NCBI GenBank assembly: GCA_017398595.1
Contig: JAFQFR010000038.1
Location: forward strand, 1 to 64,000
DNA from: Clostridia bacterium
GTDB lineage: Bacteria > Bacillota > Clostridia > Oscillospirales > CAG-272
Direction of reading: 5' to 3'
Length of the DNA: 64,000 bases
Under the pieces are notes generated by a model. The model worked only from the letters and a program-made list of their open reading frames with translations. It searched no databases and was not told the DNA's origin. This document shows positions 1 through 64,000 of the stretch, in pieces. How positions within the stretch are numbered: position 1 is the first letter of the stretch; the number at the start of each line of letters is the position of its first letter. A program made the translations under genes and the position numbers.

Positions 1-35
1 AAAACGGACAGTCGAGGACGCCTGTCCCTACAAAA
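1..35. repeat. Intergenic repeat family A, copy 1
   Basis: The window opens inside a short repeat with a GGACAG/CTGTCC stem and the ending GCCTGTCCCTACA. Near-identical copies lie at about 39445-39475 and, on the other strand, 54681-54713. All three are intergenic. Confidence 0.75.
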
Positions 36-101
36 TACGAAATACATACATATTGCATTTTATTAAACCTTTTCATTTCACACAAAGGAGAAAACTGTCA
101 C

Positions 102-479
102 ATGGAGCAGACTGCAAAACGGCGGGAATGGATCTTACTGGCGCTCGGGGCGATCGGCGCTGGATTTTTAAACGGATTGCTGGGTGCGGGCGGCGGCATC
201 ATCCTCTATTTTGTCCTCGGCGCGCTCTACGGGCGCGGCGCAAAGGAAAATCTCGTCCTCTCCTCCACGGCGGTCATGTTTTTCTGCCTGATCTCCCTCT
301 TTTTCTACAAGGGAAACGCCGCCCTCACCGTGCGCGACATCCTCGGCGTGGGCATTCCCGCCGCGGCGGGCGGACTCGTCGGCGCACTGCTGCTGAACAA
401 AATCCCCGCGCACGCCATGAAAAAGATCTTTTCGGCAGTGATCATCCTCGGCGGCATTCTGATGCTGGTGCGCGCATAG
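102..479 (+). CDS. TSUP (TauE/SafE) half-transporter, N-terminal repeat
   Basis: This 125-residue membrane protein has about four hydrophobic segments and the glycine-rich motif GLLGAGGGIIL near residues 25-35, typical of the first repeat of TauE/SafE-type anion exporters. Full-length TSUP proteins are about 250 residues with two four-helix repeats, so this is half size. The start follows AAAGGAGA at a good distance. The next gene, 57 bases downstream, is the second half, so the two products probably assemble as a heterodimer in the membrane. The substrate (sulfite, sulfoacetate or another organic anion) cannot be read from the sequence. Confidence 0.8.
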   Translation: MEQTAKRREWILLALGAIGAGFLNGLLGAGGGIILYFVLGALYGRGAKENLVLSSTAVMFFCLISLFFYKGNAALTVRDILGVGIPAAAGGLVGALLLNKIPAHAMKKIFSAVIILGGILMLVRA

Positions 480-536
480 CGCGCAATGCATGACGGCATA
501 GCCGCCAAATCATTTTGTAACCAAGGAGACTTGCAC

Positions 537-917
537 ATGACATTTGCATCCTTTCTTGTCGCCATGCTGGCGGGCATGGGCGTCGGCAGCGGCGGGCTGT
601 TCATCGTGTATCTGACTGTGCTTTCGGGCATGCCGCAGCTCGAAGCGCAAGGGCTCAACCTGCACTTTTTCATCTTTGCCACCGCCGCCGCGCTCCTGCT
701 GCACGCAAGGACACATCCGCTCCCCTTTCGGCGGCTGGCATATGTCTGCGGTATGGGCAGCATCGGCTGCGTGCTCGGCGCGATCCTCGCGCAAAACATG
801 CACGGCGGCACACTGCGCACGGTCTTTGCCATCGTGCTGATCCTGACCGGGCTCGTCACCTTTTTTACCAAGGACAAGCGAAAAAATGAAAATTTTGAAA
901 AAACTATTTACAAATAG
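537..917 (+). CDS. TSUP half-transporter, C-terminal repeat
   Basis: This 126-residue membrane protein carries the second TSUP glycine motif (GMGVGSGGL near residues 14-22) and three to four hydrophobic segments, ending in a basic tail. I chose the ATG at 537 because AAGGAG lies just before it; an upstream in-frame ATG at 486 has no such site. It is co-directional with the first half and probably cotranscribed. The two stop and start signals are intact and each gene has its own ribosome binding site, which argues for a true split gene and not a frameshift. Confidence 0.8.
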   Translation: MTFASFLVAMLAGMGVGSGGLFIVYLTVLSGMPQLEAQGLNLHFFIFATAAALLLHARTHPLPFRRLAYVCGMGSIGCVLGAILAQNMHGGTLRTVFAIVLILTGLVTFFTKDKRKNENFEKTIYK

Positions 918-935
918 GAAATTTTGTGGTATACT
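907..935 (+). promoter_or_regulatory. Promoter of rpsO
   Basis: TTTACA (907-912), a 17-bp spacer and TATACT (930-935) preceded by an extended TG. The -35 box overlaps the stop codon of the TSUP gene. Confidence 0.85.
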
Positions 936-944
936 TACCGTCGC

Positions 945-1055
945 AATGCCATGACTCAGCGGACGGGCAGCCGTACCGAACGGTACATTTTCACCGACCG
1001 CCGCTTGGTTTTCGGTAAATATTTTACAAGGTGAAAGCGGCCTTTCACGCTTTCA
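945..1055 (+). promoter_or_regulatory. Structured rpsO leader, possible S15 autoregulation site
   Basis: The leader holds three hairpins: GTACC/GGTAC at 973-986, ACCGA/TCGGT at about 992-1015, and GTGAAAG/CTTTCAC at 1031-1048, the last just before the ribosome binding site. Many bacteria have S15 bind its own leader. That S15 binds here is inference. Confidence 0.45.
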
Positions 1056-1069
1056 GAAAGGAACCTATC

Positions 1070-1336
1070 ATGATGATGAAGGAACAGAAGCAGGAGATCA
1101 TTACCACTTATGCGACCCACGAGGGTGACACCGGTTCGCCCGAGGTTCAGATCGCTATTCTCACCAAGAGAATCAACGACCTCACCGAGCACCTCAAGGC
1201 AAACCCCAAGGATCACCACAGCCGCCGCGGTATGTTCAAGATGATCGGTAACAGAAGAAACCTTCTGAACTACCTGCAGAAGAAGGACATCGAGCGCTAT
1301 CGTGCAATCGTTGAAAAGCTCGGTCTCCGCAAGTAA
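1070..1336 (+). CDS. rpsO: 30S ribosomal protein S15
   Basis: S15 is a primary binder of the 16S rRNA central domain. The 88-residue protein shows the family core [12 protein letters not shown] at about 14-25, HxxDHHSRRG-like residues and an RRNLLNYL segment. Three ATG codons occur in a row at 1070, 1073 and 1076, and AGAAAGGA sits 7-13 bases before them, so the exact start is uncertain by two residues. It is followed by pnp, a common gene order, but a terminator separates the two. Confidence 0.97.
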
Positions 1337-1350
1337 TTTTGTTAGAAATC

Positions 1351-1387
1351 AAACCGAAGATGCACCCGCGTCTTCGGTTTGTTCTCT
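1351..1387 (+). terminator. rpsO terminator
   Basis: A ten-base stem AAACCGAAGA/TCTTCGGTTT with a ten-base loop, followed by a short T-rich run. Confidence 0.8.
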
Positions 1388-1671
1388 ATAAAAGCAAAGA
1401 AAAAAGGCGGGAGGATTAGCCATTAAATATGTTGTTTTGGCGCAAAAAACGGCGTATTTAATTGCTAAACCGTTCCGCCAAAAATCTCGAGCACATCTAA
1501 AAACTCGGCGTATGGCGAGTGGCGAGAGATTTTTTCGCCAGGCTAAACAAAAACTTTGCACGCATAGTCGTTTCCTCTGCGAAAAAGTTTTTGTGACGAA
1601 TGACGGAAAAATATCCGCCGATTCGACGTGCGTGGAGTGTTTAGAGGGGCTCGCACATGGAGGAATTTGAA
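1388..1671 (+). promoter_or_regulatory. Long structured pnp leader region
   Basis: About 280 bases without a convincing gene. It contains nested inverted repeats: ATTAAATA at about 1422-1429 against TATTTAAT at about 1455-1462, a GGCGA/TCGCC hairpin around 1521-1542, and AAAAACTTT against AAAGTTTTT at about 1549-1593. PNPase leaders in other bacteria form long stems that control the gene, so these may be regulatory. No clear promoter was found. Confidence 0.4.
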
Positions 1672-3759
1672 ATGTTTGAAAACTACAAAGTGTTCGAGTA
1701 CACTCTGGCAGGCAGACCGCTCGTGATCGAGACCGGCAAGCTCGCAGGTCTTGCAAACGGCTCCTGTCTCGTTCGCTACGGCGAGACCGTCGTGCTGGCA
1801 TGCGCGACCGCATCCGAGAAGCCCCGCGACGGCATCGACTTTCTGCCGCTGTCGGTAGACTTTGAGGAGAGAATGTACGCTGCGGGCAAGATCCCCGGCG
1901 GCTTTCTCAAGCGTGAGGGTCGTCCCGGCGAGAAGGCTATTCTGACTTCCCGCGTGATCGACCGCCCCATCCGTCCCCTCTTCCCGAAGGATCTGCGCAA
2001 CGACGTTGCCATCTCGCTGACCGTTATGGCAGTGGATCCCGACTGCTCGCATGAGATTGCAGGCATGATCGGCGCATCCATCGCTCTGTCCATCTCGGAT
2101 ATTCCGTGGAACGGACCGATCGGCGGCGTATTCGTCGGCATGGTGGACGGCAAGCCCGTCATCAACCCCACGCTCGAGCAGCGCAAGGTCAGCGACATGG
2201 ATCTGACGGTTGCCGCTTCTATGGAAAAGATCGTCATGATCGAGGCAGGCGCAAACGAGATCAGCGACGACGATATGTACAACGCGATCATGGTCGCACA
2301 CGAGGAGATCAAGGGTCTGATCGGCTTCATCAACAAGATCGTCAGCGAGATCGGCAAGCCGAAGTTCAACTACCCCTCCTGCGAGCTTGACCACGATATG
2401 TTTGACGAAGTTTTCGCTTTCTGCGAAAAGGACGTTATGAACGCGCTCGACACCGACGACAAGAATGTCCGCGACGCACGCATGGTTCCGATCCAGGATG
2501 CCATCGTGGAGCAGTTCTCCGAAAAGTATCCCGAGATCGCTTCCATCATGGGCGAGCTCATCTATAAGATCCAGAAGAAGATCGTTCGCCGCTGGCTGCT
2601 TGAAGACGGCAAGCGCGTAGACGGTCGCCGTCTCGATGAGATCCGTCCCCTCGCAGCAGAGGTCGGTCTGATCAAGCGCGTACACGGCAGCGGTCTGTTC
2701 ACCCGCGGACAGACGCAGGTTCTCACCATCGCAACCCTCGGCTCCATGGATGACAAGCAGGAGCTCGACGGCATCGACGAGCAGACCGAGAAGCGCTACA
2801 TGCACCACTACAACATGCCCGGTTACTCCACCGGTGAAGCAAAGGCAGCAAGAAGCCCCGGACGCCGCGAGATCGGCCACGGCGCACTGGCTGAGCGTTC
2901 GCTCGTGCCGGTTCTCCCCTCTGTTGAGGAGTTCCCCTACGCAATGCGCCTGGTTTCCGAGGTCGTTTCCTCCAACGGTTCCACCTCGCAGGCATCCGTC
3001 TGCGGCTCCACGCTCGCACTGATGGACGCAGGCGTACCGATCAAGGCTCCCGTTGCAGGTATCTCCTGCGGTCTGATCACCGAGGGTGAGAGATGGATGA
3101 CCATGATCGACATTCAGGGTCTCGAGGACTTCTACGGCGACATGGACTTCAAGGTTGCCGGCACCCACAAGGGTATCACCTCGATCCAGATGGACCTCAA
3201 GATCGACGGTCTGACCCCCGAGATCGTTAAGGAAGCATTCGCCGTTACCCACAAGGGACGTGACTATATCATCGACGAGATCATTCTCAAGGCGATCGAC
3301 AAGCCCAGAGCAGACGTCTCCGAGTTTGCACCCAAGATGATCACCATGAAGATCAACCCCGACAAGATCCGTGAGGTTATCGGCAGCGGCGGAAAAGTTA
3401 TTCAGAAGATCGTTGCAGACACCGGCGCGAAGATCGACATCGAGGACGACGGAAGCGTTTATATCTCCGCTGTCAACCGCGACGCGGCATATGCGGCACA
3501 GGAGATCATCGCAGGTATCGTCTTTGAGCCTACCGTAGGCGCAACCTACACCGGTAAGGTCACCCGCATCATCCCGATCGGCGCATTCGTTGAGTTTGCA
3601 CCCGGTAAGGAAGGCATGGTACACATCTCCAAGATCGCAAAAGAGCGCATCGAAAAGGTGGAGGACCGCGTGGAAGTCGGTCAGGAAGTCAAGGTCAAGT
3701 TCCTCGGCACCGACGAAAAGAACCGCATGAACCTCTCCATGAAGGACGCAGAACAGTAA
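1672..3759 (+). CDS. pnp: Polyribonucleotide nucleotidyltransferase (PNPase)
   Basis: PNPase degrades RNA 3' to 5' using phosphate. The 695-residue protein has two RNase PH domains separated by a helical segment. The second carries the usual GRGQT-like FTRGQTQ and the SDGSTSQASVC-like SSNGSTSQASVC. A KH domain (KIREVIGSGGKVIQ, about residues 560-575) and a C-terminal S1 domain follow. The ATG at 1672 has GGAGG eight bases upstream. An alternative ATG at 1657 would add five residues and also has a weaker G-rich site, so the start is not fully settled. Codon use is strongly biased, as expected for an abundant protein. Confidence 0.97.
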   Translation: MFENYKVFEYTLAGRPLVIETGKLAGLANGSCLVRYGETVVLACATASEKPRDGIDFLPLSVDFEERMYAAGKIPGGFLKREGRPGEKAILTSRVIDRPIRPLFPKDLRNDVAISLTVMAVDPDCSHEIAGMIGASIALSISDIPWNGPIGGVFVGMVDGKPVINPTLEQRKVSDMDLTVAASMEKIVMIEAGANEISDDDMYNAIMVAHEEIKGLIGFINKIVSEIGKPKFNYPSCELDHDMFDEVFAFCEKDVMNALDTDDKNVRDARMVPIQDAIVEQFSEKYPEIASIMGELIYKIQKKIVRRWLLEDGKRVDGRRLDEIRPLAAEVGLIKRVHGSGLFTRGQTQVLTIATLGSMDDKQELDGIDEQTEKRYMHHYNMPGYSTGEAKAARSPGRREIGHGALAERSLVPVLPSVEEFPYAMRLVSEVVSSNGSTSQASVCGSTLALMDAGVPIKAPVAGISCGLITEGERWMTMIDIQGLEDFYGDMDFKVAGTHKGITSIQMDLKIDGLTPEIVKEAFAVTHKGRDYIIDEIILKAIDKPRADVSEFAPKMITMKINPDKIREVIGSGGKVIQKIVADTGAKIDIEDDGSVYISAVNRDAAYAAQEIIAGIVFEPTVGATYTGKVTRIIPIGAFVEFAPGKEGMVHISKIAKERIEKVEDRVEVGQEVKVKFLGTDEKNRMNLSMKDAEQ

Positions 3760-3769
3760 AAAGCACACG

Positions 3770-3801
3770 GCGGCACAGGTAAAAACCTGTGCCGCTTTTT
3801 T
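3770..3801 (+). terminator. pnp terminator
   Basis: GCGGCACAGGT/ACCTGTGCCGC with an AAAA loop and six T residues. Confidence 0.93.
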
Positions 3802-3832
3802 ACTGCATTCGTCCAAACCGCGGTTTTCTCTC

Positions 3833-3860
3833 TTGACTTCTTTTTTTCGCCATATATAAT
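3833..3860 (+). promoter_or_regulatory. Promoter of the lacZ operon
   Basis: TTGACT (3833-3838), a 16-bp spacer and TATAAT (3855-3860). It lies 30 bases after the pnp terminator. Confidence 0.85.
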
Positions 3861-3862
3861 AA

Positions 3863-6937
<3,075 letters not shown>

Positions 6938-6951
6938 AAAAGAGGAACATC

Positions 6952-7740
6952 ATGCTGCAAACCATTATTTCGATCGTACAAGAAGCCGCCAAGATCGCAA
7001 AGAGCGGCGCCGACACCGTCTGTGAAAAGGGCGCGGCAAACTTCGTCACCGACAAGGACGTTGCCGTGGAAAAGTTCCTGCGAGGCGCGCTGTATGAAGC
7101 CTTCCCCGCCATGGGGTTCGTCGGTGAGGAAGAGGACTTTGCTGCCGACGCGCTCGACAAAGAATACACCGCCGTGGTCGATCCGATCGACGGCACCATG
7201 AACTTTACCCGCGACATGAACCTGAGCGTGATCTCGGTCGCCGTACTGCACCGGGGCAAGCCGTATATCGGCGTGGTCTACAACCCGTGGACAGACGAGC
7301 TGTTCACCGCCGAGCGCGGCAAGGGCGCCGCTTTGAACGGAAAGCCCATTCATGTCTCCGACCGCCCCTTGAAAAGCGCGTGCTTTTTCACCGCGTGGAG
7401 CACCTACAAAAAAGAGTTTGCCAAGGCTTGCTTTTCCATCTCCGAGGAAGTCTACTACGACACCTGCGACATCCGCCGTCTCGGCGTTTGCGCGCTCGAA
7501 CTCTGCTACATGGCGGCGGGACGCGGCGAGCTCTACTTTGAGATCCGCCTGTTCCCGTGGGATTACGCCGCGGCGCAGCTCATTCTGACCGAGGCGGGCG
7601 GCTGCATCGGCACCATCGGCATGGATGCCCCCACCTACACACGCCCGCAGCCCATCGTCGCCGCCAATACAAAAGAAAACTTCGACTATCTGATGCAAAA
7701 AGTCACAAAATACGTACCCACCATCCCATACGAAGACTGA
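6952..7740 (+). CDS. Inositol monophosphatase family protein
   Basis: A Mg2+-dependent sugar-phosphate phosphatase fold of 262 residues. The metal-binding signatures are all present: GEE at 58-60, DPIDGT at 77-82 and WDYAA at 203-207. The family includes inositol-1-phosphatase and fructose-1,6-bisphosphatase-like enzymes, and the substrate cannot be set from these motifs. It sits 14 bases after lacZ with AGAGGA before the start, so the two are cotranscribed, which hints at a role in sugar-phosphate handling. Confidence 0.88.
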   Translation: MLQTIISIVQEAAKIAKSGADTVCEKGAANFVTDKDVAVEKFLRGALYEAFPAMGFVGEEEDFAADALDKEYTAVVDPIDGTMNFTRDMNLSVISVAVLHRGKPYIGVVYNPWTDELFTAERGKGAALNGKPIHVSDRPLKSACFFTAWSTYKKEFAKACFSISEEVYYDTCDIRRLGVCALELCYMAAGRGELYFEIRLFPWDYAAAQLILTEAGGCIGTIGMDAPTYTRPQPIVAANTKENFDYLMQKVTKYVPTIPYED

Positions 7741-7760
7741 AAAACGAAAGGATCATTCCC

Positions 7761-8519
7761 ATGACCGACCAAAAGACTATGGCGTATATCAACATGTTCG
7801 GCGTGCTGGGCGCACTGCCGATGCTGTGCAAGCTCGACAGCCAAGCCGCGGCACTCCTGACAGGCAAAACGCCCATCGCGCTCTGCCTGAGTGTCAAGAA
7901 CGGCCCTGCCGCAACCTTCACCTTTGCAGACGGCGGCTGTACGATGGAGAGCGGCGAGCAGAAATGCGACATCAAGATCCCCTTTTCGACCTGTGAAAAA
8001 TTCAACGGCATGATCGACGGCACCGTCACCCCCATCCCCTCGAAGGGATTTACCAAGATCGGCTTTTTGACGGGCCCGTTTATCAAGCTCACCGACCGCC
8101 TGTCCGCATACCTGCGCGCTTCCGAAAGCGATCTTGCAGACGAGCAGTTTTTCAACGTCAGCACCGAGCTGATGCTCTATGTCATCGGCGGTGCGGTCGC
8201 CGCCATCGGTAACTATGACAGGATCGGCTCGTTCAGCGCATCGAATACCCCCGACGGCATCGTGCATCTTTCGATCAAGGACGGTCCCTGCGCCACCGTC
8301 ACCGTGCGCGATCACAAACTGACCGCCGCGCCGGGCAGAAACGGCGATCCGCGCGCCGTCATGGAGTTTGCGAGCATCCGCCTCGCACGCGCGTTGTTTG
8401 ACGGCAAGGTCAACTCGATGGACTGCATCGGCAAGCAGACGATCACCATGCGCGGTATGATCTCCATGCTCGACAATATCAACCGCATTCTCGACAGAGT
8501 CGGTTTATACCTTGCATAA
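7761..8519 (+). CDS. Putative SCP2-like lipid-binding domain protein
   Basis: A 252-residue soluble protein without signal peptide or membrane segment. Two stretches (about residues 55-100 and 205-250) read like a sterol-carrier-protein-2 pattern of a beta strand rich in G, K and D followed by an amphipathic helix. The end, from GKQTITMRGMISML, resembles the SCP2 terminal helix. The assignment is tentative. It starts 20 bases after the phosphatase stop with GAAAGGA upstream, so it belongs to the lacZ operon. A role in hydrophobic-ligand binding in a sugar operon is unexplained. Confidence 0.45.
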   Translation: MTDQKTMAYINMFGVLGALPMLCKLDSQAAALLTGKTPIALCLSVKNGPAATFTFADGGCTMESGEQKCDIKIPFSTCEKFNGMIDGTVTPIPSKGFTKIGFLTGPFIKLTDRLSAYLRASESDLADEQFFNVSTELMLYVIGGAVAAIGNYDRIGSFSASNTPDGIVHLSIKDGPCATVTVRDHKLTAAPGRNGDPRAVMEFASIRLARALFDGKVNSMDCIGKQTITMRGMISMLDNINRILDRVGLYLA

Positions 8520-8525
8520 AGCCAT

Positions 8526-8644
8526 CACTTCAAAACCAAGGTTTTGAAGTGGAGGGGGTCGCTTACTCGCGTCGGCGCGCCGCATTCGCGGCACTTGCGC
8601 CCCCTTAAGGAGTTTTAAAGTCGGCGCATGTCCGCCTTTAAAAC
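8526..8644 (+). repeat. Structured three-hairpin intergenic element, copy 1
   Basis: Begins six bases after a stop codon. Helix 1 is CACTTCAAAAC/GTTTTGAAGTG (8526-8536, 8541-8551) with loop CAAG. Helix 2 pairs GGGGG-CGC (8554-8562) with GCG-CCCCC (8597-8604) and holds an inner GCCGC/GCGGC hairpin. Then comes TTAAGGA, and helix 3 pairs GTTTTAAAG (8612-8620) with CTTTAAAAC (8636-8644). Copy 2 lies between walR and walK at 43484-43616. Helices 1 and 2 show compensatory changes between the copies. Confidence 0.7.
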
Positions 8645-8670
8645 CAATTTATTATTTTCGGAGAAAAACG

Positions 8671-9909
8671 ATGGAACATAAGATCAACACCTACGAAAAG
8701 AGCCGTGCGCTGTTCGAGCGCGCGACCAAGGTCATTCCCTCCGGCATTTACGGGCACCAGGGACCCGCAGAGGGATGCTTTATCCCGGTGGAAGCCTTCC
8801 CCTTCTACTCGGATCACGCCAAGGGCAGTTACTTCTGGGATGTGGACGGCAACCGCTTCATCGACTACATGTGTGCCTACGGCCCGAACATTATGGGTTA
8901 TAACGACGAGGAGATCGACGAGGCGGCAAGACGGCAGATGGAAAAGGAAAACTGCGTCACCGCGCCCTCGGCGGTGATGGTCGAGTTTGCCGAGCTGCTG
9001 ACCGACACGGTCGCCACCGCAGACTGGTCGTTCTTCGCCAAAAACGGCAACGACGTCACCACCCTCGCGGTGATGACCGCACGCGCCTATACACACCGCA
9101 AGAAGATCGTCTTTTTCAAGGGCTATTACCACGGCGTTTCGCCCTGGACGCAAAAGATCGACTATCCCGGTATCATCGAAGAGGATGTTGCCAACAATAT
9201 CTATGTCAAGTGGAACGACTACGACGAGCTGGAACGCGTCTTTGCGGAAAACCGCGGCGAGATCGCGGCGGTCATTTCCCAGCCGTACATGCACGGCAAC
9301 TTCATGGACAACGAGATGCCCGCCGAAGGCTTTTGGGCAAAGGTGCGCAAAAAATGCACCGACGAAGGTACCGTGCTGATCGTGGACGATGTGCGCGCGG
9401 GCTTCCGCCTCGACCTTGCGGGCTCGGATCACTATTTCGGCTTTGAAGCGGACCTCATCTGCTTTTGCAAAGCGCTTGCCAACGGCTACAATGTCTCGGC
9501 ACTCTGCGGCAAAGAATTTCTCAAAAACACCGTCAGCGGCATGTCCTTCACGGGCAGCTATTGGATGAGCGCCGTTCCCTTTGCGGCGGGCATCGCCTGC
9601 ATCCAAAAGATGAAACGACTCGATCTGCCAACGCTTCTGATGCAAAAGGGTACGATGCTCTGCGACGGGCTCAAAGCCACTGCCAAAAAGCACGGCTATG
9701 ATCTGCGTGTCTCGGGTGCGCCGTCGCTCTTTTACCTGCGCATCGCCAACGACGACAGCCTGATGATCCATCAGCGCTTCATTGCGGAGATGGTCAAACG
9801 CGGCGTGTACCTGACGAGCCATCACAATCACTTCATCAATTACGCCCTCTCCGAAGCAGACATACGGGAAACCATCGAGATTGCAGACGAAGTGTTCCGC
9901 GTGCTGTAA
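8671..9909 (+). CDS. Class III aminotransferase, GSA-aminomutase-like
   Basis: A PLP-dependent fold-type I enzyme of 412 residues. It resembles glutamate-1-semialdehyde 2,1-aminomutase: N-terminal KVIPSGIYGH, a GYYHG segment, IVDDVRAGFR as the cofactor aspartate region, and the likely Schiff-base lysine Lys267 in CFCKALANGYN. True HemL has a GKVIGGG-type lysine motif and lies with heme genes. Neither holds here, so I leave the substrate open. CGGAG precedes the ATG. The structured element separates it from the lacZ operon, but both are co-directional. Confidence 0.8.
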   Translation: MEHKINTYEKSRALFERATKVIPSGIYGHQGPAEGCFIPVEAFPFYSDHAKGSYFWDVDGNRFIDYMCAYGPNIMGYNDEEIDEAARRQMEKENCVTAPSAVMVEFAELLTDTVATADWSFFAKNGNDVTTLAVMTARAYTHRKKIVFFKGYYHGVSPWTQKIDYPGIIEEDVANNIYVKWNDYDELERVFAENRGEIAAVISQPYMHGNFMDNEMPAEGFWAKVRKKCTDEGTVLIVDDVRAGFRLDLAGSDHYFGFEADLICFCKALANGYNVSALCGKEFLKNTVSGMSFTGSYWMSAVPFAAGIACIQKMKRLDLPTLLMQKGTMLCDGLKATAKKHGYDLRVSGAPSLFYLRIANDDSLMIHQRFIAEMVKRGVYLTSHHNHFINYALSEADIRETIEIADEVFRVL

Positions 9910-9935
9910 AAAGTCGAATATTTTCAAAAAAAGTC

Positions 9936-9964
9936 TTTACAAACCCATCGCGAAGTGCTATCAT
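9936..9964 (+). promoter_or_regulatory. Promoter of the 9971 leader or small RNA
   Basis: TTTACA (9936-9941), a 17-bp spacer and TATCAT (9959-9964), with an extended TGC immediately before the -10 box. Confidence 0.75.
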
Positions 9965-9970
9965 GAAGCC

Positions 9971-10058
9971 GGTAAAACTTTCCTTTCATCCGGTACTGCG
10001 ATGTCGGCAAGGGACTATGCAAAGTTTTTCGCGCCGTGCATCCGCACGGCGCTTTTTT
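9971..10058 (+). ncRNA. Structured leader or small RNA with its own promoter and terminator
   Basis: The predicted transcript is about 88 bases. AAAACTTT (9974-9981) pairs with AAAGTTTT (10021-10028). Nested inside are CCTT/AAGG (9982-9985, 10009-10012) and CCG/CGG (9990-9992, 10005-10007). The terminator follows directly. No reading frame with a ribosome binding site is present. It could be a stand-alone RNA, or an attenuating leader of the permease gene at 10251, for which I see no other promoter. I do not recognise it as a named riboswitch. Confidence 0.55.
10031..10058 (+). terminator. Terminator between the leader RNA and the permease gene
   Basis: GCGCCGTGC/GCACGGCGC with loop ATCC and six T residues. 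A second hairpin, ATGTTTTGCG/CGCAAAACAT, follows at about 10060-10084. Confidence 0.9.
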
Positions 10059-10099
10059 CATGTTTTGCGTGAACCGCAAAACATGAAAAGGGAAAAAGG

Positions 10100-10200
10100 A
10101 AGAAGTAAAAGTGCATAAGTTCGGTTGATTTTTGCACCTACGGTGCAAAAATCTTCATTACCTCTTCACTATTCTCTATTCTCTATTACCTACATTGTAT
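10100..10200 (+). repeat. Intergenic repeat family D, copy 1
   Basis: A hairpin GATTTTTGCACC/GGTGCAAAAATC is followed by a run built from TTCACTATT- and CTATTACC-like words. Related copies lie at about 24880-25045 and 45430-45495. It fills much of the gap before the permease gene. Confidence 0.7.
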
Positions 10201-10250
10201 CTTTTGCGGCGTTGCCGCGGTTGATAAATCTTTTTGGGAGGTAGACTGTT

Positions 10251-11678
10251 TTGAAACTGATCTACAATGTAAATGACAGACCGAAGTTCGGTCAGCTGAT
10301 CGTGTTTGCGATCCAGCAATTGCTTGCCATCATGGCGGCTACCCTCGTTGTCCCCGTCATCACGGGCAACGGCATGCAGCCCGCCGCAGCGCTCTTCGGC
10401 GCAGGTGCGGGTACTCTGGTGTATGTCCTGTTCACCAAGGCAAAAAGCCCCGTATTCCTCGGCTCGTCCTTTGCATTCCTCGGCTCCATGGCAGCAGCCT
10501 TCGCAGGCGGCGTTTCCATGCAGCTCGGATACCTCGGACTGATCCTCGGCGCGATTCTCGCAGGTCTTGTATATGTCATCATCGCGTTGATCGTAAAGGT
10601 TGCAGGTGTCAACTGGGTCAATAAGCTGATGCCCCCTGTCGTTATCGGCCCCACGGTCGCGATCATCGGTCTTTCGCTCGCCGGCAACGCTGTGGGCGAC
10701 CTCACCACGGGTGAAGTCACCAAGACCGTCACCGACACGGTTGCCGTCGTCAAAGACGGTGCTGCCGTGCTCGAAACCGTAGAATCCTCGGTCGTTGTCA
10801 CCTCTCCCTACGTCGCACTGCTCTGCGGCCTGGTCACCCTCGCCGTCACCATGCTGTGCTCCACCTTCGGCAAAAAGATGGTTCGCCTGATTCCTTTCAT
10901 CCTCGGTATCCTCGCAGGCTACGCCGTTGCAGCCATATTCACCGTGATCGGTAACGTGGCTGGCATCGATGCACTCAAGGTCATCAACTTCGGTTATCTC
11001 ACTGACCTCGTTGCGGGCGGCGTAACGATCGGCACGTTCCTGACCGTACCCGAGTTTACCTTCCTCACCGCGCTCGGCGGCTTTGGTGAGCTGAACGGCG
11101 CATACATCGCCTCTATCGCGGTCGCATACGTTCCCGTTGCATTCGTTGTCTTTGCGGAGCACATCGCAGACCACAAGAACATTTCTTCGATCATCGAAAA
11201 AGATCTGCTCGAAGATCCCGGTCTATCCCGCACCCTGCTCGGCGACGGTGTCGGCTCGATGGTCGGCGCCATCTTCGGCGGCTGCCCCAACACCACCTAC
11301 GGTGAGTCGGTCGGCTGCGTAGCCATTACCGGTAACGCGTCCGTCGTCACCATTATCGCCGCTGCGATCGGCGCTATGCTGATCGCTTTCCTCACACCGT
11401 TCGTTGCATTCGTCGATTCCATCCCGCCCTGCGTCATGGGCGGCGTATGCATGGCACTGTACGGCTTTATCGCCGTCAGCGGTCTCAAGATGGTGCAGAA
11501 GGTTGACCTCGAGGAAAACAGAAATCTGTTCGTCGTATCCACCATCCTCATCGCCGGCATCGGCGGTCTGACGCTCACCTTCGGCAAGGTCACCATCACC
11601 TCTATCGCCTGCGCGCTCATCCTCGGCATTCTGGCAAATGTGATGCTCTCGGGCAAAGACAAAAAAGATGCAGAGTAA
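10251..11678 (+). CDS. uraA: NCS2 family uracil/xanthine permease
   Basis: A 475-residue membrane protein with about 12-14 hydrophobic segments. It carries the NCS2 signatures QQLLAIMAATLVVPVIT near residue 23 and PNTTYGESVGCVAIT near residue 347. The family imports uracil or xanthine with protons, and the motifs fit the uracil branch best. The start is a TTG nine bases after GGAGG; no ATG is as well placed. The structured leader with terminator at 9971-10058 lies upstream and may control it. Confidence 0.9.
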   Translation: MKLIYNVNDRPKFGQLIVFAIQQLLAIMAATLVVPVITGNGMQPAAALFGAGAGTLVYVLFTKAKSPVFLGSSFAFLGSMAAAFAGGVSMQLGYLGLILGAILAGLVYVIIALIVKVAGVNWVNKLMPPVVIGPTVAIIGLSLAGNAVGDLTTGEVTKTVTDTVAVVKDGAAVLETVESSVVVTSPYVALLCGLVTLAVTMLCSTFGKKMVRLIPFILGILAGYAVAAIFTVIGNVAGIDALKVINFGYLTDLVAGGVTIGTFLTVPEFTFLTALGGFGELNGAYIASIAVAYVPVAFVVFAEHIADHKNISSIIEKDLLEDPGLSRTLLGDGVGSMVGAIFGGCPNTTYGESVGCVAITGNASVVTIIAAAIGAMLIAFLTPFVAFVDSIPPCVMGGVCMALYGFIAVSGLKMVQKVDLEENRNLFVVSTILIAGIGGLTLTFGKVTITSIACALILGILANVMLSGKDKKDAE

Positions 11679-11689
11679 ATAAAAAATGC

Positions 11690-11720
11690 AAAAAGGCATT
11701 GCGAAAGCAATGCCTTTTTT
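11690..11720 (+). terminator. Permease terminator
   Basis: AAAAGGCATTGC/GCAATGCCTTTT with a GAAA loop and six T residues. Confidence 0.92.
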
Positions 11721-11734
11721 ATGCGCTTCGGGGA

Positions 11735-11885
11735 AAGCAGGCTTCTCCCTGGGAAGAAGCTCCCGTGTAACGGGTGATGAGGGGTAGCCGCAACAGCGGC
11801 GTTATCCGTTATACGCCTATGGCGTATTCTACCCCTCATCCACCGCGTTGCGGTCCCCCTTCTCCCAAGGGAGAAGGCAGCTCTT
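11735..11885. repeat. Intergenic repeat family C, copy 1
   Basis: A roughly 150-bp imperfect palindrome bounded by CTTCTCCCTGGG and CCCAAGGGAGAAG, with inner words GATGAGGGG and CCCCTCATC. Related copies are at 27058-27155, 39335-39420, 59690-59745 and 63885-64000. Confidence 0.7.
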
Positions 11886-11898
11886 TACCCTTAAACCA

Positions 11899-12828
11899 TC
11901 AATAGCTCAGCGTTTTCACAAGCGTGGGATACACATTGTACAGCGCCTGCAGGGTGGTGCGGCTCGCGGAGCCGGGATCGAGGAGCTTGAAATTCGATGC
12001 GGTCAGCTCGCCGCCCGAGAAGCCGTACACCACGGCGAAATGCGTCGAACCGTTCGACTTTTTCACATGCACGATGACAGGCTTGCCCGCGGCAAGCTGA
12101 CTGTACATGTACGCAAGCGTATTTTCGCCGCGCGAGTAGGGGGACGGCCAATAGAGCGCGCCCGTGGACGTGAAGCTCTGGTTTTTAATAACGGTCGCGG
12201 GCGTGACGGTCGTGCCCGTGCGATAGCTCTCGGTCATCGCAAGCGATGTGACCGCGCAGCCGTGCGTGGAAACAGGCTCGTTCGAGCCGGGCAGGCGCAG
12301 CGAGGTATAATTATACTGCTTGTAGGACGGCACCGACAGCGTGATCGCCGAGCGGGCAGTCGAGGTGGAACCCTCGATCGTCAGATACGCGGTCGAAGCA
12401 TAGCCGGTCTTGTTGCCGTCGTACAGGATCTTATAAAAATTGCCGTATGTACCGAGGATGACCACCTGCTCGCCCTTCTGCAGTTTGCCCACGATCGAAG
12501 CCGATGCGGACGCGCCCGCGCGGACGTTGAGCGCGGTGCTCTGCGTGCGCACGGTCGCGGTGGAAAGCCCCATGGCAGTCACATAGTCGCCGTGTACATA
12601 GCCGTAGCTGTTCGGTGCATACTCTGTATACCACCAATTTCCGCTCTTGCTGATGAGCGTGATGGTCGATCCGCTCGCAAGCGTGGTTTTGATCGTCGAA
12701 GATGTGGTTGCCGCCGTGCGTACATTCAGGCGGTCATTCACCCTGCCGCCGTCGAGTGCGGAAGCGCTGACCGCTAACAGCAGCGTGAGTGCGGGGACAG
12801 ACAAAAATGTCCAAAATTTCTTGTGCAT
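11899..12828 (-). CDS. Secreted SH3b-SH3b-C39-like cysteine peptidase
   Basis: A 309-residue exported protein. Residues 1-24 form a signal peptide. Two bacterial SH3 domains follow (about 28-87 and 92-153) with the usual LNVRTAAT and LNVRAGAS starts. The C-terminal domain is C39-like papain fold, with likely triad Cys191 (STHGCAVTS), His263 (STHFAVVYG) and Asp284 (LLDPGS). The SH3b domains suggest binding to peptidoglycan at the cell surface. The start is preceded by AAAGGAGG. It is divergent from dus. The peptide target is unknown. Confidence 0.85.
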   Translation of the reverse strand: MHKKFWTFLSVPALTLLLAVSASALDGGRVNDRLNVRTAATTSSTIKTTLASGSTITLISKSGNWWYTEYAPNSYGYVHGDYVTAMGLSTATVRTQSTALNVRAGASASASIVGKLQKGEQVVILGTYGNFYKILYDGNKTGYASTAYLTIEGSTSTARSAITLSVPSYKQYNYTSLRLPGSNEPVSTHGCAVTSLAMTESYRTGTTVTPATVIKNQSFTSTGALYWPSPYSRGENTLAYMYSQLAAGKPVIVHVKKSNGSTHFAVVYGFSGGELTASNFKLLDPGSASRTTLQALYNVYPTLVKTLSY

Positions 12829-12904
12829 TTGTTTACCTCCTTTTCATTTACAATTTTACCATAGCGAGGACCGCCTGCACAGTCCTAAATATCTGGTAAA
12901 AAAG

Positions 12905-12933
12905 TTGACAGAAGGTGGCGAAAATGGTACTAT
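12905..12933 (+). promoter_or_regulatory. Promoter of dus
   Basis: TTGACA (12905-12910), a 17-bp spacer and TACTAT (12928-12933) with an extended TG. Confidence 0.78.
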
Positions 12934-12961
12934 AAGGATACTACAAAATTCGAGGAACTCT

Positions 12962-13939
12962 ATGAAAATACATTCGATAGACATACCGCACGGACTCTGC
13001 CTTGCGCCGCTCGCGGGCGTGAGCGACCGTGCGTTTCGCAAGATCTGTCGCGCGCACGGGGCAGAATACCTGTGCAGTGAAATGGTCAGCGCGGCGGCGA
13101 TCTGCTACGGCGACAAAAAAACGCCGAAGCTCTGCGAGTTCGGCGAGGACGAAATGCCGATCGCACTGCAGCTCTTCGGCTCCCGCCCCGACTTTATGGC
13201 AGAGGCGGCGCGCCGCATCTCGGACGGCTCGCTCGCCGACTACGTCAAGGTGCCCGCCGCGATCGACATCAACATGGGCTGCCCCGTGCGCAAGATCGTC
13301 TCGAACGGCGAGGGCAGCGCCCTGATGCGCGATGTGCCCCTGGCGGCAAGCATCGTGCGCGCGGTGGTCAATGCCACGCATCTGCCCGTCACCGTCAAGA
13401 TCCGCGCAGGCTTTGACGAGGCGCACAAAAATGCCCCCGAGATGGCAAAAGCACTCGAGGACGCGGGCGCGGCAATGATCTGTGTACACGGGCGCACACG
13501 CGCACAGATGTACAGCGGCAAAGCCGACCTGCAGATCATCGCCGCCGTCAAAAACGCCGTCAAGATCCCCGTGGTGGGCAACGGCGACATCTTTTCCGCC
13601 GAGGCGGCAAAGACCATGCTTGTCGAGACCAGATGCGACGGCATTATGATCGCGCGCGGCGCAATGGGCAATCCCTGGATCTTTGACGAGCTGACCGCCT
13701 TTTTCGAGGGCAAGCCGTACACCCCGCCCACCACCGCCGAGATCATCGCCGAGGCGGCGCACCACCTCGACCTTGTGTGTCAGTTCAAGGAAGAACGCTT
13801 CGCCATCCCCGAGGCGCGCAAGATCATGGCGCACTACATCCACGACATTCGCGGCGCTTCCGCCGCCCGCGGCAAGCTCAACTTTGCCGAAACGGCCGAC
13901 GAGATGAAAAGCATCCTGTATGCGCTGGTAAACGAATAA
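12962..13939 (+). CDS. dus: tRNA-dihydrouridine synthase
   Basis: A flavin enzyme that reduces uridine in tRNA D-loops. The 325-residue protein has the N-terminal LAPLAGVSDRAFR and the catalytic Cys107 in DINMGCPVRK. KIRAGFD, CVHGRTRAQMYSG and NGDIFS are also typical, and a helical C-terminal tRNA-binding domain follows. I chose the ATG at 12962, since GAGGA lies before it and the promoter is only 29 bases upstream. The open frame extends further 5' but would run through the promoter. It is transcribed alone. Confidence 0.95.
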   Translation: MKIHSIDIPHGLCLAPLAGVSDRAFRKICRAHGAEYLCSEMVSAAAICYGDKKTPKLCEFGEDEMPIALQLFGSRPDFMAEAARRISDGSLADYVKVPAAIDINMGCPVRKIVSNGEGSALMRDVPLAASIVRAVVNATHLPVTVKIRAGFDEAHKNAPEMAKALEDAGAAMICVHGRTRAQMYSGKADLQIIAAVKNAVKIPVVGNGDIFSAEAAKTMLVETRCDGIMIARGAMGNPWIFDELTAFFEGKPYTPPTTAEIIAEAAHHLDLVCQFKEERFAIPEARKIMAHYIHDIRGASAARGKLNFAETADEMKSILYALVNE

Positions 13940-13993
13940 AAAAGCTACATTGGGGCACCCTCCGTAAGAAAGGTGCCCCAATGTAGCTTTTTA
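13939..13993 (+). terminator. dus terminator
   Basis: A perfect stem of about 21 bp that begins AAAAAGCTACATTGGGG, with a 12-base loop. It should also end transcription from the opposite side. Confidence 0.93.
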
Positions 13994-14051
13994 ACCTTGG
14001 CTCTGATCCCATTATTTGTTTCGGTACACGGATTACATCCTCATCAATATA

Positions 14052-14088
14052 TTATCCAAAATCGCACTTTTTTCATTTTTGGGAAATA
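14052..14088. repeat. Flanking repeat of the ATPase gene, left copy
   Basis: Ends with TTTTCATTTTTGGGAAATA (14070-14088). With the upstream ATCCAAAAT it forms an imperfect inverted repeat. The right copy at 15320-15357 has the same layout. Confidence 0.7.
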
Positions 14089-14090
14089 TC

Positions 14091-15284
14091 TTATTTGTTC
14101 AGTAGCCAATCCGCTACATCAACAATTTTAACTCCCTCATATTGATATTCAGGGTTTCTTGTTCGTGCGATCACCATTTTAGGATAAGCATCTTTAATTT
14201 TAAGTAGAGGATCTACTTCTCTCTTAAACGTATCAGGGTGGCTTATATTGTCCGAAACCTGAATATAAATTTTCTCGTTTCTCTTAAGGGCCACAAAGTC
14301 AATCTCTTTTTTATACAAAACGCCTACATAAACCTCGTATCCACGTCTGAGCAATTCCATTGCAACGATATTCTCGATCACTCTGCCGTTATCCAAATTC
14401 TTGGTACCGAGCTTGGCATAACGGAAGGTATGGTCGCTCAAATAATACTTATCGTTTGAAGCAAGATACTTTTTACCTTTAATGTCATATCTGCGGAACT
14501 TATAGAAAGCAAAAGCATTACAAAGGTAGTTCAGATAATTACCAACCGTCTTGTGATTGATTTTATCCTTATTCGATGTAAGGGTGTCCGTAATACTTCT
14601 TGCTGAGGTTAGGTTAGACACGTTATCCATTAAGAATTGGGAAATTCTATCCATCAAAGCAGGATTTTTGATTTTATACTTTTGACGTATATCTCTTAAA
14701 ATCAAAGTATCAAAAACAGTTTCGATATAGTCATATTTATCCTCTTGCTCTTTGTACAGATAAGAACCGGACATACCGCCTTCAAGCATATAGTTATCAA
14801 AGGCAGTATATTTGTCTGTTATTCCAAAGTAATGTACGTATTCGGAAAAGGAAAACGGATATACCTTGATTTCAAAGGTTCTGCCGGTAAACAATGTTGC
14901 CAAGTCGGAGCTAAGCAGGAAAGCATTGGAACCCGTGATATAAATATCGTACATCTCGGTTGCGTGTAAATTGTTTATACACAACTCAAAGTCGGTGCAC
15001 ATTTGAATTTCATCTATTAAAACAAAATTCTCTTTGCCTTCTGCATAATTGGTTTCGATATATTCATTTAGTGCTTTGTATTCCTTTAGGTTGTCATACT
15101 TAGACAGATTAAAGTTGATATGGATAATATTAGCGTCAGGAATATTTTCCTGCACATAGGCTTTGAAGGCTTCCAATAGCTTCGATTTGCCGGAACGACG
15201 TACACCTGTCATCACTTTTATATCGGGAGTTCCGATAACGCCTATCATTTTATCTAAATATTGTTTTCTTTCAATCAGTTTCAC
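14091..15284 (-). CDS. AAA ATPase with DUF4143 (AAA_14 family)
   Basis: A 397-residue protein with Walker A GVRRSGKS at 27-34, Walker B FVLIDE at 87-92 and a downstream TGSNAFLLSS sensor region. The C-terminal DUF4143 part ends in a nuclease-like YKKEIDFVAL segment. The family is common, often mobile and has no firmly known function. The start is a GTG after GAGGTGA. The gene is clearly more AT-rich than its neighbours, sits alone between two convergent genes and is framed by matching repeats, all signs of transfer. Confidence 0.88.
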   Translation of the reverse strand: MKLIERKQYLDKMIGVIGTPDIKVMTGVRRSGKSKLLEAFKAYVQENIPDANIIHINFNLSKYDNLKEYKALNEYIETNYAEGKENFVLIDEIQMCTDFELCINNLHATEMYDIYITGSNAFLLSSDLATLFTGRTFEIKVYPFSFSEYVHYFGITDKYTAFDNYMLEGGMSGSYLYKEQEDKYDYIETVFDTLILRDIRQKYKIKNPALMDRISQFLMDNVSNLTSARSITDTLTSNKDKINHKTVGNYLNYLCNAFAFYKFRRYDIKGKKYLASNDKYYLSDHTFRYAKLGTKNLDNGRVIENIVAMELLRRGYEVYVGVLYKKEIDFVALKRNEKIYIQVSDNISHPDTFKREVDPLLKIKDAYPKMVIARTRNPEYQYEGVKIVDVADWLLNK

Positions 15285-15319
15285 AGGAAATCACCTCGCT
15301 AAGTTATTATACCACATTT

Positions 15320-15357
15320 AATTCCCAAAATCAATATATTTTCGTTTTTGGGAAATA
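15320..15357. repeat. Flanking repeat of the ATPase gene, right copy
   Basis: An inverted repeat of TTCCCAAAA and TTTTTGGGAA; its right half TTTTCGTTTTTGGGAAATA (15339-15357) matches the left copy in 18 of 19 bases. It lies just upstream of the ATPase start and could also be its operator. Confidence 0.7.
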
Positions 15358-15387
15358 CAAATCTAACGAGAACAATGATTTCAAAGA

Positions 15388-15432
15388 GAGAAAGGGAGAC
15401 TACTTCCTTACGAAGCGTCTCCCTTTCGGCGA
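15388..15432 (-). terminator. mscL terminator
   Basis: AAAGGGAGAC and GTCTCCCTTT form the stem around a loop of about 17 bases. The following T run is short on the minus strand, so the signal is moderate. Confidence 0.6.
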
Positions 15433-15441
15433 CTTTTTTGC

Positions 15442-15804
15442 TTACTTTTCTTCTTTCTTTGCTTCACGCTTTTGTTGCATCTTGTTGAAAACGCGGAGCA
15501 CGGTGAAGATGGTCAGTGCCACGATCAGAAAGTCGATGACGGTCTGGATGAAGTTACCGTAGCAAAGTGCGGTTTCCGCCGTAACGATCGCGCCCTCTGC
15601 GTCGAGCACAGCCTCTCGGATGACCCATTTCCAGTCGGAAACGCTGAGTCCGCCGACAAGCAGGCTGACCAGCGGCATGATAATATCATTGACCAGCGAG
15701 GTCACGATCTTGTTGAACGCGCCGCCGACAACGACACCGACTGCCATGTCTACAACATTGCCCTTCGCGATAAAAGCTTTAAAATCTTCAGAAAACTTTC
15801 CCAT
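15442..15804 (-). CDS. mscL: Large-conductance mechanosensitive channel
   Basis: MscL opens under membrane tension to release solutes after osmotic downshock. The 120-residue protein has the typical amphipathic N-terminus (FKAFIAKGNVVDMAVGVVVG), a first helix with the small-residue pore pattern, the NDIIMPLVS turn, a second helix (NFIQTVIDFLIVALTIFTV) and a charged C-terminal bundle. Length matches the family. It is monocistronic, with its own strong promoter and a terminator. Confidence 0.96.
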   Translation of the reverse strand: MGKFSEDFKAFIAKGNVVDMAVGVVVGGAFNKIVTSLVNDIIMPLVSLLVGGLSVSDWKWVIREAVLDAEGAIVTAETALCYGNFIQTVIDFLIVALTIFTVLRVFNKMQQKREAKKEEK

Positions 15805-15839
15805 GATGTACGTCCTTTCGGCAAAATAATAGTACTTAT

Positions 15840-15868
15840 ATTATATATTTTGTCGAATAATTTGTCAA
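15840..15868 (-). promoter_or_regulatory. Promoter of mscL
   Basis: On the minus strand TTGACA (15868-15863), a 17-bp spacer and TATAAT (15845-15840): a perfect consensus promoter. Confidence 0.92.
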
Positions 15869-15879
15869 CCGTAAAAACA

Positions 15880-16410
15880 CTATCGCAATGCCGAAAGTGC
15901 GCTGACCGCGTTTTCGCACAGCGGCTTTGTATGCTCGGCGAGAAAGGCTTCGCTGTACGGCAGAGAGGTGCCGAGCTCGCTGAGGTAGAAGAACGGCGCA
16001 GCGTCCGCCCCATCCGCAAGCGTCAGGTACAGCGCGCCGTCATCCCCCGAAAACGCCATGCTCTCCCCCGCAAAGCCGCAGTTGTGCAGTCTGTCGCATG
16101 CCGCAAGCAGCGGGCGCATGGCGGCAAAACGGAACAGCACGCGCCGCGCCGCGATCGCCTTCGGCACATCCATGCGGCGGACAAACAGCTCACAGCCGCC
16201 GCCCTTATCCTTGAATGCCTGTATGTACAAACGGTCGCGCGCCGCCTCAAACCCGAGTGTGCGTTTTGCCTCGTCGAGGATGCTCCAGATGGCGCGCCGC
16301 GTCTCGGTATTCTCATAATCGAGCCGCTCGAACTCGATCGCGTAGTATTCCATGTCTTCTTTGGTGAGCATGACTTTGAGCGCGTTCTCTCCGATCTGTA
16401 TCAGTTCCAT
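15880..16410 (-). CDS. MecA-like ClpC adaptor protein
   Basis: MecA-type adaptors feed substrates to ClpC and repress competence in Bacillus. This 176-residue protein has the N-terminal pattern MELIQIGENALKVMLTKEDME, an acidic FERLDYENTETRRAIWSILDEAK segment, and a C-terminal domain with DRLHNCGF and GALYLTL strands as in the family. The linker is short compared with B. subtilis MecA (218 residues). No competence genes are nearby. Its promoter is just upstream. Confidence 0.75.
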   Translation of the reverse strand: MELIQIGENALKVMLTKEDMEYYAIEFERLDYENTETRRAIWSILDEAKRTLGFEAARDRLYIQAFKDKGGGCELFVRRMDVPKAIAARRVLFRFAAMRPLLAACDRLHNCGFAGESMAFSGDDGALYLTLADGADAAPFFYLSELGTSLPYSEAFLAEHTKPLCENAVSALSALR

Positions 16411-16445
16411 ATGCGGCGCCGCCCCTTTCGTGTATTCATACTAAC

Positions 16446-16473
16446 ATTATAGTAAATTCGCGCAAAAATGTAA
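16446..16473 (-). promoter_or_regulatory. Promoter of the mecA-like gene
   Basis: On the minus strand TTACAT (16473-16468), a 16-bp spacer and TATAAT (16451-16446). Confidence 0.65.
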
Positions 16474-16617
16474 CCCCTAACTTTTCGGAAAGAGAGGGAG
16501 TCTCCCCCCACTTCCCCTATTTTCTCCGCCGAAACTGTATATTCAAAGGATAAGTGGCAAAAATATCTGCGTGTAAGATGGATTTCCCCTATTTTTGAAT
16601 GAAACGGAGTTGAGTTT

Positions 16618-16869
16618 TTGCGCGGCTGTCAGAGAAAGATCATATTGCTCAAAGGAACCGACTCGCAGATCTTTGACGAGGCGTATTTTCTGCTCCGTCG
16701 CGAGTCCGAAGATCGCGGGCAAGAGGAGATCGTGCGCGAGGCACAGCGGATCATCGACCGCAACACCACGCGCCGCCGTCGCCACCACCTGAGTCGTCGG
16801 GATGTCATCGCCTTTGCCATCGGCACCGTCTGCGGCATTGTCTGCGGGCTGCTGCTGTCCCTGCTGTAA
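16618..16869 (+). CDS. Small conserved-looking membrane-anchored protein
   Basis: An 83-residue protein starting at a TTG eight bases after GGAG. The N-terminal half, KIILLKGTDSQIFDEAYFLLR, looks like a compact soluble motif. It is followed by an arginine-rich stretch (RRRRHHLSRR) and one C-terminal hydrophobic helix (residues about 65-83), so the protein is probably tail-anchored with its N-terminus in the cytoplasm. I have the impression that similar small proteins recur in Clostridia but cannot confirm it. It lies just before dapB and has its own terminator. No function is known to me. Confidence 0.6.
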   Translation: MRGCQRKIILLKGTDSQIFDEAYFLLRRESEDRGQEEIVREAQRIIDRNTTRRRRHHLSRRDVIAFAIGTVCGIVCGLLLSLL

Positions 16870-16876
16870 CGCCTGC

Positions 16877-16912
16877 GCCTGCACGGCGGCAATGCCGCCG
16901 TGCAGGCATTTT
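16877..16912 (+). terminator. Terminator after the small membrane protein gene
   Basis: GCCTGCACGGCGGC/GCCGCCGTGCAGGC with loop AAT and five T residues. Confidence 0.85.
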
Positions 16913-16955
16913 TCGTTTGGGGCGCACATATGCTTTTACGAGAGGTGGTGAGCAT

Positions 16956-17726
16956 ATGCGCGCATTGATTTCGGGCGCCATGGGGCGAATGGGACAGCAG
17001 TGCGTCCGTATTTTTACAGAAGAAAAGATCGAGCTGCCGATCCTCGTGGATCCGCGTGCCGAAACGTCCGACGGAAGGCTGTTTGCGCGCTTTTCGGATG
17101 TGCCGCAGGCACTTGCCTGCGACGTGGCAGTGGATTTCTCCTCGCCCGCGGCACTGGATGCGCTACTGGACTTTTGCCGTGCGCGAAAGATCGGTGCGGT
17201 GCTTGCCACGACGGGATTTTCGACCGGGCAGCTCGACAGGATCGCCGAGGCGGCAAAAGAGATCCCCATTTTTCTCAGCCGCAACATGTCGATCGGCGTG
17301 AATATCCTCGGGCGGCTGTGCGAGCTGCTGGCAAAGGCGCTCGCCCCCGACTGCGACATCGAGATCGTGGAGACGCACCACGCCGCCAAAGCGGACGCGC
17401 CGAGCGGCACGGCGCTCTACCTTGCCGACATGGTCAAGCGTGGCAGCGGCGGCGGCAGTTTTGTCTACGATCGCCGCGTATCCGAGCGGCGAAAGCCGGG
17501 CGAGATCGGCATCCATTCGCTGCGCGGCGGCAGCGTGGTGGGACGGCACGAAGTCTGCTTCTTCACCAAAGGGGAAAGCCTGTATCTCTCCCACGCCGCC
17601 GAAGATCGCGAACTGTTTGCGCGCGGCGCCCTCGCCGCGGCGCGCTTCCTCACCGCAAAGGAGCGCGGGCTGTTCGGCATGGATGACCTCGTGGAAGAAA
17701 TATTTAAATCCGCGAAAATTTTGTGA
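16956..17726 (+). CDS. dapB: 4-hydroxy-tetrahydrodipicolinate reductase
   Basis: DapB makes tetrahydrodipicolinate for lysine and meso-diaminopimelate, which crosslinks peptidoglycan. The 256-residue protein has the nucleotide-binding GAMGRMG at 7-13 and the catalytic signature ETHHAAKADAPSGTA at 139-153. A substrate region rich in RRGGSVVGRHE-like residues follows. The ATG at 16956 follows GAGGTGGTGA. The gene stands apart from other dap genes, as often happens in Clostridia. Confidence 0.96.
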   Translation: MRALISGAMGRMGQQCVRIFTEEKIELPILVDPRAETSDGRLFARFSDVPQALACDVAVDFSSPAALDALLDFCRARKIGAVLATTGFSTGQLDRIAEAAKEIPIFLSRNMSIGVNILGRLCELLAKALAPDCDIEIVETHHAAKADAPSGTALYLADMVKRGSGGGSFVYDRRVSERRKPGEIGIHSLRGGSVVGRHEVCFFTKGESLYLSHAAEDRELFARGALAAARFLTAKERGLFGMDDLVEEIFKSAKIL

Positions 17727-17790
17727 TCTCTGTTGACATTTTCACTCTAACGTGTTTCAGCCAATGGCTCAAGGAGCGAGGACGATAACG

Positions 17791-17823
17791 AAAAAGCGAT
17801 ACCCATTTCGGGTATCGCTTTTT
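17791..17823. terminator. Bidirectional terminator between dapB and the CPBP gene
   Basis: AAAAAGCGATACCC/GGGTATCGCTTTTT with a five-base loop. It serves the two convergent genes. Confidence 0.9.
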
Positions 17824-17831
17824 CGTTTACA

Positions 17832-18851
17832 TTATGCCATTTGTATCAATATAACTTCGAGAAACGGCATGAAGCTGCAGAGGGCGATAAACAGGATCAC
17901 GCCGACGTTGACAAACGCCGTGCTCGCCTCGCTGTCGTGCGGGAGCGTCAGCTCCGCCTCGGCAAAGCGCAGGCGCTTTTTGTATATGCCGAGCAGGACA
18001 AAGCCCGCGATCACCGCGCCCATGACAAGCATGCTGTACAGCAGTATGAGCGCATATCCGATCGGATTTTCTGCGATGAGCTGCATCTGCTGCTCTGCGG
18101 TCTCTGCTGCCGCCAGCGCGTCAAGATCAAACTGCTGCAAAAGGACGCCCGGCAGCAGCCCACCGAAGAAATTATACGCCGCATGCAGCAGCCAGCAGGC
18201 GGTCAGCTTACCCGTGCGCAGGTAGAGATAGCTGAGCACGAGTCCGATCAAAAATGCATAGAAGAATTGCTCGGGATTGGTGTGGAAAAAGGCAAACAGC
18301 AGCGCCGAAAAAAAGATCGCCAGCTTTTCGCCGTAAGCACGCGTGCGGTCGAGGATCATTTTGCGGAAAACGAGCTCCTCAAACAAGGGACCGACGATCA
18401 CGACACACAGGAGCGTCACATACCACGGCAGATCTGTCATCACATCGGAAACATTCGTACCGATGGGAATTCCCGTTGCCTGCTCCAATATTGCCGACGA
18501 GAGCGTGCCGAGGATGCTGCCGACATACGACATGGCATAGGCGATGAGAAACAGAATGCCGATCGTACCGAGGTTGACTTTGCCGCGCTGCGGAGCGGCG
18601 CACTTTGTGCCGCGCAGGCACAGCCGAAAGAGCGGCACGCCGGCGCCGTACATGCTCACACAGGAGATCAGTTCCGCCGCCCATGTCGGGTAGCTCCGCA
18701 CGCCGAGGGCATATGCCAAAATAAATTGTATCAAATACATCGCCGCATACGTCGCCGCGAAAAACGCGATCAGCGCAAGCCCGATGCGCGAAAATTGCTT
18801 TTTGGCGCTTTTGAAATCATAGGTGGGTTGTCCCACAGGGGTTTGATCCAT
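17832..18851 (-). CDS. CPBP family intramembrane glutamic endopeptidase
   Basis: A 339-residue protein with about eight hydrophobic segments. The abortive-infection/CAAX-protease motifs are in order: Glu158-Glu159 and Arg163 in EELVFR, His190 in FAFFH, and His223/Asn227 in LLHAAYN. Family members cleave prenylated or membrane peptides, or give immunity to bacteriocins; this substrate is unknown. No bacteriocin gene lies nearby. It is transcribed alone from a perfect promoter, divergent from the EIIC gene. Confidence 0.9.
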   Translation of the reverse strand: MDQTPVGQPTYDFKSAKKQFSRIGLALIAFFAATYAAMYLIQFILAYALGVRSYPTWAAELISCVSMYGAGVPLFRLCLRGTKCAAPQRGKVNLGTIGILFLIAYAMSYVGSILGTLSSAILEQATGIPIGTNVSDVMTDLPWYVTLLCVVIVGPLFEELVFRKMILDRTRAYGEKLAIFFSALLFAFFHTNPEQFFYAFLIGLVLSYLYLRTGKLTACWLLHAAYNFFGGLLPGVLLQQFDLDALAAAETAEQQMQLIAENPIGYALILLYSMLVMGAVIAGFVLLGIYKKRLRFAEAELTLPHDSEASTAFVNVGVILFIALCSFMPFLEVILIQMA

Positions 18852-18877
18852 GTAAAAAGCCTCCTTTTCATGCCAAA

Positions 18878-18955
18878 ATTATAACACATACCGCCTGCCA
18901 TGTCAATTTTCTGTGCGATTTCTCTATTGTCTTATCCGACAGATTGTGTTATAAT
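18878..18955. promoter_or_regulatory. Divergent promoters for the CPBP and EIIC genes
   Basis: Minus strand: TTGACA (18906-18901), 17 bp, TATAAT (18883-18878), perfect consensus. Plus strand: TTGTCT (18927-18932), 17 bp, TATAAT (18950-18955) with an extended TG. Confidence 0.9.
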
Positions 18956-18987
18956 TTTATCAAATTTTTCAAAAAAGGAACCACGCC

Positions 18988-19977
18988 ATGAAAAACTTCT
19001 TTGATCGCTATTTCATTAAGGCGATGGGCGCGATGGCGCAGGGACTCTTCGCTTCCCTCATCATCGGCACCATCTTAAACCAGCTTGCAACCATTCCGCA
19101 CCTCGAATTTTTGACCAAATTCACCGCGCAGATCGGCGCTTCCTCTCCCGTCATCGGCAGTGCCATCGGCGTTGCGATCGCTTTCTCGCTCGGCGCAAAG
19201 GCGCTGGTGCTCTTCACTTCCGCCGTCACGGGCGCGCTCGGCTATGCGCTCGGCGGACCCATCGGCGCATACATTGCCGCCGTCATCGGCGCGGAGATCG
19301 GCAGTCTGATCGCCGGCAAGACCAAGCTCGACATCATCCTCACCCCTGCGCTCACCATCCTTTCGGGCGGTGCGGCAGGCATCTTCGTCGGTCCGTACAT
19401 CAACCAGTTTATGAACTGGCTGGGCAGCTTTATCAACGAGGCGACCGAGTACGCACCCATCCCGATGGGCATCGTCATCGCGGTAGTCGTCGGACTTGCG
19501 CTGACCGCGCCGATCTCCTCGGCTGCGATCTGCATCTCGATCGGCATCAGCGGCATCGCCGCAGGCGCGGCATGTGTCGGCTGCTGCTGTCAGATGGTCG
19601 GCTTCGCCGTAGCAAGCTTCCGCGACAACGGCGTCGGCGGCTCGATCTCGCAGGGCGTCGGCACCTCGATGCTCCAGTTCCCCAACATCCTGAAACGTCC
19701 GCAGATCTGGCTTGCCCCCACGCTCGCTTCCGCGATCCTCGGTCCGATCTCCACGGCGTTGCTCGGCATGACCAACACCAAGGTCGGCGCGGGCATGGGT
19801 ACCTCGGGCTTTGTCGGTCAGTTCGGTGCGTTTGAGGCAATGGGCGCCTCGGTCGAGACCTGCATCCTCGTTCTGCTGATGCACTTCATTCTCCCCGCAC
19901 TGCTCACCCTCGGCTTTGACCTCTGCTTCCGCAAGCTCGGCTGGATCAAACCCGGCTACATGAAGCTCGCGCAGTAA
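18988..19977 (+). CDS. Orphan PTS EIIC-type membrane protein (PTS_EIIC_2 family)
   Basis: A 329-residue glycine- and alanine-rich membrane protein with about nine to ten hydrophobic segments. KAMGAMAQGLFASLIIGTIL at the start and NTKVGAGMGTSGFVGQF near residue 265 are typical of the EIIC_2 family. No EIIA or EIIB domain is present in the gene or beside it. It could use shared PTS proteins or be a non-PTS transporter. The substrate is unknown. A bidirectional terminator follows. Confidence 0.8.
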   Translation: MKNFFDRYFIKAMGAMAQGLFASLIIGTILNQLATIPHLEFLTKFTAQIGASSPVIGSAIGVAIAFSLGAKALVLFTSAVTGALGYALGGPIGAYIAAVIGAEIGSLIAGKTKLDIILTPALTILSGGAAGIFVGPYINQFMNWLGSFINEATEYAPIPMGIVIAVVVGLALTAPISSAAICISIGISGIAAGAACVGCCCQMVGFAVASFRDNGVGGSISQGVGTSMLQFPNILKRPQIWLAPTLASAILGPISTALLGMTNTKVGAGMGTSGFVGQFGAFEAMGASVETCILVLLMHFILPALLTLGFDLCFRKLGWIKPGYMKLAQ

Positions 19978-20005
19978 AAAAACGTGCATTGGGGCGTCCC
20001 CGCGC

Positions 20006-20098
20006 GTCATCCTGAGCGGAGCTTTCTCACGCAAGATTCCTCGACCGGCGCTCGGAATGACGAGCGTGAGAAAGCGGAGTCGAACGGATCTCGCGGGA
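20006..20098. repeat. Nested repeat family B, copy with inverted core (orientation 1)
   Basis: The outer flank GTCATCCTGAGCGGA (20006-20020) leads into 11-bp inverted repeats GCTTTCTCACG (20021-20031) and CGTGAGAAAGC (20065-20075). They enclose a 33-bp core (20032-20064). The right flank begins GGAGTCGAACGGATC. The copy at 39233-39315 has the same flanks but the core inverted. Confidence 0.85.
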
Positions 20099-20129
20099 AA
20101 TCCGTTGCAATCCTTTATCCCCTTTAACA

Positions 20130-20165
20130 GCAATAAAAAAAGCGGCAATGCCGCTTTTTTTATTG
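20130..20165. terminator. Bidirectional terminator between the EIIC gene and mntP
   Basis: A perfect palindrome with AGCGGC/GCCGCT stem, loop AAT, and A and T runs on both sides. Confidence 0.92.
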
Positions 20166-20170
20166 CAATT

Positions 20171-20746
20171 TTAGAACCAGCTGGTGATAAAGATCTCGAG
20201 TCCGATGAAAACGAGGATCGCACCGCCGAGGATGCTTGCCTTGCCTGCGATCTTGGTGCCGACCTTCTTACCGATGGCAACACCTGCCACGCAGATCACG
20301 AAGGTAACAGCCGCGATGACCAAAGCCGTCTTGAGCGCGTCGAACACGTTATAGTCCGCGATGGTAAAGCCTACGGAGAGCGCGTCGATCGAAGTCGCGA
20401 TGCCCTGCACTACAAGTGCGCCGAAGCCGACTGCGGGCTTTTCGATCTCGCCGTCCTTATTTTTGATGCCCTCGTACAGCATCTTGCCGCCGATGTAACC
20501 GAGCAGTGCCAGCGCGATCCAGGGGATCAGCTTCTCAAACGCCTGGAAATACTGCACGATGGTGTGGATGCAGAGCCAGCCGGTCATCGGCATCAGCGCC
20601 TGGAAGAAAGCAAACATGCCCGCGATACCGCACATCTTACCGGGCTTCATGCGCGGCTCGTTGAGTCCGTTGGCAAGCGACACCGAAAAAGCATCCATAG
20701 CCAGTCCGATGCCGAGCAGGAAACCGTTCACTAACAATTCAAACAT
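20171..20746 (-). CDS. mntP: Manganese efflux pump MntP
   Basis: MntP exports excess Mn2+. The 191-residue protein has six hydrophobic segments in two repeats. The conserved acidic residues sit in GIGLAMDAFSVSLANG (about 12-27) and GIATSIDALSVGFT (about 115-128). The ATG at 20746 follows GGAGGT. The yybP-ykoY riboswitch upstream, known to sense Mn2+, independently supports the function. Confidence 0.95.
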   Translation of the reverse strand: MFELLVNGFLLGIGLAMDAFSVSLANGLNEPRMKPGKMCGIAGMFAFFQALMPMTGWLCIHTIVQYFQAFEKLIPWIALALLGYIGGKMLYEGIKNKDGEIEKPAVGFGALVVQGIATSIDALSVGFTIADYNVFDALKTALVIAAVTFVICVAGVAIGKKVGTKIAGKASILGGAILVFIGLEIFITSWF

Positions 20747-20770
20747 TTTATACCTCCGAAATTTTGAAAA

Positions 20771-20804
20771 CAAAAATCCCAAGTACGGTAAAACCATACT
20801 TGGG
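20771..20804 (-). terminator. Riboswitch-controlled terminator of mntP
   Basis: ACCCAAGTATGGT/ACCGTACTTGGG-type stem read on the minus strand, followed by ATTTTTG. It lies between the aptamer and the gene, as expected for transcriptional control. Confidence 0.85.
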
Positions 20805-20817
20805 TGTCGTTTTGTCA

Positions 20818-20946
20818 GAAGATAGACTCCATGTATAGCTTTCCCAGTTATACATGAGTCTCGCAATTTAAAGCAAGCCAGACCTTGCGGTCAGTATGTT
20901 GACTTGCTGCGCACGAACATGCGCTTGCTACTCCCTCACGGATTTT
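20818..20946 (-). ncRNA. yybP-ykoY (Mn2+) riboswitch aptamer
   Basis: On the minus strand it starts GAGGGAGTAGC, has a GCGCATG/CGTGCGC-type arm, and continues through a second arm to GCGAGACTC. It closes with a GACTC..GAGTC stem around a long hairpin (20823-20866). GGGAGTAGC and GCGAGAC are the two conserved strands of this riboswitch class, in which Mn2+ binding prevents termination. Confidence 0.85.
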
Positions 20947-20960
20947 TGACTTGTCTGCTC

Positions 20961-20989
20961 ATTATAGCACAGAATATGACAAACGTCAA
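20961..20989 (-). promoter_or_regulatory. Promoter of the riboswitch-mntP transcript
   Basis: On the minus strand TTGACG (20989-20984), a 17-bp spacer and TATAAT (20966-20961) with an extended TG. Confidence 0.9.
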
Positions 20990-21025
20990 GATTTTTCCAA
21001 AATTTCCGAAAAATTCTGTAAATTT

Positions 21026-22243
21026 TCAATTTGCATAATCGGTGTAGATGCAGGTAACGCCGAGATCGTACAGGCGCTGCTGCTCGGAAAGGTCATTCAC
21101 CGTGTGCACAAAGAGCGGCACGCCCGCATCGGTAAAGGCGCGGACAAAATCCGCATTGGCAAGCGTGGCATCCGCCGTGACCGCCAGCAGACCGTGCTGC
21201 TTTGCAAACGCGGCGTTCGCCGCGCCGTCTGCCTTTTCGGCATAGGTGGGCAGGCAATACAGCGTGAGAATGATGTTGGAATATCCGAGCGCACGCACGG
21301 TCTCGTACTCGGCATACTGATAGATCTGCGGGATCATCTGCGGCATCAAGTCGGCATACTCGCGCGCGATCTTGGTCAGCAGCGTGAGATTGTCGTCCTT
21401 GCAGTCGGTGATGATATACACATCGGGATGCTCGCCGAGCCACGCGGCAAGGCTGTCGAGCGTGACCGAGGTATAGTGGTTGTAGATGCGCACCTTGGCA
21501 AACTCGGCGGCAGTGACCGGCGTGCTGCCGAGCTGCGAGGAATAATACTTGGACCAATCGTGGATGCAGACCGCCTCTCCGTCGCTGGAAAAGCGAAAAT
21601 CCATCTCGATAAAGCGATACCCCTTCGCATAGGACGTATTCAGCGCTTCGAGCGAGTTGGAACCGACGTGGTTATCGATCGCACCGCCCGCGTGAATGAT
21701 CTTTGTCGGCAGGGTATCCAGCGTGACTCTCGTAAACGAATTACCCGCGGTGGAAAGCATCGACATGCGGGCATCGTTATCGTACAGGTAGGATCCGTAC
21801 ACCGAAAGGTCGGAGAAATACACGATCGTTCTGCCGTCGATGTTAAAGCTATCCACGACCGTGCCGTCCATATCCGTGACGATCTCGGTATAGAGCACCG
21901 GCAGGATCTTGGTGCCGACGGGTTCGGTCGACAGGGGCGGGACCTCGACGGGAGAGAGCGGAGCGCCCGCGTCCCGCGAGATGCTGAGCGTGCTCGTCTC
22001 GCCGTTCCAGATCACGGAGAAGCCGTAACCGCGCAGATCCTCGGCGACCACGCCCAGTTTGCCGCCGATGTTGTAGGCGGGGATCTCCATGCCGTCGATA
22101 TAGGCGCGGATCTCGGTAGACAGCACATAGTCCACCACGTCGCCCGCACGCAGCGCCGCCGCGGTAAGGGTCAGTGCCGCGCAGATCGTCACCAGCAAAA
22201 CGCAAAGAAGAATCGAATGTCTTGGCTTAGTTACTCGTTTCAT
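21026..22243 (-). CDS. Exported glycerophosphodiester phosphodiesterase
   Basis: A 405-residue protein with an N-terminal membrane anchor or signal (residues about 10-32). Next come two copper-amine-oxidase-N-like repeats (about 40-165), then a GDPD domain. The catalytic region shows KIIHAGG near 184, NSLEALNTSY, EMDFRFSSDGEAVCIHD and a terminal FVHTVND. It should hydrolyse glycerophosphodiesters outside the cell, possibly lipoteichoic acid. It overlaps the upstream LtaS-type gene by 17 bases, supporting a joint role in polyglycerolphosphate turnover. Confidence 0.88.
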   Translation of the reverse strand: MKRVTKPRHSILLCVLLVTICAALTLTAAALRAGDVVDYVLSTEIRAYIDGMEIPAYNIGGKLGVVAEDLRGYGFSVIWNGETSTLSISRDAGAPLSPVEVPPLSTEPVGTKILPVLYTEIVTDMDGTVVDSFNIDGRTIVYFSDLSVYGSYLYDNDARMSMLSTAGNSFTRVTLDTLPTKIIHAGGAIDNHVGSNSLEALNTSYAKGYRFIEMDFRFSSDGEAVCIHDWSKYYSSQLGSTPVTAAEFAKVRIYNHYTSVTLDSLAAWLGEHPDVYIITDCKDDNLTLLTKIAREYADLMPQMIPQIYQYAEYETVRALGYSNIILTLYCLPTYAEKADGAANAAFAKQHGLLAVTADATLANADFVRAFTDAGVPLFVHTVNDLSEQQRLYDLGVTCIYTDYAN

Positions 22244-24038
22244 ATCCGTCGTACATAAAATTCTTTCTGTAGTAATAAGACACGCAGTCGTACAGCTTCT
22301 TACCGCCGTCCGCCATCGCGTCGGTGCGGTGGATCACCGGATTTTGTTGCATGATCCCGCTCGTCAGCTGCATATACGCACTGCCCTTGTAGCCGCAGAG
22401 GGCAAACACCTTGTTCATCAGGAAGGAGACCGAGATCGTCTCGCCCTCGCCCATAAAATCATTGCCGCAGACGGCTTTCGCCGCGTCGTTGGCAAGGATG
22501 AGATAGCGCGTTCCGTAGTAATTACGGAAGCCTTCCTCGGTGGAGGTGTCGATGTTGATGCCGTAAGCACCGTAAACGCTGCCGTTGTTGCCGAGCCAAG
22601 GCTTGTGATCGCCGAAGAACACCAGCACGAGCGGCTCCTCGGTCGCAAGCATGTCGGTGGCAAAGGTGTAAAGGTGCTCGGTCGTGCCGCTGATCGTGTA
22701 CAGATAGTTGTTGAGAATGGTCTCGTCCGCATCGGTCGCGCCCGCGTTTCGTTGTACATAGGGCGCGTCGAAATAGGCATTGTTCGACTCATACGGTCCG
22801 TGTCCCTGATAGGTGATGCTGAAGCTGAAATAGGGCTTGGACACATCGCGCGCAAGATAAATATCGCGCATCATCGGGAACAGGCGGGCATCGTATGTAA
22901 TATCGCCGCCGGTCTTGGGCTTGAAATAGTTTTCGCTGAAATAGTAATTTTCAAACCCGAGCTTTTGATTGATATGTTCACGGTTGTAGAACCACGCATA
23001 GCAGGGGTGCGAGCCCTCGACGGTATACCCGTTCTGCCGCAGATACCAGACATAGGAATTGCTGTCGGCAACGAAGTTATCCATCCGCTTGTACGGCATG
23101 CCGGTCAGAAATTCGCGCTCGCTGATGCGGGTGTCCCCCGCGAAAATATCCACGATCAGATCGCCGCTGTACCCCATCGCCTCAAGCTCGTGATACTTTT
23201 CGTAAATATCGGTGGTAAAGGTCAGCTCCTCGAGGCGGGAAAAGTCATTGTACGCTTCGAGCATGATGCAAACGATGTTGACCTTTTTGTCGTCGGGGAT
23301 GACCTCGTCGGTGTACTGCGCCAGTGCGGCTGCCGCCTCGTCTGCGTCATAGCCGCTCGGCGCGGGGTGGAACGCGGACTTTACCGAATGCAAAAACGGG
23401 TAGACAAAGCCTTTGGACACATACTGCTGCGTCTCCGACCACTGGTTGATCTGTGCGGTATTGGCGGTTTTTTGGTCGTAGATCTTACCCGAGGTATACA
23501 GCGGCGTAAGCGCGGCGCCGATCAGTACAACGGCGAGTGCCGCCGAGAGTCTCGGCACCTTTCGGCGGAAGCGTCCGCGCGCAAGCAGTGCAAGCAGCAG
23601 CGTGCTCACGACCAGCAGCAGAATATATTTGGTAATGCGCCTGTCCAAAAACAGATCGTACGTCTCGAGCATATTCTGCGCTTCGGTCACGAGGGCAAGA
23701 TCCTCGGCGAGCAGCGCGTCGCCGCGCAGCGCGATCTTGTAGTAGTGTACCAGCGTCGGCACCATCACGCACACATTGGTGAGCAGATACGACCACACCG
23801 CGCGATTGGTCAGCAGATAGAAGAAGATCGAAAGCAGCACGGGCGGCGCCATATTGAGCAGCAGGATATACGGATTTTGCAGATAGGAAACGAACATATC
23901 CGCCTCATATGTGCACCTTGCAAACAGCAGACTGCTGATACCGCACACGATGCCGCCGAACACAGCGGCAAAAAATGCGAAGCAAACTCTGCCGGGACGG
24001 TAATACTTTTCCCGGCGGTCCATATTCGCTGCAAACAT
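22227..24038 (-). CDS. LtaS-type sulfatase-fold phosphoglycerol transferase
   Basis: A 603-residue protein with five N-terminal membrane helices and a large extracellular sulfatase-fold domain. Metal and catalytic positions are visible as MLEAYND, the probable nucleophile threonine in AGDTRISEREF, and FFGDHKPWLG. Lipoteichoic acid synthases polymerise glycerolphosphate from phosphatidylglycerol at the membrane. Variants make periplasmic glucans or modify glycans, so the exact polymer is inferred. The ATG at 24038 follows AAGGAGG. Confidence 0.85.
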   Translation of the reverse strand: MFAANMDRREKYYRPGRVCFAFFAAVFGGIVCGISSLLFARCTYEADMFVSYLQNPYILLLNMAPPVLLSIFFYLLTNRAVWSYLLTNVCVMVPTLVHYYKIALRGDALLAEDLALVTEAQNMLETYDLFLDRRITKYILLLVVSTLLLALLARGRFRRKVPRLSAALAVVLIGAALTPLYTSGKIYDQKTANTAQINQWSETQQYVSKGFVYPFLHSVKSAFHPAPSGYDADEAAAALAQYTDEVIPDDKKVNIVCIMLEAYNDFSRLEELTFTTDIYEKYHELEAMGYSGDLIVDIFAGDTRISEREFLTGMPYKRMDNFVADSNSYVWYLRQNGYTVEGSHPCYAWFYNREHINQKLGFENYYFSENYFKPKTGGDITYDARLFPMMRDIYLARDVSKPYFSFSITYQGHGPYESNNAYFDAPYVQRNAGATDADETILNNYLYTISGTTEHLYTFATDMLATEEPLVLVFFGDHKPWLGNNGSVYGAYGINIDTSTEEGFRNYYGTRYLILANDAAKAVCGNDFMGEGETISVSFLMNKVFALCGYKGSAYMQLTSGIMQQNPVIHRTDAMADGGKKLYDCVSYYYRKNFMYDGYETSN

Positions 24039-24084
24039 ATCGCTGTTCCTCCTTACTATCAGTATACATATCTATATTGTCGAA

Positions 24085-24125
24085 TATGCGCAAAGCCGCA
24101 CGAGGGAAGCGTGCGGCTTTGTTTT
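24085..24125 (-). terminator. Stem-loop after yebC
   Basis: AAAGCCGCACG/CGTGCGGCTTT with a seven-base loop between yebC and the LtaS-type gene. The T tail on the minus strand is poor, so it may be partial. Confidence 0.55.
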
Positions 24126-24139
24126 CGACAAATTTTAAG

Positions 24140-24862
24140 TTACTCTTCCCAGTTGTGGTAAACTTCGCTGACGTCGTCGTTGTCCTCGAGATTGTCGAGC
24201 AGAAGCTGCATATGCTTGATGTCATCCTCATTTTCGAGCGTGACATAGTTTTGCGGGATCATGTCGGTCTCGGCAGATACGATCGTATAGCCGGCAGCCT
24301 CCAGTGCTTCCTTGACCGCATAGAGGTCACTCGATACGGTGTAGATCTCAAAGCACTCGTCCTCGCCGCCGAAGTCCTCCGCACCTGCTTCGAGAGCACA
24401 TTCCATCAGCTTGTCCTCGTCGATGGCATCGGTGCGCTCGATCACGATCACGCCCTTTTCCTCGAAAAGGTAGCTGACACAGCCGTTCTGACCAAGGTTG
24501 CCGCCGAATTTGTCAAAGTAGTGGCGCACTTCGCCTGCGGTGCGGTTGCGGTTGTCGGTGGTTGCCTTGACGATGACGGCAACGCCCGAAGGACCGTAGC
24601 CCTCATAGGTGATCTCATCGTAGTTGATGTTGTTGTCGCCCGAGAACTTCTTGATAACACGGTCGATATTGTCGTTGGGCACGTTGTTTGCCTTTGCCTT
24701 CTGGATCAGATCGCGGAGTTTCGAGTTGGAAACGGGATCCGCACCGCCCTCGCGGATGGCGATCGCCATTTCCTTACCGATCTTGGTGAACACCTTCGCC
24801 TTTTGCGCGTCGGTCTTCTCCTTCTTGTGCATTATATTTTTCCATTTAGAATGTCCGGACAT
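24140..24862 (-). CDS. yebC: YebC/PmpR family translation or transcription factor
   Basis: A 240-residue protein beginning MSGHSKWKNIMHKK, the family hallmark. KIGKEMAIAIREGG, NNVPNDNIDRVIKK and EGYGPSGVAVIV also match. Long described as DNA-binding regulators, YebC proteins are also reported to relieve ribosome stalling at proline-rich stretches. The start follows AAAGGAG. It is not in an operon with ruvC, as it is in some bacteria. Confidence 0.95.
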   Translation of the reverse strand: MSGHSKWKNIMHKKEKTDAQKAKVFTKIGKEMAIAIREGGADPVSNSKLRDLIQKAKANNVPNDNIDRVIKKFSGDNNINYDEITYEGYGPSGVAVIVKATTDNRNRTAGEVRHYFDKFGGNLGQNGCVSYLFEEKGVIVIERTDAIDEDKLMECALEAGAEDFGGEDECFEIYTVSSDLYAVKEALEAAGYTIVSAETDMIPQNYVTLENEDDIKHMQLLLDNLEDNDDVSEVYHNWEE

Positions 24863-24869
24863 GGGAAGT

Positions 24870-25045
24870 CTCCTTTAAGTAATAAGTAATAGTGAAAAGT
24901 GAATAAGTAATGTAGATTTTCGCCCAAAGCGAAAATCTGTTTTTGGTGATACGTAATAGCGAAAAATGAAAAATTTATGAAGATTTTTTCACCACAGGTG
25001 AAAAAATCGACCGAACCTCTTCACTCTTCACCATTACCTCTTCAC
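24870..25045. repeat. Intergenic repeat family D, copy 2 (double)
   Basis: Two hairpins, GATTTTCGC/GCGAAAATC and TTTTTTCACC/GGTGAAAAAA, are embedded in runs of GTAATAGTGAAAAGTG-like words and their complements. This region separates argS from yebC. Confidence 0.7.
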
Positions 25046-26740
25046 TTATATTTTCTCCGGCGTGCCCACGCAGATGAGGTGCAGGGCGTTGCCGAGAATG
25101 TTTTTGGTTGCGCTGACGAGGCAGAGTCTCGTCGCACGGATGTCCGCATCCTCGCAGTTGAGGATCGGGCACTCATGGTAGAAGCGGTTGAACGCCGCGC
25201 AGAGGTCGAGCGCATAGCGCGTAACGGTGGACGGCTCATAGTCGTCGATGGCGCTCTTGACCTTCTCGGGGAAGCGGAGCAGTACTTTGACGAGCTCGCT
25301 TTCCTCGTCCGTGGTGATCTTGGCAGCTACAGCAGCAGGCTCGCCTGCGCGGCGCAGGATGCTGCAGGTACGCGCGTAGGTGTACTGTGCGTACGGGCCC
25401 GTGTTGCCGTCAAAGGAGAGCGCATCTTCCATGATGAAGTTCATATCCTTGATGCGTCCGCCCGAAAGGTAGTGGAATACGACCGCGCCGACGCCGACTG
25501 CCTTGGCAACGTCTTCTTTATTTTCCAGATCGGGGTTCTTCTCCTCAATGATGCCGAGCGACTTGTCGATCGCGGTGGCAAACAGATCTTTCAGCAGCAC
25601 GACGTTGCCGGTACGGGTCGCCAGCTTTGCGCCGTCGATGGAAACCGTGCCGTAGGGGACATGCACCAGCTTGTCTGCCCAATCGTAGCCCATCAGCTCG
25701 ACGACCTTGAACCACTGTGCAAAGTGGAGCGACTGACCGGCGCTTGTAACATAGATGCACTTGTCAAAGTCGTAGGTGTTCTTGCGGTAAACGGCAGCGG
25801 CAATGTCACGCGTAGGATAGAGCGTGGAGCCGTCGCGCTTGAGGATCAGGCAGGGGGGCATGCCGTATTCTTCGAGGTCCACAATGGATGCACCGTCGTC
25901 GATCTTGAGCAGTCCTGCCGCACGGATCTTTTCAACCTGCGCTGCCATCTTGTCGGTGTAAAAGCTCTCACCGTTATAGCTGTCAAAGGAAATGTCGAGC
26001 AGCGCATAGGTCTTTTGATACTCACGCAGCGAGATCTCGATAAACCATTTCCAGAGTGCGAGATTTTCTTCGTCGCCGTCCTCGAGCTTCTTGAATTCGG
26101 CGCGCGCCTTGTCGTTGAGGGAATCGTCCTTCTCTGCCTCGGCGTGGAACTTGACGTACAGTGCCACGAGCTCGTCGATCTCGTCACGCTCGATCTTTTC
26201 TTTGTCACCCCACAAGCGGTATGCCGTGATCAGCTTGCCGAACTGGGTGCCCCAGTCGCCGAGATGGTTGATACCGATGCAGTGGTAACCTGCAAACTCA
26301 TGCAGCTTTTTCAGCGAGTGACCGATAACGGTGGTGCCGAGATGTCCGATGTGGAACGGCTTTGCGACGTTGGGCGAGGAGTAGTCGAGGACGACCGTCT
26401 TGCCCTTGCCCTCTTCGGACGAACCGTACGGCTTGTCCGCGAAGACAGCCTTGCCGATGACATATTCGGCGAGATATGCTTTATTCAAAAACAGATTGAG
26501 ATAACCGCCCGCAACTTCCACACGTTCTACCGCGGGGCAGCTGAATGCTGCCGAAAGCTCCGCAGCGATAGCGGGGGGAGCCTTTCGCATTACCTTGCTC
26601 AGGCGGAAACAGGGGAACGCAAGGTCGCCCATGTCCGCGTTCGGAGGATATTCCAGCGCATCCTGCACGGCGACAGCGTCGATCGCGCCGCCCGCAGCCG
26701 CCGAGAGCGCCTCGGCGATCTGTTTTTTGATCTCGATCAT
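25046..26740 (-). CDS. argS: Arginyl-tRNA synthetase
   Basis: A class I synthetase of 564 residues. It shows the ArgS N-terminal add-on domain, the HIGH motif as FHIGHLG near residue 134, NHLGDWGTQFG, the YPTRDIAAAVYR segment and a DALR anticodon-binding C-terminus (YARTCSILRRAG onwards). Length is normal. The start follows AAGAACA-type sequence with GAGAGGAAAAG upstream. No T-box leader is seen; the 5' leader is only about 30 bases. Confidence 0.97.
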   Translation of the reverse strand: MIEIKKQIAEALSAAAGGAIDAVAVQDALEYPPNADMGDLAFPCFRLSKVMRKAPPAIAAELSAAFSCPAVERVEVAGGYLNLFLNKAYLAEYVIGKAVFADKPYGSSEEGKGKTVVLDYSSPNVAKPFHIGHLGTTVIGHSLKKLHEFAGYHCIGINHLGDWGTQFGKLITAYRLWGDKEKIERDEIDELVALYVKFHAEAEKDDSLNDKARAEFKKLEDGDEENLALWKWFIEISLREYQKTYALLDISFDSYNGESFYTDKMAAQVEKIRAAGLLKIDDGASIVDLEEYGMPPCLILKRDGSTLYPTRDIAAAVYRKNTYDFDKCIYVTSAGQSLHFAQWFKVVELMGYDWADKLVHVPYGTVSIDGAKLATRTGNVVLLKDLFATAIDKSLGIIEEKNPDLENKEDVAKAVGVGAVVFHYLSGGRIKDMNFIMEDALSFDGNTGPYAQYTYARTCSILRRAGEPAAVAAKITTDEESELVKVLLRFPEKVKSAIDDYEPSTVTRYALDLCAAFNRFYHECPILNCEDADIRATRLCLVSATKNILGNALHLICVGTPEKI

Positions 26741-26775
26741 TGTTCTTTTCCTCTCAAAGTGTACTTAACTGATTT

Positions 26776-26804
26776 ATTATACATCATAGGAAGTATTTTT
26801 GCAA
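26776..26804 (-). promoter_or_regulatory. Promoter of argS
   Basis: On the minus strand TTGCAA (26804-26799), a 17-bp spacer and TATAAT (26781-26776). Confidence 0.8.
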
Positions 26805-26844
26805 GTACTAATTTTATAAGGAAAGATTCACTCGCATGTACATC

Positions 26845-27155
26845 ATCTCCCCGCAAGATTCCTCGCTGCGCCATTGCGGGCAGTGCTATTCTCGAATCGT
26901 AGGGGAGGGGCTTGCTCCTCCCGCATGTACGACATCGCACTGTGACTTTCGGGTCGTCGAGGGCGCCGACCCCTACCGGTGTGCGCGCAACCGTTACGAT
27001 GTGCTTTATTGGGGGGTGCCCATTGTAGGGCCGGAATGCGACCGTAGGTCTCTATTCCCCTACCGGTGTCCCCGTCTTCCCAAAGAGAAGGCTTGGTAAG
27101 TGCTGCCTATAAGGCTTCCCTTGGGGGAAGCTGTCGCCGAATGGCGACGGATGAG
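26845..27155. repeat. Mosaic of intergenic repeat families B, E and C
   Basis: About 300 bases without a gene. It has a degenerate family B piece (26845-26895), a family E hairpin GGGGAGGGGCTTGCTCCTCCC (26901-26922 approximately), a GGTCTCTATTCCCCTACCGG word shared with 59783-59813, and a family C palindrome with TCGCCGAATGGCGA (27058-27155). I see no coding signal. Confidence 0.7.
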
Positions 27156-27179
27156 GGAACTCTATCAAACAACTATTTG

Positions 27180-27220
27180 AATTAAACAGCGGACGGCGAT
27201 GCCGTCCGCTGTTTAATTCA
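27180..27220 (-). terminator. Terminator of the XRE membrane regulator
   Basis: A perfect palindrome with AACAGCGGACGGC/GCCGTCCGCTGTT stem and a GAT loop. It includes the stop codon at 27218-27220. Confidence 0.8.
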
Positions 27221-28129
27221 GGATTTTTTCAAATTGCACAAGGTTTCGATGATGCCCGAGAGAAAAGCAGCAACGACAAAAACTATCCAGCCGGGATGCC
27301 AATAATTTCCGAGAAAGCCAAGCAGTAGATATACAGTGACCGTAACCATCCAAAGAACGGCGTTCAATGCTTCGGAGAGCGAATTCTTCTTTTCATCGTT
27401 TTCGCCGAGGATGTGCCCGTTCTTTTCGTACTTGGAGAGGGGAATCGAATAATAGACGATGGCGAACACTGCCGCCGCAAGGATCAGCATAAAGAGGGTG
27501 ACGGGATACAGTGCGGTTTCATTTTGGGCTGTCAGGCAAATGAGCAACAGTACGCCGACTAAAATGCCGCCGACCGCAAGCGCGAGAATCAGTCCGTAGC
27601 GGCGCATTTCCACCGATTTTTCTTCTTGCGTATACAGCGTTTTCCAAGAACGGTTTTCTTCGCGGTCGAAAAAACTACTGTAAGAGATGCCGGCATAGAT
27701 ATACAGAACGACCGCAAAAATCAACGGCACAAAGAAGCAGGCAAGTGCGAACAACTCGGTTGCGGGATCGCTGACGAATGGGATCATGATAGCCAGTCCG
27801 CACAAGATCAGCGCGGTGGCAAAGGCGATCTTGAATGCGAACCCACGCAAAAACGCGGCGATCTCCTCTTTGTTTCCTGTGCACCACGGTTGTCCCTTCG
27901 TTTGTAAAGTCTCCTGCGCACATTCGGCATTTGCCTCGCCGCGCACCAGTGCATCCACCGTACAGCCAAACAGATCGGCGAGGTTTTTCAGCTTTTCCAC
28001 ATTGGGTGAGGAAATGTCCGACTCCCATGTATAGATCGTCTGCCGTGAGACGCCCAACTTCTCCCCAAGCTCCTCTTGGGAAAGTCCGATCTGCTTGCGC
28101 ATATCTGCAAGATTACTTCCGAAACTCAT
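27218..28129 (-). CDS. XRE-family regulator with C-terminal membrane domain
   Basis: A 303-residue protein. Residues 1-70 form a helix-turn-helix of the XRE type (LSQEELGEKLGVSRQTIYTWE). The rest has about seven hydrophobic segments in three groups (residues 95-145, 180-230 and 255-300). Such proteins are membrane-tethered transcription regulators of unknown signal, common in Clostridia. It has its own terminator and AAGGCAAAG-like sequence before the start. Targets are unknown. Confidence 0.85.
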   Translation of the reverse strand: MSFGSNLADMRKQIGLSQEELGEKLGVSRQTIYTWESDISSPNVEKLKNLADLFGCTVDALVRGEANAECAQETLQTKGQPWCTGNKEEIAAFLRGFAFKIAFATALILCGLAIMIPFVSDPATELFALACFFVPLIFAVVLYIYAGISYSSFFDREENRSWKTLYTQEEKSVEMRRYGLILALAVGGILVGVLLLICLTAQNETALYPVTLFMLILAAAVFAIVYYSIPLSKYEKNGHILGENDEKKNSLSEALNAVLWMVTVTVYLLLGFLGNYWHPGWIVFVVAAFLSGIIETLCNLKKS

Positions 28130-28280
28130 ATTGCTTTGCCTCCTATGTGTGGTTGGTTTCTGCTCCTATTGTACTGTAAAACGGTGAAAAAGTCTACCGT
28201 GTTTTCCTTGAAACTGTGTAAGGATTTCCTTACATTTCGGAGAAAGCAATGTAAAGCAGACGAAACTCTACCTTATATAA

Positions 28281-28308
28281 TAAAAAGTCTTCCCCTCATG
28301 GGGAAGAC
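28281..28308 (-). terminator. Terminator of the AraC-type gene
   Basis: GTCTTCCCC/GGGGAAGAC with a TCAT (ATGA) loop, followed by five T residues on the minus strand. Confidence 0.9.
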
Positions 28309-28313
28309 CGGAT

Positions 28314-29168
28314 TTAATCTCTGAAATGGATGGGCGAATAGCCGTAGATGCTCTTGAACGTCTGCGAAAAGTGCTTGATGGACGAGAATCCGACACGCTC
28401 GGCGACCTCGGTGATGGAGAGGTTGGTGGTCTGCAGCATGTCGAGCGCCTTGGAGACGCGGCAGGACAGCACATACTGGTGCAGCGACTGCCCCGTGCGC
28501 TTCTGCACGACGCGGTTGATATAATTCGGATGATAGTTGAAATATTTTCCGATCGACTCATTGGAAAGATCGGAAGCATAATTCTCCTGTATGTAATCGA
28601 TGACCTGATCGACAAATCCCGAGCGCTTCTGTCCTGTGCCGAGGGTCACACGGCGGGCAATGTAGATCAAAACCTGGTGCATCAGCAGTCGGAGCATGAT
28701 CGTATCGTGCATCTTGGGGCTGACGAACTCGTTTGTCATCTCGCCGAAGATGGGTTCGAGCGACTGCATGGTATCCAGGTGCAGAGGCTCGCCGAGCTGC
28801 GGGATGTCCTCAAAAGCAATATCTTCGAGCGCATCGGCAGGATTCCACAGCTTGTCGGAGATGGTGGGAATCGGCGAAGCAGGGCGCGCATCATCGGTAA
28901 TATAGTCAAAATTGATCGACATGATCTTGGTATCGCCCTCGTGGGTATTGATAATGGAATACTTTGTGGAGGACGGATACAGGAACAGCGAACCGCGGGA
29001 TGCCTGATAGGTACGTTCGTTCATCTTCACTTTTGCCGCTCCGGAATAGAAGTAAACAAGGCGGATATCACAAGCGTGCACATCGTTCGTGGAAAAATCG
29101 TATGGCAAAATCATCGTTTTGGAGAACCGGACATAAGGATTTATGTCATTTAGGTTTATTTTTTGCAT
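28314..29168 (-). CDS. AraC-family transcription regulator
   Basis: A 284-residue regulator. Residues 1-150 form a cupin-like sensing domain (DIRLVYFYSGAAKVKMN, SRGSLFLYPSS). Residues 185-284 carry two helix-turn-helix motifs typical of AraC (GKYFNYHPNYINRVVQKRTG and ITEVAERVGFSSIKHFSQTFK). The ATG at 29168 follows GGAGGGG. It is divergent from the DUF5107 gene and probably controls it and the sugar genes beyond, likely by sensing a carbohydrate. Confidence 0.92.
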   Translation of the reverse strand: MQKINLNDINPYVRFSKTMILPYDFSTNDVHACDIRLVYFYSGAAKVKMNERTYQASRGSLFLYPSSTKYSIINTHEGDTKIMSINFDYITDDARPASPIPTISDKLWNPADALEDIAFEDIPQLGEPLHLDTMQSLEPIFGEMTNEFVSPKMHDTIMLRLLMHQVLIYIARRVTLGTGQKRSGFVDQVIDYIQENYASDLSNESIGKYFNYHPNYINRVVQKRTGQSLHQYVLSCRVSKALDMLQTTNLSITEVAERVGFSSIKHFSQTFKSIYGYSPIHFRD

Positions 29169-29190
29169 ATGAACCCCTCCTTTTTCCACT

Positions 29191-29219
29191 ATAATACACC
29201 AAAACAAACCAAATTGCAA
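29191..29219 (-). promoter_or_regulatory. Promoter of the AraC-type gene with candidate operator in its spacer
   Basis: On the minus strand TTGCAA (29219-29214), 17 bp, TATTAT (29196-29191). The spacer contains AAAACAAACCAAA (29201-29213), which recurs exactly at 29403-29415, just before the DUF5107 gene. The pair may be binding sites of the regulator. Confidence 0.6.
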
Positions 29220-29438
29220 GTGCATTTTTTGGATTTTTTCAAAAAAATAAACTTTTTGATTATTTTTGTATTTTGTGCAAAAAAAGGAAATATAAAAGCA
29301 AGGGGATTCGGTATATTTTGCCTATGGACAGTTTTTCTCGTGATTTTTTACAATGCTTTTTGTATTCCCAAACCTTTTTTTGCATGATAGAATGAAAATG
29401 TAAAAACAAACCAAAACGAAACGAAAAGGAGACTACCA

Positions 29439-32400
29439 ATGAGCATGACAACGGTAACCGTTAAAAAGCTTGTGATCCCCACGTATCAGGAAGCTGACGC
29501 AGAGCAGCTCCCTATGTTTGCCGAGAATCGCGTGCATCAGCGTTTCACCGGTAACCCCTATCCGAACGCAGTTGTAATCAAGACCCCTGCCAAGGAAAAG
29601 CACGACAGAGAATATGAAGCGATCGTCATCGAAAATGACTACATTGAGCTGACCATTCTCCCCGAGATCGGCGGTAAGATCTTCACCGCATACGACAAGA
29701 AGAACAACTACGACTTCTTCTACCGTCAGCACGTTATCAAGCCCGCGCTGATCGGTCTGCTCGGCTCCTGGATCTCCGGCGGTATCGAGTTCAACTGGCC
29801 CTACCACCACAGAGCATCCACCTTTATGCCCGTTGACTACGAGATCGTACAGGAGAAGGACGGCGTTACCGTTTGGCTCTCCGAGCACGACCCCGTTGAC
29901 CGCATGAAGGGCATGGTCGGCGTATACCTCGGCAACGACCGCGCGATCTTCGAGACCCGCGTTAAGGTTTCCAACCGTACTTCCGTTCGCCGTTCCTTCC
30001 TCTGGTGGGAGAACACCGCAGTGCCGGTAAACCCGACCTACGAGATCTTCTTCCCCTCGGATGTTGACCACGTTCACTTCCACTATCGCCGTTCCAACAC
30101 GACCTACCCGATCGCAAAGGGTCACTTCAACGGCTACACCTTCGACGAGCCCGGCGTTGACATTTCCAAGCACTTCAACACCAAGTTCCCGACCTCTTAC
30201 TTCTGCGCAGCTTCCGACTACGACTACTTCGGCGGCTACGACCAGGGCAGAAAAGCCGGCGTTGTACATATCGGCGACCACCACGTTGTCACCGGTAAGA
30301 AGATGTTCACCTGGGCATACAACCAGCTGTCCCGCTCCTGGGAGCGCGCGCTGACCGATACCGACGGCGCATACGCAGAGCTGATGGCAGGTTCCTACAC
30401 CAACAACCAGCCTGACCTCACCTGGCTCGAAGCATACGAGACCAAGTGCTTCAAGCAGTCCTGGTACCCGATCGCAGCACTGGGCGTACCTTCCTACGCA
30501 AACTTTGACTGCGCGATCCGCGTAGAGAGCAACGTTCTCCGCGTACAGCCTACCCTCAACATCAAGGGTGCAAAGATCACCCTGACCGCAGGCGGCAAGA
30601 CCATTCTCGAGACTGTGGCAGACCTCGATGCAGGTAAGGTTACCGAGTTTGCTCTTGACGAGTTCGACTGCTCCGCATACGAGATCACCATCGGTGATGT
30701 TCTCCACTATGAGCAGATCGTTCGCACCCAGCAGCCCCTGCCCGAGCTCTTCCCCGAGGTTCCGTACCCGAATGAGCTCTCCACCGCACACGATCTCTAC
30801 GTTGCAGCACTGCACTTCTGGCAGTACCGCGACCCGAACGCAAATCCGATGGAATACCTCGAGCGTGCGATCGCACTGGAGCCGAACTTCGCTCCCGCAC
30901 TGCAGCTCCTCGGCGAGATGTATCTCCGCCGTCACGAGTTCCAGAAGGCATATGATGTCCTGGAGCGCGCACTGAAGGCTCTCACCGTGTACAACTTCCA
31001 TCCCGAAAGCGGCAAGCTCAACTACTACCGCGGTCTCGCACTCGTAGGTCTTGGCAGAGACAAGGAAGCATATGATGCATTCCGCAAGTCCGCATGGATG
31101 AAGGATACCCTCTCCGAGGCAATGACCCGCGCCGCAATGCTCGACTGCAAGAAGGGCGACTGGACCAACGCGAAGATGTGCGCCGACACCGCAATTGAAA
31201 ACGGTGCGCAGAACCTCACCGCTGTTGTTCTCTCCGCAGCTGCAAACTACAAGCTCGGCAACAAGGCTGACGCTGTAGCAGCGCTCAAGACTGAGCTTGT
31301 GCGTGACCCGCTCAACCACCTCGCAAGATACTTCCTCGTTGTCATGGGCGAGATGTCGAAGGACGACTTCTACGGCAAGCTCAACTCCAACATGTCGCAG
31401 ACCTGCCTCGACCTCGCAACCGATATGATGGATGCAGGCTTCAACGCAGAAGCCAAGGAACTTCTCTGCGACGTTGCCAAGTACTCCGACGACCTTTGCC
31501 CCGTGATCGCATACCTCGCAGGTGTGCCCGAAAGAGCAAACGACAAGCACAAGGTATTCCCCTTCCGTCCTTACGAAGCTAAGGTTTACGAAGAAGTCGG
31601 CGCAAACTACCTGCTCGGCTGCTACCACTACGGTGACCGCCGCTATGCACAGGCAGAAGCACTCTTCGCAAAGGGTGATGACTTCGCTTCCAAGCGCGGC
31701 CTTGCGCTCTGTGAGTACCGCAAGGGCAACCACGACCGTGCGCTCGAGCTCCTCGATGAGGCACACGCACTGAAGCCCGACATGGAAGAGATCGTATACG
31801 AGATCGCATACCTCCTCAACCACCTCGGCAAGGAGCCGAAGGCTGCTGCCGAGAAGATCAAGTCCATGGTTCCCGACCTGATGACCACCCGTGACGACAT
31901 CGCGACCGAATGGGCATGCGCATACAACCGCGCAGGCATGTACGATGAAGCGATCAAGCTCTTCGAGGGTCACAACTACGTTCCCTGCGAAGGCGGCGAG
32001 ACCGCACTCGCTCGTCAGTACATCAACGCTTGGTACGGCAAGGGCATGGACGCAAAGAAAGCCGGCAATGACGAAGAAGCGCTCCGCTGCTTCAAGACCT
32101 CGCAGATCCTCCCCGAGAACCTCGGCGCAGGTATCTGGCATGAGGCTGTAAACGTACCGGCACAGTATCAGGAAGCACTCCTTCTCGAGAAGTTCGGCAA
32201 GAAGGACGAGGCTATGAAGATCTACGAGCACATCAACTACCTCTACATCGACTACTTCGCACACAACAACCTGCCCCTGCTCCCCGTATACCAGGGTCTC
32301 GCAACGCTCCGTATGGGCGATGCCGAAAAGGGCAAGAAGCAGCTCGAGTGGGCAGTTTCCTACTGGGAGAACGAACTGAACCGTGAGAACAGCGGTTACT

Positions 32401-32525
32401 TCAACACCACTCCCTTCTTCATCCCCTTCATGGACGACCGCAAGGAAATGCGCGTTAAGCACTACACGCCCATGATCCAAACTGCTAAGGAGATCCTGGC
32501 AGGTACCAGCGATCTGCTGAAATAA
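29439..32525 (+). CDS. DUF5107 and TPR repeat protein
   Basis: A 1028-residue protein without signal peptide. Residues about 45-330 form a DUF5107 domain, which resembles aldose-epimerase-like beta-sandwich folds (LPEIGGKIFTAYDKKNNYDFFYRQ). The rest is a helical solenoid of TPR repeats (from about 450 to 1000, for example APALQLLGEMYLRRHEFQKAY). Codon use is strongly biased, like pnp, which predicts high expression. AAAGGAGA precedes the ATG. The upstream -10-like TAGAAT near 29389 has no good -35, which fits activation by the divergent AraC protein. A role in glycan metabolism is inferred from the domain and context. Confidence 0.82.
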   Translation: MSMTTVTVKKLVIPTYQEADAEQLPMFAENRVHQRFTGNPYPNAVVIKTPAKEKHDREYEAIVIENDYIELTILPEIGGKIFTAYDKKNNYDFFYRQHVIKPALIGLLGSWISGGIEFNWPYHHRASTFMPVDYEIVQEKDGVTVWLSEHDPVDRMKGMVGVYLGNDRAIFETRVKVSNRTSVRRSFLWWENTAVPVNPTYEIFFPSDVDHVHFHYRRSNTTYPIAKGHFNGYTFDEPGVDISKHFNTKFPTSYFCAASDYDYFGGYDQGRKAGVVHIGDHHVVTGKKMFTWAYNQLSRSWERALTDTDGAYAELMAGSYTNNQPDLTWLEAYETKCFKQSWYPIAALGVPSYANFDCAIRVESNVLRVQPTLNIKGAKITLTAGGKTILETVADLDAGKVTEFALDEFDCSAYEITIGDVLHYEQIVRTQQPLPELFPEVPYPNELSTAHDLYVAALHFWQYRDPNANPMEYLERAIALEPNFAPALQLLGEMYLRRHEFQKAYDVLERALKALTVYNFHPESGKLNYYRGLALVGLGRDKEAYDAFRKSAWMKDTLSEAMTRAAMLDCKKGDWTNAKMCADTAIENGAQNLTAVVLSAAANYKLGNKADAVAALKTELVRDPLNHLARYFLVVMGEMSKDDFYGKLNSNMSQTCLDLATDMMDAGFNAEAKELLCDVAKYSDDLCPVIAYLAGVPERANDKHKVFPFRPYEAKVYEEVGANYLLGCYHYGDRRYAQAEALFAKGDDFASKRGLALCEYRKGNHDRALELLDEAHALKPDMEEIVYEIAYLLNHLGKEPKAAAEKIKSMVPDLMTTRDDIATEWACAYNRAGMYDEAIKLFEGHNYVPCEGGETALARQYINAWYGKGMDAKKAGNDEEALRCFKTSQILPENLGAGIWHEAVNVPAQYQEALLLEKFGKKDEAMKIYEHINYLYIDYFAHNNLPLLPVYQGLATLRMGDAEKGKKQLEWAVSYWENELNRENSGYFNTTPFFIPFMDDRKEMRVKHYTPMIQTAKEILAGTSDLLK

Positions 32526-32570
32526 CGACCCCCTATGGATTACCTGCCTTACGGCAGGTGATCCTGCTAA

Positions 32571-32598
32571 AAAACGGCACGAAAGTGCCGTTTTTTTG
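32571..32598 (+). terminator. Terminator of the DUF5107 gene
   Basis: ACGGCAC/GTGCCGT with a GAAA loop and seven T residues. Confidence 0.92.
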
Positions 32599-32675
32599 TT
32601 GTGATCGGGGAGCACGGTCGTTCTTGTCTTGCACAACTTTTTGTATCACAGTGTACAAATGTATCGTTTTGCGCA

Positions 32676-32704
32676 TTGACGCGCATTTTTTGCGGATATA
32701 CAAT
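32676..32704 (+). promoter_or_regulatory. Promoter of the SDR gene
   Basis: TTGACG (32676-32681), 17 bp, TACAAT (32699-32704). The same boxes and the following CGC recur at the glycosidase promoter at 33659. Confidence 0.82.
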
Positions 32705-32736
32705 GTTCTTATACAAAACGTATGGGAGGTTTGCTT

Positions 32737-33510
32737 ATGAGCTATACGGATCCGATCCACTTTGATTTTACCGGCAGAACCGCGGTCATTACCGGCGCGG
32801 CAAGCGGCATCGGCAAGCTTTCTGCCGAGCGCTTCGGCGAAATGGGTGCAAACGTCGTGCTCACCGACATCAACGCAGAGGGCATCGAAGCCGTCGCGGC
32901 AGAGATCCGCGCCAAGGGCGGCAAGGCGATCGCCGCTCCGGCAGATCTTCGCGAATATGCGCAGGTAGAGTCCGTGCGCAATGCCGCCATGGAAACTTTC
33001 GGCCGCATTGATTTTCTGATCAACTGCGCGGGCGGTTCCTCGGGGCGCATCAACCATGTCACGGAGCCATTCCGCAGCTGGCCGATCGAAGCGCTCGACT
33101 GGAGCCTTGAGGTCAATCTTCGCGGCCCGATGTATATGACGCGCGCCTGCATCGGCGACATGATCGACGGCGGCAACGGCGGCGTGATCCTGTATCTCGG
33201 CAGCGCAGTCGGTTCGCGCGGCGGCGACGGCGGTTCCGCCGATTATGCGACCACCAAGGCGGGGTTGATGTTCGGCATGACCAAGTCGATGGCGCAGTAC
33301 GGCGCGCCCTACAACATCCGCTGCAATGCGGTATCCCCCGGGCCCGTGCTCACCCGCGAAAATATGGCAAACACGCCCACGCTGCTCGGCAGAGCGGCAG
33401 AACCGATCGAGATCGTAAACCTGATCACATATCTCTGCAGCGATCAGGCATCCTTCATCACCGGCTCCAACTATGCCATCGACGCAGGACGCGCCTGCCA
33501 GCACAGATAA
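32737..33510 (+). CDS. Short-chain dehydrogenase/reductase
   Basis: A 257-residue NAD(P)-dependent oxidoreductase. TGAASGIG (19-26) binds the cofactor and NCAG is at 97-100. The catalytic residues are Ser156, Tyr170 and Lys174 (YATTK). DINAEG after the second strand suggests NAD preference. The C-terminal FITGSNYAIDAG is typical. The ATG at 32737 follows GGGAGG; an in-frame ATG at 32722 lies upstream of that site. Its place beside glycosidase and binding-protein genes suggests a sugar or polyol substrate. Confidence 0.92.
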   Translation: MSYTDPIHFDFTGRTAVITGAASGIGKLSAERFGEMGANVVLTDINAEGIEAVAAEIRAKGGKAIAAPADLREYAQVESVRNAAMETFGRIDFLINCAGGSSGRINHVTEPFRSWPIEALDWSLEVNLRGPMYMTRACIGDMIDGGNGGVILYLGSAVGSRGGDGGSADYATTKAGLMFGMTKSMAQYGAPYNIRCNAVSPGPVLTRENMANTPTLLGRAAEPIEIVNLITYLCSDQASFITGSNYAIDAGRACQHR

Positions 33511-33538
33511 CGGTGCCCACCGCCAAAGCTTATATTTT

Positions 33539-33571
33539 GAAAGACAGGTCTTCTCCCTGTCTTTCTTTGTT
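33539..33571 (+). terminator. SDR terminator
   Basis: GAAAGACAGG/CCTGTCTTTC with a seven-base loop and TTTGTT tail. Confidence 0.82.
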
Positions 33572-33658
33572 ATACATGTGGCAAAATGCAAACGAAATTC
33601 TTTCTTCCGCACCTCGGAAACATAGTTTTGCATACAAAAAACCGCATACGGATTTAGA

Positions 33659-33687
33659 TTGACGCGCTCTTTTGACAATGTTACAAT
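33659..33687 (+). promoter_or_regulatory. Promoter of the glycosidase gene
   Basis: TTGACG (33659-33664), 17 bp, TACAAT (33682-33687). An inverted repeat TTTTG-CATA-CAAAA lies upstream at about 33627-33640. Confidence 0.82.
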
Positions 33688-33736
33688 AAAAATAGAGCAA
33701 ACCTACGTAATATTTTCAGAAAGGAACTTCTGTACT

Positions 33737-34858
33737 ATGAAAAGACAATGGACACCCGAAGAGGCTTGGGAATGGTATAACAACCGCCCGTGGATCTGCG
33801 GTTTCAACTATGTACCCGCAAACTGCGCAAGCCGTTTTGATATGTGGCAGGAATACCGCCACGAGGAAAAGATGCCCGGCATCATCGCCGAAATCGAAAA
33901 AGCACACGAATACGGCTTCAATGCGATCCGTATCATCATGTCGTTTGAGTGCTGGAAGTATCAGCACGACGGCTATATGGAAAGAGTAGAGGAGTTCATC
34001 GACCTCTGCGCAAAGAACGAGATCGGCGTTATGATTGTGTTCGGCAACGACTGCACCGTTCCGAAGGAAGTATATAAGGCACCCGAGTTCGGTCCGCAGC
34101 ATGTAGACATGGGCTATCACGGCGGTATCGCCAAGTCCCCCCATGCAGGCATGGCAGGCATCGGCTACAGCGTGATCGACGAGCCCGATCTGCTGGAAGA
34201 ATTCATCGAAATGATCCGCGAGATCGTTACCAAATATGCAAAAGACCCCCGCGTTGAGGTCTGGGATGTATTCAACGAGCTTGGTAACGGCCGCCGCTGC
34301 GATAAGAGCGTACCCGCTATGGAGCGCTTCTTTGAAGTGATCCGTTCCTGCGATCCGATCCAGCCTTTGACCGCGTGCACCTGGCTGATCGTTCGCTGGG
34401 CAAGAGATCCCCTCAATCCCAAGCTGCAGCCGCTGAACGCATGGGAGCGCCGCGCGCTGGAACTCTCCGACATCATCAGCTACCACGATTACCGCACACT
34501 GGACACCTCGGTCATGGTCATCGACTACCTCAAGAAGGAATTCGGCAGACCGCTGCTCAACACCGAGTGGCTCCACCGCATCCAGCACAACACCGTACAG
34601 ACGCATCTGCCCCTCTTCTTCCTCGAGAAAGTCGGCTGCTATCATTGGGGATTTGTCGCCGGTCTCAATCAGACTTATGAACCCTGGGACTCCAACTGGA
34701 CGAACTACTACAAGGGCGTGGAGACCGATGTGGACTTCACCAAGTGGCAGCATGACATCCTGCGTCCGAACTTCCGCCCCTACGACCCGCGCGAAATGGA
34801 AACCTTCCAGAAGTACATAACGCTCGCAAAAGCGCAGTTCGAAGCTGAAAAGAAGTAA
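33737..34858 (+). CDS. Clan GH-A-like glycoside hydrolase
   Basis: A 373-residue TIM-barrel protein with no signal peptide. Candidate acid/base is Glu181 in WDVFNELGNG and candidate nucleophile Glu277 in LLNTEWLHR, spaced as in GH5-type enzymes. NAIRIIMSFECW near residue 72 matches the usual second strand. Such proteins are often labelled xylanase or mannanase, but without a signal peptide it should act on imported oligosaccharides. The ATG at 33737 follows GAAAGGA. Confidence 0.82.
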   Translation: MKRQWTPEEAWEWYNNRPWICGFNYVPANCASRFDMWQEYRHEEKMPGIIAEIEKAHEYGFNAIRIIMSFECWKYQHDGYMERVEEFIDLCAKNEIGVMIVFGNDCTVPKEVYKAPEFGPQHVDMGYHGGIAKSPHAGMAGIGYSVIDEPDLLEEFIEMIREIVTKYAKDPRVEVWDVFNELGNGRRCDKSVPAMERFFEVIRSCDPIQPLTACTWLIVRWARDPLNPKLQPLNAWERRALELSDIISYHDYRTLDTSVMVIDYLKKEFGRPLLNTEWLHRIQHNTVQTHLPLFFLEKVGCYHWGFVAGLNQTYEPWDSNWTNYYKGVETDVDFTKWQHDILRPNFRPYDPREMETFQKYITLAKAQFEAEKK

Positions 34859-34894
34859 AAACGCTCACCGCCGGAAGCCATATGGCAAGCGGTT

Positions 34895-34955
34895 CCCGGC
34901 AGTTTGCTATTTGAAAAAGAAAGCACACAACCGTAAAAACGGCTACGGCTTTTTT
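34895..34955 (+). terminator. Possible terminator after the glycosidase gene
   Basis: A short CCGT-AAAA-ACGG hairpin is followed by CTACGGCTTTTTT (34931-34956). The pairing is imperfect. Confidence 0.45.
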
Positions 34956-34969
34956 ACACGAAGTTTGTA

Positions 34970-34998
34970 TTGAAAGCACGCTGTTTCTTGTATATAAT
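34970..34998 (+). promoter_or_regulatory. Promoter of the first binding-lipoprotein gene
   Basis: TTGAAA (34970-34975), 17 bp, TATAAT (34993-34998). Confidence 0.82.
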
Positions 34999-35049
34999 GA
35001 CTATAGTACCATTATACTCTTACGCATTTTGCTAAAGAAAGGAATCAGT

Positions 35050-36549
35050 ATGAAAAGAATAGCTTCTTTCCTCCTGGCAGCTCTCCTGGTCTGCTCGACA
35101 TTCGTTTCCTGCACGGGTGATGACACCCCTGCGCAGACGACCGCAGGCACCACCGCATCGGATGTTGCAACCACCACAGAACCCGCCGAGGACACCCCCG
35201 ATGTTCCCGATCCCTCCGAACTGGATATCGCCGGAGAATTCAACATTCTCGTCAGCGGTAACATGACCGTCAACGACTTTGAGTCCGAAGACGATGAGGG
35301 TACCACCGTCGAGATCGCGATCTACCGCCGCAATGCGATGATCAACGAAAAGTACGGCGTTGAGATCACCAACGAAGACATTACCAAATTCGGCTCCGCA
35401 GGCGGAAGCGGTACAGGATTCACCAAGATCTACACCGACTACATGGCAGGCGAGAGCAACTATGACGCAGCTATGATCGGTACATACGATGTAGCAACGC
35501 TGGCATACAGCGGATACATCCACGACCTCAACGACATTGATTACCTCGACCTTTCCAAATCCTACTGGGATCAGAAGGCAAACGCGGACCTCTCCATCGC
35601 CGGCAAGATGTTCTACACCACCGGTGATATCAGCATCGTTGACAACAAGTTTACGCACGCGATCCTGTTCAATAAGGATATGATCAAGTCCTACAACCTG
35701 GAAGACCCCTACGAACTCGTCAGAAACAACCAGTGGACGCTCGAGAAGTTCGGCAGCTTGGTCAAGCAGGTCGGCGAGGACATCAACCAAGACGGTATTT
35801 ATGATGCAAACGACCGCTACGGTCTGCTCACTTGGAAAGACCCGATGCTCGCAGTGCTTGCAAGTGCAGGCGAAAAGCTGGTTACCATCAACGACAAGGG
35901 TCAGCTCGAGCTTACCTTCTACAGCGAGCGCGTGCTCAACCTGTACGATCAGTTTACCGCGATCATGTTTGACCAGCAGCATGCGTACGACTATCAGTAC
36001 GACAATGTAACCGGTCAGCAGACGGCTACGTCTACATGGGATACCACGCGTGATACCGTCTTCAACGACAACCGCGCAGTATTCTACCAGACGGTCGTCA
36101 GAACCGGTGAGCGTCACCGTGACGCTGAGGTAGACTTCGGTTTCCTGCCGTATCCGAAGATGGATGAATCGCAGGAGGACTACGGTCACTACGTCAGCGC
36201 ATACCACTCCGAGTTCGTCTGCGTACCGGAGACTGTTGAGAACTATGCCCGCACCGGTATCATCCTCGAGGAGCTTGCATACTACGGCAAGCAGCTGCTC
36301 ACTCCCGCTTACTATGAGCAGACTCTGATCGGTCAGACCACCCGTGACGAGGAGAGCGCAGAGATGCTCGACATCATCTTCGCATCCCGCGTATACGACG
36401 TTGGTATCTACTACAACATCGGTACTTACAAGGATCAGCTCGGCAACCTGCACCGCACTCGCCAGGCGATCTCTTCGCTGTACGAAACCTTCAAGAGCTC
36501 CGCTGAACAGAAGATCTCCTCCATCAACGCCATCTTCGCTCAGCAATAA
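35050..36549 (+). CDS. Extracellular solute-binding lipoprotein, paralog 1
   Basis: A 499-residue lipoprotein with signal peptide and lipidation Cys21 (TFVSC). A Thr/Asp/Pro-rich linker (residues 22-60) leads to a binding-protein fold. NILVSGNMTVNDFE, YDAAMIGTYDVATLAYSG, NKFTHAILFNKDM and QWTLEKFGSLVKQVGED fit family 1 sugar-binding proteins of ABC importers. No permease or ATPase gene lies within the window. It has its own promoter and terminator. It is a close paralog of the next gene, with nearly identical C-terminal halves. Confidence 0.85.
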   Translation: MKRIASFLLAALLVCSTFVSCTGDDTPAQTTAGTTASDVATTTEPAEDTPDVPDPSELDIAGEFNILVSGNMTVNDFESEDDEGTTVEIAIYRRNAMINEKYGVEITNEDITKFGSAGGSGTGFTKIYTDYMAGESNYDAAMIGTYDVATLAYSGYIHDLNDIDYLDLSKSYWDQKANADLSIAGKMFYTTGDISIVDNKFTHAILFNKDMIKSYNLEDPYELVRNNQWTLEKFGSLVKQVGEDINQDGIYDANDRYGLLTWKDPMLAVLASAGEKLVTINDKGQLELTFYSERVLNLYDQFTAIMFDQQHAYDYQYDNVTGQQTATSTWDTTRDTVFNDNRAVFYQTVVRTGERHRDAEVDFGFLPYPKMDESQEDYGHYVSAYHSEFVCVPETVENYARTGIILEELAYYGKQLLTPAYYEQTLIGQTTRDEESAEMLDIIFASRVYDVGIYYNIGTYKDQLGNLHRTRQAISSLYETFKSSAEQKISSINAIFAQQ

Positions 36550-36567
36550 GAATACCTTTCATTTCGG

Positions 36568-36593
36568 AAAAAGCCGCCTTCGGGCGGCTTTTT
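36568..36593 (+). terminator. Terminator of binding-lipoprotein gene 1
   Basis: AAAAAGCCGCC/GGCGGCTTTTT with a TTCG tetraloop. Confidence 0.95.
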
Positions 36594-36640
36594 CACTTGT
36601 AAAGGCAAAAATCAGATTGTATTTTTGCACGAATTTTACC

Positions 36641-36669
36641 TTGAGTGCTTCTTTTTTCTTGTGTATAAT
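36641..36669 (+). promoter_or_regulatory. Promoter of the second binding-lipoprotein gene
   Basis: TTGAGT (36641-36646), 17 bp, TATAAT (36664-36669). Confidence 0.85.
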
Positions 36670-36702
36670 AACAGTAAAATAAACACACAAAAAGGAAAAG
36701 CC

Positions 36703-38199
36703 ATGAAAAAAATAACTTCTTTACTTTTGGCGATACTGATACTCTGTTCGCTGTTCGTGTCCTGCACGGGTGATAAACCCGCACAGACGACCGCAGACAC
36801 CACCGCATCGGATGTTGCAACCACGACCGAGCCCGCCGAGGACACCCCCGATGTTCCCGATCCCTCCGAGCTGGACATCGCCGGTGACTTCAACATCCTC
36901 GTCAGCGGCAACTCCTCGGTAAACGACTTTGAGTCCGAAGACGATGAAGGCACCGCTGTTGAGATCGCGATCTACCGCCGCAATGCGACCATCAACGAAA
37001 AGTACGGCGTTACCATCACCAACGAAGATGTGATCAAATTCGGTTCCGCAACCGGCAGCGGCACCGGTTTTACCAAGATCTACACCGATTATATGGCAGG
37101 CGAGAGCAACTACGACGCAGCTATGATCGGTACATACGACGTAGCAACGCTGGCATACAGCGGCTATATCCATGACCTCAACGACATTGAGTACCTCGAC
37201 CTTACCAAGTCCTACTGGGATCAGAAAGCAAACGCAGACTTGGCGATCGCCGGCAAGATGTTCTACACCACCGGTGACATCAGCATCGTAGACAACAAGT
37301 TCACCCACGCGATCCTGTTCAACAAGAACATGGTCAAGGACTATGAGCTGGACAATCCCTACGACCTCGTGCGTAACAACCAGTGGACGCTCGAAAAGTT
37401 CACAAGCATGGTCAAGCAGGTCGGTGAAGACCTCAACCAGGACGGCATCTATAACGAAAATGACCGCTACGGTCTCTTGACCTGGAAAGACCCGATGCTC
37501 GCCGTACTGGCAAGCTCCGGTGAAAAGATCGTTACGATCAACAGCCAGGGACAGCTCGAGCTGACCTTCTATAACGAGCGCGTACTCAACCTCTACGACC
37601 AGTTCACCGCGCTGATCTTCGATCAGGCACACGCCTATGACTATCAGTACGACAACGTGACCGGTCAGTTCACATCTTCCGCTTCCTGGGATACCAACCG
37701 CGACGCAATCTTCTCCGAGAATCGCGCGGTATTCTATCACAATGTCGTCAGAACCGGTGAGCGTCACCGTGACAGCGACGTGGACTTCGGCTTCCTGCCC
37801 TATCCGAAGATGGATGCTGCACAGGAGGACTACGGTCACTTTGTAAGTGCATACCACACGCAGTTCCTCTGTGTTCCCGAGGTCGTTGAGAACTATGCCC
37901 GCTCCGGTATCATTCTCGAAGAGCTTGCATACTACGGCAAGCAGCTGCTGACCCCCGCTTACTATGAGCAGACCCTGATCGGTCAGACCACCCGTGACGA
38001 GGAGAGCGCAGAAATGCTCGACATCATCTTCGCATCCCGCGTATACGACGTTGGTATCTACTACAACATCGGTACTTACAAGGATCAGCTCGGCAACCTG
38101 CATAAGACCCGCCAGGCGATCTCCTCGCTGTACGAAACCTACAAGAGCTCCGCAGAGCAGAAGATCACATCCATCAACACGATCTTCGCGCAGCAATAA
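36703..38199 (+). CDS. Extracellular solute-binding lipoprotein, paralog 2
   Basis: A 498-residue lipoprotein (Cys21 in LFVSC) that aligns without large gaps to paralog 1. The two differ mainly in the signal peptide, around residues 60-130 and 300-350. A stretch of about 90 bases near 38008-38100 is identical to 36358-36450. The tandem pair arose by duplication with later exchange or constraint. It has AAAGGAAAAG before the ATG and its own promoter and terminator. The ligand is probably an oligosaccharide; this is inference from the family and context. Confidence 0.85.
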   Translation: MKKITSLLLAILILCSLFVSCTGDKPAQTTADTTASDVATTTEPAEDTPDVPDPSELDIAGDFNILVSGNSSVNDFESEDDEGTAVEIAIYRRNATINEKYGVTITNEDVIKFGSATGSGTGFTKIYTDYMAGESNYDAAMIGTYDVATLAYSGYIHDLNDIEYLDLTKSYWDQKANADLAIAGKMFYTTGDISIVDNKFTHAILFNKNMVKDYELDNPYDLVRNNQWTLEKFTSMVKQVGEDLNQDGIYNENDRYGLLTWKDPMLAVLASSGEKIVTINSQGQLELTFYNERVLNLYDQFTALIFDQAHAYDYQYDNVTGQFTSSASWDTNRDAIFSENRAVFYHNVVRTGERHRDSDVDFGFLPYPKMDAAQEDYGHFVSAYHTQFLCVPEVVENYARSGIILEELAYYGKQLLTPAYYEQTLIGQTTRDEESAEMLDIIFASRVYDVGIYYNIGTYKDQLGNLHKTRQAISSLYETYKSSAEQKITSINTIFAQQ

Positions 38200-38221
38200 A
38201 GAACCTTCGTTTTAGCAAAAG

Positions 38222-38258
38222 GCAACGGCAGCCGCATGTGCGGCCGCCGTTGTTTTTT
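38222..38258 (+). terminator. Terminator of binding-lipoprotein gene 2
   Basis: CAACGGC-GCCGC/GCGGC-GCCGTTG stem with an ATGT loop and six T residues. Confidence 0.9.
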
Positions 38259-38267
38259 ACAGTCGTA

Positions 38268-38297
38268 TTGACAAGTGTATTGCATGTGTGCTATACT
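38268..38297 (+). promoter_or_regulatory. Promoter of the 38335 lipoprotein gene
   Basis: TTGACA (38268-38273), 18 bp, TATACT (38292-38297) with an extended TG. Confidence 0.85.
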
Positions 38298-38334
38298 GTA
38301 TTTGCAAATATAGATTTTATGGCAGGGGATGCAC

Positions 38335-39159
38335 ATGAAAAAATTTTCTTTGCTCGTTTGTCTGCTTACACTGTTACTCTGCGCCTGCGAGGTCAATCCG
38401 ACCGCCGCGACGACCGATGCACAGCCCACCGAAGCCACAAGCGCCGCAACCGAGACAACAGAGGTAACAACCGCGCAAGAGACCGAAATACCGCGCTATA
38501 CCGTGTCGTTTACCACCGACGCACTCGCCGAAGTTTTGGGAAACATAGAAGACAAAGCCCGAAACGGTGAGGAATACGCTTCGGTCTATGAAGTTGTCGC
38601 CGAAGAGGACAACGAGATCCTGTTGCAGATATACTGCGACGCAGAAGGATATACTTCCGTCACACGGGTGACCTACCACGGCAAAACCTATGACGTTAGA
38701 ATCAGTGCCTTTTACGGCGGGTTTTTGGATATTCTGTACCTGCCGGATCTGCTCATTTTCGGTGAGCACGGCGCAAGCGCGCCCGGAGACAGCTACTACT
38801 TCTTTTACGATAGCGGTATGTGCGGCTACAACGGCAAAGAACTGCTGCTCGACGGTGTCAATGACGAAGTGGTAAGCGCCCTGCGCGCACCGGCAGTGGA
38901 CTTCACCTTGCGAGACGGTGTGCTGCATTATGCAAAGTATTATCACTACGGCATTTACCAATCCGTCGATTTTCTGCTCGAATTTGCGGATACGCCCGAA
39001 GAGCTCTACAGCGAGGAAGGCACCATCACCTTTGCAGACGGCAAGCTCACCATGACGAACGAAAAAACCACCACGATCGAAGATTTTGCAGCGCGGTACT
39101 ATGACCGCTACAACGTCACGAACTTTGCCGACCTGATGCAGGCGATGAAAAAACGATAA
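38335..39159 (+). CDS. Lipoprotein of unknown function
   Basis: A 274-residue protein with a signal peptide and probable lipidation Cys18 (LLLCAC). A Thr/Ala/Glu-rich linker spans about 20-50, and a soluble domain rich in Tyr, Asp and Phe follows. I do not recognise the domain. The ATG at 38335 follows AGGGG; an ATG two codons upstream is also possible. It has its own extended promoter. The short stem AAGCC..GGCTT after it may be a weak terminator. Confidence 0.75.
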   Translation: MKKFSLLVCLLTLLLCACEVNPTAATTDAQPTEATSAATETTEVTTAQETEIPRYTVSFTTDALAEVLGNIEDKARNGEEYASVYEVVAEEDNEILLQIYCDAEGYTSVTRVTYHGKTYDVRISAFYGGFLDILYLPDLLIFGEHGASAPGDSYYFFYDSGMCGYNGKELLLDGVNDEVVSALRAPAVDFTLRDGVLHYAKYYHYGIYQSVDFLLEFADTPEELYSEEGTITFADGKLTMTNEKTTTIEDFAARYYDRYNVTNFADLMQAMKKR

Positions 39160-39555
39160 CAATACAAGCCTCGGCTGTGCGCCGGGGCTTATGCTTTTTG
39201 CCGTGGTGCGATGGTTGTACAAACACGCCCTTGTCATCCTGAGCGGAGCTTTCTCACGCTCGTCATTCCGAGCGCCAGCCGAGGAATCTTGCGTGAGAAA
39301 GCAGAGTCGAAGGATCCGGGCAGAGATGGTATATAAATCCCTCATCCGTCGCCGTTCGGCGACACCTTCCCCCATTATACAAAGAATACCACCATATCTT
39401 TCTTCGCCGGGGAAGGCTTTGAGGCTGCGGTGCGATGTCGTTCAAACGGACAGTCGGGGACGCCTGTCCCTACAAGTTGGTGTGTACCGTTGCAACATCA
39501 CCATGGCAACGGACATGTTTCCAAGGACAAATTTGCATTTATTTTTCAAAAACTA
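39160..39555. repeat. Mosaic of intergenic repeats after the lipoprotein gene
   Basis: About 400 bases without a gene. They hold a nested family B copy (39233-39315), a family C piece with CATCCGTCGCCGTTCGGCGA (39340-39420) and a family A copy (39445-39475). No reading frame has a ribosome binding site. Confidence 0.75.
39233..39315. repeat. Nested repeat family B, copy with inverted core (orientation 2)
   Basis: The left flank GTCATCCTGAGCGGA (39233-39247), 11-bp inverted repeats (39248-39258 and 39292-39302) and right flank AGAGTCGAAGGATC match the copy at 20006. The 33-bp core (39259-39291) is its reverse complement, with two mismatches. Confidence 0.85.
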
Positions 39556-39585
39556 TCGACTATGGGCGAGGGTTTATGATATACT
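39556..39585 (+). promoter_or_regulatory. Promoter of the RluA-type gene
   Basis: TCGACT (39556-39561), 18 bp, TATACT (39580-39585) with an extended TG that compensates for the weak -35. Confidence 0.65.
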
Positions 39586-39624
39586 TACTATATATAAGTA
39601 TATGTATAGTGAAAAAGTGTGCCT

Positions 39625-40536
39625 ATGGATTTTATCGCAGACAAAGAATATGACGCAAAGCAGCTGAAGGACTTCCTTTTCAAGCGGCTTTTTCTGTCGC
39701 GGGCGATCGTCACCGACCTCAAACATCGCGGCGGTATCGCGGTAAACGGCGAGAGCGTCACCGTGCGGCACATCCTGCGGGCAGGCGACACCATTTCGCT
39801 TGCGATCGAGGACACGGACGCCGACTGCGATCCCTCGCTCGAGGGGCGTGACCTGCCGCTCGAGATCCTCTTTGAGGACGAGCACATCTTAGCGGTCAAC
39901 AAGCCGCCCTACATGCCGACACACCTTTCGCACGGGCACCGCGCCGACACACTGGCAAACGCGCTGAAAGCCGAATTCGACCGCCGTGGCATCCCCTTTG
40001 TGATGCGCGCGGTCAACCGCCTCGACTGCGACACCAGCGGCATCGTACTGATCGCGAAAAACCGCTACGCCGCCGACCGCTTTGCCAAAACCAATCCCGA
40101 GCTGCACTACCAAAAGCTCTACACCGCCCTATGCCTCGGGGAAGTGCCGCCCTCGGGCGAGATCCAAGGGTACATCCGCCGTCTCGGCGACAGTATCATC
40201 ACCCGCGCGGCATTCGAGAGCGGCAAGGAGAGCGAATTTGCACACACGCGCTTTACGCGCATGGAAACGGTCGGAAACATCTCGGTAGTGCGCTGCGAGC
40301 CGATCACGGGGCGCACGCATCAGCTGCGCGTACATCTTGCCTCGATCGGGCACCCCATCGTCGGCGATGACCTCTACGGCGGCGGCTTTGCCCTGCCAAG
40401 GCAGGCACTGCATGCCGGGATCCTCGCCTTTGACCACCCCTTTACGAAAGAACACATCGAGCTGCACGCCCCGCTGCCGCGGGACATGGCAGACTTTCTT
40501 GCGAAGATCAAAAAAGGAACTGCAAATGAAAGCTAA
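39625..40536 (+). CDS. RluA-family pseudouridine synthase
   Basis: A 303-residue enzyme that isomerises uridine in rRNA or tRNA. An S4-like N-terminal domain (residues 12-60) precedes the catalytic domain, with Asp134 in NRLDCDTSG, followed by YQKLYTALCLG and GRTHQLRVHLASIGHPIVGD. Which uridine it modifies (RluC or RluD type) cannot be told. The ATG at 39625 has no clear ribosome binding site, and a GTG at 39619 is an alternative. The next gene overlaps its end by 11 bases. Confidence 0.92.
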   Translation: MDFIADKEYDAKQLKDFLFKRLFLSRAIVTDLKHRGGIAVNGESVTVRHILRAGDTISLAIEDTDADCDPSLEGRDLPLEILFEDEHILAVNKPPYMPTHLSHGHRADTLANALKAEFDRRGIPFVMRAVNRLDCDTSGIVLIAKNRYAADRFAKTNPELHYQKLYTALCLGEVPPSGEIQGYIRRLGDSIITRAAFESGKESEFAHTRFTRMETVGNISVVRCEPITGRTHQLRVHLASIGHPIVGDDLYGGGFALPRQALHAGILAFDHPFTKEHIELHAPLPRDMADFLAKIKKGTANES

Positions 40537-41641
40537 AGAATTTGTCAAAAAGAATATTTCGATCGGCGCGCGCGTGATCTTCTGCATCGGCGTGCTGTGC
40601 GGCATCCTCAAGCTGATCGCCGTACTGTCTACCCCCTTTGCCGACTTTTTCAACCGCCATATCGCATCGGTCTTCCGCGCGCTCGCGGCGCACATCACCT
40701 CGGTTTTGCCCTTTTCGCTCGCCGAAACGGTGATCCTCTGCGCCATCCCCGTCGCCATTCTCTTTTTTGCCTGGTGCATCGTGGTGGCGGCAAAGCGCGA
40801 CACGCTCACGCGGCAGATCTTCAATCTGCTGGCGGTGATCGTCCTGCTCGCCTCGTCCTTTGTGCTCACCTTCGGCATTGCCTACGATACAACGCCGCTG
40901 GAAGACAAGATGGAGCTGGAAGTGACCGATCCCTCGGCAGACGATCTCTATTTAGCAAGCGCCTGCACGCTCGTGGAGCTTAATCAGCTCGAGCGCAGCA
41001 TCACCCGCGGCGAAAGCGGCGCCGCGCCCATGCCCTACTCCTTCGGCGAAATGGTGAATAAGCTCAATGCCGCCTATGACTCGCTCTACGAACAATACGA
41101 CTTTCTCTCCCCGCTGCATACCACTGTCAAGCGCATCGCACTCTCAAAGCCGCTGACCTACACGCATCTTTCGGGCATGTACACCTTCTGGTCGGGCGAG
41201 GCGAACGTCAACGTCAACTACCCCGACTATATCATCGTCTACACCACCGCACATGAAATGGCGCATCAGCGCGGCATCGGCCCCGAGGATGAAGCAAACT
41301 TCATCGCCTACCTCGTCTGCATTGCCTCCGATGACCCCTACATCCGCTACTGCGGCTATGCCAACATGATGGAATATCTCGCGAGCGCACTGTACGAAGC
41401 CGACGCAGCCATGTACGCCGAGCGGATCCTGCCCTATTACTCAGACGGACTGCGCGGAGAGTACGCGGCATACTCCGCCATGTTTGAGCCCTACCGCGAC
41501 AGCACCGCCTCCGAGGTATCGGGCGCGGTCAACGATGCCTATCTCAAGGCGCAGGGACAAACTGCGGGCACCAAGAGCTACGGTCTGGTCGTCGATCTCG
41601 CCGTCGCACACATCCTGGCAAACGCAAATATACCGCAATAA
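40526..41641 (+). CDS. DUF3810 membrane metalloprotease-like protein
   Basis: A 371-residue protein with three N-terminal hydrophobic segments (about 12-35, 62-88 and 98-120) and a large outer domain. The zinc motif HEMAH at 243-247 with NFIAYL downstream matches DUF3810 proteins, presumed peptidases. AAAAGGA precedes the ATG inside the end of the RluA gene, so the two are cotranslated. Substrate unknown. It is followed 37 bases later by another exported-protein gene. Confidence 0.82.
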   Translation: MKAKEFVKKNISIGARVIFCIGVLCGILKLIAVLSTPFADFFNRHIASVFRALAAHITSVLPFSLAETVILCAIPVAILFFAWCIVVAAKRDTLTRQIFNLLAVIVLLASSFVLTFGIAYDTTPLEDKMELEVTDPSADDLYLASACTLVELNQLERSITRGESGAAPMPYSFGEMVNKLNAAYDSLYEQYDFLSPLHTTVKRIALSKPLTYTHLSGMYTFWSGEANVNVNYPDYIIVYTTAHEMAHQRGIGPEDEANFIAYLVCIASDDPYIRYCGYANMMEYLASALYEADAAMYAERILPYYSDGLRGEYAAYSAMFEPYRDSTASEVSGAVNDAYLKAQGQTAGTKSYGLVVDLAVAHILANANIPQ

Positions 41642-41678
41642 CGCGGATAGCTGAACATAAAGAGAAAGGAGAAAAGAT

Positions 41679-42749
41679 ATGCACAAACCGTTTCGGCGCG
41701 CGGTCGCCCTTCTGCTTTGCTGCCTGCTTTGCTCCTTCCCGGTCTCAGCCGCCGACCGCGCCTCGCTCTTTCTCGGCGACAGCGCGTGGGAGGATGACTC
41801 CCTGCTTCCCTTTATCGAGGCGAATGGCAAGCAGCTCGTCCCCGTTTCGGCATTCCGCTCTTTTACGGGCATCACCGTCACCCTCTCCGAGACATTCGGC
41901 TCGCTTCTGATCGAGGGCGAGGACGGCTATCTTTCCTACAACTTAAATTACGGTACCTGTCTGGACGAGAGCGACAGCATTTCGGACGCCGAGATCTACC
42001 GCTACGGCGGTGAGCTCTACCTTGCCCCCGAGGCGATCTGCGAAAAATTCGATCTGCATTTTGAGACCGCCTATGCATCCGACGGCTATCTTGCCGCCAG
42101 ACTGACCGACGGCAGCGAAACGCTCACGTTCAAGGAGCTGCTTTCGATGTATGCAGAGAGCGGCGAGGAGCCGTTGCCCTACCTCTACAACCCCACGGGC
42201 AGAACGGTGGGCGGCACCTTTATGCACCCCATCCTGCTGATCCCCGCGGTCGCCAATATCGGCAATCTGCTCCCCCTGCTCGACACGCATCCGACCACCT
42301 TTGCCATCGCGCCGCAGGATATTCAAAAATATGCGGGCGTGATCCCCGGCATCTACGCCGCGGGGCACACCGTGGCATACTATATGGACGTCTCGGACTT
42401 TGACGCCCCCGAAACTTTCCTTGCCAGGATGGAAAGTGCAAACGAATTCCTGTTTGCACTACTCGGTAAGACCGTGCGCATCTATATCTCCACCGAAGCG
42501 TACAAAAGCATCCCGCGATTTGACGGCTACTTTGCAAAATCCTGCCGCATGAACCTCGTTGCCGACGACCTGCGCAATGACCGCATGGTCAACATGACGC
42601 TGTATCAGTCGCCCCTGTTCGGCATCTACAACTTCTCGCTGACGAGCGACCGCGAGACACGGCTCTTCTACGACGAATTTTTCAAAAAATTTGACGAAGC
42701 CGAGGGACTGCGCTCGATGACCGTCACCGAGTCGAGTCCCACCCAATAA
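41679..42749 (+). CDS. Exported protein with stalk-like and degenerate deacetylase-like domains
   Basis: A 356-residue protein with signal peptide (residues 1-24). Residues 35-150 resemble two copper-amine-oxidase-N repeats (NGKQLVPVSAFRSFTG and YGGELYLAPEAICEKF), a cell-wall-facing module. Residues 185-350 look like a NodB deacetylase fold (HPTTFAIAPQDIQKYA, GIYAAGHTVAYYMDVS), but the usual paired Asp and HxxxH metal residues are not evident, so it may be inactive. It precedes walR by 25 bases and is probably cotranscribed, hinting at cell-wall sensing. Confidence 0.6.
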   Translation: MHKPFRRAVALLLCCLLCSFPVSAADRASLFLGDSAWEDDSLLPFIEANGKQLVPVSAFRSFTGITVTLSETFGSLLIEGEDGYLSYNLNYGTCLDESDSISDAEIYRYGGELYLAPEAICEKFDLHFETAYASDGYLAARLTDGSETLTFKELLSMYAESGEEPLPYLYNPTGRTVGGTFMHPILLIPAVANIGNLLPLLDTHPTTFAIAPQDIQKYAGVIPGIYAAGHTVAYYMDVSDFDAPETFLARMESANEFLFALLGKTVRIYISTEAYKSIPRFDGYFAKSCRMNLVADDLRNDRMVNMTLYQSPLFGIYNFSLTSDRETRLFYDEFFKKFDEAEGLRSMTVTESSPTQ

Positions 42750-42774
42750 AAGCATCCGAAAGGAGTTTTTACCC

Positions 42775-43482
42775 ATGGAAAACCAGCAAAAAAAGATCCT
42801 TCTCGTGGAGGATGAAAAAAGCATTTCGGACATCCTCGCCTTCAACCTGCGCAAGGCAGGCTTCACACCCGACTGCGCCTATGACGGCGAAGAAGGACTG
42901 CGCAAGGCGCTGACCGTGACCTATGACATCGTACTGCTCGACATCATGCTGCCAAAGCTCGACGGCTTCAAGGTGCTCGAGGGCATCCGCACGCGCAGCG
43001 ACGTGCCGGTCATCATGGTGACCGCGCGCGACGACGAAAAGGACAAGATCGCAGGCCTGGAAAACGGCGCGGACGACTATATCACGAAGCCGTTTTCGGT
43101 CAATGAGCTGATCGCGCGCATCCGCGCCAACATCCGCCGCAGCCGCGACGAGATCATCCAGACCGCCGCCGCAGAGGGCGGCGAGGTGCTCACCGTGCGC
43201 GGACTCTCGATCGACCGCGGACGCTATGTAGCGCGCCGCGACGGCGAAGAGCTGGAGCTCTCCAAAAAAGAATACGATCTGCTGCTCTTCCTCATGGAAA
43301 ACGTGGGTAAGCCCTTTTCCCGCGAGGATCTGCTGAGCAAGGTCTGGGGCTATGACAGTTTCCTCGGCGATGTCAACACCGTGGAAGTCACCGTATCCCG
43401 CCTGCGCAAGAAGCTGGAGAAGGACCCGTCCAACCCCGAGTATCTGATCACCAAGCGCGGCGTCGGATACTATATACAATAA
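42775..43482 (+). CDS. walR: Response regulator WalR (YycF)
   Basis: A 235-residue OmpR/PhoB-type regulator. The receiver domain (1-120) has acidic residues in LLVEDE, phosphorylated Asp56 in LLDIMLP and Lys in ITKPFS. The winged-helix DNA-binding domain (135-235) ends LITKRGVGYYIQ. The following kinase plus YycH and YycI identify the pair as WalRK, the essential regulator of peptidoglycan hydrolase genes. AAAGGAG precedes the ATG. Confidence 0.93.
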   Translation: MENQQKKILLVEDEKSISDILAFNLRKAGFTPDCAYDGEEGLRKALTVTYDIVLLDIMLPKLDGFKVLEGIRTRSDVPVIMVTARDDEKDKIAGLENGADDYITKPFSVNELIARIRANIRRSRDEIIQTAAAEGGEVLTVRGLSIDRGRYVARRDGEELELSKKEYDLLLFLMENVGKPFSREDLLSKVWGYDSFLGDVNTVEVTVSRLRKKLEKDPSNPEYLITKRGVGYYIQ

Positions 43483-43483
43483 G

Positions 43484-43616
43484 CACTGCAAAACCAAGGT
43501 TTTGCAGTGGAGGGGATCGCAAGCCTCGCGGCGCACTCAACCGTGCGCGATCCCGTAAGGAGTTTTAAAGTTAGCTAAAGCGCAGCTTTAGGTTGCGCAT
43601 TGTCCGCCTTTAAAAC
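43484..43616 (+). repeat. Structured three-hairpin intergenic element, copy 2
   Basis: Starts one base after the walR stop. Helix 1 is CACTGCAAAAC/GTTTTGCAGTG (43484-43494, 43499-43509) with loop CAAG. Helix 2 is GGGATCGC/GCGATCCC (43513-43520, 43547-43554). GTAAGGA follows, then helix 3 GTTTTAAAG/CTTTAAAAC (43562-43570, 43608-43616), whose loop holds an additional CTAAAGC/GCTTTAG stem absent from copy 1. Confidence 0.7.
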
Positions 43617-43649
43617 GGAATTTTTATCGTAAAACAAAGGATCGACACT

Positions 43650-45419
43650 ATGCATAGAGGTCTCTATTTTAAGATCATTCTGATCCTTGTCGTGTTCATC
43701 CTGATCGTGATGAGCGTGGTCGGCGCGGTGCTGATCGCAAACGTGCTGGACTTTTACAACGACGAGTTTTCGGATTGCATGGCACAAAATTTCGGCGGTG
43801 ACGGGCAGCTGCGCGTCTACCTGGAAAACGCCATGGAAACAGCCGATGCAAGCGCGGCGGCGCAAAGCCAGAAGGCGATCCTCGCCTCTTACAGCTCGCG
43901 CCTCGGCATCGACGACTACCGCAGCTACTACATTTTAGACGCAGACGGCGGTTTCCTTGCGGGCAGTGACGCGCAGGGCAGCTCGCTCGCCAAAACGCCC
44001 AACCTTGTCGCCGCGATCGGCGGCGAAGTCGGCAATGCGCAAAACCAGGGACTCGGCTACGCAGACTATGCCCTGCCGCTGACCAAAGGCGACAACGCCT
44101 GCATCATCTACATCCGCGATACCCAGGAGGAGCTGCAGGAAGTCACCTGGATGCTCTTTTCCATCGTCTTGCAGGCACTGTTCGTAGGTCTGCTGATTGC
44201 GTTCGTCCTCTCGTTCTTCTTAGCGCGCGCCATCTCCCTGCCCCTGTCCAAGCTGACCGAGGGCGTACAGCGCGTCGCAAAAGGCAACTTTGCCGAGAAG
44301 ATCAGCGTGCAGTCGAACGACGAGATCGGCGTTTTGACCGAGAACTTCAACCGCATGAGCAGCATGATCGAGGAAAACCTGGACGAGATCAGCGGCGAGC
44401 GCGAAAACCTTGCCACCGTGCTCTCCTGCCTGAAAGACGCGGTCATCACCTTCGGCGACGACGGAAAGCCCCTGCAGATCAACGACGCGGCAAAAAAACT
44501 GTTCTCGAGTGCCGACCTGACGAGCCTCACGCTCGATTATATTTTCAGCCTACTCCACTACGACAAAGGCGGCATCGACGTTGACCTCGACGACGCGGCA
44601 AATGTCCCCGCCGTACAGTACAACGGCCGCGTGTATGAGCTGTATTTCGGCAATATCCGCTACCGCAACGCAGAAAAAATGCGCGAGGGCATCATCGTGG
44701 TGATCCACGATGTCACGCAGAGCTATGAGCTCGACCGCAGCCGCCGCGAATTCGTGGCGAACGTCTCGCACGAGCTGCGCACGCCGCTGACCACGATCAA
44801 AATGGTGCTGGAATCGCTGGCGGGCGACGATACCATCGCGGCAAACGAGATGACCAAGAGCTTCCTTTCGATGGCGGAGACCGAAAGCTCCCGCATGGAA
44901 GCCCTCATCAAGAACCTGCTCACCCTCTCCCAGCTCGACAACCGCACCGTGCAGCTGAACATAAGGCCGCTGAACATCACCGATTCGGTGGCGTCCATCG
45001 CAAAAACGCTCTCCTACACCGCCGAAAAGAAGGGGCAAACGCTCACCTTTGACGGTGTGTATGAGCCGATGACCGTAAACGGTGACAAGATCCGTCTGGA
45101 GCAGGTCATCATCAACATCGTTTCCAACGCGATCAAATATACCGGCGAGGGCGGCAAGATCCGCCTGGCTGTACAGGACGCGGGCAAGAATGTCGAGATC
45201 CTTGTCGCGGACAACGGCATGGGCATTCCCGAAGAGGATCTGCCGCGCCTGTTCGAGCGCTTCTACCGCGTGGAAAAAGCGCGTAACAGCGACAAGGGCG
45301 GCACGGGACTCGGCCTTGCGATCGCCAAGGAATTTGCCCTTGCCCACGGCGGCGACATCCGCGTGGCAAGCAAGCTCGGCAAAGGAACCGTATTTACCAT
45401 CATTTTACCCAAAGCATAA
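43650..45419 (+). CDS. walK: Sensor histidine kinase WalK (YycG)
   Basis: A 589-residue membrane kinase. The first helix is at about 8-32, then an extracellular PAS-like domain (about 35-165), a second helix (about 167-193) and a HAMP domain. A PAS-like domain (about 260-365), the HisKA domain with His374 in VSHELRTPLTT, and a C-terminal ATPase domain (NAIKY, DNGMGIPEED, GGTGLGLAI) follow. AAAGGAT precedes the ATG. It is separated from walR by the structured element, unusual for this normally tight pair. Confidence 0.94.
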   Translation: MHRGLYFKIILILVVFILIVMSVVGAVLIANVLDFYNDEFSDCMAQNFGGDGQLRVYLENAMETADASAAAQSQKAILASYSSRLGIDDYRSYYILDADGGFLAGSDAQGSSLAKTPNLVAAIGGEVGNAQNQGLGYADYALPLTKGDNACIIYIRDTQEELQEVTWMLFSIVLQALFVGLLIAFVLSFFLARAISLPLSKLTEGVQRVAKGNFAEKISVQSNDEIGVLTENFNRMSSMIEENLDEISGERENLATVLSCLKDAVITFGDDGKPLQINDAAKKLFSSADLTSLTLDYIFSLLHYDKGGIDVDLDDAANVPAVQYNGRVYELYFGNIRYRNAEKMREGIIVVIHDVTQSYELDRSRREFVANVSHELRTPLTTIKMVLESLAGDDTIAANEMTKSFLSMAETESSRMEALIKNLLTLSQLDNRTVQLNIRPLNITDSVASIAKTLSYTAEKKGQTLTFDGVYEPMTVNGDKIRLEQVIINIVSNAIKYTGEGGKIRLAVQDAGKNVEILVADNGMGIPEEDLPRLFERFYRVEKARNSDKGGTGLGLAIAKEFALAHGGDIRVASKLGKGTVFTIILPKA

Positions 45420-45429
45420 GTTCTCGATG

Positions 45430-45495
45430 GATTTTTGCACCGCAGGTGCAAAAATCCTCCATACTTCTTCACTCTTACCTATTACTTCTTACTTA
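45430..45495 (+). repeat. Intergenic repeat family D, copy 3
   Basis: GATTTTTGCACC/GGTGCAAAAATC hairpin (loop GCA) followed by TTCTTCACTCTTACC-type words, inserted between walK and yycH. Confidence 0.7.
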
Positions 45496-45521
45496 AACCG
45501 AAAGGGGGCTCGCATGGAACC

Positions 45522-46880
45522 GTGAAACACCGTGCATTTGAACGCGTCAAAACCATCTGCATCACGCTGCTGACCGTATCCATGCTGGTCCTCGCAGTGA
45601 TCTATATCGGCGGCGCGCGTTTTTCGGCAGACGGCACCGCGATCAAGACCGCTTCTCTGCCCGAGGGAGCCGTCGTGCTCGGCGAGGATCCCCCGCAAGC
45701 GCTGCCGATCTATCAAAAAGAACTGCTCCCCGTCTCCTTTGCGGGCATCCGCTACGGCAGCGCCGGCGGCGGTGCCTACGGCTCCGAACAAGCGGCGGCA
45801 GCCCTGCTGGAATTTGCCGCCGAACCGATGCACCTCTGCCTCTCCCAGGGCGCCGCGCTCACCGCTGTGAGTGCCGCAGACTATGCCACGGCTGCCACGG
45901 GGAACTTTATCTGTCTGAATTTCCTCTCTGCCCTGCCCTATCAGATGCTCTATGCACTGACGGGTGAGGGAACCGCTGCGGCGGGCAGTGACACGGCGAT
46001 CAGCGCCGACAGAGTGCTGCTTTCCTTTACCGCCAGCGGCAAAACAACGTTATATCTCTCGGACGGCATCTCTTTTTACGCGGCAGACAGCGGCATCACC
46101 GTCAAGCCCTCCGAGCTTGCCGCCATGGCAAACGACTCCCGCCTTGCCGACTTTTCGGTGACCGAAAACGGCATCGCACTTTCTGCCGCCGCACCGTATG
46201 CCCCCAAGATCTCGCTGAGCACGGCATCGCTGGACGCCGCGCAGTATGCCGAGGTACTGACTCTGCTCGGCTACAACCCCGAGGCGGGCATTTCCGCGGC
46301 ATCCGTCGCCGAAGATGACTTCACGGGCACGGCGGTGGCACCGCACGGCACCGTGCGCGCAAGCGGCTACGCGTTGACGTACACCGCCGCGCGAGACAGC
46401 GGCATTGCGATCTCAAATTTTCTCGACATTGCCAAAAGCGAGCTCGACATCGACATGTATGATATTCTCCAGGCGAGCATTTCCCTCGCCGAGCAGTTGC
46501 GCGCGATCGCACCTGCCGCACTCGGCGGCGAGGGCAAAATGTTTCTCCGCGGTTTTTACCGCGAAGAAGATGTCTTTACCGTGGTACTCGGCCTGTATAC
46601 CGACGGCATCGAGATCTGCGGCGGCACCTACCCCTATTTTGCCGAGATCCAAGTACAAAACGGCATGTTCGTCAGCGTACACTTCCTTTTTGCCGCGCTG
46701 ACGAAAAACAGCTACTCGGGCGCGCTGTTCCCCTCGCTGTGGCAGTACAACTACGCGGCAAATAGTGCCGCGGTGGACACGCTCCGTCTGTACTACCGCG
46801 CAGAGGAGCTCCCCGCCGAAAACCTCGATCCCTCGTGGTACTTCACGGGCGAAAAAGCAGAGGAGGTGGTGACAGAGTGA
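45522..46880 (+). CDS. yycH: YycH, membrane regulator of WalK
   Basis: A 452-residue protein with one N-terminal membrane helix (about 10-30) and a large outer domain. Position after walK and before yycI, size and topology identify it, though sequence similarity in this family is low. The likely start is GTG at 45522. The G-rich site AAAGGGGG is placed for an ATG at 45514 that reads only three codons (Met-Glu-Pro) before a TGA overlapping the GTG, suggesting coupled initiation. Inference: it modulates WalK through the membrane, as in B. subtilis. Confidence 0.8.
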   Translation: MKHRAFERVKTICITLLTVSMLVLAVIYIGGARFSADGTAIKTASLPEGAVVLGEDPPQALPIYQKELLPVSFAGIRYGSAGGGAYGSEQAAAALLEFAAEPMHLCLSQGAALTAVSAADYATAATGNFICLNFLSALPYQMLYALTGEGTAAAGSDTAISADRVLLSFTASGKTTLYLSDGISFYAADSGITVKPSELAAMANDSRLADFSVTENGIALSAAAPYAPKISLSTASLDAAQYAEVLTLLGYNPEAGISAASVAEDDFTGTAVAPHGTVRASGYALTYTAARDSGIAISNFLDIAKSELDIDMYDILQASISLAEQLRAIAPAALGGEGKMFLRGFYREEDVFTVVLGLYTDGIEICGGTYPYFAEIQVQNGMFVSVHFLFAALTKNSYSGALFPSLWQYNYAANSAAVDTLRLYYRAEELPAENLDPSWYFTGEKAEEVVTE

Positions 46881-47740
46881 ACTGGAAACAGGTCAAAAAT
46901 CTCCTTTTACTGCTGCTGACCGCGGTCAACATTCTGCTGCTTGCCTTCGTTTACCGCTACTACCGGGACAGCAACTTCACCGACGCAGTCACGGCAAAGC
47001 GGGCGGCAGCGATCCTCGCCGACAGCGGTATTACCGTCGAAAGCGAGCTGCTTTCGGTGCGCAATGACGCCGCAGACGTGCAAAGCTGTGCGTATGACCG
47101 CGAGGACTATCTCTGTTATGCCGCAGCACTGCTCTTTGGCAAAGAAGCAGACGGCATTTACCTGCTCCCGAGCGGCATCCGCGCCGAAACGACCGACGGC
47201 AAGGTCGTGACCCTCGGTTACGACTTTTCGCTGCAATATGTTTCCCCAGACGCAGACAAGGAGCGCTTGATCGCCGCATGGCAGAGCGCCAAATCCCCCG
47301 CAGAGCATGAAAGCTGCCAAACCGAAATCGATATACTCGAAGAACTGCTGGCGCTGCCCGAGGGGACACTGAAAAACGCCCTCTGCACGCATGCAGACGG
47401 CTATACCTTTATTACGGTGGAGCAAAGCGAGAGCGGCATCCCGCTCTACGGTATGGAGTGCTGCTTCGGCTTCTCGGGCGGCACGCTGCTCTTTGCCGAA
47501 GGCAAATACTGCTTCGGCATCCCCACCGAAAAAACAAGCGAACCTCTTTTAAATCGGATCAATATACTGTTTAGTGAAAAAGAACGCGGCAAGACCGGAC
47601 ACATCACGGATATTGCGCTCTGCTACACCCTGTACGAGGACGCGCAAAACAGCTCCCTGCTGTTTGTGCCCGCGTATGTGCTGACCTATGCAGACGGTGA
47701 ACGCGTCGCCGTCTCTGCGCTCAGCGGCAAAGCCTATTGA
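46877..47740 (+). CDS. yycI: YycI, membrane regulator of WalK
   Basis: A 287-residue protein with the family start VNWKQVKNLLLLLLTAVNILLLAF: a short charged N-terminus, then one helix. The outer domain (about 35-287) ends in strands like LLFVPAYVLTYADG. The GTG start overlaps the yycH stop as GTGA, with AGGAGG ten bases upstream. It forms the WalK inhibitor complex with YycH in Bacillus. The gene is followed by murA 61 bases later. Confidence 0.85.
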   Translation: MNWKQVKNLLLLLLTAVNILLLAFVYRYYRDSNFTDAVTAKRAAAILADSGITVESELLSVRNDAADVQSCAYDREDYLCYAAALLFGKEADGIYLLPSGIRAETTDGKVVTLGYDFSLQYVSPDADKERLIAAWQSAKSPAEHESCQTEIDILEELLALPEGTLKNALCTHADGYTFITVEQSESGIPLYGMECCFGFSGGTLLFAEGKYCFGIPTEKTSEPLLNRINILFSEKERGKTGHITDIALCYTLYEDAQNSSLLFVPAYVLTYADGERVAVSALSGKAY

Positions 47741-47801
47741 CGCGGCACATCGAAAAACACAGACTTATACGAACAGCAAAAGCAGAAAGGAAAACGGCTT
47801 T

Positions 47802-49055
47802 ATGGATAAAATCGTGATCAACGGCGGCACGCCTCTGACCGGAACGGTAGAGATCAGCGGTGCAAAGAACGCGGCACTGCCCATTTTGATGGGTACGATC
47901 CTCACGGGGGATCGCTGCGTGATCGAAAACGTCCCCGAGATCTTGGACGTGGATCTGACACTGGAGATCCTCGAAAAGATGGGCGCAAAGGTTCGCCGCG
48001 ACCACACCACGGTCGAAGTGGATACCAAGGATGTACGTCCGGGCATCTCCCCCTATGAGCTCGTCAGCCGTATGCGCGGCTCGACCTACCTCATCGGCGC
48101 GGAGCTCGGCAGATTCCAATATACCAAGGTCGGCATGACCGGCGGCTGCAACTTCGGCATCCGCCCGATCGACCAGCATATCAAGGGCTTTAAAGCGCTG
48201 GGCGCGACCGTCTCCACCCTCGGCGGCTTTGTGGAAGCAAGCGCCGAAGCGCTTGTGGGCAGCGAGGTCTATTTTGACATGGTCTCGGTCGGCGCGACGG
48301 TCAATGTCATTTTGGCAAGCGTCTTTGCCACGGGCACGACGGTCCTCGAAAATGCGGCGCGCGAGCCGCATATCGTTGACCTTGCCAACTTCCTCAACTC
48401 CTGCGGCGCCAACATCATGGGCGCGGGTACCGACACCATTAAGATCAAGGGCGTGGAATCCTTGCACGGTTCGACCTACGCCATCATCCCCGATATGATC
48501 GAGGCAGGCACCTTTATGTTTGCCGCGGCGGCGACCGGCGGTCACGTCAAGATCAACAACGTGATCCCCAAACACTTGGACTCGATCTCGGCAAAGCTCT
48601 CCGAAATGGGCGTCTATATCGAGGAACTGGACGACGCGATCATCGTCAAGCGCGAGGGCGACATGAAGAGCATCAATGTCAAGACTCGTCCCTACCCCGG
48701 TTTCCCCACCGATATGCAGCCGCAGATGACCGCGCTGCTTTGCTTTGCCAAGGGCGACGGCAGAGTGACGGAAGACGTGTGGGACAACCGCTTCCGCTAC
48801 ATTGAGGAACTGCGCAAGACCGGTGCGCAGATCGACATCGCAGGTAAGACCGCACTGGTACACGGCGGCGGTGCACTCGTCGGCGCACCGATGCGTTCGG
48901 TAGACCTGCGCGCGGGCGCGGCAATGGTCATTATGGGTCTTGCCGTCAGCGGCAGAACCGAGATCATCGACATCCACACCATCGAGCGCGGCTATGACAA
49001 CATCGTTAAGAAGCTCCGCAACCTCGGCGCCGACGTGCGTAAAGTGTCGTTTTAG
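47802..49055 (+). CDS. murA: UDP-N-acetylglucosamine 1-carboxyvinyltransferase
   Basis: MurA adds enolpyruvate to UDP-GlcNAc, the first committed step of peptidoglycan synthesis and the fosfomycin target. The 417-residue protein starts MDKIVINGGTPLTGTVEISGAKNAAL. It keeps the catalytic Cys116 in TGGCNFGIRPIDQH, so it should be fosfomycin-sensitive at this position. RAGAAMVIMGL is near the end. GAAAGGA precedes the ATG. It may be read through from walRK-yycHI, since no terminator was found between them. Confidence 0.95.
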   Translation: MDKIVINGGTPLTGTVEISGAKNAALPILMGTILTGDRCVIENVPEILDVDLTLEILEKMGAKVRRDHTTVEVDTKDVRPGISPYELVSRMRGSTYLIGAELGRFQYTKVGMTGGCNFGIRPIDQHIKGFKALGATVSTLGGFVEASAEALVGSEVYFDMVSVGATVNVILASVFATGTTVLENAAREPHIVDLANFLNSCGANIMGAGTDTIKIKGVESLHGSTYAIIPDMIEAGTFMFAAAATGGHVKINNVIPKHLDSISAKLSEMGVYIEELDDAIIVKREGDMKSINVKTRPYPGFPTDMQPQMTALLCFAKGDGRVTEDVWDNRFRYIEELRKTGAQIDIAGKTALVHGGGALVGAPMRSVDLRAGAAMVIMGLAVSGRTEIIDIHTIERGYDNIVKKLRNLGADVRKVSF

Positions 49056-49079
49056 AACATAGAAAAAAAGTTGTTTTAT

Positions 49080-49325
49080 AGGAGCTCCTCATCCACAGTT
49101 TTGCGGAATCTCGCGAGAACAGTAAGCAAAGTGCTTCGCCCGAGATCCCGCCTGCGGCGGTTTTGCCCACGAGGTCATTCTGAGCGAAGCCGCAGGCGAA
49201 GTCGAACTTTTGCGTAGCAAAAGCGCGGAGCGGAATCTCGCGGGGCAAAACTTCGGCTGCGAGCTACGCTCTCCGCTCAGGATGACGCGGGCGAGAATGC
49301 CTTGCATGTCTAAAATACCATCCCC
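49080..49325. repeat. Family B repeats after murA
   Basis: About 250 bases of back-to-back family B pieces with words GGAATCTCGCG, GTCATTCTGAGCG, GAAGTCGAAC and GCTCAGGATGACGCG. Stems include GCAAAAG-type arms at about 49207-49224. No gene is seen. Confidence 0.75.
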
Positions 49326-49334
49326 TACACATAC

Positions 49335-49365
49335 CAAAAAAGACCACCTTGCGGTGGTCTTTTTT
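49335..49365. terminator. Bidirectional terminator at the end of module 1
   Basis: AAAAAGACCACC/GGTGGTCTTTTT with a TTGC loop, overlapping the stop codon of the unknown gene. The same stem recurs at 50162-50190 and 51035-51065. Confidence 0.9.
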
Positions 49366-49726
49366 ACTGCCCCTCGTTCTCATATTCCGTTTTCATATGC
49401 ACAAAACGCACCACTACCGTTTGCGGCGAAGAACTGCGCACGGTGATAACGAATCGATCACTGGCATCGAATAACAGCCCCCAAAGATACGCATTTTTCT
49501 CCAATATAATCTCTGTATGCAATATAAAATCGGCACGCAAACGATCTTCACGCTCCAGTAGATCTAATCCTATCCTGTTCGTCTCGGAAAGCGCAACTGC
49601 CAGTTTCACAAACTCGTCGTCACTAAAATTTGTACTGTGGTTTTGAAATATTGTAAGTGCAGGATGTTTGATACCTATATCTATATACTCTGCACTATAT
49701 CGCTTTGAGTAGAGATATTTTTCCAA
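49364..49726 (-). CDS. Unknown 120-residue protein, module 1
   Basis: I do not recognise this protein. It is soluble, acidic and predicted mixed alpha/beta, ending in strands RFVITVRSSSPQTVVVRFVHMK. The likely start is TTG at 49726, eight bases after AAGGAG; a GTG three codons upstream overlaps that site. Its last 84 residues are identical to those of the gene at 50189, while the first 36 are only about 60 percent similar. It is divergent from a small XRE regulator and shares a control region with it, as in phage- or toxin-type modules. Confidence 0.65.
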   Translation of the reverse strand: MEKYLYSKRYSAEYIDIGIKHPALTIFQNHSTNFSDDEFVKLAVALSETNRIGLDLLEREDRLRADFILHTEIILEKNAYLWGLLFDASDRFVITVRSSSPQTVVVRFVHMKTEYENEGQ

Positions 49727-49755
49727 TGCAACCACTCCTTTTCCACACTTCTTTC

Positions 49756-49806
49756 ATTATAGGTCAATTCCACCCTATTGTCAATAGGTCAATCTGACAT
49801 AATATG
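49756..49806. promoter_or_regulatory. Overlapping divergent promoters with TAGGTCAAT repeats, module 1
   Basis: Minus strand: TTGACA (49784-49779), 17 bp, TATAAT (49761-49756), perfect consensus. Plus strand: TTGTCA (49778-49783), 16 bp, TAATAT (49800-49805). TAGGTCAAT occurs at 49760-49768 and 49785-49793, 25 bp apart, covering one -10 box and the other spacer: likely XRE operators. Confidence 0.75.
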
Positions 49807-49820
49807 ATTGAGGTGTTGAC

Positions 49821-50048
49821 ATGAACAGGTTAAAAGAATTACGAAAAGAACGCGGATACACGCAAATAAAAATGCAATTGTTGACCGGCATAGATCAAAG
49901 TGATTATTCCAAAATCGAGTGCGGAACACGATATTATACGCACGAGCAGTGCAAACGTATCGCTCTTGCACTCGGCACAAGCATGGATTACCTATCCGGT
50001 TTGACGGATGAAAAAGAACCATACCCGCGTGCAAAAAAAGGTGAATAA
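49821..50048 (+). CDS. Small XRE-family regulator, module 1
   Basis: A 75-residue protein that is almost entirely a helix-turn-helix domain (YTQIKMQLLTGIDQSDYSKIECG). It ends with a short basic tail. The ATG follows TGAGGTG. It probably represses both divergent promoters through the TAGGTCAAT repeats. The region is AT-rich compared with the chromosome around it. Confidence 0.88.
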   Translation: MNRLKELRKERGYTQIKMQLLTGIDQSDYSKIECGTRYYTHEQCKRIALALGTSMDYLSGLTDEKEPYPRAKKGE

Positions 50049-50054
50049 AACTCG

Positions 50055-50155
50055 CCCGCATCCCCACGAGATCCAAACGCTATCGCGTTTGCCCTACGGG
50101 TTTCGACTGCGAGCTTCGCTCTTCGCGCAAGATGACAACGTGGGGATGCTTCTCT
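50055..50155. repeat. Family B repeat between the two modules
   Basis: CCCCACGAGATCC through GATGACAACGTGGGG, a roughly 100-bp imperfect palindrome with outer arms CATCCCCAC and GTGGGGATG. Confidence 0.75.
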
Positions 50156-50161
50156 CAAGAT

Positions 50162-50190
50162 AAAAAGACCACCGAGCAGTGGTCTTTTTT
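50162..50190. terminator. Terminator at the end of module 2 unknown gene
   Basis: AAAAAGACCAC/GTGGTCTTTTT with a six-base loop. Its loop side differs from the stem at 49335, but the flanks are the same. Confidence 0.88.
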
Positions 50191-50554
50191 ATTGCCCCTC
50201 GTTCTCATATTCCGTTTTCATATGCACAAAACGCACCACTACCGTTTGCGGCGAAGAACTGCGCACGGTGATAACGAATCGATCACTGGCATCGAATAAC
50301 AGCCCCCAAAGATACGCATTTTTCTCCAATATGATCTCTGTATGCAATATAAAATCGGCACGCAAACGATCTTCACGCTCCAGTAGATCTAATCCTATCC
50401 TGTTCGTCTCGGAAAGCGCAACTGCCAGTTTCACAAACTCGTCCTTATTAAAATTTTTATTCCGCTTTCGCTGTATCGTTATGGCAGGATATTTGATCCC
50501 CATATCTATACGCTCTGCCACATAGCGTTTGGAATAAATATATTTTTCGGACAT
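50189..50554 (-). CDS. Unknown 121-residue protein, module 2
   Basis: A homolog of the product at 49364, beginning MSEKYIYSKRYVAERIDMG. The nucleotide sequence of the 3' part (50189 to about 50445) matches module 1 with a single difference seen, then divergence is abrupt. The ATG at 50554 follows AGAGGT. Its partner is the divergent XRE gene at 50708. Function unknown. A toxin- or effector-like role is only a guess from the arrangement. Confidence 0.65.
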   Translation of the reverse strand: MSEKYIYSKRYVAERIDMGIKYPAITIQRKRNKNFNKDEFVKLAVALSETNRIGLDLLEREDRLRADFILHTEIILEKNAYLWGLLFDASDRFVITVRSSSPQTVVVRFVHMKTEYENEGQ

Positions 50555-50616
50555 AACGATTCTACCTCTTTTATGGCTATGTCTATATTTTATCATAATA
50601 TTTTTCAAAAATCAAT

Positions 50617-50683
50617 ACTAATAGTTGCGATAATATACTATTAGTTTGTTCATAATTGTTAGTTTGTTTTCTATACTATTAGT
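50617..50683. promoter_or_regulatory. Operator-like ACTATTAGT repeats, module 2
   Basis: ACTAATAGT (50617-50625) and its reverse complement ACTATTAGT (50637-50645) form a palindrome. A third copy at 50675-50683 overlaps the probable -10 box TATACT (50672-50677) of the XRE gene. TTAGTTTGTT is also repeated at 50641 and 50659. The motif differs from module 1. Confidence 0.7.
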
Positions 50684-50707
50684 AATGATTTATTAGAGGG
50701 AAACACT

Positions 50708-51034
50708 ATGGATCTGCATACTATTGGTAAAAATATTAAAAAGTATAGAAAAGTGCAAAAGATGCGGCAAGAAGATCTTGCTGAACAAGTTGACGTCAGT
50801 ACAAATTATATCGGCATGATCGAGCGCGGTGAAAAGGTTCCTTCTCTGGAAACCTTTTTGTTGATCGCAAAAACGCTGTCCGTATCCGCAGATCAGTTGC
50901 TTGCGGATACAAATTATAATGGATATAAGGTAAAGGACTCTTTGCTTGCCGAGAAACTGGAAAAATTATCTCCTGTGGACAGACAACAAATTTATGATGT
51001 GATCGATGCAATGCTAAAACACACCAAGATCTAA
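50708..51034 (+). CDS. XRE-family regulator, module 2
   Basis: A 108-residue protein: residues 5-65 are a helix-turn-helix (RQEDLAEQVDVSTNYIGMIERGEKVP). A C-terminal helical tail (KLEKLSPVDRQQIYDVIDAMLK) probably dimerises. It resembles phage-type repressors more than the module 1 regulator does, and the two are not close homologs. AGAGGGAAA precedes the ATG. It probably binds the ACTATTAGT sites. Confidence 0.9.
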   Translation: MDLHTIGKNIKKYRKVQKMRQEDLAEQVDVSTNYIGMIERGEKVPSLETFLLIAKTLSVSADQLLADTNYNGYKVKDSLLAEKLEKLSPVDRQQIYDVIDAMLKHTKI

Positions 51035-51065
51035 CAAAAAAGACCACCCACAGGTGGTCTTTTTT
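51035..51065. terminator. Bidirectional terminator between module 2 and the aminotransferase
   Basis: AAAAAAGACCACC/GGTGGTCTTTTTT with a CACA loop. It is the third copy of the stem at 49335. Confidence 0.92.
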
Positions 51066-51074
51066 ACTTTTATT

Positions 51075-52358
51075 TTAGTTTTCGCCTTCGAGGAGCTTTT
51101 CGAGAGAAGCGAGACGCACGCAGGTGGAAAGTGCCTGGATGCAAACTTCGAGCTCATGGAGTGCCGAGAAGGTGGGAGCAAGACGCAGGTTTGCGTCGCG
51201 GGGATCCTTGCCGTAAGGATAGGTTGCACCCGCGCCGGTCAGCACGCCGCCTGCTTCTTTCATGAGGTTCCAAACGCGCTTTGCACAGCCGTCCATGACC
51301 GTCAGGCTGATGAAGTAACCGCCGTTGGGGCGCGTCCAGCTTGCAATGCCGAGACCGCCGAGCTCTGCTTCGAGCGTCTCAAAGACAAGGTCGAACTTGG
51401 GACGGATGATGTCGGCATGGCGCGCCATGTGCTGGCGGACATTGTCCGCGTCGCCGAGAAAACGTACCTGACGAAGCTGATTGATCTTATCCGAACCGAT
51501 GGTCTGCACATTGACGAGCTTCTTCGCCTGTGCCATGTTGTTGTCACTCATAGCCATCACAGCGATGCCCGCGCCGGGGAAAGTGATCTTGGAAGTCGAT
51601 GCGAAGTAGAGCACGCGATCCTCGGTGCCGTAACGCTTGCAGAACTCAAAGATGTCGGCGAGCTTTTCCTCGGTATAGAGGTCGTGAATGAAGTATGCGT
51701 TGTCCCAGATGATGCGGAAGTCGGGCGCTGCGCACTCCATTTTCGCAAGGCGGCGAACCGTCTCACGCGTATAGGTATAACCGGTGGGGTTGGAGTACTT
51801 GGGTACGCAGATCAGACCGTGTACCTCGGGATCCTTTGCCAGTTCTTCGATCTTGTCCATATCGGGCTGACCGTTTTCAAGATACTCGACGGTGATCATC
51901 TCGATGCCGAGGTTTTCGAGCATGGAGAAGTGACGATCATAACCGGGAGCGGGGCAGATGAACTTGACCTTGTCATACTTGCACCATGGCATATTCACGC
52001 CGGGAGCACCGTGCAGCATCAAGCGGGTCAGTGCGTCATAGATCATGTTGAGGCTGGAGTTGCCGCCGACGAAAATATTCTTCGCGGGGATCTCGAGCAG
52101 ATCCGAGAAGAGCTTCTTCGCCTCGGGGATACCGTCGAGCATACCGTAGTTGCGGTAATCCACGCCGTTTTCGCCGATATAATCACGATCACCCGTGAGG
52201 ACGTTGAACATATCGTTGGAAAGATCCAGCTGCTCTCCGATCGGCTTACCGCGCGAAAGGTCAAGCGAAAGCTTCAGCTTGCAGAGACAGTCAAATTCGA
52301 TTTGTGCGCGCTTGAATTGCTCGCGCTTTTCTTCAAGAGAAAGTTCAGAGTATTTCAT
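51075..52358 (-). CDS. Aspartate aminotransferase-like enzyme (PF12897/MocR-type)
   Basis: A PLP-dependent fold-type I enzyme of 427 residues, without a DNA-binding domain. LDLSRGKP near residue 35, GGNSSLNMIYDALTR, CPAPGYDRHF, PKYSNPTGYTY and WDNAYF fit the aspartate aminotransferase subgroup that differs from classical AspC. The lysine lies in FASTSKITFPGAG. AAGGAG precedes the ATG at 52358. It probably uses glutamate and oxaloacetate. It is transcribed alone. Confidence 0.88.
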   Translation of the reverse strand: MKYSELSLEEKREQFKRAQIEFDCLCKLKLSLDLSRGKPIGEQLDLSNDMFNVLTGDRDYIGENGVDYRNYGMLDGIPEAKKLFSDLLEIPAKNIFVGGNSSLNMIYDALTRLMLHGAPGVNMPWCKYDKVKFICPAPGYDRHFSMLENLGIEMITVEYLENGQPDMDKIEELAKDPEVHGLICVPKYSNPTGYTYTRETVRRLAKMECAAPDFRIIWDNAYFIHDLYTEEKLADIFEFCKRYGTEDRVLYFASTSKITFPGAGIAVMAMSDNNMAQAKKLVNVQTIGSDKINQLRQVRFLGDADNVRQHMARHADIIRPKFDLVFETLEAELGGLGIASWTRPNGGYFISLTVMDGCAKRVWNLMKEAGGVLTGAGATYPYGKDPRDANLRLAPTFSALHELEVCIQALSTCVRLASLEKLLEGEN

Positions 52359-52419
52359 GGTTGCTCCTTGTAGCAAGATTATCAAGATTATTTTATCCGT
52401 CCGGGGATTGACACGGACA

Positions 52420-52495
52420 AAGTTTTTCTCCCCCGCGAGATTCGTTCGACTCCGCCTGCGGCTACGCTCAGAATGACAGCGCGGGGGAGAAATTC
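52420..52495. repeat. Family B repeat between asnS and the aminotransferase gene
   Basis: CCCCCGCGAGATTCG, GTTCGACTCCGCC, GGCTACGCTCAGAATGAC and GCGCGGGGGAG: one compact copy in reverse orientation. Confidence 0.8.
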
Positions 52496-52526
52496 GATCA
52501 AATAAATCTCGGTCGGGATGATTTCA

Positions 52527-53921
52527 TTAAAATTCAGCGGAACCGGTGGTTCTCGGGAAGGCTTCTACATCGCGGATGTTGGAAACGCCGGTGATGTACA
52601 TGACCAGACGCTCAAAGCCGAGACCGAAACCCGCGTGCTTGGTACCGCCGAAGCGGCGCAGGTCGAGGTACCACCAGTAGTCTTCCTCTTTCAGTCCGCA
52701 GCGCTCCATAGCCGCGGTCAGGTAGTCCATACGCTCCTCACGCTGCGAACCGCCGATCAGCTCGCCGACGCCGGGAACCAGCATATCCATGGCGGCAACC
52801 GTCTTGTTGTCATCGTTGAGGCGCATGTAGAACGCCTTGATCTCCTTGGGGTAGTCGGTGACAAAGACCGGCTTGCCGAAGATCTTCTCGGTGAGGTAAC
52901 GCTCGTGCTCGGTCTGCATGTCGATGCCCCAGGATACGGGGTACTCAAACTTGTTGCCGCTCTCCTCGAGCAGTTTAATCGCCTCGGTGTAGGTCACTCT
53001 TGCAAAGTCGTTGTTTACAAGATTGTTCAGGCGCTCCAGCAGAGTGGGATCCACGCGCTGGTTGAAGAACTCGAGCTCCTGCTGACAGGTTGCCATCACG
53101 TGGCGCACGATGTATTTGATCATATCCTCGGCGATGTTCATATCATCGACAAGGTCTGCAAAAGCCATTTCGGGCTCCATCATCCAGAACTCTGCCGCAT
53201 GGCGCTGCGTGTTGGAGCGCTCTGCGCGGAAGGTGGGACCGAACGTATAGATGTTGCCGAACGCCATGGCAAAGGTTTCGCCGTTGAGCTGACCCGAAAC
53301 GGTCAGGCTGGTCTTCTTACCGAAGAAGTCCTGCGTGTAATCGACCTTGCCGTTCTCGTCGAGCGGCAGGTTATCGGGATCGAGCGAAGTTACGCGGAAC
53401 ATCTCACCCGCACCCTCGCAGTCCGAAGTGGTGATGATGGGGGTGTTGACGTAGACGAAGCCGCGCTCGTTAAAGAACTTGTGAATCGCAAAAGCACACT
53501 CACTGCGTACACGGAACACTGCGTTGTACAGGTTTGCGCGGGGACGCAGATGCGCGATGGTGCGCAGAAACTCGGGCGAATGTCTCTTCTTCTGCAGAGG
53601 ATAATCGGGGGTGGATGCGCCCTCGACCTCGATCGACTCCGCTTTCAGCTCGAAAGGCTGCTTTGCCTCGGGCGTGAGGACCAGCGTGCCGGTGACAACG
53701 AATGCCGCGCCGATATTCTGCTTTGCGATCTCGTTATAATTATCGATCTTATCAGCCTCGAAAACGACCTGCAAATTGCCGAAAGCACTGCCGTCGTTCA
53801 GTTCTATAAAGCCAAATGCGTTGCTGGCGCGAATCGAACGTGCCCAACCGCATACGGTGATCTGCTTGTCTGCAAAGTCGCTTGCCGACAGATAAATGCT
53901 TTTAATAGATACTCGCTGCAT
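52527..53921 (-). CDS. asnS: Asparaginyl-tRNA synthetase
   Basis: A class IIb synthetase of 464 residues. An OB-fold anticodon domain (about 15-100) is followed by the catalytic core: motif 2 [22 protein letters not shown] with the Asn-specific features, and motif 3 [27 protein letters not shown]. Length is normal. The ATG follows AAAGAGGA. The promoter ends just after nth, and no T-box leader is visible. Confidence 0.97.
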
Positions 53922-53958
53922 AGTTATGTCCTCTTTAAAATAAAATTACTATTCTTTT

Positions 53959-53987
53959 ATTATATACTGTACTGCCGAAAAATGCAA
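53959..53987 (-). promoter_or_regulatory. Promoter of asnS
   Basis: On the minus strand TTGCAT (53987-53982), 17 bp, TATAAT (53964-53959). It starts two bases after the nth stop. Confidence 0.82.
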
Positions 53988-53988
53988 A

Positions 53989-54633
53989 CTATTTTTTCTT
54001 TTTTGTATGTTTGCAAAAAGAATTCAGCGGACATTCGTCGCATTTTGGTGCTCTTGCCGTGCAAATGTCCCGTCCGAACAGCACCAGACGATGGCAAAAG
54101 TCGGATTGAATGGGTTTTTCGATCGCGGCATCGAGAATTTTTTCGATCTTATGCGGCGTTTTTTCGCTCTCGGGGTAAAAGCCCAGCCTGCCGCAGATGC
54201 GGATGCAGTGCGTGTCGGTGACGATATTCGGCTGCCCGAACACATCGCCGAGCATGAGGTTTGCGATCTTGCGTCCCACGCCGGGCAGTGCGAGCAGCTC
54301 GTCCATGGTCTGCGGCACTTCCCCGCCGTAGTCTCGCACGAGGATCGTCGCGGTCTCTTTGATGCTCTTTGCCTTGGTCTTATACAGTCCGCAGGGGCGC
54401 ACCGCTTCTTCGAGAGCGGAAAGGTCGGCATCCGCGACCGCCTCGAGCGTGGGAAACTGACGGAACAGCTCTTTGGAAACGATATTCACGCGCGCGTCGG
54501 TACACTGCGCACTCAGCCGCGCCATGATGAGCAGTTTCCACGGCTCGTCCTCGTATTCGAGCGAGCAGACCGCGTCGGGGTACAGCGCTTCCAGCGCCGC
54601 CGCCGAAAGCTTGCCAAGCTCTTTTTTGGTCAT
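53989..54633 (-). CDS. nth: Endonuclease III
   Basis: A DNA glycosylase/AP lyase for oxidised pyrimidines, 214 residues. The helix-hairpin-helix LPGVGRKIANLML holds catalytic Lys122, and Asp140 lies in VTDTH. Cys191, Cys198, Cys201 and Cys207 form the C-x6-C-x2-C-x5-C iron-sulfur site. The ATG follows AAAGGAG. It is normal in length and single. Confidence 0.95.
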   Translation of the reverse strand: MTKKELGKLSAAALEALYPDAVCSLEYEDEPWKLLIMARLSAQCTDARVNIVSKELFRQFPTLEAVADADLSALEEAVRPCGLYKTKAKSIKETATILVRDYGGEVPQTMDELLALPGVGRKIANLMLGDVFGQPNIVTDTHCIRICGRLGFYPESEKTPHKIEKILDAAIEKPIQSDFCHRLVLFGRDICTARAPKCDECPLNSFCKHTKKKK

Positions 54634-54680
54634 GGGTGACTCCTTTCATGGATTTTTGCGATATAGGCAAATTGGTGCAT

Positions 54681-54762
54681 TTGTAGGGACAGGCGTCCTC
54701 GACTGTCCGTTTTGCCGCAGCGATAATTGTACACGGGAGGAGCAAGCCCCTCCCCTACCGGG
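54681..54762. repeat. Family A and family E repeats between mrdA and nth
   Basis: A reverse-oriented family A copy (54681-54713) is followed by the family E hairpin GGGAGGAGCAAGCCCCTCCC (54735-54754), also present at 26900 and partly at 59767. Confidence 0.8.
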
Positions 54763-54775
54763 TTGTGCATGATTT

Positions 54776-56878
54776 TTACTCTTTATTCGCTTGTTCGTCC
54801 AGGGTGACGTACTTCTGCCCTTTGAGGTAGTAATCGTACATTGCCTTAGCGGTATAGGCAACGTCGGTACCGTTTGCGCCCTGCTCGATGACAACGGCGA
54901 CAGTGATCTTCGGGTCGCTGTACGGCGCAAATCCCGTGAACAGCGCGTTATCGCTTCGCTCGCCGCCGACCTGCGCAGTACCCGTTTTACCGCCGACCTC
55001 AATATCGTAGCCGCGGAAGATACGCGCCGCCGAACCGCTCTCGACAACGTCCTTCATCGCGCTTTTGATCGTACGAATGATGCCCGCCGAAAATTCAATC
55101 TGACTTAGCACCTCGGGCTCGACGCTCTTGACCGTCTCGCCGTCGGGGAATGTTTTCACTTCCTTTATAAGATGCGCGCGGTAACGCGTACCGCCGTTGA
55201 TCAATGTGCCCGTATACACCGCAAGCTGCAAGGGCGTAAAGGTGTTGTCCGACTGTCCGATCGCCGCCTGCAAGGTGTTACCGGGATTCCAGACCGTGCC
55301 GACGCTCGCACTGTACTCGGGGCCGGCAAGAATACCCGTCTTTTCGGGCAGTTCAATGCCCGTAGACACGCCGAGGCCATACATGCGGCCGTATTCGTTC
55401 ATCTTCGCAATGCCGAGGCGGTTGCCCACCTCGTAGAAGAAGTAGTTGCAGGAGTTCTGGATCGCCTGCACCACCGTTTGCGAACCGTGCGTTCTGCCGA
55501 AGCGCAGATAGATCCAACAGCGGGGGTGGTAGTCGCCGAAGTCGTAAGCACCGCGGTCCACGATGGTGGTATTGGCGGTGATCACGCCCTCCTGCAGTGC
55601 CGCGGCGGCAACGCCCGGCTTAAAGGTGGAACCGGGGGCATACATGCCCTGCAACGCACGGTTGTAGAGCGGCTGCAGTTCGTCGGTGCTGTAGGTCTTA
55701 TAGTTTGTCTGATAGTCCGAGAGGTTGAACGTGGGATAGGACGCGAGCGCAAGCACCTCGCCCGTGTTCGGATCGACCGCGACAGCGGCACCCGTGCTGG
55801 CATCCTCGCCGTCAAACTCGCCCTTGGTCTCGGCGGCGAGCTGATGGATCACCGTGACATTGTCCTTGAGCGCGTCTTCCGCGGTGATCTGCAGATCGAT
55901 GTCGATGGTGAGATAAACATCGTTTCCGGGGATCGGCTCTTTGACGACGGTCTCGGAGAGGATATTGCCGTAGGCATCCTCCACGATCTTCATCGTGCCG
56001 TCCACACCGCGCAGATATTCCTCGCAAACCTGCTCGATGCCCCATCTGCCGACGTACGCATCGCCGCTGTAGCCGAGCTCCTTGTAGTAGTCCAGCGTCT
56101 CGGCGGTGATCTGTCCGATCGTGCCGAGGATGTGCGAAGCGTAGCCGTCATACACATAGGTGCGCGCGGGCTCCTCGGTGACGATGATCTGCCCGATGGA
56201 AAGCTCCTTGACATAGGTCAGCGCGGCGAGCGTGACATTCTCGGCGAGCGTGTACGGCTCCACGCGGCTGAACTGCATGTATTCCATGTGGAAGCGGATG
56301 GCAAGCAAGATCTGCGCATCCTCTGCCGAGTAGTTTTCGGTGTAGGTCTTTGTCGTTTTGTCGTAGGTGATCAGTCCGTAGCGCACGCGCAGGAACTCGA
56401 GCAGTTCTTCGTCGGTAATGTCCTCGTCCTTTTCCAGGCGTCTGAGCAGCGAGTTGAACTTCGTCCGATTGGTCGGACTCTCGAAAAATTCGGCGTTGCG
56501 CGTGTAACTTGGGTAGCTGCCGTCATAGGGGAACACGGGCGCGGCGAGCTGTTCCTCGGCGCCGCCGTCGATGATCGCCTGTCTGGCGGTGAGGATCACC
56601 GCGTTAAAGTCCGCCTTGGCACTCGGCATGGCACCATATTCGAGGCAGATATTATAGTTGGTGGTGTTGATGACCAGCGCCTTGCCGTTGCGGTCAAAAA
56701 TTTCGCCGCGCTTTGCCCCGATGGTGACGTAGCGCGTGCTCGTTTCTTCTTTGATGATGGTGTAATAGTCCTGTCCCGTGATCTGCACGTTGACCAGCAC
56801 GACCCCGTAGAAAACGCAGATCAGAACAAACAGCGCGCCGAGCAGCGCGATCCGCATGGAAGTATGCAGTTTTTTCAT
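54776..56878 (-). CDS. mrdA: Penicillin-binding protein 2 (elongasome transpeptidase)
   Basis: A 700-residue class B PBP that crosslinks peptidoglycan during elongation with RodA and MreBCD. One N-terminal membrane helix (about 8-30) is followed by a dimerisation domain with GAKRGEIFDRNG. The transpeptidase domain has Ser417-x-x-Lys420 (PGSTFKP), SCN in QNSCNYFF and the KTG motif GGKTGTAQ. The ATG at 56878 follows AAAGGAG. It is the last gene of the mre cluster. RodA is not in the window. Confidence 0.94.
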   Translation of the reverse strand: MKKLHTSMRIALLGALFVLICVFYGVVLVNVQITGQDYYTIIKEETSTRYVTIGAKRGEIFDRNGKALVINTTNYNICLEYGAMPSAKADFNAVILTARQAIIDGGAEEQLAAPVFPYDGSYPSYTRNAEFFESPTNRTKFNSLLRRLEKDEDITDEELLEFLRVRYGLITYDKTTKTYTENYSAEDAQILLAIRFHMEYMQFSRVEPYTLAENVTLAALTYVKELSIGQIIVTEEPARTYVYDGYASHILGTIGQITAETLDYYKELGYSGDAYVGRWGIEQVCEEYLRGVDGTMKIVEDAYGNILSETVVKEPIPGNDVYLTIDIDLQITAEDALKDNVTVIHQLAAETKGEFDGEDASTGAAVAVDPNTGEVLALASYPTFNLSDYQTNYKTYSTDELQPLYNRALQGMYAPGSTFKPGVAAAALQEGVITANTTIVDRGAYDFGDYHPRCWIYLRFGRTHGSQTVVQAIQNSCNYFFYEVGNRLGIAKMNEYGRMYGLGVSTGIELPEKTGILAGPEYSASVGTVWNPGNTLQAAIGQSDNTFTPLQLAVYTGTLINGGTRYRAHLIKEVKTFPDGETVKSVEPEVLSQIEFSAGIIRTIKSAMKDVVESGSAARIFRGYDIEVGGKTGTAQVGGERSDNALFTGFAPYSDPKITVAVVIEQGANGTDVAYTAKAMYDYYLKGQKYVTLDEQANKE

Positions 56879-56901
56879 CTCCGCGTCTCCTTTCGTAAAC
56901 A

Positions 56902-57001
56902 ATGATTTGCAATCCTTGCGGATTGCATGATTTGAGCACTTTGTGCTCATGATTTGGCTTCGCCATGATTTGCCCTGCGGGCATTGCAGAGCGCAAATCA
57001 T
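56902..57001. repeat. Array 1 of CATGATTTG repeats alternating with palindromes
   Basis: The 8-9-bp word lies at 56902-56909, 56926-56934, 56948-56956 and 56964-56972. An inverted CAAATCAT closes the array at 56994-57001. The spacers are each a different small palindrome: CAATCC/GGATTG, AGCAC/GTGCT, GC/GC and GCCC/GGGC. Confidence 0.85.
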
Positions 57002-57011
57002 CTTCCCCGCC

Positions 57012-57521
57012 CTAATCGGTTTTTTTCTTGATCTTTGCAAAGATCGGGTGCAGCGGCAAGGAAAATACCACCGACAAGATCAGCGACGGCAGCGCGGTAT
57101 AGAAAAAGAGATCCGCCGCAGTGATGTTCCAGTCCGAAACGGGGGCAAACAATGTCAGTCCCTGATAGATCACGATACCGCCGAGGGTATAGCCGAACCA
57201 GGATACAAAATTTTTAAGAAAGAAATTTTCAAACATCCATGCGCAGCAAAGGGCGAATGCCACATAGAACAGCGGGAAGAGCAGCGTGCTGTGCCCGAGC
57301 ATAAACGACTCGGTCACGCCGAAGATCAACCCGAAAAAGCTCGCATAGCGCACGCCCTCAAACAGAGCAAGCGCCGAGACCGCCGCGACCAGCAGACAGG
57401 GCGCGCCCTGCGTCAGTCCGAGCGCCGGGAAAAACGAGGTGGAAAACAACAGCAGGCACAGGCAAAGGATCGCATATACGATCGATTTGACCACCGGCTG
57501 TTTTCGGATCGTAAGCCGCAT
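57012..57521 (-). CDS. mreD: Rod-shape determining protein MreD
   Basis: A 169-residue membrane protein with five to six hydrophobic segments. GALSALALFEGVRYASFFGLIFG is typical of the MreD core. It works with MreC to link MreB filaments to the elongation machinery. Its start lies 11 bases downstream of the mreC stop, so the two are cotranscribed. The identification rests mostly on context because MreD sequences vary. Confidence 0.88.
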   Translation of the reverse strand: MRLTIRKQPVVKSIVYAILCLCLLLFSTSFFPALGLTQGAPCLLVAAVSALALFEGVRYASFFGLIFGVTESFMLGHSTLLFPLFYVAFALCCAWMFENFFLKNFVSWFGYTLGGIVIYQGLTLFAPVSDWNITAADLFFYTALPSLILSVVFSLPLHPIFAKIKKKTD

Positions 57522-57532
57522 CGTCTCCCCCC

Positions 57533-58378
57533 TTACTCAGCCGGTGTGTAGACCGTGTAATCGGTCAGGATCATCACCTTGGTCAGATCGGAAAGATCGA
57601 CAGCGGGCTTGACCAGTGCGATCTTGGTGTGGTTGTAGGCATCACCTGTGACCTCGACGATCTCGCCGATGTACAGATCGCGCGGGTACACGCTGCCGAG
57701 TCCGCTGGAAAAAATTTTGTCGCCGACTTCGACATCCGCATCAAAAGCAAGGTATTCGAGCAGGCAGAGTCCGTCGCGGCGGCGCTCAAAGTCGCCGCTG
57801 ATGATGCCGACCTCGCCGCTGCGCTCGACATACGCGCCGACCGAGGAATCATAGTTGATGATCGTGGAAACGCGGCAGAACGTGAGCCCCACTTCGGTCA
57901 CTCTGCCGACGATGCCGTCGGCGGTGACGACAGGCATGCCCACGGCAATGCCCGACGCGCTGCCGCGGTCGAGTGTAAACGAGGAAATATACGTCGCCGC
58001 CTCGCTGCCGATCAGATTCGCATCGCAGAACACAAAATCGGTGTGCGCGCGCTTTGCGCCGAGGTAGGTACGCATCCATTCGTTTTCCTCTTCGAGCAGT
58101 TCTGCGTTATATACCTGTTCTTCGAGCTCTTTTACGCGTTCGGAAAGCACGCGGTTTTCCTCTTTCAATCGGTCAAACTCGGTGAAATATTCTCCAAAAC
58201 CGGAAAGCGAATCGCCAAGGGCGTGCGCGCCGCGCATCAACGGCGTAACAACCGCCATGACGCCGTCCCTGACTGCGCTGCCCTGCCCCATCGCCGTGAG
58301 GATGGTCGGCACGCCGCACAGCAGGATCACCAGCGTGAGCAGCACGATAAAAGATTTACTTTTGAAAAATCCGCCCAT
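57533..58378 (-). CDS. mreC: Rod-shape determining protein MreC
   Basis: A 281-residue protein with one N-terminal membrane helix (about 8-28). A coiled coil (about 55-100, FDRLKEENRVLSERVKELEEQV) leads to a beta-rich outer domain (GMPVVTADGIVGRVTEVG, IISGDFERRRDGLCLLEYL). It bridges PBP2 and MreB/MreD. The ATG at 58378 follows AAGGAG. The upstream gap to mreB (233 bases) is filled by the second palindrome array. Confidence 0.94.
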   Translation of the reverse strand: MGGFFKSKSFIVLLTLVILLCGVPTILTAMGQGSAVRDGVMAVVTPLMRGAHALGDSLSGFGEYFTEFDRLKEENRVLSERVKELEEQVYNAELLEEENEWMRTYLGAKRAHTDFVFCDANLIGSEAATYISSFTLDRGSASGIAVGMPVVTADGIVGRVTEVGLTFCRVSTIINYDSSVGAYVERSGEVGIISGDFERRRDGLCLLEYLAFDADVEVGDKIFSSGLGSVYPRDLYIGEIVEVTGDAYNHTKIALVKPAVDLSDLTKVMILTDYTVYTPAE

Positions 58379-58420
58379 GGTCAGGCTCTCCTTTCTGTAG
58401 TGGTTTTTTAAAAAAACGCT

Positions 58421-58618
58421 ATGATTTGCCCCGATTTGGGGCATGAATTGACGCATATCGCGTCATGATTTCTCGCTGCGCTCCATGATTTGATTTGCAA
58501 CCTTAATGCCCGCAAGGGCAAATCATGCCGCAGGCAAATCATGAACACGCAGTGTTCAAATCATGCAACCACAGGGTTGCAAATCATGGTAATGCTGCGC
58601 TGCGCGCAGCATTACCTC
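58421..58618. repeat. Array 2 of CATGATTTG repeats alternating with palindromes
   Basis: Forward words lie at 58421, 58442 (one mismatch), 58464 and 58484. Inverted words CAAATCATG are at 58519, 58535, 58557 and 58580. The array thus flips orientation in the middle. Spacers include CCCC/GGGG, ACGC/GCGT, AACAC/GTGTT and CAACC/GGTTG stems. A terminal GTAATGCTGCG/CGCAGCATTAC hairpin overlaps the mreB stop. Confidence 0.85.
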
Positions 58619-59646
58619 GCCTTATACTGCGTCAGATACGGATAGCGCTCGGGGTGCTCGATGAATTTACCGAGGCCGATGGCACAGGTCTGCATAGGCT
58701 TATCGGCGACGCTCACGCGAATGCCCGTGATCTGCGAGAGCAGCACGGTCAAGCCGCGCAGATTGGCACTGCCGCCGGTGAGGATGATGCCGCGGTCGTA
58801 AATATCCGAACAGAGCTCGGGCGGCGTTTTTTCGAGTACCGAGCGAATGCAGTCGAGGATCTGCTCGATCTGGTCGCTCATCGCGTCGCGCACTTCGCCC
58901 GAGGTCACATTGAGGATCGCGGGCAGACCGCTGGCAAGGTTCTTGCCGCGCACTTCGATCGAGCCGACGTCCGCCTGCGGATGCACCGAACCGATGCGCA
59001 CCTTTAAGAGCTCGGCGGTCTTCGGGCTGATGGAGACATTGTAGCGGCGTTTGATGTACATCATGATCGCTTCATCGAGACGATTGCCCGCCACGCGGAT
59101 GGAACCCGAGGTGACGGTGGCGCCGAGACTGACGGTGGCAACTTCGGTCGTGCCGCCGCCGATGTCAATGATAAAGCTGCCGCGCGGCGCACCGATCTTG
59201 ATGCCCGCGCCGATCGCTGCGGCAACCGGCTTTTCGATCAGAGTAACATTGCGCGCGCCTGCGTCGAGCGCCACTTCCTCAAAGGTGCGGCGATCCACGC
59301 CCGTAACGCCGTGCGGTACGCACATGGCAACGCGCGGACGGCTGATCGCCGTGGGACCGACGATCTTGCGCATGAATTTATTCAGCATGGAAACGGTGAC
59401 GTCGTAATCGGCGATGACACCGTCCTTGACAGGGCGAAAAGCGATCTGCTCGCCTGCGGTCTTGCCGACCATCAGGTTTGCCGCATCGCCGACCTCGAGC
59501 ACCGCCATCGTGCGGCTGTTGACCGCCGCGACCGAGGGCTCCTGCAAAACGATGCCCTTGCCGTCGGCGTAAATGAGCGTATTGGACGTGCCGAGATCAA
59601 TGCCGATATTCTTGGACACCTTGACCTTGGAAAAATCGAATTTCAT
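58612..59646 (-). CDS. mreB: Rod-shape determining protein MreB
   Basis: A bacterial actin of 344 residues. Phosphate-binding GIDLGTSNTLIY is at about 14-25, IIDIGGGTTEVA at about 158-170 and the adenosine motif ILTGGSANLRGL near residue 290. It forms membrane-bound filaments that guide peptidoglycan elongation. GAAGGGAG precedes the ATG. It lies directly upstream of mreC, mreD and mrdA in the standard order. Confidence 0.97.
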   Translation of the reverse strand: MKFDFSKVKVSKNIGIDLGTSNTLIYADGKGIVLQEPSVAAVNSRTMAVLEVGDAANLMVGKTAGEQIAFRPVKDGVIADYDVTVSMLNKFMRKIVGPTAISRPRVAMCVPHGVTGVDRRTFEEVALDAGARNVTLIEKPVAAAIGAGIKIGAPRGSFIIDIGGGTTEVATVSLGATVTSGSIRVAGNRLDEAIMMYIKRRYNVSISPKTAELLKVRIGSVHPQADVGSIEVRGKNLASGLPAILNVTSGEVRDAMSDQIEQILDCIRSVLEKTPPELCSDIYDRGIILTGGSANLRGLTVLLSQITGIRVSVADKPMQTCAIGLGKFIEHPERYPYLTQYKAR

Positions 59647-59689
59647 AGGGAAACTCCCTTCGTGTAGTTAGTAGACAAAGTATTCCGCT

Positions 59690-59870
59690 ATTGCCTTCCC
59701 CCTCGGGGGAAGGTGCCGATGAAATCGGCGGATGAGGGGCTTGTGCGACATCTCGCCGTAGCAAACGGGAGGAGCAAGCCTAATGCGACCTTAGGTCGCT
59801 ATTCCCCCACCGGGTTTGTGCATAATTTTTACGATCTTCCCCCCAAGGGAGAAGCCTAATAGATACAACA
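59690..59870. repeat. Family C and related repeats between maf and mreB
   Basis: CCTTCCCCCTCGGGGGAAGG and a CCGAT/ATCGG arm with GATGAGGGG (59692-59742), a partial family E word (59767-59780) and GCGACCTTAGGTCGC (59785-59799). No gene is seen in this 240-base gap. Confidence 0.75.
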
Positions 59871-59887
59871 AATCGCTTGGATATACA

Positions 59888-60493
59888 TTAAGATTTTATC
59901 ATATCAAAATAGTCCGTGCCGAGGACGCCGAGCAGGCGGCTGACGGTCTTCGGGGAGAGCCCCATAATGGAGAAAAAGTCGCCCTCGATGCGATCGATCA
60001 GCACCGAGCCGATCCCTTGGATGCCGTAGGCGCCCGCCTTGTCAAGCGGCTCACCCGTGGCAACATACGCCTCTGCCTCTTCCTCGGAAAATGCGCGCAT
60101 AACGACCGCGGAGACCTCAGCTGCCGAGATCGAGCGACCGCCGCTGACCAGACAAGTGCCCGTGCAGACGAAATGCGTTTTGCCCGAGAGCAGCAGCAGC
60201 ATGCGCTTGGCATCGGCGGCATCCTTCGGCTTGCCGAGCGGTTTGCCGTCGAGGTACACGAGCGTGTCGGCGGCGAGGATCATGGTATCCTCGTCAAATC
60301 TGCCCTCGGCGAGAAGCGCCTGCTTGGCGGCGAGTGCCTTGCGCGCGGCAAGGATCTCGCCCGCGTTTTCCATGGTGATCCCCTCTCCGAGCGTTTCATC
60401 GGCAGGGGCGGTATAGACGGTATGGGGCAGCTGCATCCGCGTTAAGATCTCGCTGCGGCGAGGGGACGCAGACGCAAGGTAAAGCGTTTTCAT
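59888..60493 (-). CDS. maf: Maf-family nucleoside triphosphate pyrophosphatase
   Basis: A 201-residue house-cleaning pyrophosphatase that hydrolyses dTTP/UTP or modified nucleotides, linked to septum control. LYLASASPRRSEIL begins the protein. ILAADTLVYLDGKPLGKPKD and DKAGAYGIQGIGS match the family. Its start overlaps the U32 gene stop as ATGA. Maf next to mreB is a common order in Firmicutes. Confidence 0.94.
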   Translation of the reverse strand: MKTLYLASASPRRSEILTRMQLPHTVYTAPADETLGEGITMENAGEILAARKALAAKQALLAEGRFDEDTMILAADTLVYLDGKPLGKPKDAADAKRMLLLLSGKTHFVCTGTCLVSGGRSISAAEVSAVVMRAFSEEEAEAYVATGEPLDKAGAYGIQGIGSVLIDRIEGDFFSIMGLSPKTVSRLLGVLGTDYFDMIKS

Positions 60494-62490
60494 TTCTCTT
60501 TGATTCTCCGTATGTCGTATTCGGGGGGCAGACGGCGCTCGTATGCGTCGAGAACCGCAAGCATCTCCTGCGGCTTTTCGGTGGTGAACAGAAAATGCTG
60601 TCCGCCGCGCGGAGGACGGTCCGCCGCATAGGTCGGCACGCTGTTGAAGAGCAGATTGCGGTGCGGCTCCTCGCGCAGGATGGGAAAATGCTTGCCGCGG
60701 CGGTCGATCAGCTCGGCGCGGTCGTTGCCGCACGCCTTGCAGCCCGAAAGATCGGTCGCTGCGCATTTTTCGAGCAGCATGATCGGCAGTCTGCCGTAGA
60801 CGATATTGCGCACATTGCCGCCAATGTCGCGGGACTGCGCCTGCGTCAGCTCGGGTGAGAGGATCAGGCTCTCAAAGCCGTTTGCCAGCGCAAGCTCTGC
60901 CGACGTTTTGTTGGTGATATTGAGTCGGAAGTCGCCGTGGACGTGCATGCCGCTTGCCGTAGCGAGGGGCAGATGCCCGTAGTTGCCGCAGAGCACATGC
61001 TCGGCGCCCATCTCGCGGGCGCGCGCAAGGTCGGCGGCAATCTTATCTTTCTCGGTCTCAAAGATCGCGCCGGGGAGCTGTACGCCCTTGACGCGCGGAT
61101 CCTTTGCTTGCAGATATTCCGCCAGCGGCAGGAAAACCACGTCAAAATAGTTGTAAAATGCATCTTCGCGCGGCAGGTTCTTTGCGCGGAAGACAAGCGC
61201 TGTACGCGCCTTGGGATCTTCTTTTTCGGTCGGATGTGCAAAGGACGGCTCGCTTGTAACATGCTCGCGCTCGCCGATCGCCGCATACCGCTCGATCGCT
61301 TCGCGGCGCAAGGCGTTGATCTCGCTGACGCGCAGAATGAGCCCATCGTCCATGTCGATCGCAAGATCGGTGCAGGTGTATGCGGTGGCGCCGAGCTTTG
61401 TAAGGTTCTTTTCCAGTGCCGCGCGGTCAAGGGGTGCGGTGCGCGCCTCTTCGGGCGTGCCGCCGCACACGGTCACTTCGCCCTTTTCGCCGCACACGGT
61501 CAGGGCAAACGCCTGTCCGCGGCGAAGCGTCGCCGCCATTCGGATGGGCACTTTGCGCTCGATGCCGCAAAACGGCGTCAGCTCGCGGCTCTTCTGCCGC
61601 GCATCCTCACTGCGCGTGCCAAGCATGGATGCGTTGATCTTCCTGTCAAAATAGCCGGTGGTAAAGCCGTCGCGGCTGAAAATTTCGGCAAGTTCGGCAT
61701 TCTCCGCGGCGGTGGCACTGCGCCGCTCGTCGAGCAGGCGGCGGTAGATCTTGACCACGCCGTGCACATACTCGGGCGACTTCATGCGCCCCTCGATCTT
61801 GAGGGATGCCGCGCCCGTGGAAAGCAGTTCGGGAATGCGGGACGCCATCGAAAGGTCTTTTAAGCTGAGCGGATATTTGCCGCTCTTGTCGGGCAGACGG
61901 CAGGGCTGTGCGCACATGCCGCGATTGCCGCTGCGTCCGCCGATCATGCTGCTATAGAGGCACTGTCCGCTGTGGCACACGCAGAGTGCGCCATGAATAA
62001 AGGTCTCGATCTCGATGGGCGAATTCTGACACAGCGCCGTGAGATCCTCCCTCGACAGCTCGCGCGCGCCGACCATGCGGTCAAAGCCGCAGGCGGCAAG
62101 GAACTTCGCCGCGTCGGCATTGTGCCCCGAAAACTGCGTGCTGCCGTGCAGACGCATGGTGGGGATATACCGGTGGATCAGCGTCGCGGCGCCCATATCG
62201 GCGATGATAAGCGCGTCGATGCCCGCATTTTCGAGAAATGCGGCATATTCGAGCACCTCGCGCATCTCGCGGTCGTAGATCAGCGTGTTGAGCGTGATAT
62301 AGCTCTTCACGCCGTAGGCGCGGCAGAGCTTTGCCGCCTCGGTAATCTCGTCACGGGTAAAATTCTTGGCAAAGGCGCGTGCGCCGAAGCTCTCGCCAGC
62401 GAAATACACCGCGTCGGCGCCTGCGTCGATCGCCGCCTCGAGCGCGGTAAAGCTGCCCGCAGGGGCAAGTAATTCCGGCAGAGCGCTCAT
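60490..62490 (-). CDS. Peptidase U32 family protein (RlhA/YhbU-like, with DUF3656)
   Basis: A 666-residue protein. The U32 domain starts ELLAPAGSFTALEAAIDAGADAVYFAGE. The central cysteine cluster CHSGQCLYSSMIGGRSGNRGMCAQPCR (written here only as a region near residue 167-195) and GCKACG near 583 probably bind iron-sulfur. Despite the peptidase name, relatives such as RlhA hydroxylate a cytidine of 23S rRNA. It overlaps zapA and maf by four bases each, so the three are translationally coupled. Confidence 0.9.
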   Translation of the reverse strand: MSALPELLAPAGSFTALEAAIDAGADAVYFAGESFGARAFAKNFTRDEITEAAKLCRAYGVKSYITLNTLIYDREMREVLEYAAFLENAGIDALIIADMGAATLIHRYIPTMRLHGSTQFSGHNADAAKFLAACGFDRMVGARELSREDLTALCQNSPIEIETFIHGALCVCHSGQCLYSSMIGGRSGNRGMCAQPCRLPDKSGKYPLSLKDLSMASRIPELLSTGAASLKIEGRMKSPEYVHGVVKIYRRLLDERRSATAAENAELAEIFSRDGFTTGYFDRKINASMLGTRSEDARQKSRELTPFCGIERKVPIRMAATLRRGQAFALTVCGEKGEVTVCGGTPEEARTAPLDRAALEKNLTKLGATAYTCTDLAIDMDDGLILRVSEINALRREAIERYAAIGEREHVTSEPSFAHPTEKEDPKARTALVFRAKNLPREDAFYNYFDVVFLPLAEYLQAKDPRVKGVQLPGAIFETEKDKIAADLARAREMGAEHVLCGNYGHLPLATASGMHVHGDFRLNITNKTSAELALANGFESLILSPELTQAQSRDIGGNVRNIVYGRLPIMLLEKCAATDLSGCKACGNDRAELIDRRGKHFPILREEPHRNLLFNSVPTYAADRPPRGGQHFLFTTEKPQEMLAVLDAYERRLPPEYDIRRIKEK

Positions 62491-62816
62491 TTACGGTTCT
62501 TGAGCTTGGCTTCCAGCTCGTCCACTTTCTTCGACAGGCGGTCGTTCTCCTCGCGCATACGCGCAAGGTTTGCCGTGTAGAGTCCAAGCTGCGCTTCCGC
62601 CTTGTCGGCGCGCGCCGTCGCATTCTGGGCGTCGCTCAGGTACTCAAGCGCGCAGAAAAGTGCCGCCTCGGTCTTGGAGACCTGGCGCGACTTCCAGAGC
62701 ACGCTCTGCACGCGTTCGTTGAGCGTCTTGGCAAGCGCCTTGACGGTTTCTTCACTTTCATCGCTGACGATGCTGACAGGCAGATCCAGCAGCGTAATGG
62801 TAAATTTCTGTTTCAT
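62487..62816 (-). CDS. zapA: Cell division protein ZapA
   Basis: A 109-residue FtsZ-bundling protein. The N-terminal domain (residues 1-45, KFTITLLDLPVSIVSDESEETVKALAKTLN) and a long C-terminal coiled coil (60-107) match the family in size. AAAGAGGT precedes the ATG. It heads the zapA-U32-maf operon. The AT-rich stretch upstream also holds the divergent proB promoter. Confidence 0.85.
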   Translation of the reverse strand: MKQKFTITLLDLPVSIVSDESEETVKALAKTLNERVQSVLWKSRQVSKTEAALFCALEYLSDAQNATARADKAEAQLGLYTANLARMREENDRLSKKVDELEAKLKNRK

Positions 62817-62841
62817 CTATAAAACCTCTTTGAAATGAGAC

Positions 62842-62870
62842 TTGCATTTCTGATCGCAATGCTATATAAT
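62842..62870 (+). promoter_or_regulatory. Promoter of proB
   Basis: TTGCAT (62842-62847), 17 bp, TATAAT (62865-62870). An AAAAGGTA/TACCTTTT hairpin (62890-62912) lies in the leader. Confidence 0.8.
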
Positions 62871-62944
62871 AATTTATTATACTATATTAAAAAGGTAAAA
62901 GAAATACCTTTTGCGAAAATTTTGAGTGCGGAGAATCGGGAAAA

Positions 62945-63736
62945 ATGAACAATGCCGGAAATTATAAGAGAATCGTGGTCAAGATCGGAACTTCGACGCT
63001 GACGCATGAGACGGGAAAGCTGAATCTGCACCGTATCGAGACGCTGGCGCGCGTGCTGTCGGATATTAAAAACAGCGGCACGGAAGTGGTTCTGGTTTCG
63101 AGCGGCGCGGTCACCGCGGGCGTGGCGAAGATTGGGTTCCACCGACCGACCAGTACCAAGGAAAAGCAGGCGCTTGCCGCGATCGGTCAGAACGAGATCA
63201 TGAAGATCTACGGCAAATTTTTCTCGCTCTACGGGCATCCCATCGCGCAGCTTCTGCTGACCAAGGACGTGATCGACGCGCCCGCGCGCCGTGCGCTCGC
63301 CGAGGACACGCTGGAAGAGCTGCTCTCGATGGGCTGTGTGCCGATCATCAATGAAAACGACCCCGTCTCCTGCTATGAGATCGAGTTCGGCGGCAACGAC
63401 CGCCTCTCGGCGTGCGTCGGCGTTCTCTGCCACGCAGACATCGTGGTCAACCTCACCGACATCGACGGCTACTACGACAGCGACCCGCGCAAGAACCCGT
63501 ATGCCAAGATGATCCCCTATGTGGAGAGCGTCACCGACAAGATGGTGGAGAACGCAGGCGGCGCGGGCACCGAGCGCGGTACCGGCGGTATGCAGGCAAA
63601 GCTGATCGCGGCGCAGATGCTTGCGGACGCGGGCATCCCGATGATGATCGTGCAGGGCACCGATCCCGAGGTCCTGTACAAGGTCATGGACGGCAGCGCC
63701 AAGGGTACATATTTTGCGGGCGTAGCCGCAAAATAA
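62945..63736 (+). CDS. proB: Glutamate 5-kinase
   Basis: ProB phosphorylates glutamate as the first step of proline synthesis. The 263-residue protein has the amino-acid-kinase core (VVKIGTSTLTHETGKLN, VSSGAVTAG, NENDPVS, DIDGYYDSDPR, GTGGMQAKL). It lacks the C-terminal PUA domain of E. coli ProB (367 residues), as do many Firmicute versions. GGAG lies before the ATG. No proA follows within the next 260 bases. Confidence 0.95.
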   Translation: MNNAGNYKRIVVKIGTSTLTHETGKLNLHRIETLARVLSDIKNSGTEVVLVSSGAVTAGVAKIGFHRPTSTKEKQALAAIGQNEIMKIYGKFFSLYGHPIAQLLLTKDVIDAPARRALAEDTLEELLSMGCVPIINENDPVSCYEIEFGGNDRLSACVGVLCHADIVVNLTDIDGYYDSDPRKNPYAKMIPYVESVTDKMVENAGGAGTERGTGGMQAKLIAAQMLADAGIPMMIVQGTDPEVLYKVMDGSAKGTYFAGVAAK

Positions 63737-63743
63737 TGAAATA

Positions 63744-63761
63744 AATCCCTGTCGGGATTTG
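63744..63761 (+). terminator. Possible proB terminator
   Basis: AAATCCC/GGGATTT with a TGTC loop eight bases after the stop. The T tail is short. Confidence 0.5.
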
Positions 63762-63779
63762 TGAAATCCGTCTGCAAAG

Positions 63780-64000
63780 CGATATCCCTCATCAGTCAAC
63801 CGCTCCAAAGCAGGCATCCCGCAGGCAAGGCAGAACGCGGCGGAACAAATAGTTCCTGTTTATGCTTTACCGGAGTCGCGTTTGACAGCTTCCCCCATTT
63901 TACATAGTATATAGCCATAGCTTTGAGAGTTGGGGAAGCCTTATTGTGCCTTCCCTTGGGGGAAGGGGGACCGCCTCGCGGTGGATGAGGGACTTGTGCA
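63780..64000. repeat. Repeat-rich end of the window
   Basis: No gene is seen. From about 63885 a family C element begins (GCTTCCCCCATTTTACA to GTTGGGGAAGCC, then CTTCCCTTGGGGGAAG and CCTCGCGGTGGATGAGGG) and runs past the window end. Confidence 0.65.

Follow-up and report, generated by a model that had tools for sequence, protein, structure and literature searches.

The window analysed here, a stretch of 64,000 nucleotides, holds two intergenic elements that fold alike, and the question they raise is whether they are an RNA, a mobile repeat or both. An earlier note had left this as a choice between an undescribed RNA and a structured mobile repeat, and had proposed a covariance-model search, a test of covariation and a comparison with Rfam. 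The evidence from the two window copies alone is weak; 98 copies make the case for the structure strong. The best explanation, and in our view a probable one, is a new family of short, non-autonomous mobile intergenic repeats, found in the order of the host MAG (rumen and gut Clostridia, Oscillospirales-like), whose resident copies would most likely act as an mRNA element.

Architecture of the two window copies

The two copies and their neighbouring genes are laid out as follows.
7557..8519, + strand: ORF upstream of copy 1, ending 6 nt before the element, start uncertain; no Pfam match
8526..8644, + strand: copy 1, whole element H1-H2-linker-H3; covariance model R1 80.5 bits, E 4.5e-14 in the genome; fold z -5.44
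8526..8551, + strand: copy 1 hairpin 1 (H1), perfect 11-bp stem with CAAG loop; sequence, fold
8552..8606, + strand: copy 1 hairpin 2 (H2), base GGGGG/CCCCC, branched interior with ACTCGCGT and GCCGCATTCGCGGC hairpins; fold, family-wide covarying outer stem
8606..8611, + strand: copy 1 linker TAAGGA; unpaired, conserved motif
8612..8644, + strand: copy 1 hairpin 3 (H3), GTTTTAAAG/CTTTAAAAC enclosing the conserved loop GGCGCATGTCC (8623-8633); sequence, covariation, loop conservation
8645..8658, + strand: copy 1 3' tail, AT-rich, CAATTTATTATTTT (AAGATTTTATTAT in the family); missing at the empty site of a sister species (G003, locus L267)
8671..9909, + strand: gene downstream of copy 1, class-III aminotransferase; Pfam PF00202, E 2.5e-39
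42775..43482, + strand: gene upstream of copy 2, response regulator; PF00072, PF00486
43484..43616, + strand: copy 2, whole element; R1 75.7 bits, E 4.5e-13
43484..43509, + strand: copy 2 hairpin 1; sequence, fold
43513..43554, + strand: copy 2 hairpin 2, GGGATCGC/GCGATCCC, branched interior; sequence, fold
43556..43561, + strand: copy 2 linker TAAGGA; sequence
43562..43616, + strand: copy 2 hairpin 3, with a hairpin module inserted at 43571-43607; sequence, fold
43650..45419, + strand: gene downstream of copy 2, sensor histidine kinase; PF02518, PF00512, PF00672

Sequence and fold bear out the three-hairpin architecture that had been ascribed to both copies, with a CAAG-loop H1, a G-rich H2, TAAGGA and an H3 of GTTTTAAAG/CTTTAAAAC. 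The predicted minimum free energies are -56.7 kcal/mol for copy 1 and -59.7 kcal/mol for copy 2, and 0/200 dinucleotide shuffles were as stable in either case (z of -5.44 and -5.25, respectively). The H1 arms differ between copy 1 (CACTTCAAAACCAAGGTTTTGAAGTG) and copy 2 (CACTGCAAAACCAAGGTTTTGCAGTG) by one compensated pair, and comparison of the two sequences confirms the claimed T-A to G-C change. For H2 the earlier description is partly right: it is G-rich and changed on both arms, but it is not a simple helix, since in many copies two small hairpins branch from it at a three-way junction. The extra hairpin within H3 of copy 2 is TTAGCTAAAGCGCAGCTTTAGGTTGCGC, and the same insert is found at L014, L018, L019 and L022. 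The AT-rich tail of copy 1 is probably part of the inserted unit.

Both elements were said to start one to six bases past a stop codon between co-directional genes, and they do: the distance from TAA is 6 nt for copy 1 and 1 nt for copy 2, and the flanking ORFs are co-directional. Genes around copies were called with a codon-scored caller, and the ORF upstream of the 8526 copy was assigned by hand; its C-terminal DNA is conserved in G003. Family-wide, the genes adjoining element copies are unrelated to one another.

Spread and covariation of the family

The host MAG comprises 1.88 Mb in 57 contigs and is 75% complete. The proposed covariance-model search returned many copies in this genome and its relatives. 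Model R1, built from 14 own-genome copies, finds ~32 copies of ~110-170 nt in the genome, and 1, 9, 25, 20 and 21 matches in five other genomes of the genus; a few more come from the wider family and order. Among the weakest of these matches, a few are copies already counted, read on the opposite strand. A 15-nt linker/H3 pattern with at most two mismatches occurs at 30 places in the own genome, one of which (L030) is a chance match. With model R2, built from 98 copies, the element is patchily distributed, in 34/394 genomes and 18/169 genera of the order. In a phylum sample of 398 genomes R2 matches two, both of the same order, and none outside it. The named matches to the H3 pattern are ruminant-gut 'Clostridia' and 'Oscillospiraceae' MAGs. 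Spread by phage was rejected, as the H3 pattern gave 0 matches in viral contigs. The unrelated neighbour genes, the patchiness and the absence from most relatives together imply that the element has no essential role. At one locus (L279, genome G164) three copies stand in tandem with a 183-bp period.

Across the family, a short loop closes the nearly perfect H1 stem, which runs to roughly 8-13 bp. The outer stem of H2 covaries, and most copies have two hairpins inside it, their loops near UCGC and UCACC. In H3, which follows the UAAGGA linker, the outer stem measures 9 bp and the loop reads GGCRCAUGUCC. Both H2 and H3 accept optional inserted hairpin modules. Unpaired and loop motifs are conserved across the family while the stems vary. 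In a genus-dominated set 97.0% of cells are paired, and the covariation score is 0.516 compared to 0.145 for shuffled alignments (0/500 shuffles reach it; slid controls ≤0.145). The order-wide alignment is 94.5% paired and scores 0.735, compared to 0.176 for shuffles and ≤0.159 for slid controls. This alignment was fitted to the covariance model, a bias toward pairing that alone does not explain the signal, because the shuffles and slid controls stay so far below it. Double changes occur at 29/35 pairs in the genus and 35/35 in the order, and the covariation test comes out far above shuffles.

G-U pairs occupy 54 cells, half of them at one position, against 30 for A-C, and 26 against 30 when that position is left aside. 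As G-U is hardly commoner than A-C, pairing may be kept partly at the DNA level; in most RNAs evolving by point mutation, G-U pairs are not so scarce. Two further candidate features were rejected. A small ORF starting from the H3-loop AUG behind AAGGAG would lose its AUG in L008, L021, L026, L029 and L088, and its spacing is 15 nt. For a linker-loop pseudoknot, inspection revealed that variation between AAGGAG and AAGGTG does not track the loop. In other families of the order (L207-L209, L281, L285 and L293) a fourth hairpin, TTCCGTCACCTGCGGGTGACGGAACTCTGCGAGG and variants, lies 3' of H3, its stems likewise altered on both arms.

Comparison with Rfam matched no known family in the window or at the own-genome and order-wide loci. 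With Rfam 15 at the gathering threshold there were 0 matches in the window and nothing over the element in four own-genome loci, and at relaxed E none of the matches at 14 order-wide loci was convincing. We found no description of the repeat in the open-access literature.

Mobility and placement

The element is mobile, as shown by empty sites, terminator duplication and exchange of terminal repeats. We sorted the copies into classes A, B and C by a heuristic of our own. Some copies bear terminal inverted repeats (TIRs), with inverted ends GAGACTGTCGAAAAA/TTTTTCGACAAGCTG and TAAATTAATGATTAT/ATAATCATTAATTTA, plus a terminator duplication. Class A comprises ~30 copies, mostly with H1 = CTGTCGAAAAACC..., for which TTTTTCGACAAGCTG is the matching right end. 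In most, an intrinsic terminator lies 4 nt upstream and recurs as a direct repeat downstream (16-43 bp), a duplication well above that in shuffled flanks, and their orientation relative to genes is random. Class C, ~17 copies in G004 and G005, lies within TAAATTAATGATTAT or TAAATTAATGTTTTAAT ends; ~12 of those in G005 are nearly identical, several at contig ends. In G004 (L312 and L314, around position 1500) class-C ends (TAAATTAATGTTTATA...) surround unrelated cargo, CATCTCCGCCCGAGATCGC...CGAACGGAGCACAAGGAACC.... The same ends with other cargo, and the at least two different sets of ends around the core, imply that the three hairpins form a module on which no single MITE has a monopoly. Class B, which includes both window copies, comprises ~55 copies without such ends, and neither TIRs nor terminator duplication were seen in copies of this kind.

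Sites without the element are found in the sister species G003 at four loci: L198/L261, L199/L227, L175/L251 and window 8526/L267. At L198/L261 and L199/L227 the G003 site carries a single terminator copy. In place of the 8526 copy, G003 has the spacer TAA-GGAGGGACGAACC-ATG, which suggests that this copy inserted at the stop codon, loss in G003 being less likely. At L194 the stop codon comes from the inserted element. Elsewhere, some element-bearing spacers of one species hold arrays of other, short palindromes (GATATG..., AAATCATG...) in the sister species (L219, L237, L245 and L268 in G003). The own genome also has solo H1 palindromes (GGCTGTCGAAAAACCAAGGTTTTTCGACAAGC and variants) without H2 or H3 at L033, L041, L042, L045 and L046, several of which adjoin terminators or stop codons.

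A hairpin-recognising transposase would explain the terminator-sized duplications. An autonomous partner with a class-A end was not found in the own genome, nor one with a class-C end in G002, G004 and G005, all of them incomplete MAGs. Two candidate mobilisers were rejected: IS1182 transposase, of which there is none in the six genus genomes (incomplete MAGs), and IS200/RAYT (Y1), for which 2/6 genus MAGs have matches, without element-like ends. The REP/RAYT pairing of a 20-40 nt palindrome with a Y1 (RAYT) transposase encoded in one genome was not found. An intact IS200-type TnpA lies at L213 (G000:C45:27816-28172), and RAYT-like ORFs at L217 (G000:C38:108506-108775) and L215 (G002), the latter containing GTAGGGGAGGGG-type palindromes.

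TIR-less copies are placed in a markedly non-random way. In codirectional gene pairs 37/45 are in sense orientation (P 1.5e-5), or 30/37 when orthologues are counted once (P 1.9e-4), compared to 12/26 of TIR copies (Fisher P 0.006). Among class B copies with a sense upstream gene, 34/45 start between -15 and +7 nt from the stop codon; with orthologues counted once, a post-stop start is seen in 29/46 class B copies versus 1/46 of classes A and C (P 1e-10). A short spacer may simply tolerate insertion nowhere else than at the post-stop site. Several class B positions are common to sister species. They include the 43484 copy, whose site is filled in G003 (L131) with common flanks 89-90% identical, L117/L183 (presumably a metA-like locus), L151/L123 (which we take to be a grpE/dnaK-like locus) and a site beside an 873-aa gene in three species. 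In seven orthologous comparisons at six loci, 66 pairs changed, of which 42 were kept by double and 8 by single changes and 16 were broken. Shared copies show whole-arm changes.

Mobile DNA, a probable resident RNA and known repeats

Could the repeat be purely selfish? It would then be a structured MITE whose fold counts at the DNA level alone, single-stranded or cruciform, where a hairpin-reading transposase acts on it; hairpin-templated repair would keep the arms complementary, and the RNA would be a by-product. A transposase that seeks out hairpins is suggested by the terminator-sized target duplications and by the solo H1 palindromes that adjoin terminators, and the scarce G-U without excess over A-C, the whole-arm changes in shared copies and the presence of the module on different TIR sets all agree with this reading. 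However, TIR-less copies are strongly sense-biased and post-stop, the conserved loops are not located at the ends, and copies common to diverged species retain both fold and loops, which a dead insertion would not need. We regard a purely selfish MITE as possible but rather doubtful. The complex fold, the conserved loops and the downstream start codons, usually ~15-60 nt past H3, would also suit a cis-regulatory leader of the downstream gene, riboswitch-like or a protein-responsive attenuator. This is quite improbable: the genes that follow copies are of unrelated kinds (an aminotransferase and a histidine kinase among them), many copies lie in antisense or after a terminator, and on the + strand neither window copy has an intrinsic terminator, with its GC-rich hairpin and ensuing T run. 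The same lack of a + strand terminator, together with the absence of a promoter-like site upstream of H1 at the window copies and the many copies embedded 0-7 nt past stop codons, makes an independent small RNA gene family most improbable, despite the conserved fold and loops.

Of the two branches of the initial alternative, the mobile one is established by the empty sites, duplications and TIR exchange, while the selected RNA is supported by the sense and post-stop bias, the conserved loops and the retention of pairing in shared copies. The RNA branch falls short of proof, since hairpin-templated correction or folded-DNA transposition would also keep the arms complementary, and G-U is rare. 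To judge from sequence, an RNA role, as an mRNA 3'-end or intercistronic element, is likely. In our preferred explanation of a mobile repeat with resident mRNA function, a transposase supplied in trans would give mobility. Class B copies would be co-transcribed with the upstream gene and fold in the mRNA just past the stop codon, where the element would most likely act structurally at the 3' end or between cistrons, by influencing how stable the mRNA is, how it is processed or how unevenly the two genes are expressed. The conserved loops may be bound by a putative protein. More tentatively, and with rather less than even confidence, we suggest an order-wide RNA module with conserved binding loops (GCUCGCG, A-GG-GU, GGCACAUGUCC) that hitch-hikes on different MITE ends and is kept by the host as a post-stop intercistronic control element to which a dedicated protein binds.

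In many gut genomes the family is a feature that annotation has missed. With 35/35 covarying pairs, empty and filled sites and copies common to sister species, it offers a clean and densely sampled system in which to ask how mobile repeats become resident RNA elements, and its terminator-duplicating insertions point to a hairpin-reading transposase.

It is a real, undescribed family of mobile structured repeats, of a kind already known; its modular spread and post-stop placement set it apart as a new form of that kind. IS1272 (IS1182 family) targets inverted-repeat (hairpin) sites and replaces its target without duplication (PMC5678879). Hairpin sites seem likewise to be targeted here, but the hairpin is duplicated and the six genus genomes yielded no IS1182 transposase. 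RUP of Streptococcus pneumoniae, a 107-bp mobile intergenic repeat, seems to be mobilised in trans by the transposase of an IS (PMC2229807); unlike RUP/BOX, the window repeat has no partner IS that we could find and shows strong structural conservation across an order. CIR of the alpha-proteobacteria is a ~110-nt repeat with two linker-joined hairpin arms, a conserved loop motif and an unknown mobility mechanism (PMC2229807), whereas the window repeat has three hairpins, a loop motif other than GANTC, TIR-bearing forms and hosts in another phylum. The window repeat also differs from ERIC, a single long imperfect palindrome, in its three separate hairpins and its hosts. The proposed mRNA-level role is modelled on ERIC and the bcr repeats as precedents. 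In Yersinia, ERIC/IRU is a 127-bp mobile intergenic repeat that is co-transcribed with its neighbours and whose effect on upstream mRNA depends on its orientation (PMC2229807); bcr1-3 frequently occupy UTRs and the spacers of operons, and bcr3 shows a correlation with longer half-life of mRNA (PMC3446304). We set the window repeat apart from bcr1-bcr3 by its different order and its three hairpins with conserved loops, and also because it is a module within several TIR sets, with terminator duplication. The bcr1 repeat is ~155 bp long and has a conserved RNA fold. Like bcr1-type repeats of the Bacillus cereus group, the window repeat combines a fold kept by compensatory change with insertion polymorphism, a kinship in kind rather than demonstrated homology.
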